Source of the DNA: a virus
Direction: 5' to 3' (one strand)
IMG/VR virus record: IMGVR_UViG_3300025669_000132
Location: 1-32,403 of that record
DNA: 32,403 nucleotides
Positions 1-32,403 of the stretch are shown here, piece by piece; within the stretch, counting starts at the first letter, position 1, and each line of letters begins with the position of its first letter. Below the pieces are notes generated by a model. The model did no database searches. It saw only the letters and a program-made list of their open reading frames with translations, and was not told the origin of the DNA. The position numbers were made by a program, and so were the translations under genes.

Positions 1-719
1 CAAGCATAACTTATAGTAGGTATGGCTGTTTTGGTCGGATATACAGCACCAGTGATTGACACAGCACAGGTTAAATCGGTTCCGGTTATACTAACATTCA
101 TATAGTAAACATTTGAAGGTGTAGTAAATGCAGAAAAGTTTACAGGAGCATATGCAACAAGAATTCCATTTACGTCAAAATAATATACAGTAGCTTCGGT
201 ATAACCTTTATCATTAACAAGAGTGTAACTAGTAGAAGGTGTAACTCCTATAAGTATTTTATTTCTCATTTTAGTAGAACCAGTTGTATAATCTACATCA
301 CCATTATCATCAAATCCGTATTTCAATAAATTAAGTTTGCCTAGCATATTTGAGAATGTGTCAGAAATATAATCATACTTTTTAGCATCAGGGAATATTC
401 CGATTCTACTATTGAAATCTACCATACTTTTAGAACTAGCTGTTACCGTTCCCTTTGTAGTTCCATCATATTTAAAGCTAGTACCATCTACCCAAGATAG
501 TTTTTGATTAGCAGCGAACAAAGCCCACCCGGTTCCAGCTAATGTTACGGCATCAGTTCGTGATGGTCTAGGACTAAGCAAAGGGAAATTTTTAGTAGAT
601 AGATTTGTAGTAGAACTAAACTGATTATCACCTATCAAAGCATTTTGATTTAGTCCAGCCCATTCAGATATAGTTTTTTCATACTTCTTCTTAATATATC
701 TAGCTTTTACTTGTATCAT
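1..719 (-). CDS. Nozzle-like neck/tail protein, C-terminus off the window
   Basis: The start at 719 lies 3 bp after the stop of the adaptor gene. 239 codons are visible and the frame stays open to the window edge, so the C-terminus is missing. The N-terminal part (residues 1-120) has the style of phage nozzle or stopper proteins: a short strand, then GLNQNALIGDNQFSS, a PLLSPRPSR segment, and a strand ending IFPDAKKYDY. Residues about 146-225 look like an inserted beta-sandwich (RNKILIGVTPSTSYTL, VYYFDVNG, FTTPSNVYYMNV), a pattern I associate with sugar-binding-like modules on tail proteins. Position directly after the adaptor supports a role at the head-tail interface. Nozzle is an inference from order and style; virion structural protein is firmer. 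Confidence 0.6.
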   Translation of the reverse strand, partial: MIQVKARYIKKKYEKTISEWAGLNQNALIGDNQFSSTTNLSTKNFPLLSPRPSRTDAVTLAGTGWALFAANQKLSWVDGTSFKYDGTTKGTVTASSKSMVDFNSRIGIFPDAKKYDYISDTFSNMLGKLNLLKYGFDDNGDVDYTTGSTKMRNKILIGVTPSTSYTLVNDKGYTEATVYYFDVNGILVAYAPVNFSAFTTPSNVYYMNVSITGTDLTCAVSITGAVYPTKTAIPTISYA

Positions 720-721
720 AT

Positions 722-1777
722 TCACCAACCATTCTTAGCTTTAAGAGTGTGTTGTGATGGTCGTCTATTGCCCCACCATAATTCATATTCATATATACCA
801 GCGTTATAAAAATCAATGTAATTATTATATAAATCAAACTCTCTATTCAGTTTACATATTTGAGCATAACAATAATCGTAATATATATTGTAGAAACTTC
901 TACCTAATAAAAGTTCTTCTGTATCTACTGATTTTTCAGTTCTTCTAGCTCTATATATCATTTTAATCGAGGGTTGTTCAATCGTAACTGCCGCCGATTC
1001 TACTTGGGCTGTAAACGTATCTTCTGCAAAGGTTAATACATCTTCACCAACATATGATACAATGGCACTTTTATTATTAGCGGTTTCATCTGAACAATCA
1101 GAAACAACTATAACATCACCTGATATAAAACCCTTGAAATCAGACCCAGTAGTATATATGCAATTAGTTTTAATTGATACAGTTCCGGTTTCGGCTTGTG
1201 CCTCAAATGTGCCGGTGTCGAATGTTAACACACTAGCACTAACTCCAGTTATAGTTGCAGTTTTATTATTGCCAGTTTCGTCTATACAACTATTGATATG
1301 AACAACATTGTTAACAACGAACCCAGCATCAACAAACGAAGCACCAGTAGTCGTTATAGTATCACTAGCAAACGTAAGTTCGCTCGCACCACTTGTGTAT
1401 GAAATTGCTTTAAATGTTATCTCGTCAGTTCCACTAACGTATTCAACATCAGAAATTGTTGGGACTGGATAGATATTAATCTTACCATCTTCATAAAAAT
1501 ATGAATTATTCATTTTATATTCAGCCGAAGTATTTTTCTCGTATTCAATGCCATCAACATATAAAGCTATTACATCTTCAAACAGCACACCGGTTGGCAA
1601 GGAATACTGATATAAGTTTTTGGTTCTATTATAATACTTAACAGTTTCCTCTTTGTGTATTTGCTCATATATACCAAGTTCAACATCGTTAACCCATGAA
1701 AGCTTAGTTGCAGATGTGTAAGCATTAGGAAACCTAGAGTCAAGTTCGGTAACAAATGTAGCAACAGTTGTAGCCAT
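722..1777 (-). CDS. Head-tail adaptor (T7 gp11-like / tail tubular A type) with a duplicated inserted domain
   Basis: 351 residues, with the start supported by GGTGGTGATATAG-ATG. Residues 1-106 and 270-351 look like the two halves of a helical adaptor: N-terminal helices, a short beta segment ending INIYPVPT, then IKMIYRARRTEKS and a long helical C-terminus rich in Tyr. Between them (about 107-269) lie two tandem repeats of about 60 residues sharing G-x-V-I-x-V-S-x-C-x-D-E-T-x-N-N-K and VLTF-x(4)-TF-x-AQ-x-E. These look like small beta domains exposed on the virion. The gene lies between virion-type genes and the nozzle-like gene, as expected for the ring that connects portal to tail. The adaptor assignment rests on order and fold style, not on a catalytic motif. 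Confidence 0.6.
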   Translation of the reverse strand: MATTVATFVTELDSRFPNAYTSATKLSWVNDVELGIYEQIHKEETVKYYNRTKNLYQYSLPTGVLFEDVIALYVDGIEYEKNTSAEYKMNNSYFYEDGKINIYPVPTISDVEYVSGTDEITFKAISYTSGASELTFASDTITTTGASFVDAGFVVNNVVHINSCIDETGNNKTATITGVSASVLTFDTGTFEAQAETGTVSIKTNCIYTTGSDFKGFISGDVIVVSDCSDETANNKSAIVSYVGEDVLTFAEDTFTAQVESAAVTIEQPSIKMIYRARRTEKSVDTEELLLGRSFYNIYYDYCYAQICKLNREFDLYNNYIDFYNAGIYEYELWWGNRRPSQHTLKAKNGW

Positions 1778-1792
1778 CTATATCACCACCCT

Positions 1793-2083
1793 TTATACGT
1801 TTGCGTAATAGCAGACACATTCTCCACTTGTTAATGTTATCGAAGTCCATTGTCCGTAAACTGTTGAGCCAGCAGGTATTGAATCTAATGTAGCAATTCC
1901 AGGACTTGTAAATCCAGTATTAGTTGTGGCAGCAGCAACTACGGTTTCAGTAAGAGCTGATATAGCATAGAACACTTTACCAGTCCCAGAAGCAGTAGCA
2001 TCTGTGCCAACAATAGCAACTCCACCATTACCACCAATTACATTTTCTTGTAACTCTACTAATCTAGCACTTGAAGTATTCAT
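1793..2083 (-). CDS. Small virion-type beta protein, unknown function
   Basis: 96 residues. The start is supported by AGAGGATAAATA-ATG. The protein is Gly/Ala/Thr/Ser-rich with alternating hydrophobics (KVFYAISALTETVVAAATT, GSTVYGQWTSITLTSGECV), typical of a small beta-barrel or beta-sandwich without signal peptide or membrane segment. Proteins of this type commonly sit between capsid and neck genes in tailed phages, usually annotated only as hypothetical. A head decoration or head-completion role would fit but is not shown. The gene is tightly packed before the adaptor, whose ribosome binding site lies in the short gap. Confidence 0.65.
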   Translation of the reverse strand: MNTSSARLVELQENVIGGNGGVAIVGTDATASGTGKVFYAISALTETVVAAATTNTGFTSPGIATLDSIPAGSTVYGQWTSITLTSGECVCYYANV

Positions 2084-2103
2084 TATTTATCCTCTTTCTA
2101 TTT

Positions 2104-2346
2104 CTATTTATTCTTTCTTGCACAAACGCCATATTCCCAAGCGTGTTCATGTACTTTCCCACAAGTTTTACATATTGCTTTAGGTTTAGTTTCAATTGAT
2201 TTTGCCATATCATCTAGCTGTTCTAATTCAGATAATCCCAGTTCTATGTTATTGTTGTCATTAAGTTTTTCAAGTTCTAGTAAAATTGCATATAATATCT
2301 CTTCTTGTTTTCCAACTAAGTTCCATTTATTATTATACTTGCTCAT
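2104..2346 (-). CDS. Small protein with C-terminal Cys/His cluster
   Basis: 80 residues. The start overlaps the previous stop (ATGA), which implies translational coupling. The N-terminal part is helical and acidic. The C-terminus carries C-x2-C-x3-H-x-H-x7-C (CKTCGKVHEHAWEYGVC), a likely zinc-binding knuckle. I do not recognise the family. Its place in the structural operon suggests a morphogenesis helper, but there is no direct evidence. Confidence 0.7.
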   Translation of the reverse strand: MSKYNNKWNLVGKQEEILYAILLELEKLNDNNNIELGLSELEQLDDMAKSIETKPKAICKTCGKVHEHAWEYGVCARKNK

Positions 2347-2648
2347 AACTCACCTGAAAATTTCTCATATAAATCTAATAGATCCATAGTAGCCTTACCT
2401 TGTTCGTCTAACAATTTCAGATTATTAGTTATTGTTTCTTTTTCGCTTAGACTAAAATCTATTGTGCAGGATAATTCCTTGTCCCACTTATATTGATCAT
2501 CTTCTAGCCTCATTCCAGTTTCGGTTATTTCATCTTCAGTTAATGTTAATTTGTTTTGTAATCCACGAATAGTTTTAAGTGTTAAGAAATTACCTTCTGT
2601 TGGTAATATATTATAAAGTTTTATTCTTTCTAATATTCCTAAATTCAT
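2343..2648 (-). CDS. Conserved phage protein of unknown function, alpha-helical
   Basis: 101 residues from the ATG at 2648, which has GGGAGGG just upstream. An in-frame TTG four codons earlier lacks its own site and is not preferred. The sequence starts MNLGILERIKLYNILPTEGN and is predominantly helical and charged. Similar small proteins occur in tailed phages, often near head or neck genes, but I know of no assigned function. The stop overlaps the start of the next gene by 4 bp. Confidence 0.7.
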   Translation of the reverse strand: MNLGILERIKLYNILPTEGNFLTLKTIRGLQNKLTLTEDEITETGMRLEDDQYKWDKELSCTIDFSLSEKETITNNLKLLDEQGKATMDLLDLYEKFSGEL

Positions 2649-2666
2649 ATACCCTCCCAAGATATA

Positions 2667-2685
2667 AGGGGAGACTAGCTCCCCT
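2667..2685 (-). terminator. G+C-rich hairpin after the 222-residue virion gene
   Basis: On the minus strand AGGGGAG/CTCCCCT form a perfect 7-bp stem with loop CTAGT, directly after the stop at 2691. Only a weak T-rich stretch (TTATATCTT) follows, so it could be a leaky terminator, an attenuator or an mRNA 3'-end stabiliser rather than a full stop. It lies immediately upstream of the next gene's ribosome binding site. Confidence 0.4.
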
Positions 2686-2690
2686 ATTTG

Positions 2691-3359
2691 TTAGCTTCTA
2701 TTTGTAGCTGCGTTAGTACACATAACATAATATGCAGTACCATTTTCTGATATAATCTTTATTGAATGTGTAATAGTTTGAGTAGTGTGTGCTGCGAATA
2801 TAGTTCCATTAGATGCGTTTGGTATTACAGCTAAATTGCTCATTTTTACTGCACCATCGTCTGTAAATCTCATAAATCCATGAACAGATGGCATAGTGTT
2901 TCCTGTTGCGACATCGGATGTAACATGAAGTGCTGATAATGCACCAACTAAAGTTCTAGTAGCAGCAGCTGCCCCAAGTGTTGCTCTAAGACCTGAACCA
3001 GAACCGGTTACAGTTGCTCCTGCATTAATCTGCATTGTAGCATGAACACCACTAGCATAACTATAACCAGTTCCAGTTACAATAGTGTACGCTCTAACCC
3101 CATCACCATATCCAGTAGATGCTATGGTACCACCTAAGGTATGTTTCAAATACATTCCACGACTATCGCCACTTGTAGCGGTAGAGGTTGAGTATGCTGA
3201 TATAAATTTAGTATCTGCTGTAGATGTGGTAAAAGGTACAGCACTTGTTCCTAGTTTTAAGTTACCACTAGCGTCTATTACGTTTACTTCTGAACCAGCT
3301 TTACCAACAGCAAACCCGCTAGTTGTTGCCGAAAATCCTTCGTTATGTTTATATGACAT
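2691..3359 (-). CDS. Virion-associated beta protein, possible decoration or fibre protein
   Basis: 222 residues from the ATG at 3359, which has AAAGGAG eight bases upstream; an earlier in-frame start is less well supported. It begins MSYKHNEGFSATTSGFAVG and continues with KFISAYSTSTATSGDSRGMYLKHTL. This Gly/Ser/Thr/Ala-rich beta pattern is one I associate with conserved virion proteins next to capsid genes in uncultured Firmicutes phages. No signal peptide or membrane segment is visible. It directly follows the major capsid gene and is bracketed by RNA hairpins (3384-3428 and 2667-2685), consistent with separately tuned high expression. Decoration or head-fibre function is inferred. Confidence 0.65.
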   Translation of the reverse strand: MSYKHNEGFSATTSGFAVGKAGSEVNVIDASGNLKLGTSAVPFTTSTADTKFISAYSTSTATSGDSRGMYLKHTLGGTIASTGYGDGVRAYTIVTGTGYSYASGVHATMQINAGATVTGSGSGLRATLGAAAATRTLVGALSALHVTSDVATGNTMPSVHGFMRFTDDGAVKMSNLAVIPNASNGTIFAAHTTQTITHSIKIISENGTAYYVMCTNAATNRS

Positions 3360-3383
3360 TTTAACAGCTCCTTTCAAAGAGCA

Positions 3384-3401
3384 GGGGGATTTTACTCCCC
3401 C
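3384..3401 (-). other. G5/C5 hairpin between capsid and virion-protein genes
   Basis: GGGGG and CCCCC flank an 8-nt A/T loop; no T-tract follows on the minus strand. It lies between the capsid stop and the next gene's AAAGGAG. It is probably an mRNA stability or processing element rather than a terminator. Confidence 0.35.
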
Positions 3402-3405
3402 AGTT

Positions 3406-3428
3406 AATATTTAGTTACTGTAAATATT
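3406..3428 (-). other. A+T-rich 8-bp inverted repeat just after the capsid stop codon
   Basis: AATATTTA and TAAATATT are perfect arms around GTTACTG (plus-strand reading), 4 bp past the capsid stop. Together with the adjacent G5/C5 hairpin it forms a double-hairpin junction after the gene expected to be most highly expressed. Confidence 0.35.
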
Positions 3429-3431
3429 TAA

Positions 3432-4334
3432 CTAAGATGTCGGATTCTGTCCATAGACCCAAGTATAGTCGTCAAATCCGTACGCAAAATCTAAAATTAG
3501 CTTAAATTTTACAGATTCTGTATCAAAGTCAGTTTCTCTTTCAGGTTTAGGTCTACGCCCATAGTACCAGTTAAGGTTCTCCGTCATTTCCATTCCTGCG
3601 ATCATAAACCACTTTTTACCTGTGATGTGTGGATTGTACATTACCTGGAAGTTACCACTATAGATATTGATGTTGAAGTCAGCTTGGAAAGCATCATACT
3701 CTCCACCGACAATCTGTTTAGCTGTCTTTAGCTGTTCTGTTCCAACTAAAAGTATATTAGGAACTACCCCAACTTTTAAGTCGCCTTTGTCATCTCTAAA
3801 ACTCATCATAGCTTTTCTAGTAGTTTCAAAGTTGGCAACATTTAGTGCTAGTGTACCTTCATTACTTTGAGTCGTAGCATCTGTAGGACTGTAAGGATGT
3901 GCTGTAGAACACAAACCAACACTGTCGCCTCTACTAGTGAAACTATCGTCAAATGCGTTGTTAAACACACTTGCACCATAGTATTCTTTAGTCTTATAGA
4001 TAGCATCTGCTGCTTTTATAGTACGTTTAGCAATTTCGCCAAAGTTACCTTTGTACCTAAATATTCTTTCATCTAACTGAATACCAGTTGAGTATCTAGC
4101 CTGTCTGTAATCAGTTTCGTATCCCTTTGAGTAACCGTCATATTCAACTGTTCCACCCCAAGGTGCAGCTTTAGCCATAGATCCGATTCCTAAGTGCCTA
4201 GTTTCAAGCATATCAGTATCAGAGATCGTGTACAGCTGTTCCATATAGTTCGGCAAGTTGCTCTTTCTCACGTCATAAATCTTATCAATTCTATCTTCTA
4301 ATTCGGTATATTGTTCTGGTGTGATTATAGCCAT
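3432..4334 (-). CDS. Major capsid protein, Mu gpT-like / HK97 fold
   Basis: 300 residues, start supported by AAGGGGGAATAACTA-ATG. The central region reads LCSTAHPYSP, then TRKAMMSFRDDKGDLKVGV, ILLVGTEQLKTAKQI and the closing strands MYNPHITGKKWFMIAG. This order (a T/S-x-H-P motif, a helix, then an ILLVG-type strand followed by a helix) is typical of the Mu-type major head subunit family. Length suits the family. It follows scaffold and decoration-like genes, the usual order for procapsid assembly. A long N-terminal helix with acidic residues could be a scaffold-contact arm. Confidence 0.85.
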   Translation of the reverse strand: MAIITPEQYTELEDRIDKIYDVRKSNLPNYMEQLYTISDTDMLETRHLGIGSMAKAAPWGGTVEYDGYSKGYETDYRQARYSTGIQLDERIFRYKGNFGEIAKRTIKAADAIYKTKEYYGASVFNNAFDDSFTSRGDSVGLCSTAHPYSPTDATTQSNEGTLALNVANFETTRKAMMSFRDDKGDLKVGVVPNILLVGTEQLKTAKQIVGGEYDAFQADFNINIYSGNFQVMYNPHITGKKWFMIAGMEMTENLNWYYGRRPKPERETDFDTESVKFKLILDFAYGFDDYTWVYGQNPTS

Positions 4335-4348
4335 TAGTTATTCCCCCT

Positions 4349-5029
4349 TTATATTGCTAGCATATGCTGAGCGTATTTGTGTAATCTCAACTGCCAGTAG
4401 CTTAAGAATTTGTCAGGGGCTACATCGACTAGTATTAGCCCTTCTCCTGCACTCGTATCCCAATCAACATCAGTTGCATCGGAAGTTAAATCCCAACCAA
4501 ATTCGCCAATGGCTCTAGGTCCAGGACATAAGTAAGCAGTATCACCAGAAGCAAACGCTCCTGTCTGTGTTGCGAATGTCAATGTTCCACCTGAACCAGT
4601 TGAATCAGTAATAGCTATATCAGTGCCGTTCAGCGTAGAGTCAGCTGCACAAGCAACTATATGTAGTTTTCCTCCTATCCAAAGGTCATCTGTTGCAGGA
4701 AGTAATCCAGATACTACAAAAGTAGTTGTGCTTCCTCCAGTTGCGGTTATTACGTTTGTTGATTTAAGTGAATATACAGCACTAGGTGAAGTAGAAATTC
4801 TACATTCATATTCGTTTTTCTTCCCAGTACTTGCTGCGTGTGCCGATACCGCTACACCAATAGCAGGGTTATCAAAATCTGTAGGATCTGCTAGAACTAT
4901 TACCCCTGTTCCGGGTGTAAAGTCTACTATTTCCCCTTCTTCTAATACCGTAGCTGTAGGTATATACATCGGTTTGACGAAAGGTACTTTAGCACCATTT
5001 CTATCATAAGCCCATTTAAAACCAGCCAT
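4349..5029 (-). CDS. Capsid decoration-like protein upstream of the major capsid gene
   Basis: 226 residues, start supported by AAAGGAGAATAATAAT-ATG. The N-terminal part has the pattern of small head-stabilising beta proteins (IPTATVLEEGEIVDFTPGTG, IGVAVSAHAA). A middle segment (about 105-165) resembles an inserted beta module: GGKLHIVACAADSTLNGTD then GTLTFATQTGAFASGDTAYL. The C-terminus is aromatic and basic. The position between scaffold and major capsid is where decoration or head-stabilisation proteins are usually encoded. No enzymatic motif is visible. Confidence 0.65.
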   Translation of the reverse strand: MAGFKWAYDRNGAKVPFVKPMYIPTATVLEEGEIVDFTPGTGVIVLADPTDFDNPAIGVAVSAHAASTGKKNEYECRISTSPSAVYSLKSTNVITATGGSTTTFVVSGLLPATDDLWIGGKLHIVACAADSTLNGTDIAITDSTGSGGTLTFATQTGAFASGDTAYLCPGPRAIGEFGWDLTSDATDVDWDTSAGEGLILVDVAPDKFLSYWQLRLHKYAQHMLAI

Positions 5030-5050
5030 ATTATTATTCTCCTTTGTTAG

Positions 5051-5905
5051 TTATTTCCCAGTCTCTTTTAAGTATCTTCCAAGTGATTTGTCCAACATTC
5101 TTCCGAAAGAGCTAGGTTCCTTTTTAGTCTGTTTCTTATCTATAGTATCCCCTGTGAGATTTTTAGTTCCACGTTTGAGATTGTTTGCTGCTTGTTTAGT
5201 CGCATTGTCTTTAGCTTCCTTTTGTAGTTCTTCGTACTTACCTGACCTCATGTATTCACCATAAGCCAAGGTATAAGCACTATCTACATTTAGTTGTGGT
5301 GCATCTTTAAGTATCCTGTCTATTCTAGGTTCTAATGTGCTAAAGAGTGGATCACCCCTAACCGAATCTTTCTCTTTCAAGATTCTTTGTGCTGCGTTAA
5401 ACGAGTTTGTTTTAGCTTCCATTTCCTTAACATACTTTTGTGCGGCTACCATTGCGGGAGAGGTTTCAATCAGTTTCAGGATATCTTGTGGATCATGTCC
5501 ATCATCTTCAAATCTCTGTATTAGCACCTTCCGTTGCAATTCAATTTCATCAGTAGCTGCTTTCTCTTTGGCAATGTTCAGTTGTTGTAACAATTCAGCA
5601 TTTTCTCGTCTAGTAGTTTCTAACTGTTCCTTAGTATGGTCATATTGCAAACCTTTTTGAATATCTGTTTTCCACTCACTCTTGGGAATTTTCTTCTTTT
5701 CCTTTAAGTGATCTACTTCCATAAATTCTTCTTCTACTTCGGGTTCACTAGATTCTACATCTGTTTTGTCTGTAATCTCTCCAGATACTTTTTCCGATTT
5801 TATTTCGTCTGGTTTGTTTTCCAGAAAACTAAAATCAATATCTTTCATCGGATCTACTGCTGTTTCTTTTGTCTGAATTGGTACGTCTTTCATTTGATTA
5901 GGCAT
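5051..5905 (-). CDS. Capsid scaffolding protein
   Basis: 284 residues. The N-terminal third is acidic and low-complexity (EPEVEEEFMEVDHLKEKKK). Then comes a long predicted coiled coil (about 85-190: TKEQLETTRRENAELLQQLN, then DEIELQRKVLIQRFEDDGHD), and the tail is basic (KKQTKKEPSSFGRMLDKSLG). Acidic N-terminus, central coil and basic C-terminus that docks on capsid protein is the classic scaffold layout. The gene lies between portal and capsid. The product should be inside the procapsid and absent from mature virions. No protease domain is visible. Confidence 0.8.
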   Translation of the reverse strand: MPNQMKDVPIQTKETAVDPMKDIDFSFLENKPDEIKSEKVSGEITDKTDVESSEPEVEEEFMEVDHLKEKKKIPKSEWKTDIQKGLQYDHTKEQLETTRRENAELLQQLNIAKEKAATDEIELQRKVLIQRFEDDGHDPQDILKLIETSPAMVAAQKYVKEMEAKTNSFNAAQRILKEKDSVRGDPLFSTLEPRIDRILKDAPQLNVDSAYTLAYGEYMRSGKYEELQKEAKDNATKQAANNLKRGTKNLTGDTIDKKQTKKEPSSFGRMLDKSLGRYLKETGK

Positions 5906-5962
5906 TGGTTTGTCTGCCTTTCTTCTTTTATTTTCAATAGGGTTGGTTTTCCCTAATGATTT

Positions 5963-7900
5963 CTATTGAGCTTGATTTATCTGTTTAACATCAGCAGAGT
6001 TCATTTGTTTTGGGGCTTGCTCGGTAGCTTGTTTGGCTTGCATATCTTCCATTTCTTTTAGAATCATCTCTTTATCCGGAAGTTTTCCGTCTATAATAGT
6101 ATCCCAGAAAGCTCGTATTCCCATTCCTTTGCCTACCATAGCCATTGCAATCTGTTCAAAATGCTGCCATGTTTGTGGTCTTTCATCTACTATCTTAACC
6201 TTCATATCATAGTCTGGTACATAGTATTCAATATCGCCATCACTATTGGTATATGAGTTCATTATGTCCTTGTTTACCATCTTTCCGTACTTAACTTCTT
6301 TACTTTTGTCCATAGATTCTACTGTTTCTTTTAGCTGTATGAGTGCTGCAAGTTGAGCTTTCTTATCTTGCATTTTTATTATATCTTTTATCCCAGTATA
6401 GACCAGTTTCATAATAACTCCACTCTTATCGCCTCTGATTCGGTATTCTCTTTCTTGAGTGTAGTTTTCTGATATCCTATTTATTGTAAGTTTAGTCATA
6501 TCTATCATAAATCCTTCTAGTATTCCAAGCTTACCCTTGTTTCTAACATCAGCTCTAGCTCCCAAATCTCTAACAGAAGCATATGGTACATTAGCACCAG
6601 GGCTTACGCCCTGTGCAATAGCTGTGTTCTGTGATGTCGTATCCAAATTCTCTTTCAATTGAACCATAGCAGTTTGCAAACTTTGTGGAACTATTACAGG
6701 ATCACGTTGTTTTATCTTCGCAAGCGAGTTAACTTCTAATGCTTCTCCACCAGTGTGCATCTTAGCTTTATAATCTCTCATTTGAGCATCACTAAATGCT
6801 CCTTTTTCATATAAGTATCCACCAAGACCTTGCAATGACATAGCTTCTAATTGAATATCCATCAGCTTGTTATACATTATCTGTGGATTCATTATATTTC
6901 TAACTTCACCATAACCATATGGATTACGCTCATCCTTATATAATACCCTGTATACAAACGGATACAAGCCATCCTCGTTCACATATGGTATGTATTCAAG
7001 TAGTATATTACCAACTACGTATGCACAATGTACACCATTTATACTACCATTAGCCATATCATTATACATCTTAACTTTAACTGGTTCATCTTTAAACTCT
7101 TCTGCTTTATCTAAGAAAAGTTGCTTGTTTTCTTCTGAAACAAATTCGGGTTTACCTTTATGCCAATGTTCTATTATCGTAGCTTGATTAGGTCGTTGTC
7201 CTTCTGTCTTGTTTTTAGAAACATCATCATAATCTTCAATCGCATTTTTACCAAGTTCCCATGTATCTTCTATAAATCCCATCTTTTTACGATAGACTAA
7301 ATTGATAAACTCCTGTTCCTGAAATCTCCTTTTTAAATCCCTTATAGCTGGGTCAAAGTAAATTTCGTCTTTATCTTGGAATTGAACAAGGACTTCGCCC
7401 ATATATGAAGTTGGACCAGAACCACCTATAAATCTAGGATCCCATACAACTTTGCCTATCAAGATTCCATACTGAATAAATTGTAATACGGTTTCTTTCC
7501 ATTCATCTTGGTACTTGTTTATGTACGATATATACGATATTGTGTCTTGTAATACATAAGCTTTAGCATCATCAGAGTGTTCCCGACCAGATATGTCTGT
7601 TTGTGGTGTAGAAGATGTTAGACCATCAACAATATTCATTAGCGTAGGTAATATAAAATTACTAACGCTATTAGGTCTATTCGTCTTATCCTCGTTTGAA
7701 ATTGGTGATAATGAAGTATCCCATTGATCACCTTTTGTTATTAAATATTCATCATCCCAATAATCTTGCGTTTCTGCACGATTACCACCGACTGCTATTT
7801 GTTGGCTATATGTAACATCGTTCACAAATTGGGCTTCTTTTTTATTATCAGCCTTAGTTTGCTTTTTCGTGTTCTTTTTATTTTCGTCATGTCCGAACAT
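5963..7900 (-). CDS. Portal protein
   Basis: 645 residues, start preceded by GAGG eight bases upstream. Typical portal features are present: an early TQDYWDDEYLITKGDQWDTS segment, the polar FILPTLMNIVDGLTSSTPQTD stretch near 85-105, a central wing/stem region (NPYGYGEVRNIMNPQIMYNK) and a helical Gln/Lys/Met-rich C-terminus (EMEDMQAKQATEQAPKQMNS). Length fits large portals of this head type. It forms the dodecameric DNA-entry ring on which terminase docks; TerL is encoded just upstream and scaffold just downstream. Confidence 0.85.
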   Translation of the reverse strand: MFGHDENKKNTKKQTKADNKKEAQFVNDVTYSQQIAVGGNRAETQDYWDDEYLITKGDQWDTSLSPISNEDKTNRPNSVSNFILPTLMNIVDGLTSSTPQTDISGREHSDDAKAYVLQDTISYISYINKYQDEWKETVLQFIQYGILIGKVVWDPRFIGGSGPTSYMGEVLVQFQDKDEIYFDPAIRDLKRRFQEQEFINLVYRKKMGFIEDTWELGKNAIEDYDDVSKNKTEGQRPNQATIIEHWHKGKPEFVSEENKQLFLDKAEEFKDEPVKVKMYNDMANGSINGVHCAYVVGNILLEYIPYVNEDGLYPFVYRVLYKDERNPYGYGEVRNIMNPQIMYNKLMDIQLEAMSLQGLGGYLYEKGAFSDAQMRDYKAKMHTGGEALEVNSLAKIKQRDPVIVPQSLQTAMVQLKENLDTTSQNTAIAQGVSPGANVPYASVRDLGARADVRNKGKLGILEGFMIDMTKLTINRISENYTQEREYRIRGDKSGVIMKLVYTGIKDIIKMQDKKAQLAALIQLKETVESMDKSKEVKYGKMVNKDIMNSYTNSDGDIEYYVPDYDMKVKIVDERPQTWQHFEQIAMAMVGKGMGIRAFWDTIIDGKLPDKEMILKEMEDMQAKQATEQAPKQMNSADVKQINQAQ

Positions 7901-7910
7901 TTATTAGACC

Positions 7911-8174
7911 TCACATATAAGTATTTTTTCTTTTTAATTTACCATCAATAGTTTGAACCATTTCAGGTTCAGAATAACCAATATTATTAGACTTAATAAC
8001 TTTAGTATCGACAAAATCAGTTAGTATCTCTATAAATCTTTGTATTTTAGTTTCATGTTCTTTATCATCAGAATATTTTATCTCTTTGATTTTCATAGCC
8101 ATAGCAAATCCTATGCGAAATGAAATAACGACTGCTATCAACGCACTTACGAACATAATTGTGTAAAAAAGCAT
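7911..8174 (-). CDS. Small single-pass membrane protein
   Basis: 87 residues from the ATG at 8174, chosen because AGGAGG lies just upstream; an ATG seven codons earlier has none. One hydrophobic helix (residues about 2-25: FYTIMFVSALIAVVISFRIG) is followed by a charged cytoplasmic-type domain. No lysis enzyme is adjacent. It sits between TerL and portal, an unusual place for a holin, so its role is unknown. The 68-bp gap upstream contains a candidate promoter. Confidence 0.7.
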   Translation of the reverse strand: MLFYTIMFVSALIAVVISFRIGFAMAMKIKEIKYSDDKEHETKIQRFIEILTDFVDTKVIKSNNIGYSEPEMVQTIDGKLKRKNTYM

Positions 8175-8209
8175 AGAACCTCCTAGTACATTCATATGTT
8201 ACCACACTA

Positions 8210-8238
8210 AAACTACCACAGATATTTAAATCTGTCAA
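8210..8238 (-). promoter_or_regulatory. Candidate internal promoter upstream of portal block
   Basis: Perfect TTGACA (8233-8238), 17-bp spacer, then TAGTTT with an extended -10 TG (TGGTAGTTT). The -10 is weak. A near-palindrome CAGATATTTAAATCTG overlaps the spacer and the motif TTTAGTGTGGTAA follows, so the site may be regulated. It could boost the portal-capsid genes independently of terminase. Confidence 0.45.
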
Positions 8239-8242
8239 GTGG

Positions 8243-10015
8243 TTATAACCAATTAAACCCTTCACTTTTCTTTTCAGAGTATTCATGTTTCCAATTATCC
8301 TTTGGATCTTTGTATTGTTCCTCTACAGGTACGTCTGAATACATCTGCCTACGACAATAGTATGTTATCGCTAACGACATAACATAGTCATCGTGTTTTC
8401 CCGGTAACGCACTAGGTTTACCAGACTTATCTTTGGCAAATGTTAGCATTTCTTGTAGCGTTTCTATATCGTAGAGAAATTCTATACTATCTCGAACTAT
8501 ACTAATCAAGTTGTTTATTATAATCGGTCTTGTAAATCTGTCAGTTCTAAATCCATACTTCTCTTGTATATCTTCTTGTATTCTATCCACGCTCTCACGT
8601 CTGTATATCATGGGATACATTAGTTCTTGTAATACTTTTATCGGGTGTGGGTCAAAGTTCATCTCTATTGCTATCAGGGCATCGTTGTAATACCTACCAA
8701 GACAATACATCTGTAATGCAAACAAATCGGAGTTGACCACACAATGATATACCGCAACTTGTCTACCGTTAGAATTATTTATAACGTGTGCTGCAAAGAA
8801 GTCAGAACCCTCACCAGATGTATCGCCACCTATTGCATAAGGGTGTCCGGTTGTAGGTTCTTCGTAAATTCGTATAATCCCATTTACATCATCAACAAAT
8901 TTAATTGTTTCATCATTGACCGATTTATCAACATTTAGTTCATATTCAAATCGACCGGTTCTATACTTGTTTATTTTAAAGAAATTTCTAAGTTTCTCTA
9001 TTCTGGCTTCAATCTTTCTGTTGTCGAATATAGGACTACCAGTAGCAATAAAAGCCTCTTCTGGGGTACTGGGATATTCTTGATGGAAGTTTTCCAATGA
9101 TAGATTACACTTATTTTTTATACACCATCTACGCCAAGTTAGTTGCTCATATGTCAAGTTGAATAACTCTTTTAGCTCTAATTCGTTTCCCCATGTTTCG
9201 TGATCAAAGTTAGTTAGTTTAAAGAAATCATATTTCATTGTACTCTTTTTATCTTCAAACCATGGTATAAAAAGTGGAATGAAATCGTTCCGTTTTACCC
9301 TATTACCGTCTACATAATCATACGCATTAGCATCATCCCAGACATCTTTGAAATAGTTATAACCCTTAGCTGTACTCTCTATGATTACGATTGAGTCCTC
9401 ATTAGGAACAGCTTGTAACAGAGATGTCATGGTTACTTCTATATCGCCAGAGAACTTAGACAGCTCGGATATGTGTAAGTAGTTTATATTATAACCGGAA
9501 CCGGCGTTAGGATTGCCAGCAGTTTCGATTAAGAACTCACTCTGTAATCCAGGATTATTAGTATTCTCGTCAATTGGTAATGAGAAATCAAACTTAGGAT
9601 TCTCTAGTATTAGTCCACGACCACGACTAGGTCTACGCATAGGTTTAGCATCGTGTGGTAAATGTTCGTAAAATGTATTAGTCATCTTATTTACAGTCTT
9701 AGCCGATTCTTCATCGTAGGATATAACCATTGCAGTCTTACCCTTTTCATGCTTGATACGAACGAAAAAATCGCCCTCAACATAAGTCGAGAACCCTTGT
9801 CGTCTGGCTTTAAGGATTACAACAAATAGAGTTTGCTTTTTAGTTCCCTTATCCCATTCGTCAATAATATCTTTTAATTTAGCCTGTGAAGAATTAATCA
9901 CAAACGGAATAACTTTAGAACTCTCTCGGTCTTTTATCTTCAGGTATTTGCTAAAATAGATATCCTTATTCTGTCTTTCGTTTATTAGCATTAATGCTTT
10001 TTCAAATTTATTCAT
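8243..10015 (-). CDS. terL: Terminase large subunit (packaging ATPase-nuclease)
   Basis: 590 residues, start supported by GGAGGAAG-ATG. ATPase domain: Walker A-like LKARRQGFST (68-77), Walker B with catalytic Glu in INYLHISE (E184), coupling motif IIESTAKG (211-218). Nuclease domain (RNase H fold): AIGGDTSGEGSD (D398), LIAIEMNF (E451) and the HDDYVMSLA motif (D542/D543). All expected acidic residues are visible. It translocates DNA through the portal and cuts concatemers. The start overlaps the TerS stop by 8 bp. Confidence 0.93.
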   Translation of the reverse strand: MNKFEKALMLINERQNKDIYFSKYLKIKDRESSKVIPFVINSSQAKLKDIIDEWDKGTKKQTLFVVILKARRQGFSTYVEGDFFVRIKHEKGKTAMVISYDEESAKTVNKMTNTFYEHLPHDAKPMRRPSRGRGLILENPKFDFSLPIDENTNNPGLQSEFLIETAGNPNAGSGYNINYLHISELSKFSGDIEVTMTSLLQAVPNEDSIVIIESTAKGYNYFKDVWDDANAYDYVDGNRVKRNDFIPLFIPWFEDKKSTMKYDFFKLTNFDHETWGNELELKELFNLTYEQLTWRRWCIKNKCNLSLENFHQEYPSTPEEAFIATGSPIFDNRKIEARIEKLRNFFKINKYRTGRFEYELNVDKSVNDETIKFVDDVNGIIRIYEEPTTGHPYAIGGDTSGEGSDFFAAHVINNSNGRQVAVYHCVVNSDLFALQMYCLGRYYNDALIAIEMNFDPHPIKVLQELMYPMIYRRESVDRIQEDIQEKYGFRTDRFTRPIIINNLISIVRDSIEFLYDIETLQEMLTFAKDKSGKPSALPGKHDDYVMSLAITYYCRRQMYSDVPVEEQYKDPKDNWKHEYSEKKSEGFNWL

Positions 10016-10526
10016 CTTCCTCCACTACGCCCTCTATTAGTTTCGGGTTCTCTCGTATCATTTGTCGTATGATCTCTTTCAGTTCTTCAGTAGGAGCTGA
10101 TTCCATCTTGACATCTACCTTCATACTCTTTTTATTTATATCTATTGTTTTCCTATCCTCTACTAATCCTGCTAGTTTTAGTATTCCCATTCGGTCGCTA
10201 TTATTAGCTGCCCCATTAACAGCAAACTTGTGCATAGCTTTAACTACTGACGGAACCATACCTTGTAATCCGTTCATAAATAGCTGTTGATAGGCTCTAA
10301 TAAATCCAGGCTTGTTCATAGCTCTAACATAAGTAGACCTAGACACACCAGCCACATCGGCTATCTTTTGGTGCATAGCCATATCAGCATAGTCTGGATT
10401 CAGCAAAGCCTCAAGCAATAACTGTTCCCTTTCTGTCGGAAAATATACCTTATCTGTTCCGTATTCAACACGATTATACTGCTCCTGAATAGTTTCAGGA
10501 ACTTCTATAGCTAAGCTTTTAGCCAT
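10008..10526 (-). CDS. terS: Terminase small subunit
   Basis: 172 residues. Residues about 30-75 contain a helix-turn-helix (REQLLLEALLNPDYADMAMH, then KIADVAGVSRSTYVRAMNKP) typical of TerS DNA recognition. A helical oligomerisation region follows, then an acidic tail (GVVEEDE) that could contact TerL. It is encoded immediately before and overlapping terL. It should recognise the packaging initiation site, which is not identifiable here. Confidence 0.85.
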   Translation of the reverse strand: MAKSLAIEVPETIQEQYNRVEYGTDKVYFPTEREQLLLEALLNPDYADMAMHQKIADVAGVSRSTYVRAMNKPGFIRAYQQLFMNGLQGMVPSVVKAMHKFAVNGAANNSDRMGILKLAGLVEDRKTIDINKKSMKVDVKMESAPTEELKEIIRQMIRENPKLIEGVVEEDE

Positions 10527-10770
10527 CTATACCCACCCCAGTTCCAAATAGATAAGATTTTAGCTCTGATCTAAGCACAGGATATTTTAAAACTATTGCC
10601 TGTATTTTCTCTTTTGGTAATGTAAACAATCTGTCCAAAGTGTTTTGCTTTTCCACGTTATTCCGTTCAATAGACTTATAAAATACACAGTTTTCCATAT
10701 CGCACCTTTCTAAAATGGTACACTCACATACGTATTCTCCCATTCCTGCACATTTACTAGTTTGTTCCAT
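10519..10770 (-). CDS. Small Cys-rich protein preceding TerS
   Basis: 83 residues from the ATG at 10770, chosen because AAGGAGATTAGAA-ATG matches a strong ribosome binding site; longer in-frame versions overlap the preceding gene without one. The N-terminus has five cysteines in about 22 residues (KCAGMGEYVCECTILERC then ENC), possibly metal-binding. The rest is helical and charged. It overlaps the TerS start by 8 bp. Function unknown. Confidence 0.6.
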   Translation of the reverse strand: MEQTSKCAGMGEYVCECTILERCDMENCVFYKSIERNNVEKQNTLDRLFTLPKEKIQAIVLKYPVLRSELKSYLFGTGVGIDG

Positions 10771-10933
10771 TTCTAATCTCCTTATCTGCATATCTTCTTT
10801 GGTTATCTGCCTTTCTTCTGATCGAATCATGTAGTTTATCCCAATTCTTTCTCTTCTCAATCCGTTTACACTCAGCCTCGACCGAGTCTAGTTTGGCTCT
10901 GATATCGGATTTGGCTTGTTCTAAATTAGTCAT
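10757..10933 (-). CDS. Small charged helical protein, unknown function
   Basis: 58 residues from the ATG at 10933, with AAGGAGAGATT-ATG upstream. Highly charged and helical (EQAKSDIRAKLDSVEAECKR), with a basic C-terminus. It is the first gene of the packaging block and overlaps the next gene by 14 bp. No known family recognised. Confidence 0.6.
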   Translation of the reverse strand: MTNLEQAKSDIRAKLDSVEAECKRIEKRKNWDKLHDSIRRKADNQRRYADKEIRNGTN

Positions 10934-10986
10934 AATCTCTCCTTTTTGATACACTCACAAGTGCATAATGTACAATGATAACTTAT

Positions 10987-11022
10987 TCTTGTCGCTAATA
11001 GTATACAGTATTTCGGACAAGA
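10987..11022. repeat. Inverted repeat upstream of the packaging block
   Basis: TCTTGTC (10987-10993) and GACAAGA (11016-11022) are perfect 7-bp arms. The 22-nt spacer contains a second, nested near-palindrome around GTATAC. It lies between the tRNA-like element and the first packaging gene, so an operator or RNA hairpin is plausible. No T-tract follows on the minus strand, arguing against a terminator. Confidence 0.4.
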
Positions 11023-11032
11023 TATATTGAAT

Positions 11033-11144
11033 TTGGCAGGTTGGGATTTGAACCCAACATCATGGTTACTGTGGGAACTACTCCGACCCACTCGTTCACC
11101 ACACATTATTATCTTAAGCGTCTGTATCCCCAGACTGCTGCCAA
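11033..11144 (-). tRNA. tRNA-like element: canonical T-arm and acceptor, atypical middle (not a normal tRNA)
   Basis: On the minus strand GTTGGG-TTCAAAT-CCCAAC is a perfect T-arm with a canonical T-loop, followed at once by CTGCCAA. The 5' partner TTGGCAG occurs at 11138-11144, giving a perfect 7-8 bp acceptor stem. Two bases later comes a 5-bp hairpin (GTCTG/CAGAC) in the D-arm position. Between it and the T-arm, instead of an anticodon arm, is a 9-bp hairpin with one bulged T (TGTGG-T-GAAC / GTTCCCACA) and a 15-nt loop. At 112 nt with no recognisable anticodon it is not a normal tRNA. Its 5' third overlaps the last codons of the 11114-11443 gene. Alternative: only the 3' half is real, i.e. 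a tRNA fragment such as an attachment-site core. Confidence 0.4.
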
Positions 11145-11443
11145 AAAGCTTGGCATTCTACAGGTTCATATGTTTTTGCAAAAATGTCTGGTTTACATGG
11201 ATAAAACTTGCCATTGATTCCTTTAATAATAAAATCTCCTTCTTTAGCAATCATTACGCCATCAAGCGTTGGAATCTTAGCACCCATGGTATCACTCCAG
11301 GTTTCACTATCATATGGAACCCCATTCTTATCAATATAACAACCTTTAAATCCTTTTACTGTTACAAAATCACACACCTCATTCCACGTATCCCATCCCA
11401 ATTTTATAGCCTCAATTACTACTGTTCTCTTTCTGTATTTCAT
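11114..11443 (-). CDS. Phage early protein, paralogue of the gene at 26721
   Basis: 109 residues from the ATG at 11443 (AAAGGGGATATT-ATG upstream). It begins [14 protein letters not shown] and ends with [20 protein letters not shown] then FAKTYE, a conserved small phage family of unknown function. A clear paralogue lies at 26721-27014 ([35 protein letters not shown]). This copy has a 14-residue C-terminal extension ([14 protein letters not shown]...), encoded by the 5' part of the tRNA-like element, that the paralogue lacks. It is isolated from its relatives, on the other strand, next to the control region. Confidence 0.75.
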   Translation of the reverse strand: [109 protein letters not shown]

Positions 11444-11530
11444 AATATCCCCTTTATGCCAAAAATTTATCACCATACTAACTCATAAGTATTGTTATTT
11501 AAATATGTTCGTGCCGTTTTTAAAGTAATG

Positions 11531-11560
11531 CCAAATCCACTACCAAATCTAGTCCAAATC
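11531..11560. repeat. Three phased CCAAATC direct repeats
   Basis: CCAAATC occurs at 11531-11537, 11543-11549 and 11554-11560, with periods of 12 and 11 bp, close to one helical turn. The repeats lie between the 24-residue peptide gene and the 11443 start, on the same transcript as the strong promoter. They could be a protein-binding iteron set. Confidence 0.4.
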
Positions 11561-11621
11561 ACGTAACTGTCTTATATAACATACAAATAGTCCGATTTAG
11601 TCTAATTTGTCTTACATAAAC

Positions 11622-11696
11622 TCATATGTATCGGTCATCAACATATACGTATATAATCAAAATTGTTAATAATGCCAGTAGTAATATAACTAACAT
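11622..11696 (-). CDS. 24-residue hydrophobic peptide under a consensus promoter
   Basis: ATG at 11696, stop TGA at 11622-11624. The peptide is MLVILLLALLTILIIYVY followed by VDDRYI: one continuous membrane helix with an acidic/basic tail. AAAGGTGGAGG lies 7 bp upstream, and a TTGACA-N17-TATAAT promoter about 30 bp upstream, leaving a 5' leader of about 20 nt. The combination strongly suggests a real, highly expressed micro-gene. Candidate roles are a membrane-acting effector (type I toxin-like or lysis/superinfection-exclusion peptide) or a leader peptide. No antisense RNA promoter was identified. Confidence 0.6.
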   Translation of the reverse strand: MLVILLLALLTILIIYVYVDDRYI

Positions 11697-11723
11697 GAAT
11701 TAGCCTCCACCTTTCCTAAATCA

Positions 11724-11752
11724 ATTATACCACCATAACTAGTTTTTGTCAA
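11724..11752 (-). promoter_or_regulatory. Near-perfect sigma-A promoter firing leftward
   Basis: TTGACA (11747-11752), a 17-bp spacer and TATAAT (11724-11729), plus an extended -10 (TGGTATAAT). This is full consensus and the strongest promoter seen in the window. It drives the 24-residue peptide and probably the 11443 gene, and may read into the packaging block. Confidence 0.85.
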
Positions 11753-11766
11753 CATAGAGTTTTATA

Positions 11767-11783
11767 ATTACAAATTTTGTAAT
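11767..11783. promoter_or_regulatory. 17-bp perfect dyad upstream of the strong leftward promoter
   Basis: ATTACAAA-T-TTTGTAAT is a perfect 8-bp-arm palindrome centred about 23 bp upstream of the -35. The size and position suit a homodimeric activator or repressor site. Confidence 0.45.
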
Positions 11784-11797
11784 CTCTCTCTGGATTA

Positions 11798-11881
11798 TTT
11801 TTGCCACCAGTATTTTTGGGATCGGATTATACCGATTCTAGGTCAGTCTGTATAAAGAAATTATTCCGCAAGTGGCAAAAA
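11798..11881. repeat. Nested inverted repeats in the control region
   Basis: TTTTTGCCAC (11798-11807) and GTGGCAAAAA (11872-11881) are perfect 10-bp arms 64 bp apart. Inside is ATCGG-ATTATA-CCGAT (11821-11836). The nested arrangement resembles origin or operator architecture; it could also fold as an RNA stem. Confidence 0.4.
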
Positions 11882-12129
11882 ATCCTTCTTCCCCTTTCTA
11901 AACACCTCGAATTCGATGCCTTTAAAACTGATTCTATTCTAGACTAGGCTGGGTATGTTATAGTGTGGTAAAAATTGGGAATTGTCTGGGGAAAATTAGG
12001 TCCATGTTAAAATGGGGCTTTTATATATATATGGGGGTACCGGGTCGAGGGGGTACGCCCTACATATCGCTTGACTTGTGCATACTCACGATAGAATCAA
12101 CATGATTATAATGTGAGTTTCATTGCACA

Positions 12130-12217
12130 CTAGCACTAACATAGCATAGTCTTTGATCAACATACCACGCATTGGAGGTAGCCGATATCGCTATCAATGT
12201 AACATAGTTAGTGTTAG
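12130..12217. repeat. Long-range 11-bp inverted repeat
   Basis: CTAGCACTAAC (12130-12140) and GTTAGTGTTAG (12207-12217) are complementary except for one position. The enclosed segment holds a GATATC-centred palindrome (about 12180-12191). Confidence 0.35.
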
Positions 12218-12410
12218 ATATGGATTGATTGGTGTTATATTGGGTTTAGCCCTGATCATATCTGATGTGCTGGTGATCTAGTCCAGGTATGCTCCAGTCC
12301 GGTATTGGTATCAATTGCCCTGATCCTGGCTGTTAGTGATAGCCGACACGCAGCAGTGGCGATTCTATACTAATACTACAACCAATCCTATAGCTAGACT
12401 ATTTCTATCG

Positions 12411-12429
12411 TCTTACAATGAGTGTAAGA
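12411..12429. promoter_or_regulatory. Perfect 7-bp dyad upstream of the rightward promoter
   Basis: TCTTACA-ATGAG-TGTAAGA. It lies 60 bp upstream of the 12490 -35 box. It is a plausible operator for a dimeric regulator, or a small RNA hairpin. Confidence 0.4.
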
Positions 12430-12489
12430 TCAAGCTAATAGCCGATTTCCAGGGATATGTTACAGTTATATTACATATTAAATTAATAC

Positions 12490-12518
12490 TTGACATTGAT
12501 ATGTAGTAGTAGTATCAT
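12490..12518 (+). promoter_or_regulatory. Rightward promoter of the small-gene operon
   Basis: TTGACA (12490-12495), 17-bp spacer, TATCAT (12513-12518). The spacer carries TAGTAGTAGTAT, which recurs with the following bases in the 18138 promoter, so the two may share a regulator. The first gene starts 43 bp downstream. Confidence 0.65.
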
Positions 12519-12560
12519 ATAACCATAAGGTAAATACAAACGAATTGAAAGGGGAACAAA

Positions 12561-12692
12561 ATGAGAATAGAAACATATTCAGATCAGAACGAATCAGACT
12601 CGGATGAAGTTAAGCGTGATAAAGAGTATTTGAATAAGTTGGTAGCAGCAAATAAGGCAATGATAGAATATATCAAAAATAATAAGGTTTAG
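12561..12692 (+). CDS. 43-residue acidic/charged peptide, first gene of the right operon
   Basis: ATG at 12561 preceded by GAAAGGGGAACAAA; stop TAG at 12690-12692. The sequence MRIETYSDQNESDSDEVKRD continues into a helical half ending KAMIEYIKNNKV. No known family is recognised. A good ribosome binding site and a promoter 43 bp upstream support it as real. It is probably an early host-interaction peptide of unknown role. Confidence 0.6.
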   Translation: MRIETYSDQNESDSDEVKRDKEYLNKLVAANKAMIEYIKNNKV

Positions 12693-12785
12693 CCATTACC
12701 AATACTACAGCCAAAAAGGTTTATATCCGGATTTCCTTACGACAAACAAAAAGTCTAGTCCAATGTAGCACAAAATAAATTATAT

Positions 12786-12798
12786 TGGCTTTAAGCCA
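12786..12798. repeat. Short palindrome before the 82-residue gene
   Basis: TGGCTT-T-AAGCCA is a perfect 6-bp dyad, 14 bp before the start codon at 12813. It may gate translation or bind a regulator; the loop is too small for a stable RNA hairpin unless the stem opens. Confidence 0.3.
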
Positions 12799-12812
12799 GA
12801 AAGCGAGATGTT

Positions 12813-13061
12813 ATGAAAGAATTATATAGCGGATGGAAAAACAGATCAACATGGAATGTATCACTATGGATCAATAATGATGAGCAACTTTATAGGATGG
12901 CTGTTGAGTTTATGAAAAATTATAAAGGTAAAAAACCATATTATAATTTTGTAAAAGCTAATTGGATGGAGAACGATACAACTCAGGACAATATCAAATG
13001 GTTATCAACTAAGCTGGATTATAAAGCACTAAATGAAATGATGTTTGAATTAGTAGGATAA
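12813..13061 (+). CDS. Small conserved phage protein (WKNRSTWNVSLWINND type)
   Basis: 82 residues. The N-terminal GWKNRSTWNVSLWINNDEQL motif is one I recognise from many small phage and plasmid proteins of unknown function, in which a Trp-rich N-terminus precedes a helical body (LYRMAVEFMKNYK). The ribosome binding site is weak (GCGAG) and a short palindrome precedes it, so expression may be regulated. No catalytic residues are evident. Confidence 0.75.
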   Translation: MKELYSGWKNRSTWNVSLWINNDEQLYRMAVEFMKNYKGKKPYYNFVKANWMENDTTQDNIKWLSTKLDYKALNEMMFELVG

Positions 13062-13076
13062 AACTATACCAGACAA

Positions 13077-13095
13077 GGGCGGCTTGAAACCGCCC
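13077..13095 (+). other. G+C-rich intergenic hairpin
   Basis: GGGCGG-CTTGAAA-CCGCCC, a perfect 6-bp stem, lies between the 82- and 54-residue genes. No T-tract follows, so it is more likely an mRNA processing or stability element than a terminator. Confidence 0.4.
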
Positions 13096-13109
13096 GGAAA
13101 GGATCTAAA

Positions 13110-13274
13110 ATGTTTAAATTAGAATTCGTTACAGAGGACAAGGACTTCGCAACTGAAGTAGCGGCAATTAAGAGAGTATTAAGGATCATCGCAAATGATC
13201 TGGACAATGGAGAAACGGAAGGAATAGCCAAGGATTCAAACGGAAACTATATAGGATCATGGGAAATAGCATGA
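13110..13274 (+). CDS. 54-residue protein, unknown function
   Basis: ATG at 13110 with AAAGGA six bases upstream; stop TGA at 13272-13274. The sequence begins MFKLEFVTEDKDFATEVAAI and ends GNYIGSWEIA: a beta strand, a helix (KRVLRIIANDL) and two short strands, which resembles a compact alpha/beta fold. It overlaps the next start by 4 bp. Confidence 0.6.
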   Translation: MFKLEFVTEDKDFATEVAAIKRVLRIIANDLDNGETEGIAKDSNGNYIGSWEIA

Positions 13275-13405
13275 AACTATACCAGCTTAAACAGATCATA
13301 GCCAAGCATAATTATATATCGTTCCTGTTGGGTCTAATTCTAGCAGGATCGGTTACTATTGGTATAATAAAGGTGCTAGAATGGGTTTTTGCTAGTCTGA
13401 TATAG
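13271..13405 (+). CDS. 44-residue single-pass membrane peptide
   Basis: ATG at 13271 overlaps the upstream stop (ATGA); stop TAG at 13403-13405. A basic N-terminus (MKLYQLKQIIAKHNYI) precedes one hydrophobic helix (SFLLGLILAGSVTIGIIKVL). It is the last gene of the small operon, with its stop codon inside the terminator hairpin. Function unknown. Confidence 0.55.
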   Translation: MKLYQLKQIIAKHNYISFLLGLILAGSVTIGIIKVLEWVFASLI

Positions 13406-13415
13406 GCTAGCTTTT
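13391..13415 (+). terminator. Intrinsic terminator overlapping a stop codon
   Basis: GCTAGTCT (13391-13398) and AGGCTAGC (13404-13411) form an 8-bp stem with one G-T wobble around GATAT, followed by TTTT. The TAG stop of the 44-residue gene lies at the loop-stem boundary, so ribosomes finishing that gene would disrupt the hairpin. It could therefore be translation-sensitive. Confidence 0.55.
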
Positions 13416-13424
13416 ACTTTAGTG

Positions 13425-13469
13425 TGGTAAAGTGGTACAGTGGTAAAGCGATACAGTGGTAAAGTATAG
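13425..13469. repeat. Iteron-like 16-bp tandem repeats
   Basis: TGGTAAAGTGGTACAG (13425-13440), TGGTAAAGCGATACAG (13441-13456) and a partial third copy TGGTAAAGTATAG (13457-13469). There are two mismatches between the full units. The 16-bp period and position just past an operon end suit protein-binding iterons. Confidence 0.55.
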
Positions 13470-13482
13470 TGAAAACTACTCA

Positions 13483-13499
13483 TTGACCACTCTGGTCAA
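13483..13499. promoter_or_regulatory. Perfect 6-bp dyad next to the 16-bp repeats
   Basis: TTGACC-ACTCT-GGTCAA. Possible operator or hairpin; no promoter elements at suitable spacing were found. Confidence 0.3.
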
Positions 13500-13840
13500 C
13501 ACTCCCATTTATTCCCATACTCCTAAACGCCCATAACCGGTTCAGTTCCAGCCATATTCACGCAACTTTCAGCTATAACTGGCTTTATTCTCTTATTAAA
13601 TCTTTCTAATTCGGATTTTGTCAATTATTAGTTGGTGTATCATTGTTTTATATTACCTCATATCAGATAGGACACAGTCGGCTCATTTACGCATTTAATT
13701 ATCCTAGTATAGAATTGTATCACTTTTAGTATCTGATTGATTTTTGATGCCATTCTGACCCTTCTGGGCATATGTATCTATTCAATCTCTTTTAGTCTGT
13801 TCCCAGTATGATTTCAAAAGTATATAGGACACACATATTT

Positions 13841-14104
13841 TTATAAGCCTTTAACGAGGTTGTCCATATCCATTTTTTTGGCATACTCTTTTTTCTTTTC
13901 CTGGTTCTGTTCATGAATTGATGATCCTTCACCTTTAAAGCCAACCTCCATAAGATACCTATGCAGATCGCCCTGTGTCTTGATTGGTTCCCTTCCCTTT
14001 TGGTTCTGGTAAAACTTCCAATCGAAATACTTTTTAGCCAAATCGATTTCAGGCAGCAACTGGTATGGCATTGGTTTATGGTTCTTAGGTTTATTCTCCA
14101 TCAT
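13841..14104 (-). CDS. Last gene of the replication operon, unknown function
   Basis: 87 residues from the ATG at 14104 (AGAGG six bases upstream; an ATG two codons earlier would leave no spacing). It begins MMENKPKNHKPMPYQLLPEI and is Lys-rich throughout. It contains DLHRYLMEVGFKGEGSSIHE. It overlaps the upstream gene by 14 bp. No family is recognised; operon position suggests an accessory replication or regulatory role. Confidence 0.6.
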   Translation of the reverse strand: MMENKPKNHKPMPYQLLPEIDLAKKYFDWKFYQNQKGREPIKTQGDLHRYLMEVGFKGEGSSIHEQNQEKKKEYAKKMDMDNLVKGL

Positions 14105-14393
14105 TGACATCCTCTATTTCTGCAAGTTTACATTTGTCAGTTCTCAACATTCCAACACACCCACTTTCTCCTACGCTCCATGATGTTGTTCCCACAGGAT
14201 AAAAAGAAACCCAGCCACTTTCAAAACTCTTGAAATGTCTTTTATTGAATCCCCCATTGATATTAGCCGTCAATATCGGAGTATCCACCTTGACCTTTGT
14301 CCAGTCTGTAACCTTTTTCACTTCACCTGCATCATTTGCATATTTGCCACCATTCTTTTTACACTCTACACACGCTTGTACAAAATTCATCAT
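14091..14393 (-). CDS. Small protein of unknown function in the replication operon
   Basis: 100 residues, start supported by AAAGGAGATTGA-ATG and an ATGA overlap with the upstream gene. Two cysteines lie near the N-terminus (ACVECKKNGG) and two near the C-terminus (SGCVGMLRTDKCK), possibly a zinc site. The middle has a beta-rich, aromatic segment (FESGWVSFYPVGTTSWSVGE). I do not recognise a family. Confidence 0.65.
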   Translation of the reverse strand: MMNFVQACVECKKNGGKYANDAGEVKKVTDWTKVKVDTPILTANINGGFNKRHFKSFESGWVSFYPVGTTSWSVGESGCVGMLRTDKCKLAEIEDVNDGE

Positions 14394-14914
14394 TCAATCT
14401 CCTTTAACTTTTTATTCCCCAGTTGCAGGTTATTTGTTTTGGTATTTTCTTTTTGAGTTTGAGCGATAGCCCGGTATGATCTTTGAAAATTAGATGCTAT
14501 TACAGAATTAAGAGTATCAATGTTTTCATTTGACCAAACCTTGAGTTCGCTAGGAGATCCTACGGCTCTTTGAACAAGAGGTGATAACTTATCCCAACAT
14601 TCAATTGTTTGATAATAAGCCTTACCAAGGACTTTCTTGACAGTGTTCCATGCTTCGAGCTCAGTAGGTTGATCTGGATTATTGAGATTATACATCTGTT
14701 CCTTGATTGCACCGATTATGGGGAAAAATCCCTTAGTATCGTTTGAGATATAAATTTCTACTGAACCCATAACATTTTGGTAAATATCGTTTTTAAACAT
14801 CATTCCCCAAAGAGTGCCTAGGTTTATCTTTTGTGTTTCTGATAATGATTTAAAGTGTTGAGGATATGCAACCTCTAAAATTGCGAGTACTTTCATTGTT
14901 TCTGATTTATTCAT
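14390..14914 (-). CDS. Helicase-loader-like replication protein (G39P-type N-terminus)
   Basis: 174 residues from the ATG at 14914, which has GAGGAG seven bases upstream; the longer frame-open version overlaps the previous gene without a site. The N-terminus MNKSETMKVLAILEVAYPQH resembles the G39P-type helicase loader/inhibitor family of Gram-positive phages. Helical segments follow (GFFPIIGAIKEQMYNLNNPD), then a C-terminal Gln/Lys-rich tail. It follows the replisome organiser with an 8-bp overlap, the usual order of organiser then loader. No replicative helicase is encoded nearby, so it may load the host helicase. Confidence 0.6.
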   Translation of the reverse strand: MNKSETMKVLAILEVAYPQHFKSLSETQKINLGTLWGMMFKNDIYQNVMGSVEIYISNDTKGFFPIIGAIKEQMYNLNNPDQPTELEAWNTVKKVLGKAYYQTIECWDKLSPLVQRAVGSPSELKVWSNENIDTLNSVIASNFQRSYRAIAQTQKENTKTNNLQLGNKKLKEIE

Positions 14915-15593
14915 TGTCAAACTCCTCTCTTTGCATTTCTTCTTTTGCCATTTCGGCAAATGTCTTAACATTGTTACCTTTGTTTGTTCCTTGATTGTTC
15001 TTCTCCCAAGTCCGAACACAAGCCTTCCAGTCTTTAACTTTATTCTTGCCAATCATCCAACCTTTAGCAGAATAGAAGTCAACGAATCTTTCAGGATCGA
15101 CAGTATTATTTCTTTCTTGGCAATAATCGTCAACTTCTTGAATTGTTGGGGGTACAAATCTTTTGACTTTTTTATTTGCATTTGCATCTCTATTTATATC
15201 TTCATTTTCATTTTCATTTTCATCTTCACACTTGGGGTTCCTTATGGAACTCCCATGTGGAGTATCCATATGGTCTCCCATATGGGAAACACCTTTAGAG
15301 CCTTTACCAGCAAGGTTTTTAAGCCTATTTTTTTTATAAGACGCTCTTTTTTCCACTTCATCATCCAATCTTTTGTTAAAAAACAGTCCTTTTTTATCTA
15401 AGGAAAATTTAGATAAAACAACATCATCATTACACACAGAATTGACCTGTTCTTTTGTCAAGTGTCCGATTTGATGTTGCATACAAAGTAATGTTATATA
15501 TTTACCTTTTTGTTCGTAAGGCATAAAGATAGTTCCGACAAGAAAATCAGAGGAATAAAATAAAAAAGCTGGATCGTTATTAGTTTTAGCCAT
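14907..15593 (-). CDS. Phage replisome organiser / replication initiator
   Basis: 228 residues. The N-terminal winged-helix-like domain reads DPAFLFYSSDFLVGTIFM, then MPYEQKGKYITLLCMQHQIG, as in DUF1376/DnaD-type phage initiators. A low-complexity acidic linker (CEDENENENEDINRDANANK) joins it to a C-terminal domain with FVPPTIQEVDDYCQERNN, FVDFYSAKGWMIGKNKV and DWKACVRTWEKN. That ending is a hallmark of phage replication initiators. It should bind the origin and recruit the loader encoded next. Confidence 0.8.
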   Translation of the reverse strand: MAKTNNDPAFLFYSSDFLVGTIFMPYEQKGKYITLLCMQHQIGHLTKEQVNSVCNDDVVLSKFSLDKKGLFFNKRLDDEVEKRASYKKNRLKNLAGKGSKGVSHMGDHMDTPHGSSIRNPKCEDENENENEDINRDANANKKVKRFVPPTIQEVDDYCQERNNTVDPERFVDFYSAKGWMIGKNKVKDWKACVRTWEKNNQGTNKGNNVKTFAEMAKEEMQREEFDNE

Positions 15594-15595
15594 AG

Positions 15596-16348
15596 TTAAA
15601 CACCTGCCCTAAATCCATCATAATAACTAATAAAATCATAAATAGAATCGCAAGCACAAGCGTATTCTTTTAAATCCGCATAGTCGCTATCTATTTTAAT
15701 TGTATTAACCATATCCCAAAATGATATATCTTCATAACTGCGTCCAAACCTGTTTCGCAATATGCCACGAAGATAATTGATTTTTTTCACCATGGGATTT
15801 TCATGTTCAAGTTTTCGAGAAGAACACACTTTGGAAATATAATGGAAGGCTTTATCAATAGACATTTTGTCATCATCCCAGTATTTATCTAAAGATATAA
15901 TAGTGGACTCGATAACCTCCGAAATTGAATATTTTTTTATTAAACTTTTTAATTCCTTTTTATTGGGATTGGTTAATCGTCCACCAGTCGATAAAAAGTA
16001 GCTTTCCACAATACTGATTTGTTCTTCCTCAAATTTCTGGAGTTCTTTTTTCCATTCCACCAACATTTTAAGTTGTTCTCGTTTTTGGTTAAGTTCTTTT
16101 AATTGAGATTGTTGTAACTTGATAGAAGAATGATCCGTTAGGGTTTTAGCTCCCTTGCCACGGTTACAATCATAACAAGAAGTAACTAGGTTAATTATCT
16201 TGTTATCTCCGCCGTTTTTTACTGGATCAATGTGATCTATCTCCAAAACAACATCCGGAGACATCCTCCCACAGTATTGGCAGGTAAAACTATCACGTTT
16301 AAAAACCTCAAAACGCACCCTCTTAGAAATATTTTTTCTTTCAGCCAT
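15596..16348 (-). CDS. HNH endonuclease with helical C-terminal extension
   Basis: 250 residues, start supported by AAGGAGGACTAAACT-ATG. Residues 10-65 hold a full HNH site: C23-x2-C26, the DHIDP motif (H39), GGDNKIINL with N53, and C58-x2-C61-N. Residues about 70-110 form a coiled coil, and 130-250 a helical region (KSLIKKYSISEVIESTIISL) of unknown role. It lies inside the replication operon, between an HTH gene and the initiator, in the same direction, so it is either an operon component or a homing-type insertion that preserved the operon. The catalytic residues look intact. Confidence 0.85.
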   Translation of the reverse strand: MAERKNISKRVRFEVFKRDSFTCQYCGRMSPDVVLEIDHIDPVKNGGDNKIINLVTSCYDCNRGKGAKTLTDHSSIKLQQSQLKELNQKREQLKMLVEWKKELQKFEEEQISIVESYFLSTGGRLTNPNKKELKSLIKKYSISEVIESTIISLDKYWDDDKMSIDKAFHYISKVCSSRKLEHENPMVKKINYLRGILRNRFGRSYEDISFWDMVNTIKIDSDYADLKEYACACDSIYDFISYYDGFRAGV

Positions 16349-16351
16349 AGT

Positions 16352-16549
16352 TTAGTCCTCCTTCGATAGCTCTGCCTGGTTGTCGGCAATAGATTTTTGA
16401 TAGTTGTAAACGTCTGATACCTCAATCATCTTTCTTGTTCTTCTACCTATAACCTTTTCATACTTGTACGGCAGACCCTTTTTAGTCCATTTACGAACCG
16501 ACTCGTATGAAACATTAAACATTGTTGCAATTTCTTGTATTGTTTTCAT
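16352..16549 (-). CDS. MerR/excisionase-type small DNA-binding protein
   Basis: 65 residues, start preceded by GAGGTGATAAAACA-ATG. A helix-turn-helix (TIQEIATMFNVSYESVRKWT) is followed by a wing-like basic segment (YKYEKVIGRRTRKMIEVSDV), the layout of MerR-like or excisionase-type regulators. It is the first gene of the leftward replication operon, directly downstream of its promoter and next to the divergent operator region, so it is a candidate autoregulator of the switch at 16550-16734. Confidence 0.75.
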   Translation of the reverse strand: MKTIQEIATMFNVSYESVRKWTKKGLPYKYEKVIGRRTRKMIEVSDVYNYQKSIADNQAELSKED

Positions 16550-16568
16550 TGTTTTATCACCTCATAGT

Positions 16569-16597
16569 ATAATACACCTTTTAAAACACTTTGTCAA
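16569..16597 (-). promoter_or_regulatory. Leftward promoter of the replication operon
   Basis: TTGACA (16592-16597), 17-bp spacer, TATTAT (16569-16574). The HTH start codon is about 20 bp downstream of the -10, with a GAGGTGAT ribosome binding site. Confidence 0.75.
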
Positions 16598-16612
16598 CCT
16601 ACAACAATAATA

Positions 16613-16641
16613 TATTCCACCAATAGCTTTATATTGGAATA
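16613..16641. promoter_or_regulatory. Palindromic operator in the divergent region
   Basis: TATTCCA (16613-16619) and TGGAATA (16635-16641) are perfect arms, with an overlapping alternative pairing CCAATA/TATTGG inside. It lies 16 bp upstream of the leftward -35 and between two divergent promoters. Confidence 0.5.
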
Positions 16642-16651
16642 ATCCACCTCC

Positions 16652-16673
16652 AATTGTAAACAAATTGTGAACA
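16652..16673. promoter_or_regulatory. Tandem 11-bp direct repeat, likely regulator site
   Basis: AATTGTAAACA (16652-16662) is followed directly by AATTGTGAACA (16663-16673), with one mismatch. A period of about one helical turn, just upstream of the rightward -35 position, suits a head-to-tail binding regulator. Confidence 0.5.
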
Positions 16674-16675
16674 GA

Positions 16676-16704
16676 TGAAATATAGCAACTATCCATGATA
16701 TAAT
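16676..16704 (+). promoter_or_regulatory. Rightward promoter of the accessory operon (extended -10)
   Basis: TATAAT at 16699-16704 with TG one base upstream (TGATATAAT); the -35 region is poor, so activation by a factor bound at the adjacent direct repeat is plausible. The first start codon is 31 bp downstream with AAAGGAG. Confidence 0.6.
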
Positions 16705-16734
16705 GTATTCATTACACGAAAGGAGTTGATTAGC

Positions 16735-16839
16735 ATGAGTAGGGAACAGATTGAGAATAGGTTTAGTTTAGCACAGTTAATAAAAAGAATAGATAATGAA
16801 GGGAGCAGAAATGATGAAAGTAAACAAGATCAAGATTGA
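16735..16839 (+). CDS. 34-residue charged peptide, first gene of the accessory operon
   Basis: ATG at 16735 with AAAGGAG nine bases upstream; stop TGA at 16837-16839. Sequence MSREQIENRFSLAQLIKRID, then a polar tail NEGSRNDESKQDQD. Its 3' end overlaps the next gene by 29 bp in another frame. No family recognised. It could be a leader peptide coupled to the next gene. Confidence 0.45.
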   Translation: MSREQIENRFSLAQLIKRIDNEGSRNDESKQDQD

Positions 16840-17017
16840 TAAGCCGTATATGCAAAAGTTTTTATTAGCACAGGATTTGTATCTGTCCAAGAAAGAGTTT
16901 AGGGAACTATTAAAGCAGCTTAAGACTACACTTAAAACGGTAGTGGTTCAGAGCCTGGATGAGTTGGAAATATACATACTTATTATAATAGGAAACATGA
17001 GAGGTGAGAAACTGTGA
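16811..17017 (+). CDS. Small basic helical protein, unknown
   Basis: 68 residues from the ATG at 16811, which has GGGAG five bases upstream. It is Lys/Leu-rich (MMKVNKIKIDKPYMQKFLLA, KKEFRELLKQLKTTLKT) with a hydrophobic C-terminal stretch (LEIYILIIIGNM). The end overlaps the methyltransferase start by 4 bp (GTGA), implying coupled translation. No known domain. Confidence 0.6.
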   Translation: MMKVNKIKIDKPYMQKFLLAQDLYLSKKEFRELLKQLKTTLKTVVVQSLDELEIYILIIIGNMRGEKL

Positions 17018-17913
17018 ATGTATTGAGTTTGTTTGATGGGATGAGTTGTGGACAGATAGCACTAGAAAGAGCTGGAATAAAGGTGGATAAGTATTATGCA
17101 AGCGAGATTGAACCAAACTCCATAAAAGTAACAATGAGAAATTATCCAAATACAATTCAACTAGGGGATATAACTAAACTTAGTGAAGATATTTTAGATA
17201 AACTTTCCACTATAGATTTAGTTATGGGTGGTAGTCCTTGCCAAGACTTAGGTGTGTATAAATTTGACAGGGGAGAAGTAACTGGACTAAACGGAGAAAA
17301 GAGTGGCTTATTTTATCATTTTGCTAGAATCTTAAAATATATTAATCCCAAATACTTTTTACTTGAAAATGTACCAATGCAAGAAGTGTGGAAAAATAAA
17401 ATAACTGAATTATTAGGAGTAGAACCAATCATGATTAATTCAAACTTGGTTTCCGCTGCTGACAGAAAAAGATTATACTGGACTAATATTCCACAATTAA
17501 TGAACTTACAAGATAAAGAAATTATTTTAAAAGACATAGTTTTAATGTTTGAAGAAGTTGATGATAAATACTGGTACAATAAACCTTTTGTATATAATGG
17601 AGATTTTGAAAAAGTACAATGTTCCTTAGAAATGAAAGGGCATAGGCACATGAAAGAAGTTTATAATCTAAACGGTAAATGCTCAACACTAACAACTTGT
17701 GCTGGTGGTAATTTACAAAAGAAAGTTTATCAAGACGGAAGATGCAGAAAACTAACACCGCTTGAATATGAGCGATTGCAGAACGTACCAGATAATTACA
17801 CAGCAATAGCGGCGGATACAAACAGATACAATATGCTTGGTAATGGGTGGACTGTAGATGTAATAGCACACATATTTAAAGGATTAAAAGAAATGAAAGG
17901 AGGTACATTATGA
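17014..17913 (+). CDS. dcm: DNA (cytosine-5) methyltransferase
   Basis: 299 residues, starting at GTG (17014) with GAGGTGAG upstream. All core C5-methyltransferase motifs are visible: I (LFDGMSCGQIAL, AdoMet binding), IV (GGSPCQDLG, catalytic C76), VI (LLENVP), VIII (ADRKRLYWTN), IX (RKLTPLEYERLQNVPDNY) and X (NMLGNGWTVDVIA). The segment between VIII and IX (about 165-235) is the target recognition region. No cognate restriction enzyme is adjacent, so this is an orphan phage methylase, most simply for evading host restriction or tuning its own regulation. Confidence 0.92.
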   Translation: MNVLSLFDGMSCGQIALERAGIKVDKYYASEIEPNSIKVTMRNYPNTIQLGDITKLSEDILDKLSTIDLVMGGSPCQDLGVYKFDRGEVTGLNGEKSGLFYHFARILKYINPKYFLLENVPMQEVWKNKITELLGVEPIMINSNLVSAADRKRLYWTNIPQLMNLQDKEIILKDIVLMFEEVDDKYWYNKPFVYNGDFEKVQCSLEMKGHRHMKEVYNLNGKCSTLTTCAGGNLQKKVYQDGRCRKLTPLEYERLQNVPDNYTAIAADTNRYNMLGNGWTVDVIAHIFKGLKEMKGGTL

Positions 17914-18116
17914 GTATATTTGATAGACCGGCGAGATATTACACGATTACACCAGCCTCGGCAACGGTTTCAAAATCGAGTAGATACAATTCAGAACTGT
18001 TATATCCTAAACCTAGATCAGTAAAGCATTTGTTTAACCAAGCGATAGTTTGGATTGCCCTAGTGATAGGAATGGTTTTGAGCGGATACTATTTCTTCAT
18101 ATTGTTTATAAAATAA
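17910..18116 (+). CDS. Small membrane protein with C-terminal helix
   Basis: 68 residues, start supported by GAAAGGAGGTACATT-ATG and an ATGA overlap with the methyltransferase stop. A polar, basic N-terminal 40 residues precedes one membrane helix (IVWIALVIGMVLSGYYFFIL). Function unknown. It ends the first sub-operon; a new promoter follows. Confidence 0.65.
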   Translation: MSIFDRPARYYTITPASATVSKSSRYNSELLYPKPRSVKHLFNQAIVWIALVIGMVLSGYYFFILFIK

Positions 18117-18126
18117 TAGATATAGT

Positions 18127-18157
18127 ATACCCACAAGTAGTAGTAGTATGATATAAT
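18127..18157 (+). promoter_or_regulatory. Promoter of the recombination sub-operon (extended -10)
   Basis: TGATATAAT (TATAAT at 18152-18157) without a clear -35. Upstream bases TAGTAGTAGTATGATATAA match those at the 12490 promoter (one G/C change). The gene at 18180 follows with AGAGGTAGG. Confidence 0.55.
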
Positions 18158-18179
18158 CAATATAGAAAGAGGTAGGTAT

Positions 18180-18566
18180 ATGAGCAATCACAGTAAAAAC
18201 ACATTTAAGAACCCTATCGCTCCGGGAACAATGAACGCACCGGATATTTTCAGATCCGATCTAGGTACAACAAACAGAAGTAATGGAACTGGATTTATCA
18301 AAGAAAAAGATATGGGATGGCTATCACTGTATGAAGCTATTTGGTCAAGAGCTATCCTGGATGAAATGGAAAGTGCTAAAATCGAACTCGGACTTATAAA
18401 CGAACGGGGCGGTAGATTAAAAGAAGGTGAACTTAGCGAAGAACTGATACTAAAGATTAAACAGATTGTTTATAAGGAAACTCTAGACTATCCCAAGAAT
18501 CATTTAACACTGTACGATTACAAGACTATGAACGAAGATATAGAAAGAAGGAGGAGTAAATTATGA
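18180..18566 (+). CDS. Unknown protein at the head of the recombination cluster
   Basis: 128 residues. The N-terminal 40 residues are polar and probably disordered (FKNPIAPGTMNAPDIFRSDL). The rest is helical and charged (WLSLYEAIWSRAILDEMESA; EELILKIKQIVYKE). The end overlaps the next start by 4 bp. I do not recognise it, but its coupling to the ATPase-nuclease genes suggests a linked role. Confidence 0.65.
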   Translation: MSNHSKNTFKNPIAPGTMNAPDIFRSDLGTTNRSNGTGFIKEKDMGWLSLYEAIWSRAILDEMESAKIELGLINERGGRLKEGELSEELILKIKQIVYKETLDYPKNHLTLYDYKTMNEDIERRRSKL

Positions 18567-19066
18567 AAAAAACACATTGGAGAACCATCCTGACAACCGA
18601 GTATCTAGGTGGAGTAGATTTGGATGATGGTAATGGTGGGCATAAAGACACTGTGGTAACAATTGAAAAGGCATTGAAAGAAAACGTTATGGATCAGACT
18701 GGTAACAAAGAGGCTTGTTTAGTTCTGCATCTTGTTGGGTTAAAACCAATGATATTAAACGTAACAAATTCTAAAATGTTAGAGAAACTATTCGGAACTA
18801 GTTATATAGAGGACTGGTCAGGGAAAAAGATCCAGGTTGGAACAGAAAAGGTTAAGGCTTTTGGAGATGTACATGATGCTCTTAGAATTAGAAAATTCTT
18901 ACCTAAAACTGAAACTAAAACGGTTTCAAAGTGTACTGACTGTAGCAAGGATATAGTAGCGGTCGGAACAACTTCAGCTAAGGTTATAGTTGATGGTACT
19001 ACCAAAACGTACGGAGTTCCATTGTGCATGGATTGTGCTAAAAAACGCAAAGAAACAGATTCTTAA
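18563..19066 (+). CDS. Conserved phage protein linked to ATPase/nuclease recombination genes, zinc-ribbon C-terminus
   Basis: 167 residues, start supported by AAGGAGGAGTAAATT-ATG. The N-terminal 115 residues match a small phage family I know beside exonuclease/AAA genes (KKTHWRTILTTEYLGGVDLD; KPMILNVTNSKMLEKLFGTS; ALRIRKFLP); a nucleic-acid-binding role is suspected but unproven. The C-terminus adds C-x2-C (CTDC) and a second C-x2-C (CMDC) about 40 residues later, a probable zinc ribbon. It precedes the SbcC-like ATPase. Confidence 0.7.
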   Translation: MKKTHWRTILTTEYLGGVDLDDGNGGHKDTVVTIEKALKENVMDQTGNKEACLVLHLVGLKPMILNVTNSKMLEKLFGTSYIEDWSGKKIQVGTEKVKAFGDVHDALRIRKFLPKTETKTVSKCTDCSKDIVAVGTTSAKVIVDGTTKTYGVPLCMDCAKKRKETDS

Positions 19067-19100
19067 TTTAATACCAAAAAAAGAACAAGAAAGGGTACAT

Positions 19101-20549
19101 ATGAAAATCAAAGAAATAAAGATTGCAAATTACTTAGGAATTGAAAATATCGAAATATCGGATTTAGACGAAAAAGGAGCCGCTTTTACTGGATCTCCAA
19201 GAAAAGGAAAGACATCAATTTTAGATGCGATAGTTCAAGCCGTTGCAAATGACTCGCATAGAGACAAATTTGTAAGAGATGAAAAAAACCCCGCAAAAAT
19301 TTACATCAAGATGGATAATGGTCTTGAAATAACAAGAAGTTTTTCTGCCGATGGTAAAAAAAACACAGATGTTTCGGTTAATGGACTTAGACCCAAAGCA
19401 CCTGAAACTTATCTTAAGGGGTTGCTTGGTGAAAAAGTCGTTATGATTGACCCTAACATAATGCTTCTAAAGGGAAAGGAAAAAGAACTTTCTGAACAAA
19501 TTATTAGTTTGCTTCCCATAAAGGTAACTAGAGCAATGGCAATGGAATGGGTTGGAGAATCTCCGCCAGTTGATTACGACTTGCATGGGCTAGTTGTTTG
19601 TAAAGATATAGAGAGCCTTTATTACGACAATCGCACAGAAATTAATAGAGAAATAAAAACAACAGATGGAAGAATTGAAACTATTCAAAACAAAATTCCA
19701 GAGGGATATGACCCGCAGGAGTGGAGAGATGTTGTTCTGTCAGAAACATTTAAAGAAATAACCGTGGCAACTAATAACAACAACTTCCGCAAAGATGCTG
19801 CAGCTTTGATAGATGGAGAATCAATGGAGATAAAAGAATTAAAGGGTAAATACGATTCGGCACTATTAAGTATAGATAAATCGGTTATGGATGAAGAAAA
19901 AGAAACAAACGTAGAAATCCAGGAGTTAAAAAAAAGAATCGAAATTCTAGAAAATCAGAAAACACAGTCCGCTAAAGCAACAAATAAACTAAAGGAACAA
20001 GAAAAAGAAAATTACGAACTGGCAGTTTTGAAAAGGAAAGAACGGACAACAAAAGCAAAAGATTTTCTTAACAATACTCCCGAAATTGACGTTGCCTCTC
20101 TTGAAGAAAAATCGTTGAATGTGGAAAAAATGAAAGGACACTTAAACAGCTATGATGAGCTACAATCTTTACTTGCTGATTTAAAAAAGCAAAAAGGGGA
20201 AGCCGAAAGCATCAACAAAAAACTTCAAACAATTAGGCTAAAACCAATTGAGCTTCTAAAACAAAGCAACTTACCTATTGGAAACCTAAGCATAGGCGAC
20301 AACAGAAACATACTTGTAAACGATCTTCCGATAAACAATCTCTCAACTTCAGAAATTGTTGAACTTTTGTGTGATATAGAAATTGCCAAAACATCAGAAT
20401 TACAGTTTGTGTGTTTAGATAAGTGGGAGAGTCTCGGAATAGACGACACCGAAGTTTCGGATTTAATTAAAGCAAAGTTTAAAAAAGCAGGTATTCAACT
20501 TTTTTATACAAAGGTAACATCGGGAGAGTTGACAATTTCAGAAATTTAA
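19101..20549 (+). CDS. SbcC/RecF-like ATPase
   Basis: 482 residues from the ATG at 19101 (GAAAGGG upstream; an earlier in-frame start lies inside the previous gene). The N-terminus MKIKEIKIANYLGIENIEIS with Walker A GSPRKGKTS (31-39) is typical of RecF/SbcC/Rad50 ATPases. A coiled-coil hinge occupies about 230-340 (EETNVEIQELKKRIEILENQ). A signature-like NNLSTSEIVELL near 405-415 precedes FVCLDKWESLG, where a Walker B would be; the usual DE pair is replaced by DK-W-E. It probably acts with the next gene's nuclease in DNA-end processing. Confidence 0.75.
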   Translation: MKIKEIKIANYLGIENIEISDLDEKGAAFTGSPRKGKTSILDAIVQAVANDSHRDKFVRDEKNPAKIYIKMDNGLEITRSFSADGKKNTDVSVNGLRPKAPETYLKGLLGEKVVMIDPNIMLLKGKEKELSEQIISLLPIKVTRAMAMEWVGESPPVDYDLHGLVVCKDIESLYYDNRTEINREIKTTDGRIETIQNKIPEGYDPQEWRDVVLSETFKEITVATNNNNFRKDAAALIDGESMEIKELKGKYDSALLSIDKSVMDEEKETNVEIQELKKRIEILENQKTQSAKATNKLKEQEKENYELAVLKRKERTTKAKDFLNNTPEIDVASLEEKSLNVEKMKGHLNSYDELQSLLADLKKQKGEAESINKKLQTIRLKPIELLKQSNLPIGNLSIGDNRNILVNDLPINNLSTSEIVELLCDIEIAKTSELQFVCLDKWESLGIDDTEVSDLIKAKFKKAGIQLFYTKVTSGELTISEI

Positions 20550-20569
20550 GGAAGGAAAGGTGATTTAAA

Positions 20570-21343
20570 ATGTTAAATGAAAACAACTATTACCAGGACA
20601 AATCCTATTTCAGCTTTTCCTTGTATAAACGATTTATGCAATGTGAAGCTATGGCACTAGCAGAGTTTAGTGGCAAAATTACTAGACCAGTTACGGAAGC
20701 GTTATTAATCGGATCTTATGTAGATGCGTACATAGATGGAACACTTGAAGAATTTAGAGAGCTACATCCTGAAATATTGTCTAGTCGTGGGAACAGCAAG
20801 GGTGAATTAAAAGCTAGTTTTAAATCAGCCGATGGAATGATAGAACGGTTTATGAGAGATCCTTTATTTGTGGAGTATTTACAGGGTGAAAAACAAACGA
20901 TATTAACTGGTACTATTGCAGGTGTTCCGGTTAAGGGTAAATTAGATATATTACATAAAGAACGAATTGTTGACTTTAAGACTACCAAAGACTTTAGATT
21001 AGTCTGGAGTGAAGGTAATTTGGTTACCTTTATAGATAACTGGGGATATGATCTACAGGGTGCAATCTACCAAGAGTTAGTTAGACAGAAGATAGGAAAA
21101 AGATTGCCATACTACATTGCTGCTGTTACAAAAGAAGCTACACCAGATATAGACATAATACACATACCTGATTCTATACTGAAATCGAAATTACAAGAGA
21201 TTGAACACTTTTTACCTACGTTTAAAGCTATTACAGTTGGGATAACCGAGCCGCAGAGATGTGAACAGTGCGATTATTGTAAATCAACTAAGGTATTGAG
21301 TAAAGTAACCGAATTCGAGGAAGCTATAACTAAGTGGCAATAG
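20570..21343 (+). CDS. PD-(D/E)XK exonuclease, RecE/Cas4-like
   Basis: 257 residues, start preceded by GGAAAGGTGATTTAAA. Nuclease motifs: G-x-L-D in VKGKLDIL (D125), IVDFKTTK (D135, K137) and YDLQGAIYQ (Q163), the RecB-family layout of putative phage exodeoxyribonucleases. One cysteine near the N-terminus (C25, RFMQCEAM) and three near the C-terminus (C231, C234, C237) could bind an Fe-S cluster as in Cas4/AddB. It lies directly after the SbcC-like ATPase and ahead of RusA and SSB: a phage recombination set. No annealing protein (RecT/Erf) is recognisable. Confidence 0.82.
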   Translation: MLNENNYYQDKSYFSFSLYKRFMQCEAMALAEFSGKITRPVTEALLIGSYVDAYIDGTLEEFRELHPEILSSRGNSKGELKASFKSADGMIERFMRDPLFVEYLQGEKQTILTGTIAGVPVKGKLDILHKERIVDFKTTKDFRLVWSEGNLVTFIDNWGYDLQGAIYQELVRQKIGKRLPYYIAAVTKEATPDIDIIHIPDSILKSKLQEIEHFLPTFKAITVGITEPQRCEQCDYCKSTKVLSKVTEFEEAITKWQ

Positions 21344-21353
21344 GAGGTATAAA

Positions 21354-21629
21354 ATGCAGAAATTTTTAGAAGAGAACGACATAATTGTAACTAAAGACGA
21401 TATAGAACGTATGCTGGAAGATAACCCAATAGCAATGGAACTGAATGACTATGGATTTAACGAGTGTCTGGAATATGTTACTGATGGTCTGTTACAAGAA
21501 GTAAGGTGGAGTAATATAATACAGAAACTAGTAGAACAGTTTATCGAAACAAAAGACGATGTGGCATTAGAAGAAATTGGAGCCGAAGAAGAATGGCAAA
21601 ACGTGAGAGACGGATGGAGGAGACCATGA
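21354..21629 (+). CDS. Small acidic protein, unknown
   Basis: 91 residues, start supported by AGGAGGTATAAA-ATG. Strongly acidic (EENDIIVTKDDIERMLEDNP; ETKDDVALEEIGAEEEWQNV). The last codons (GWRRP*) are the ribosome binding site of the next gene (GGAGGAGACC-ATGA), with a 4-bp overlap. No family recognised. Confidence 0.65.
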   Translation: MQKFLEENDIIVTKDDIERMLEDNPIAMELNDYGFNECLEYVTDGLLQEVRWSNIIQKLVEQFIETKDDVALEEIGAEEEWQNVRDGWRRP

Positions 21630-22600
21630 AAGGATATAAAATATTTAATGAAGATTGGAAATGTCAAGGCTTCCAATACGAAGTAGGAAAAACATATGAG
21701 ATGGATGGAGGGATCGAACTATGTAGAAGGGGATTTCATTTTTGTGAAAAACTAGAAGAGTGCTTTAACTTTTACGAGGCGGTTACCTGGAATCACATTG
21801 CAGAAGTTGAAGCTCTTGGAGCCACTAAAACGGATGGAAACAAAACAGTAACGAATAAGATTAAAATAATCAAAGAAATACAGTTAAAAGATGGTGTCAA
21901 CGGGTCTGATGGTGTCAACTGGTCTGGTGGTGTCAACGGGTCTGATGGTGTCAACGGGTCTGATGGTGTCAACTGGTCTGATGGTGTCAACGGGTCTTAT
22001 GGTGTCAACAGGTCTGGTGGTGTCAACAGGTCTGATGGTGTCAACAGGTCTTATGGTGTCAACAGGTCTGATGGTGTCAACTGGTCTTATGGTGTCAACA
22101 GGTCTTATGGTGTCAACAGGTCTGATGGTGTCAACAGGTCTGATGGTGTCAACTGGTCTTATGGTGTCAACTGGTCTGATGGTGTCAACGGGTCTGATGG
22201 TGTCAACAGGTCTGATGGTGTCAACTGGTCTTATGGTGTCAACTGGTCTTATGGAATATTAAATTCATATGGAGTAGATGGACAATTGTTTTTATCGAAT
22301 AAGCCGAGAACACACGGGATGTTTGGTACAACTATAACTGAAGGAAGATTTAACTTAGTTATGAATATCTTTAAGGATAATCTAGGCGGGTGGAACCCAA
22401 CATTTAACAACCTAAAATCACTTTATGTTAAGCATGGTTCTGATTGGAAGAAAACACCAATCCCAAAAGCAGGAGAAATATCAAAAGAAGAAGCGTGGGA
22501 AGATATGCCAATAGTCGCAATTGAATATTTAGAAACGCTCCCCGAGTTTGATGCAGATATGTTTTTTGAAATAACGGGGATAGATAGGAGGAGACCATGA
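21626..22600 (+). CDS. Repeat protein A: hypervariable hexapeptide array between conserved domains
   Basis: 324 residues from the ATG at 21626, chosen because GGAGGAGACC precedes it. Residues 1-88 are a conserved domain (GFQYEVGKTYEM, CRRGFHFCEKLEECFNFY, KTVTNKIKIIKEIQL). Residues 89-208 are 20 uninterrupted copies of [D/Y/G]-G-V-N-[G/W/R]-S, then YGILNSYG. Residues 209-324 are a second conserved domain (GWNPTFNNLKSLYVKHGS, MFFEITGI). The N-terminal domain resembles a family common in Firmicutes phages; function unknown. A period of 6 is compatible with a beta-helix rung, which would stack the two variable positions into ladders. A paralogue is at 28663. Confidence 0.85.
   Translation: MKGYKIFNEDWKCQGFQYEVGKTYEMDGGIELCRRGFHFCEKLEECFNFYEAVTWNHIAEVEALGATKTDGNKTVTNKIKIIKEIQLKDGVNGSDGVNWSGGVNGSDGVNGSDGVNWSDGVNGSYGVNRSGGVNRSDGVNRSYGVNRSDGVNWSYGVNRSYGVNRSDGVNRSDGVNWSYGVNWSDGVNGSDGVNRSDGVNWSYGVNWSYGILNSYGVDGQLFLSNKPRTHGMFGTTITEGRFNLVMNIFKDNLGGWNPTFNNLKSLYVKHGSDWKKTPIPKAGEISKEEAWEDMPIVAIEYLETLPEFDADMFFEITGIDRRRP
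21890..22249 (+). repeat. 18-bp tandem repeat array A, 20 units
   Basis: Twenty exact-length 18-bp units of form xxT-GGTGTCAAC-xGG-TCT. Fifteen of 18 positions are invariant. Variable codons are GAT/TAT/GGT (unit codon 1) and GGG/TGG/AGG (unit codon 5). No synonymous difference occurs in the whole array. In frame with repeat protein A. Confidence 0.95.
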
Positions 22601-22863
22601 AAACAAAATTAGATTTGATCATGCAGAAAATAGTAGAGATACGGGAACTGGCTAGATTGGTAGAAAACGAAGAGGGGATTCACATAATTGAAGCGTCGGC
22701 GATACTATTCCCGCATATTCATTTAGAAAGTAAGGCACAATTAGAGGTAGTATCCGAATTATACTCTAAACAAGTGGCAAACGATGAAGAACATTATAGA
22801 ACCGAAAGATTTGACAATGGTATATATTTTAATTGCGTAGGAGATGATTCAGATGATGAATAA
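22597..22863 (+). CDS. Small acidic protein after repeat gene A
   Basis: 88 residues, start with GGAGGAGACC upstream and an ATGA overlap. Helical (KLDLIMQKIVEIRELARLVE), with a hydrophobic middle (HIIEASAILFPHIHL) and an acidic end (CVGDDSDDE). No family recognised. The 16 bp around its start are identical to those around the start of repeat gene A. Confidence 0.65.
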   Translation: MKTKLDLIMQKIVEIRELARLVENEEGIHIIEASAILFPHIHLESKAQLEVVSELYSKQVANDEEHYRTERFDNGIYFNCVGDDSDDE

Positions 22864-23098
22864 ACCAGTCCTATTCTTTGAAGATATTTACGAAATAGTA
22901 GAGAAAAATCAAGCTGCTAAGGATTGGGGAAGTATACAAAGATCGGATTGTACACACTATACGATAGACAGAATAATGGATAGCTTGAACAGGAACGTTA
23001 CCAAGTGTATTTCAGATTTTGTACAGGAGCAGAAAGAATGTGCGAAGGAAAAGATGCTAGATCAGTTTAGTATCGTAGACGACGATTGGGTGGGGTAG
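22853..23098 (+). CDS. MNKPVLFFEDI-type small protein
   Basis: 81 residues from the ATG at 22853 (GGAG nine bases upstream). It begins MMNKPVLFFEDIYEIVEKNQ; the rest is helical and acidic with three Cys. A truncated relative (MNKPVLFFEDIEEVFED) follows repeat gene B at 29711, so this gene and the repeat gene were duplicated together. Function unknown. It overlaps the previous gene by 11 bp. Confidence 0.65.
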   Translation: MMNKPVLFFEDIYEIVEKNQAAKDWGSIQRSDCTHYTIDRIMDSLNRNVTKCISDFVQEQKECAKEKMLDQFSIVDDDWVG

Positions 23099-23133
23099 CA
23101 AAACAAAATATTTTTTCAGAGGAAGGAGAAAGC

Positions 23134-23400
23134 ATGAAATTAACAAAGACAACCAAAAAAACGTACGAGATACTCCAGATTCGTTGGGAAAAACCAGCGT
23201 TCAAATGGGGGAAATTCAGAGACACAAGAAAAAAACATGGAATGTCAGTATCGAAATTTAAGAAATGTTTCTTCTGCAAGCATAAGTTTACAGAGGACGA
23301 AGACATGTACGCTGGAACAGTTTCAATCGAAGGGAATAGACTGTTTTGCTTGGATTGTGCGAATAAATATAAAGAAGAATGCGAGGTGGAAGATGGATAA
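23134..23400 (+). CDS. Zinc-ribbon protein, unknown function
   Basis: 88 residues from the ATG at 23134 (GGAAGGAGAAAGC). A basic N-terminus (KLTKTTKKTYEILQIRWEKP) precedes C-x2-C (CFFCKHKF) and C-x2-C (CLDCANKY) spaced about 27 residues apart, a treble-clef or ribbon type metal site. The last codons (CEVEDG*) double as the ribosome binding site of the next gene. Confidence 0.7.
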   Translation: MKLTKTTKKTYEILQIRWEKPAFKWGKFRDTRKKHGMSVSKFKKCFFCKHKFTEDEDMYAGTVSIEGNRLFCLDCANKYKEECEVEDG

Positions 23401-23572
23401 ACTATATTGTCCAAATTGTGGGCATGGAATGATTAGTTCTACTGGTGGTTGGCATTGTCCAATATGTGGCTATAGCTCTTGCACATCAGGATACTCAACA
23501 ATTACCATAAATAGTAAAAGGTATTGTCCTTGTTGCGGGCAAGAAATAAAAGAATGTGAGGTAGAGAAATGA
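23393..23572 (+). CDS. Small double zinc-ribbon protein
   Basis: 59 residues from the ATG at 23393 (GAGGTGGAAG upstream). Three C-x2-C knuckles: CPNC, CPIC and CPCC, plus a further Cys in GYSSCTSG. Zinc-ribbon folds of this size usually mediate nucleic-acid or protein contacts. It overlaps both neighbours. The -CEVEK* end carries the next gene's ribosome binding site. Confidence 0.7.
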   Translation: MDKLYCPNCGHGMISSTGGWHCPICGYSSCTSGYSTITINSKRYCPCCGQEIKECEVEK

Positions 23573-23787
23573 ATAATATCGATTACATAAAAATGCAACA
23601 TAAGATAATGGGAATGGCTGAAGAGGTAAAAGGTTTAGATATTAAAGGATGTTTGGATGCTATTTATATATGTGAAGCAACAGCACCAATTGTCGATCCG
23701 ACTCTGTATATGAGAGGGATGGACGCTCTTGATAAAATCAAAAAAACAGCACAAGCATTGAGAAGGTTTCAGAAAGAGGTAGAGTGA
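23569..23787 (+). CDS. Small helical protein, unknown
   Basis: 72 residues, ATGA overlap with the preceding gene and GAGGTAGAGAA upstream. Helical (DYIKMQHKIMGMAEEVKGLD) with two cysteines; the C-terminus (KTAQALRRFQKEVE) encodes the next ribosome binding site. No family recognised. Confidence 0.6.
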   Translation: MNNIDYIKMQHKIMGMAEEVKGLDIKGCLDAIYICEATAPIVDPTLYMRGMDALDKIKKTAQALRRFQKEVE

Positions 23788-24074
23788 TGAATAAAGATTA
23801 TCTTGTAGAAAAAAGAATTGAGGTTTTGAAAGAAATTAAACCGATATGTGAGGCATTTAATATAACAGATTATGATTATATAGTAGATGTGAATACTAGA
23901 AATGAATCACTGCACGTTAATAATACCATTATTTGGTGTGGGTTAAACAGCATTTATGCTGTTGTAAATGAACTAATTGGATATATTTTCATAACAACGT
24001 GGTGCAGAAATAGAAGTTTGGGGGCTTTTGATATTCAAACAAAAAATGTGATTAAACGATATTGGGCAAATTAA
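23787..24074 (+). CDS. Small protein, unknown function
   Basis: 95 residues from the ATG at 23787 (TGATG overlap with the preceding stop; GAGGTAGAG upstream). It begins MNKDYLVEKRIEVLKEIKPI; the middle is a beta-type region (DYDYIVDVNTRNESLHVNNT) and the end aromatic and basic. No known family. Confidence 0.6.
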   Translation: MNKDYLVEKRIEVLKEIKPICEAFNITDYDYIVDVNTRNESLHVNNTIIWCGLNSIYAVVNELIGYIFITTWCRNRSLGAFDIQTKNVIKRYWAN

Positions 24075-24101
24075 TCTACAACGTGGAGTGGAGGTAGAAG
24101 A

Positions 24102-24464
24102 ATGAGAGAGATATTATTCAAAGGTAAGAGAGTTGATAACGGGGAGTGGGCTTATTGGAACGAGTTTGGAGAATATACAGAACTATTTTTAAATGAATTT
24201 GATATTCATAGCCATGTTGATGAGCATGAAATTATCCCTGAAACAGTCGGTCAGTATACTGGACTTGTAGACAAGAACAGTAAGAAAGTGTTCGAGGGAG
24301 ATATATTTATACACAAACAATATGTTGAATATGGAAAACTTTCAGATTGTATAGCCAGTGTAACAATTGATTCTAATATGGGAGTTAAGGTAGGAATGGA
24401 TAGCATTGGAGAATCGGCTGAAGTTGTCGGTAACATACACGACAAGGAGGTGGAAGATGAATAA
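24102..24464 (+). CDS. YopX-like protein, copy 1
   Basis: 120 residues. It has the YopX-family signature: MREILFKGKRVDNGEW at the start, then IIPETVGQYTGLVDKNSKKV and FEGDIF, ending EVVGNIHDKE. YopX proteins are common in Gram-positive phages and lack a firm function. A second copy is at 26302; the first 50 bp and the last 30 bp are nearly identical between the two while the middles differ strongly. Confidence 0.85.
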   Translation: MREILFKGKRVDNGEWAYWNEFGEYTELFLNEFDIHSHVDEHEIIPETVGQYTGLVDKNSKKVFEGDIFIHKQYVEYGKLSDCIASVTIDSNMGVKVGMDSIGESAEVVGNIHDKEVEDE

Positions 24465-24576
24465 GTACGAAGAAGCACAAACAGATAGTAAGGGTAGAAT
24501 TAGGTGGGTATCAATTACTCGCAAGAAAATGTATCCATATGAAGAAATCGAGGTGTCAGATGGAGATTATCACTGA
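24457..24576 (+). CDS. 39-residue peptide, possibly truncated
   Basis: ATG at 24457 with AAGGAGGTGGAAG upstream; stop TGA at 24574-24576. MNKYEEAQTDSKGRIRWVSI, then a Tyr/Glu-rich end (MYPYEEIEVSDGDYH). It is cut short where the HTH gene begins in another frame, which may mark an insertion junction. Confidence 0.45.
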   Translation: MNKYEEAQTDSKGRIRWVSITRKKMYPYEEIEVSDGDYH

Positions 24577-24733
24577 CTACCTAGGTGTAAGCCGCGAAAC
24601 AGTGCTGCAATGGATTAATTATCGTAATATGCCAGCTCATAAAGTCGGACGCCTATGGAAGTTTAAGGTCTCTGAAGTTGATGAATGGATTCGATCTGGC
24701 GGTGCAGCTGAAAAAAGTGACCCAGACAAATAA
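24560..24733 (+). CDS. Excisionase/MerR-family HTH protein with shortened N-terminus
   Basis: 57 residues from the ATG at 24560, which has GAGGTGTCAG upstream; a start seven codons earlier lacks a site. The HTH DYLGVSRETVLQWINYRNMP and wing AHKVGRLWKFKVSEVDEWIR are the near-invariant core of a widespread chromosomal DNA-binding family. Relatives begin several residues earlier, so the N-terminus here looks lost or replaced at a junction inside the preceding 39-residue ORF. It precedes the radical-SAM gene, with which this type of HTH gene may travel. Confidence 0.65.
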   Translation: MEIITDYLGVSRETVLQWINYRNMPAHKVGRLWKFKVSEVDEWIRSGGAAEKSDPDK

Positions 24734-24804
24734 GAAATCTAGTTGTTGTCCAAATGATTTAAAATAACCAAATAAAACTATAGACAAGGGAAGGTTGTGG
24801 CAAT

Positions 24805-25899
24805 ATGAAAATTGGTATTATAGATGCAGATTTGTTGGATAATGGGAAAAGGCATCCGAATCTAGCTTTAATGAAAATAAGTGGTTATAACAAGGAACAA
24901 GGATACCCAGTTACACTTTTGGACAGTTATATTGGTCTTACTTCTTATGACAAAGTATATATCTCAAGAGTATTTACTTTTACTAGCGTACCTGAAGGTA
25001 TTACCTCATTACCCAATGTAGTAGTTGGAGGCACAGGTTTTTTTGAAGACGGTGGTGAAAACCTTCCTTCTGAGATTGAGCACCACATGCCAGATTATGA
25101 TTTATACAAAGACTACGCTAATGGCGAAATTGATAAAGGTCGAAACAAAAACACTGTATCTGATTATCTAGATTATTCAATAGGTTTTACAACTCGCGGC
25201 TGCTTCAGAAAATGTTCCTTCTGTGTAAATAAAAAATATGACAAAGCTGTTATACATTCCACTGTAGAAGAGTTTTTTGATCCAACAAGACCGTATATAT
25301 ATTTATGGGATGACAATTTCCTTGCTTATAGTGGTTGGGAAAAAATACTTGATGACCTTGAGGCAACAGGAAAACCCTTTCAATTCAGGCAAGGTTTAGA
25401 TGTGCGCCTTATGACAGATAAAAAGGCAAAAAGGCTATCTAACACAAGGTATCATGGTGATTTTATTTTTGCATTTGATCACCTTGAAGAAAGAGATCTC
25501 ATTGAGGAAAAACTTAAACTATGGAAGAGATATTCTACTAATACAACAAAGCTTTATGTCCTTTGCGCATACAACTCTCAGGATGAACATGATATTGTAG
25601 ATACATTTAAGCGTATAAAAATTCTCATGAAATACGGATGCCTTCCCTACATCATGAGATATGAAAGCTATAAAGATAGCCCCTGGCGGAGTCTTTATGT
25701 GCAGATAGCTCGTTGGTGTAATCAGCCACAGTTCTTCAAAAAGAAGTCATTCAGGCAGTTTTGTGAAGCAAATCAGGATTATCACAAGAACCCTAAAACT
25801 ACATGCGCCGCATATCAGTCCATGCTAGATTTTGAAAAAGTACATCCTGAAATTGCAAAAAAGTACTTTGATCTACGTTTTGATAAAGAAAACCAATAA
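24805..25899 (+). CDS. Radical SAM protein (cargo gene)
   Basis: 364 residues. The TTRGCFRKCSFCVN motif gives C133-x3-C137-x2-C140 for a 4Fe-4S cluster and AdoMet. The N-terminal domain (MKIGIIDADLLDNG, HPNLALMKISGYNK) resembles the B12-binding-like fold preceding the radical-SAM barrel in bacterial homologues, which I recall as near full-length in Firmicutes chromosomes. C-terminal features: CNQPQFFKKKSFRQFCEANQ. Substrate unknown. Leucine is often CTT here, whereas neighbours favour TTA/CTA, which suggests separate acquisition. It interrupts a run of small phage genes. Confidence 0.85.
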   Translation: MKIGIIDADLLDNGKRHPNLALMKISGYNKEQGYPVTLLDSYIGLTSYDKVYISRVFTFTSVPEGITSLPNVVVGGTGFFEDGGENLPSEIEHHMPDYDLYKDYANGEIDKGRNKNTVSDYLDYSIGFTTRGCFRKCSFCVNKKYDKAVIHSTVEEFFDPTRPYIYLWDDNFLAYSGWEKILDDLEATGKPFQFRQGLDVRLMTDKKAKRLSNTRYHGDFIFAFDHLEERDLIEEKLKLWKRYSTNTTKLYVLCAYNSQDEHDIVDTFKRIKILMKYGCLPYIMRYESYKDSPWRSLYVQIARWCNQPQFFKKKSFRQFCEANQDYHKNPKTTCAAYQSMLDFEKVHPEIAKKYFDLRFDKENQ

Positions 25900-25908
25900 G
25901 GAGAAGAA

Positions 25909-26094
25909 ATGAAAATACTTAAAGTAGTGATTGAAAAGGGTCAGATGCCAGAAGATTGTGATGTTTGTGAGGAAACATGGATTTCTAACAAGGAAAACTT
26001 TAATCATTGTGCGTTCACGGATAAGGATGTTAGCGATTTTGGTTGCATTAGGCATCCAGACTGTCCGTTGGTGGAAAGAGAGGTAGAAAAATGA
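25909..26094 (+). CDS. Small Cys-rich phage protein
   Basis: 61 residues, AAGGAGAAGAA-ATG upstream. Pattern MKILKVVIEKGQMPEDCDVC with further Cys in NHCAFT, GCIRHPDCPL: a compact Cys/His-rich family common in Firmicutes phages, probably zinc-binding. C-terminus REVEK* contains the next gene's ribosome binding site. Confidence 0.7.
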   Translation: MKILKVVIEKGQMPEDCDVCEETWISNKENFNHCAFTDKDVSDFGCIRHPDCPLVEREVEK

Positions 26095-26327
26095 ATGTTG
26101 AAAAAGAACATGAAAGAAGTACGCTTATGAATTATTCAAAAACTAATCTAGTTGACCATTGTATGGCTTTAGAACGCAATAATAATCTATTGCGAAAACG
26201 CTTTGAAATACAATATCAAAACTGTATGAATATTGTTGCCGACATGAACGTGTTAAACAAAGAATATCAGAACAGGAACATGAGAGAAGGTGAGGTATGG
26301 AATGAGAGAGATATTATTCAGAGGTAA
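26091..26327 (+). CDS. Helical phage protein, unknown
   Basis: 78 residues, ATGA overlap and GAGGTAGAAAA upstream. Core SKTNLVDHCMALERNNNLLR and FEIQYQNCMNIVADMNVLNK matches a small coiled-coil family in phage accessory regions. It overlaps the next gene by 26 bp, because the YopX start and ribosome binding site lie within its 3' end; the end may therefore have been truncated or extended by recombination. Confidence 0.6.
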   Translation: MNVEKEHERSTLMNYSKTNLVDHCMALERNNNLLRKRFEIQYQNCMNIVADMNVLNKEYQNRNMREGEVWNERDIIQR

Positions 26328-26724
26328 GAGAGTTGATAACGGGGAGTGGGTTGAAGGACACCTGACTTCTTGGCAGAACAGAGACGAATCAATCGAACCG
26401 CAGATTAAGATGGGACATGAAGGGCGTTCTACTACTCGTACCGTTATCCCCGAAACCGTTGGTCAATTTACGGGACTAAAAGACACGAACGGGAAGAAGA
26501 TTTTTGAGGGAGATATCCTAGCGTTTACAGTATTTGATTATAATGATTACGACACACAGCATGAGGGAGTTGTACGATTTGGAGGAGGCAGTTGGCAAAT
26601 TTGGAAAACAAGAGATAGTGAGTATTATGGTTCTGACGGTGCTTTCGATTTAGACTGGGTGGTATATCAAGATGATGAACTAGAAATCATCGGCAACATA
26701 CACGACAAGGAGGTAGAAAAATGA
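26302..26724 (+). CDS. YopX-like protein, copy 2
   Basis: 140 residues from the ATG at 26302 (AGGTGAGGTATGGA upstream; a GTG four codons earlier is less likely). MREILFRGKRVDNGEWVEGH, VIPETVGQFTGLKDTNGKKI, FEGDILAF and EIIGNIHDKE identify the family. It is closer to the family consensus than copy 1. Ends in KEVEK*, whose codons are the next ribosome binding site. Confidence 0.87.
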   Translation: MREILFRGKRVDNGEWVEGHLTSWQNRDESIEPQIKMGHEGRSTTRTVIPETVGQFTGLKDTNGKKIFEGDILAFTVFDYNDYDTQHEGVVRFGGGSWQIWKTRDSEYYGSDGAFDLDWVVYQDDELEIIGNIHDKEVEK

Positions 26725-27014
26725 AATATAGAAAGAAACCAGTAGTTATTGAAGCTGTAGAATGGAAAAGACTAAATCAGTTAGAGATGGCTAGATTTTT
26801 AGACGAATATTCTGACCATGTTAGAACAGAGAACGAAGTATTCAGAATAGACTTTTGCAACGGTGGTTGTCAGCTTGGAGATTTACACATCAAAACATTG
26901 AGTGGAGAAGTTAAAGCAGATATTGGCGACTTTATATGTAAGGGTGTCGAGGGTGAGTTTTATCCATGCAAACCAGATATCTTTTGGAAAACTTATGAGG
27001 AGGTAGAAGAATGA
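26721..27014 (+). CDS. Conserved phage protein, paralogue of the 11114 gene
   Basis: 97 residues, ATGA overlap, AAGGAGGTAGAAAA upstream. MKYRKKPVVIEAVEWKRLNQ and ADIGDFICKGVEGEFYPCKP are shared with the leftward gene at 11114-11443. Two cysteines (CNGGCQLGD) and a conserved PCKPDIF. Function unknown. This copy ends KTYEEVEE*, without the tail extension of the other. Confidence 0.75.
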   Translation: MKYRKKPVVIEAVEWKRLNQLEMARFLDEYSDHVRTENEVFRIDFCNGGCQLGDLHIKTLSGEVKADIGDFICKGVEGEFYPCKPDIFWKTYEEVEE

Positions 27015-27199
27015 GAGAACATACTGTTGATATGATGCAACTTGACAGACAACTAGAAACTTTATCATTCCAAATCTTTGCTTATCAAAAATCAAAGGGA
27101 TTAGACCATCAACCACTTATGGAGTTCAATCTTCATGCAATAAAGACATTATGTACTGATATTTATTTTAAACTAGAAAGGGATAGCAAAGATGAATAA
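27011..27199 (+). CDS. Small helical protein, unknown
   Basis: 62 residues, GAGGAGGTAGAAGA-ATG upstream and ATGA overlap. Helical (DMMQLDRQLETLSFQIFAYQ; LHAIKTLCTDIYFKLERDSK). No family recognised. Confidence 0.6.
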   Translation: MREHTVDMMQLDRQLETLSFQIFAYQKSKGLDHQPLMEFNLHAIKTLCTDIYFKLERDSKDE

Positions 27200-27491
27200 A
27201 ACGTGTTCAATGTGTGGGAATGAATTACAACCATGGTCAACAGGGAAAAATCATTGCAGTATGTGTGGAAACGTCTACGATATTAACGAAACAATAGTAA
27301 TATATACTTCCGATACTGCAAGTAGCAACAAGACTGTATCTGACTATCTAAAAAAGATTACAGACGAGGATCCAACAGTTAAGTTGAGGAAAATAAACAA
27401 GTTAGCAAGAAGTATTATAGATGGTGCGGAAACTGATTTCGACTATGATACCTTAATAGAAATAGTTAGATTATCGGAGGAAAAGAAATGA
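27192..27491 (+). CDS. Zinc-ribbon protein, unknown
   Basis: 99 residues. N-terminal ribbon C-x2-C (CSMCGNE) and C-x2-C (CSMCGNV) 15 residues apart, then a polar helical domain (NKTVSDYLKKITDEDPTVKL) of unknown role. It overlaps the previous gene by 8 bp; the GGAGGAAAAGAA at its end is the ribosome binding site for the next ORF. Confidence 0.65.
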   Translation: MNKTCSMCGNELQPWSTGKNHCSMCGNVYDINETIVIYTSDTASSNKTVSDYLKKITDEDPTVKLRKINKLARSIIDGAETDFDYDTLIEIVRLSEEKK

Positions 27492-27625
27492 CATATCTAA
27501 TAATAATTACAACAGTATTAGTTTTAACACAGATTGCTAGAGTCGCACAAAATGCGACACAGCTAAAACTATATATAGACAGGAGGGTAAATGAAACTAA
27601 TTATACCAGGAACGCCAATAGCTAA
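27488..27625 (+). CDS. 45-residue peptide with N-terminal membrane helix
   Basis: ATG at 27488 overlaps the previous stop, with GGAGG seven bases upstream; stop TAA at 27623-27625. MTYLIIITTVLVLTQIARVA is a membrane helix, followed by a polar tail overlapping the first 35 bases of rusA in another frame. Function unknown. Confidence 0.55.
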   Translation: MTYLIIITTVLVLTQIARVAQNATQLKLYIDRRVNETNYTRNANS

Positions 27626-27989
27626 AGGTAGACCGAGACTAAGCAAATGGGGAACATATACGCCAGAGAAAACAGTCAACTATGAAACACTTATAAAAGA
27701 ACTGTTTATAATCAGTAACCAAAAGAAATTAGAAGGAGCATTAGTATTAGTAGCAAAAGCATATTTTCCCATAACCAAGTCTACCAGTAAAAAGAATAGA
27801 GCTAAAATGATAAGTGGTGAGATTCATCACACAAAGAAGCCGGATTACGATAATGTTGCAAAGATCATAGGAGATGCCCTAAACGGATTAGCTTATGATG
27901 ATGATTCACAAATTGTAGATGGTAGACTAATCAAATCGTATTCAGAAGAGCCTAGACTAGAAATAGAAATAACTAAAATAGCCACATAA
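27591..27989 (+). CDS. rusA: RusA-like Holliday junction resolvase
   Basis: 132 residues, AGGAGGGTAA-ATG upstream. N-terminal LIIPGTPIAKGRPR and the active site block KPDYDNVAKIIGDALNGLAY, with D85, D87, D95 and D103-D105, match RusA resolvases; the family's three catalytic aspartates fit D85, D87 and one of the later acids. RusA usually acts as a dimer resolving recombination intermediates. It completes the recombination set with the SbcC-like ATPase and the PD-(D/E)XK nuclease. Confidence 0.88.
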   Translation: MKLIIPGTPIAKGRPRLSKWGTYTPEKTVNYETLIKELFIISNQKKLEGALVLVAKAYFPITKSTSKKNRAKMISGEIHHTKKPDYDNVAKIIGDALNGLAYDDDSQIVDGRLIKSYSEEPRLEIEITKIAT

Positions 27990-28048
27990 AGCACTAAAAC
28001 TGATTTAACCGGTGTGATTTGGAGCAATTCAGCAAAGGCTTTTGTAGT

Positions 28049-28071
28049 AACCGTTACAAAATGAAACGGTT
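28049..28071. repeat. 7-bp inverted repeat upstream of the kinase gene
   Basis: AACCGTT (28049-28055) and AACGGTT (28065-28071) around ACAAAATGA. The 126-bp gap between rusA and the kinase is otherwise plain. No T-tract follows, so an operator or RNA hairpin is more likely than a terminator. Confidence 0.35.
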
Positions 28072-28115
28072 TGAAACGAAAATAAGTTCATTAGAACGAA
28101 TTAGGGAGGTATGGA

Positions 28116-28652
28116 ATGAATAGAACGGTTATAATAATAGGCAAATCCGGCAGTGGAAAAACTACGCTTTGTGATCTAATCGAATCCAGACTAGGCATAC
28201 CACAGATTAGAACGTACACAACTAAGCCGCCGAGAAGTGAGTTAGACGATAGCCATGTTTGGTCTGATATAGAGTGTTACAAACAGGATGAACACTTTGA
28301 CAATATATTATGTCAGACTAGGTTTGGGATACATACGTACTGGACTAGGAAAGACCAGATACAGGGTGTGCAAACTTTAGTCGTGGATGTAAACGGACTG
28401 AACAAATTATACGAAACAAATTTGAAATTGGTAGTGATTAATTTGGTTGCGGATGAAAGAATGAGATTTATCAGAATTGAACAAGATAATCTAGATATGG
28501 GATTAGGGCTTTGGGAAGCAGCAGACGTAGCACATTCTAGAATTAACCGAGACGCAGGCTTTGAGTGTCTGAAGGTAGACTGGGTTGTTGATGGAAACGG
28601 AGATATTGAAAAAGTGTACGCAGATGTCAAGAAAATAATAGAAATGGATTAG
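28116..28652 (+). CDS. Guanylate-kinase-like nucleotide kinase
   Basis: 178 residues, GGGAGGTATGGA-ATG upstream. P-loop GKSGSGKTT (9-17) and IRTYTTKPPR (31-40), close to the guanylate kinase (S)TTRxPR signature. The rest diverges from canonical Gmk and is slightly short, with no clear GMP-binding E-x-(D) pattern, so a deoxynucleoside monophosphate kinase with other specificity is possible. Its 3' end (ADVKKIIEMD*) is echoed in the chimeric ORF at 29711. Confidence 0.7.
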   Translation: MNRTVIIIGKSGSGKTTLCDLIESRLGIPQIRTYTTKPPRSELDDSHVWSDIECYKQDEHFDNILCQTRFGIHTYWTRKDQIQGVQTLVVDVNGLNKLYETNLKLVVINLVADERMRFIRIEQDNLDMGLGLWEAADVAHSRINRDAGFECLKVDWVVDGNGDIEKVYADVKKIIEMD

Positions 28653-28662
28653 GAGGATTAAC

Positions 28663-29700
28663 ATGGAAGGATATAAAGTTTTTGATGAAAATTGGCAGTG
28701 TAAAGGTTTTCAGTACGAGGTTGGCAAAACTTACGAGATGAAGGAGGAAATAGAAGTTTGCCGAAATGGGTTTCACTTTTACGAGAGAATGGAAGATTGT
28801 TTTAATTATTACTCAGCTGTGTCTTGGAATCATATTGCAAAAGTTGAAGCACTTGGAAAAACTAAAACAGATGGTTCCAAAACGGTTACCAACAAGATTA
28901 AAATAATTAAAGAGGTGCAACTTGCAGAGGGTATCAACAAGTCAAGGGGTATCAACAGATCAGAGGGTATCAACAGATCAGAGGGTATCAACAGATCAAG
29001 GGGTATCAACGAGTCAGAGGGTATCAACTGGTCATGGGGTATCAACAAGTCATGGGGTATCAACAAGTCAGGGGGTATCAACAAGTCAGAGGGTATCAAC
29101 GAGTCAGAGGGTATCAACAGATCAAGGGGTATCAACAGGTCAGAGGGTATCAACGGATCAGAGGGTATCAACAGATCAAGGGGTATCAACAGGTCAGAGG
29201 GTATCAACGGATCAGAGGGTATCAACGGATCAGAGGGTATCAACGGATCAGAGGGTATCAACAGATCAAGGGGTATCAACAGGTCAGAGGGTATCAACGG
29301 ATCAGAGGGTATCAACGGATCAGAGGGTATCAACAGATCAAGGGGTATCAACAGGTCATGGGGTATCTTAAATTCTTGCGGGGCAGACCATCAACTGTTC
29401 CTTTCAAACAAGCCAATATCTTATGGCATATTTGGCGAGGAAGTAAGCGAGTCAAAATTTAACGAAGTTAGTGGTATTCTTAGAAATAAATTAGAGGGCT
29501 GGAATCCAACCTTTAATAACTTAAAATCACTTTACGTCAAGTATGGTTCAGAGTGGAAGAAAACACCGATACCCGAAGCTGAGGAAATTTCGAAAGAGGA
29601 AGCATGGAGAGATATGCCAAAACAAGCGATTAGGTATTTGAAAACACTAGAAGAATTTAACGCAAATATGTTTTTTGAGATTACAGGGATAAGGGTATAA
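28663..29700 (+). CDS. Repeat protein B: second hexapeptide-array paralogue
   Basis: 345 residues, AGGAGGATTAAC-ATG upstream. The N-terminal 88 residues align without gaps to repeat protein A (about three-quarters identical). The array (89-232) is 24 units of [E/R/W/G]-G-I-N-[K/R/E/W/G]-S, then WGILNSCG. The C-terminal domain (233-345) shares GWNPTFNNLKSLYVK, KKTPIPEAEEISKEEAW and MFFEITGI. The variable residues differ from A (more charged: E, R, K). Function unknown; two divergent copies in one genome suggest different binding partners. Confidence 0.85.
   Translation: MEGYKVFDENWQCKGFQYEVGKTYEMKEEIEVCRNGFHFYERMEDCFNYYSAVSWNHIAKVEALGKTKTDGSKTVTNKIKIIKEVQLAEGINKSRGINRSEGINRSEGINRSRGINESEGINWSWGINKSWGINKSGGINKSEGINESEGINRSRGINRSEGINGSEGINRSRGINRSEGINGSEGINGSEGINGSEGINRSRGINRSEGINGSEGINGSEGINRSRGINRSWGILNSCGADHQLFLSNKPISYGIFGEEVSESKFNEVSGILRNKLEGWNPTFNNLKSLYVKYGSEWKKTPIPEAEEISKEEAWRDMPKQAIRYLKTLEEFNANMFFEITGIRV
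28927..29358 (+). repeat. 18-bp tandem repeat array B, 24 units with higher-order blocks
   Basis: Units of form xxG-GGTATCAAC-xxx-TCA. Codon 1 is GAG/AGG/TGG/GGG; codon 5 is AAG/AGA/GAG/TGG/AGG/GGA. Units 11-24 follow a 54-bp block pattern (AGA, AGG, GGA) with extra GGA units, so blocks were duplicated as wholes. Array A uses GTC and TCT where B uses ATC and TCA throughout: each array has been homogenised separately. Confidence 0.95.
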
Positions 29701-29710
29701 GGAGAACAGC

Positions 29711-29788
29711 ATGAACAAACCTGTTTTGTTTTTTGAAGATATTGAAGAAGTGTTTGAAGATGTTAAGAAAATAATAGAGATGCAATAG
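29711..29788 (+). CDS. 25-residue chimeric remnant of MNKPVLFFEDI gene
   Basis: ATG at 29711 (AAGGAGAACAGC upstream); stop TAG at 29786-29788. MNKPVLFFEDIEEVFE matches the start of the 22853 gene; the end DVKKIIEMQ matches the kinase tail DVKKIIEMD at 28652 at DNA level. It therefore looks like a fusion of the two. It may be translated, but is likely a decaying by-product of cassette duplication. Confidence 0.55.
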   Translation: MNKPVLFFEDIEEVFEDVKKIIEMQ

Positions 29789-29868
29789 TCCCCAATTCGG
29801 GAAAGATTTGAATTTCAAACAAACAGGATAATTATTCGGTAATTCCGATTAGTTGGAAAGGAAATAAA

Positions 29869-30204
29869 ATGGATCTAGTATTTATATGTTCGCCATATGC
29901 AGGAGATATTGAAACTAACACAATTAAAGCTAGGGAATACTGTAGATGGGCTGCACTTTGTCGTGGGGTAGTACCGTTCGCACCACATCTAATGAACACG
30001 CAATTTTTGGAAGAGTTTATACCAGAAGAGAGAGAACTTGGAATAAATCTAGGGTTGCAGATACTCGAGCATTGTAAGGAGTTGTGGATATTTGGCAATA
30101 CTATGTCAAAAGGTATGAGTTTAGAATTGGAACAGGCTAGTAAACTTGGAATAGTAGTTAGATATTTCAATGAATATTGCAAGGAAAGGGGAGTAGAATT
30201 ATGA
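29869..30204 (+). CDS. DUF4406-type protein (nucleoside deoxyribosyltransferase-like fold)
   Basis: 111 residues, GGAAAGGAAATAAA-ATG upstream. FICSPYAGDIETNTIKAREY, VVPFAPHLMNTQFLEEFIPE, ERELGINLGLQI, ELWIFGNTMSKGMSLELEQA and GIVVRYF are the conserved blocks of a phage family related to nucleoside 2-deoxyribosyltransferases. A nucleotide-salvage or nucleotide-signal role is inferred from fold; substrate unknown. It overlaps the next gene by 4 bp. Confidence 0.82.
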   Translation: MDLVFICSPYAGDIETNTIKAREYCRWAALCRGVVPFAPHLMNTQFLEEFIPEERELGINLGLQILEHCKELWIFGNTMSKGMSLELEQASKLGIVVRYFNEYCKERGVEL

Positions 30205-30515
30205 GTTTAGATTTCATGGTAATAGAAACATCACCACATGAAGTAGTGAGCGAAAACATCACGCATAACGTTAATAAGATGTGGATGAAAGCAGGGATTT
30301 ATGACGATTTATATGGGAGTGGTGGTAAAAAGGTTTCAGATGTACTGTTTAAATTAGAAAGAGGATTAGTCTATATGATAGATAATCCAGAAATATTTAT
30401 TCCGCTTAATCCTGAAAATGGTTGGGGAAGTTATGACGGAACCGTAAGTTGGTTGAGAAATCTTATATCAGAACTAAAACAATACCCTAATGGAACAATT
30501 GAAATTAGTGCATGA
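30201..30515 (+). CDS. Conserved phage protein, unknown function
   Basis: 104 residues from the ATG at 30201 (GGGGAGTAGAATT; an earlier in-frame start is inside the previous gene). Conserved blocks ENITHNVNKMWMKAGIYDDL, LERGLVYMIDNPEIF and LNPENGWGSYDGTVSWLRNL match a small family seen in many Gram-positive phages. No catalytic motif recognised. Confidence 0.75.
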   Translation: MSLDFMVIETSPHEVVSENITHNVNKMWMKAGIYDDLYGSGGKKVSDVLFKLERGLVYMIDNPEIFIPLNPENGWGSYDGTVSWLRNLISELKQYPNGTIEISA

Positions 30516-30525
30516 AAGGGAGAAT

Positions 30526-31803
30526 ATGAAAATTATAGACAGAGAAACTTGGCAAAAGGTAGAGGAGTTACAAGAAGGTGGAATGAGCTACGGTAAAATT
30601 GCTAAGCAACTAAACATAAAGAAATCCACAGTAGACTCACACTTTCATAGACTAAAGGAGAACAGGATATATGCAGCTAGAAATGAGATAGACCTTACTG
30701 AAGCCACTAATAGACGAAAACGTATTGAGACCAAAACTGAAATGGTTGGAGATACTAAAATTGTAACTAGTACTATGTTATTAGAAATTAATGACATGGA
30801 AAATAAAACTCCACAGGATATAATGATATTACATGGTTACGATCCGTTGGCTTGGGAAGTTTTAGCTATTACTAATAAGGCATGGAATGGTACAAGCAAA
30901 GATCAAGGTAGCTATACAATGTTTTCATCTAGTTTAAAAGTAAAACCAATTGAAATGCAACTAGACAGCACATTTATTAAACAATGCTTTAACGACTTGA
31001 CACCTAAGGTTTGGGATATAAAATGTATTCCCAAAACTAATTCGGATTTATTCGCAGAAGTATGTATATTTGATATTCACGCAGGTAAACTAGCATGGGA
31101 TGAGGAAACAGGTAATAATTACGATTTAAGTATCATGTCTGGTATTGTTGAGAGTATCATAGGTAAAAATGTAGAGTATTTTGCCTATATTAAACCTAGT
31201 ATGATACTATTCCCAATCGGAAATGATCTATTCCAGACTGATAACGATGCTGATACTACATTTCATGGAACGCCACAAGACACTGACAGCCGACATAAGA
31301 AAGTATTCAAAGCTGTAATAGATTTAATGTTTGACGCTGTTTCTAAGCTATCCTGTATAGCTCCAGTGAAGTTACTGTTGATACCGGGAAACCATGATGC
31401 TACAACAAGCTATTATTTAGCAGAAGTTTTAGAAAAAGCCTTTTCGGATAACCCTAATGTTGAAACTGATACATCACCAAAGAGTAGGAAATATTACGCA
31501 CAAGGTAAAGTGTTAATAGGCTATACTCATTCTGATGAGGAAAGCAAAAAGGAATTGAATGGGTTAATGGCAAAAGAAGTTCCTGAACTATGGGGGAAGT
31601 CAAAATTTAGAGAGATGCACTTTGGACATATCCACATTGAAACGGTTGAGGAATGTAATGGATTAAAGAAGAGATGGATACCATCTATAAGTGGAGCGGA
31701 CAAATGGCACTATGGCAAAGGCTATACTGAAACAGATCGCACCAGTCAAACTTTTATATGGGATGAACAACAAGGGTTACAGTCGATAAACTATTTTAGA
31801 TGA
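30526..31803 (+). CDS. Metallophosphoesterase with N-terminal HTH
   Basis: 425 residues from the ATG at 30526 (AAAGGGAGAAT). N-terminal HTH (EGGMSYGKIAKQLNIKKSTV) resembles sigma-factor/Sin-type DNA-binding helices. The C-terminal half has the calcineurin-like motifs: D-x-H (FDIHAGK, 182-188), GND (232-234), GNHD (288-291), H335 (YTHSDE) and G-H-x-H (367-370). This pair of domains occurs in many phages as an uncharacterised protein. A DNA- or nucleotide-directed phosphodiesterase is plausible. Confidence 0.85.
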   Translation: MKIIDRETWQKVEELQEGGMSYGKIAKQLNIKKSTVDSHFHRLKENRIYAARNEIDLTEATNRRKRIETKTEMVGDTKIVTSTMLLEINDMENKTPQDIMILHGYDPLAWEVLAITNKAWNGTSKDQGSYTMFSSSLKVKPIEMQLDSTFIKQCFNDLTPKVWDIKCIPKTNSDLFAEVCIFDIHAGKLAWDEETGNNYDLSIMSGIVESIIGKNVEYFAYIKPSMILFPIGNDLFQTDNDADTTFHGTPQDTDSRHKKVFKAVIDLMFDAVSKLSCIAPVKLLLIPGNHDATTSYYLAEVLEKAFSDNPNVETDTSPKSRKYYAQGKVLIGYTHSDEESKKELNGLMAKEVPELWGKSKFREMHFGHIHIETVEECNGLKKRWIPSISGADKWHYGKGYTETDRTSQTFIWDEQQGLQSINYFR

Positions 31804-31814
31804 AAGGAGAAGGA

Positions 31815-31988
31815 ATGAAAACTAGAGGGGAAAAGTTACTAGAATATCGGGTACTTAATAATTTAACTCAGCAAGACATGGTTAAGCTAATAGGATGCTG
31901 TCTTAGTACGTATCGGTCATTAGAAAATGATGCACAGAAGAAAACTGATTACGATAAGAGGATAGAGGAGGTTTTGGAAAATGAATAA
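31815..31988 (+). CDS. Small HTH protein (XRE-like)
   Basis: 57 residues from the ATG at 31815, chosen for AAAGGAGAAGGA. The region RGEKLLEYRVLNNLTQQDMV is followed by KLIGCCLSTYRSLENDAQKK, a helix-turn-helix layout. It could be a regulator. It overlaps SSB by 8 bp. Confidence 0.6.
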   Translation: MKTRGEKLLEYRVLNNLTQQDMVKLIGCCLSTYRSLENDAQKKTDYDKRIEEVLENE

Positions 31989-32394
31989 ACTTTTTATATC
32001 AGGTCGGCTTGGAAGAAATCCAGACATCACAACAGCTAAATCGGGGGATATGCAGATTGCAAAGTTTTCGGTAGCAGTTGATACTGGATATGGAGACAAA
32101 AAGAAAACGAGTTGGATTAATTGTGTTGCATTTGGAAAATCAGCAACGGCAATAGAGAAATATATATTCAAGGGATCACCAATAACAATAGAGGGGCATC
32201 TCCAAACTGGGAGCTATGAGAAAAAAGATGGAACAAAAGTATATACAACAGATTGTATCGTGGACAACTGGGAATTTGCTATGAAAGATAAGAACGAACG
32301 AGATGAAGTCCACCCTGCAGATGATCCTGATGACGATACAGTTTCAGAAACGACTGAACCGGAAGAGTTCTCTAATGATGGATTACCTTTCTGA
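31981..32394 (+). CDS. ssb: Single-stranded DNA-binding protein
   Basis: 137 residues, GGAGGTTTTGGAA-ATG upstream. OB-fold pattern MNKLFISGRLGRNPDITTAK, then FSVAVDTGYGDKKKTSWINC, VAFGKSATAIEKYIFKG and EGHLQTGSYEKKDGTKVYTT. A linker rich in D/E follows and the protein ends in the hallmark acidic tip (DGLPF), used to recruit partner proteins. It supports phage replication and recombination. Confidence 0.93.
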   Translation: MNKLFISGRLGRNPDITTAKSGDMQIAKFSVAVDTGYGDKKKTSWINCVAFGKSATAIEKYIFKGSPITIEGHLQTGSYEKKDGTKVYTTDCIVDNWEFAMKDKNERDEVHPADDPDDDTVSETTEPEEFSNDGLPF

Positions 32395-32403
32395 ATCGAC
32401 AGA

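Follow-up and report, generated by a model that had tools for sequence, protein, structure and literature searches.

Probable unit turnover and diversifying selection at two residues per repeat in the hexapeptide array of a phage DUF7666 protein

The window analyzed here, a 32.4-kb IMG/VR virus record from a tailed phage, carries a gene (gene A) in whose product an array of near-identical hexapeptide units separates an N-terminal DUF7666 domain from a conserved C-terminal domain. We conclude that this repeat region, array A, is probably a fast-turnover coding array that is homogenized by recombination within the array and is under diversifying selection at two residues per unit, which would together make up a modular binding surface. 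The evidence comes largely from homologous arrays, in which the two variable codons have accumulated nonsynonymous change almost exclusively, and from close relatives in which units have been gained, lost, and swapped.

The terminase, portal, and head genes of the window lie on the minus strand, and the plus strand encodes an exonuclease, a RusA-like resolvase, an SSB, and a DNA-repair exonuclease. Gene A and its paralogue, gene B (Table 1), are both found among these replication and recombination genes, a location that fits an intracellular role better than a role as tail fibers. The reading frame of gene A has a further in-frame ATG upstream, at 21593. No near DNA match to the window was found among named phages. 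Elsewhere in the window, an imperfect 6-bp repeat (TTTTCA, 15169–15228) encodes, on the minus strand, an Asn/Glu/Asp-rich segment (ENENENED) within an ORF at 14907–15593.

Table 1. Features of genes A and B in the window
Feature	Coordinates	Strand	Details
Gene A: N-terminal DUF7666, hexapeptide repeats, C-terminal domain	21626..22600	+	324 aa
DUF7666 (PF24703) domain of gene A	21626..21892	+	E 1.9e-30 and 4.7e-33
Array A, xGVNxS	21890..22249	+	20 x 18 bp; only codons 1 and 5 vary
Degenerate edge units, YGILNS-YGVDG	22250..22282	+	Synonymous changes; edge of concerted evolution
C-terminal domain of gene A (FNN...EAWxDMP...PEFDAxxFxxITGI)	22283..22597	+	Common to hexapeptide relatives
Gene B: paralogue of gene A, same architecture	28663..29700	+	345 aa
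Array B, GINxSx	28930..29361	+	24 x 18 bp
Edge unit and C-terminal domain of gene B	29362..29697	+	

A reading of the DNA by itself had described array A as 20 in-frame units with 15 of 18 positions invariant and every difference amino-acid changing, and this description is exact. The invariant positions are 3–12 and 14–18; codon 1 is GAT in 12 units, TAT in six, and GGT in two, and codon 5 is AGG in eight, TGG in seven, and GGG in five. Each of the four variant alleles changes the amino acid: codon 1 varies at its first and second positions, codon 5 at its first only. Tandem Repeats Finder (TRF) also recovers the array (period 18, 20.3 copies). Directly 3′ of it the sequence continues TAT GGA ATA TTA AAT TCA TAT GGA GTA GAT, and these degenerate units carry synonymous changes (GGA for GGT, TCA for TCT), so that the pattern holds for the interior of the array and not for its edge.

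From the lack of synonymous change in array A, the sequence-only reading had inferred either homogenization with selection on two codons or recombination among a few unit types. Its conclusion stands by way of the homologues, but the argument from array A alone does not, as four alleles are too few. Under random non-stop mutation, with each allele arising once, the probability that all four are nonsynonymous is 0.26–0.33. In a small number of simulation runs with duplication and loss of units, protected framework amino acids, and neutral variable codons, the probability that an array with four nonsynonymous alleles lacks any synonymous one was ~0.01–0.08. Array A by itself is therefore weak evidence for diversifying selection, barely beyond chance. 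It is also compatible with youth, meaning amplification of a single unit not long ago, with the four variants as the earliest random mutations to appear.

To compare synonymous and nonsynonymous change across related phages, we gathered relatives from IMG/VR and metagenome-assembled genomes with a profile of the C-terminal domain, for which no Pfam family was found. Most of the readable relatives bear such arrays, and removal of duplicates and of one degenerate relative (L050) left 23 arrays with 360 units. Pooled over these, 117 alleles at the variable codons 1 and 5 are nonsynonymous and 3 are synonymous, whereas the four framework codons have 15 of each kind. The synonymous share expected at the variable codons is 16%–24%; the p-value, approximate because alleles are treated as independent, ranges from 1e-6 to 5e-11 with the choice of transition bias. 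By another measure, 117 of 135 pooled alleles (0.87) are nonsynonymous, compared to 46%–53% expected and 0.45–0.51 in the neutral-turnover simulation. The comparison is made within the same codons of the same units, so array age or a local hotspot would act equally on both classes of change. The excess is that expected of repeats under diversifying selection, and the earlier proposal of homogenization plus selection on two codons is supported.

Youth had been put forward as the reading to adopt should homologous arrays prove rich in synonymous differences. Such richness is confined to degenerate relatives such as L050, where synonymous changes are abundant; the 23 arrays repeat the pattern of array A on different framework codons. 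Youth would also reduce synonymous and neutral nonsynonymous alleles alike, which leaves the ratio of 117:18 unexplained. We regard it as improbable for array A, and for the family as a whole it is already disfavored.

Most of these arrays come from metagenome assemblies, in which the order and number of repeats extending over several hundred base pairs may be wrong. Collapse in assembly could hide units, but on its own it would not explain why synonymous variants are lacking. Scans with DNA patterns for three-unit arrays, incomplete in that the patterns lacked the valine codon GTG, mostly returned known loci again or unrelated collagen-like arrays. One DUF7666 relative (L033:1751-2848) has a different hexapeptide, GGN-x-I-x, with two varying residues (D/Y/N and R/S/W/G) and an invariant framework. 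A single contig (IMGVR_UViG_3300047548_001261; L054 and L064) has two stretches of six to seven identical AGINVS units with zero variation.

Framework codons are near-uniform inside each array and differ from array to array. Across arrays the majority codons include all four for valine, the three main ones for glycine, both for asparagine, and five for serine, so that there is evidently no long-term bar to synonymous change. The same is seen within the window: array B varies at the same two residues as array A, with one synonymous pair (AGA/AGG), and its framework uses ATC and TCA where array A uses GTC and TCT. That two frameworks differ within one genome implies that exchange takes place within arrays. 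These observations also bear on whether selection on the DNA or RNA itself, through codon usage, RNA structure, or a protein-binding repeat, fixes the framework. The framework of array A is indeed invariant at the DNA level, as such selection would have it, but every array has framework codons of its own, and edge units deviate; we give this account almost no credence, the least of those considered.

Synonymous mismatches are concentrated at one end of the arrays, at a rate of 32/51 (63%) in the 3′-terminal unit, 8/67 in the next, and ~1% inside. No such effect is seen at the 5′ end. Unequal exchange or slippage would be expected to leave an edge effect of this kind, which supports concerted evolution. 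The arrays also behave as a concertedly evolving tandem array does in that units of one array resemble each other more than they resemble homologous units in other arrays. Similarity between neighboring units does not exceed that of random pairs (lag-1 identity 0.104 versus 0.110); hence, the arrays are not simple fresh expansions, which counts further against youth. The variable residues show no lag-3 signal, so a three-unit periodicity is unsupported. Array B does hold a repeated five-unit block, and the array of one relative (L010) a repeated eight-unit block. The association between codon 5 and codon 1 of the next unit (7.5 s.d.) exceeds that between codons 1 and 5 of the same unit (3.0 s.d.), a difference that would follow if breakpoints frequently lay within the longer of the invariant stretches.

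Recombination among a few unit types, the other process proposed from the DNA of the window, is seen in comparisons of close relatives. Two records (L015 and L016) with flanks 99.8% identical over 3 kb have arrays of 12 and at least 19 units, respectively, of the same kinds. Cultured phages are among the relatives with DUF7666. Such relatives occur in 115 records of Rheinheimera phages, where the array is built of NTGxx units and the protein closes with a C-terminal motif resembling that of the window gene. Among Rheinheimera isolates that are ~99.7%–99.9% identical nearby, the gene differs by R to Q, NR to DW, and NR to DR changes, by a DQ/NQ exchange, and by a single synonymous change back to the consensus codon; Barba28A lacks one unit, and Barba19A carries an extra one along with a changed start. 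Most of these changes yield unit types already in the array. In Pseudomonas phages, arrays of SNTGxxSAA, mostly with 9–28 units, consist essentially of YQ, NR, DY, and DR in scrambled order, with little synonymous change in the framework. The arrays of P7869 and 5371 mix two framework types, a pattern that is consistent with recombination. Linked to the window genes through DUF7666 and carrying repeats of another kind, the Rheinheimera and Pseudomonas proteins show the mode of evolution to be general; their repeats need not be homologous to those of array A. The turnover in unit number described here is that of relatives, a single genome representing the window's own species.

Several deposited Pseudomonas records (L080, L081, and hits H180–H188) start or stop inside the repeat array, which suggests that assemblies break there. 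In the deposited sequence of Pseudomonas phage TC7 (L087), the frame shifts inside the SNTGxxSAA array, through either a real frameshift or a sequencing error, so that the protein as deposited closes with a repeat unrelated to it.

A targeted mutator that hits the variable codons, such as a diversity-generating retroelement, would likewise produce focused amino-acid variation in a phage gene, and the clustering of changes at the first positions of the two codons (36 and 40 extra alleles) is in its favor. However, third-position changes exist as well (8 and 9 extra alleles) and are nearly all nonsynonymous (e.g., AAC/AAA and GAC/GAA), and a mutator would also leave synonymous changes, of which the variable codons have only 3 in 120. 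The isolates' preference for existing unit types speaks against it too: variation moves as units inside the array, unlike in diversity-generating retroelements. No reverse transcriptase (RVT_1) is found in the record, although this may represent only a fragment. Together these points make a mutator very unlikely.

The variable residues are drawn from a small palette. Residue 1 is mostly N, D, or Y (also E and K) and residue 5 W, G, or R (also E and K), and 21 of 22 arrays include W among their residues at codon 5. Neutral drift would not repeatedly arrive at tryptophan, with its single codon. Heterogeneity might instead be selected only against misfolding, aggregation, or array instability, the residues recognizing nothing. 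This alternative competes with the recognition part of our explanation and not with its evolutionary part, and it draws on the restriction of variation to two positions and on the fact that the arrays are so far without a partner. Against it, a narrow palette (W/G/R and N/D/Y; YQ/NR/DY) is reused on three scaffolds, a recurrence that heterogeneity alone should not call for. We consider this alternative possible, if unlikely. That the two residues of each unit form a repeated binding surface under diversifying selection seems to us the most likely reading.

Database searches of the window genes give few functional leads. Genes A and B match DUF7666 at 105.6 and 106.9 bits (cut-off 27), and searches with Pfam, NCBIfam, PHROGs, and PADLOC returned only this domain and compositional collagen or tail-fiber matches; the scores to Collagen (PF01391), 14.2 and 22.8 bits, are below its cut-off of 27.2. 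A structural model of DUF7666 resembles the rifampin ADP-ribosyltransferase Arr (Foldseek probability 0.98, but E 0.017–0.021). An Acinetobacter relative carries the annotation "putative ADP-ribosyltransferase," but a profile search of PDB sequences with DUF7666 did not find Arr. The structural likeness is suggestive of an Arr-like fold, which the sequence profile does not confirm. Two AlphaFold2 models leave most of the array unfolded (pLDDT ~25–35), and for this reason we make no claim for a beta-solenoid. Among the papers searched, none names DUF7666 or describes the phage family, and the main text of two papers on Rheinheimera phages makes no reference to the pentapeptide gene.

In a Salmonella P22-like phage and a plasmid-listed relative (L078 and L088), DUF7666 genes have either ral (restriction alleviation) or a gene for superinfection exclusion nearby, which hints at a role in phage–host conflict. 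E. coli genomes searched with the Salmonella-phage DUF7666 gene gave no match. DUF7666 is also annotated in the giant-virus proteins A0A3G5A9H0 and A0A3G5AHW0 (Hyperionvirus, Sylvanvirus).

The evolutionary logic of these arrays is already known from protein repeats and TAL effectors. Protein tandem repeats undergo accelerated horizontal evolution, in which new copies diversify fast under relaxed and positive selection and homogenization is tied to unit turnover (Persi, Wolf, Koonin 2016, PMC5120217). The phage arrays are alike in their fast within-array diversification and turnover-linked homogenization; they differ in that only two residues per unit vary, with almost no synonymous change, in many arrays with different framework codons. 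Given this general tendency, the pattern does not demand a role in specific recognition. TAL effectors are characterized by two variable residues with small alphabets in otherwise near-constant repeats (PMC5577687). As in the phage arrays, near-identical repeats vary in number and order between strains, but TAL effector repeats have 34 residues and each binds one base, whereas the phage units have five, six, or nine residues. We reject array A, with its six-residue units, as a TAL effector; the likeness is one of evolutionary mode, with no sequence homology claimed.

The closest comparison is with other phage proteins of the DUF7666 family, a Pfam family without a described function. Like the window genes, the Rheinheimera "pentapeptide" proteins have the N-terminal domain followed by a repeat array, but the window arrays are hexapeptides with a C-terminal domain of their own. 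Rheinheimera and Clostridioides relatives match Pentapeptide_2 (PF01469) over their NTGxx arrays, with matches in L077 and L065, whereas A and B, with a period of six, have no match to it.

Under the explanation we favor, recombination or slippage within the array of this replication-region protein would lead to units being gained, lost, and copied onto one another, and this turnover would hold the four framework codons to a single DNA sequence. At the two variable positions, selection would favor new amino acids out of a limited repertoire (D/Y/G and R/W/G in array A), and favored variants would then be shuffled into new orders. The two residues may provide a surface that recognizes a repetitive or variable target, of host or phage origin, with unit order and composition under arms-race selection. 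A bolder and rather doubtful extension is that the DUF7666 proteins of phages serve modular recognition through an alphabet of residue pairs, evolved on at least three scaffolds, in which unit order would spell the target, recombination would rewrite it during phage–host conflict, and an ADP-ribosyltransferase-like N-terminal domain would be delivered.

The pattern first noticed in array A widens to a testable family of phage proteins, in which two residues of each repeat diversify and the rest stays nearly identical in DNA, on three scaffolds. If the arrays bind unit by unit, they would constitute a natural modular recognition system with tractable hosts (Rheinheimera BAL341, PA14).
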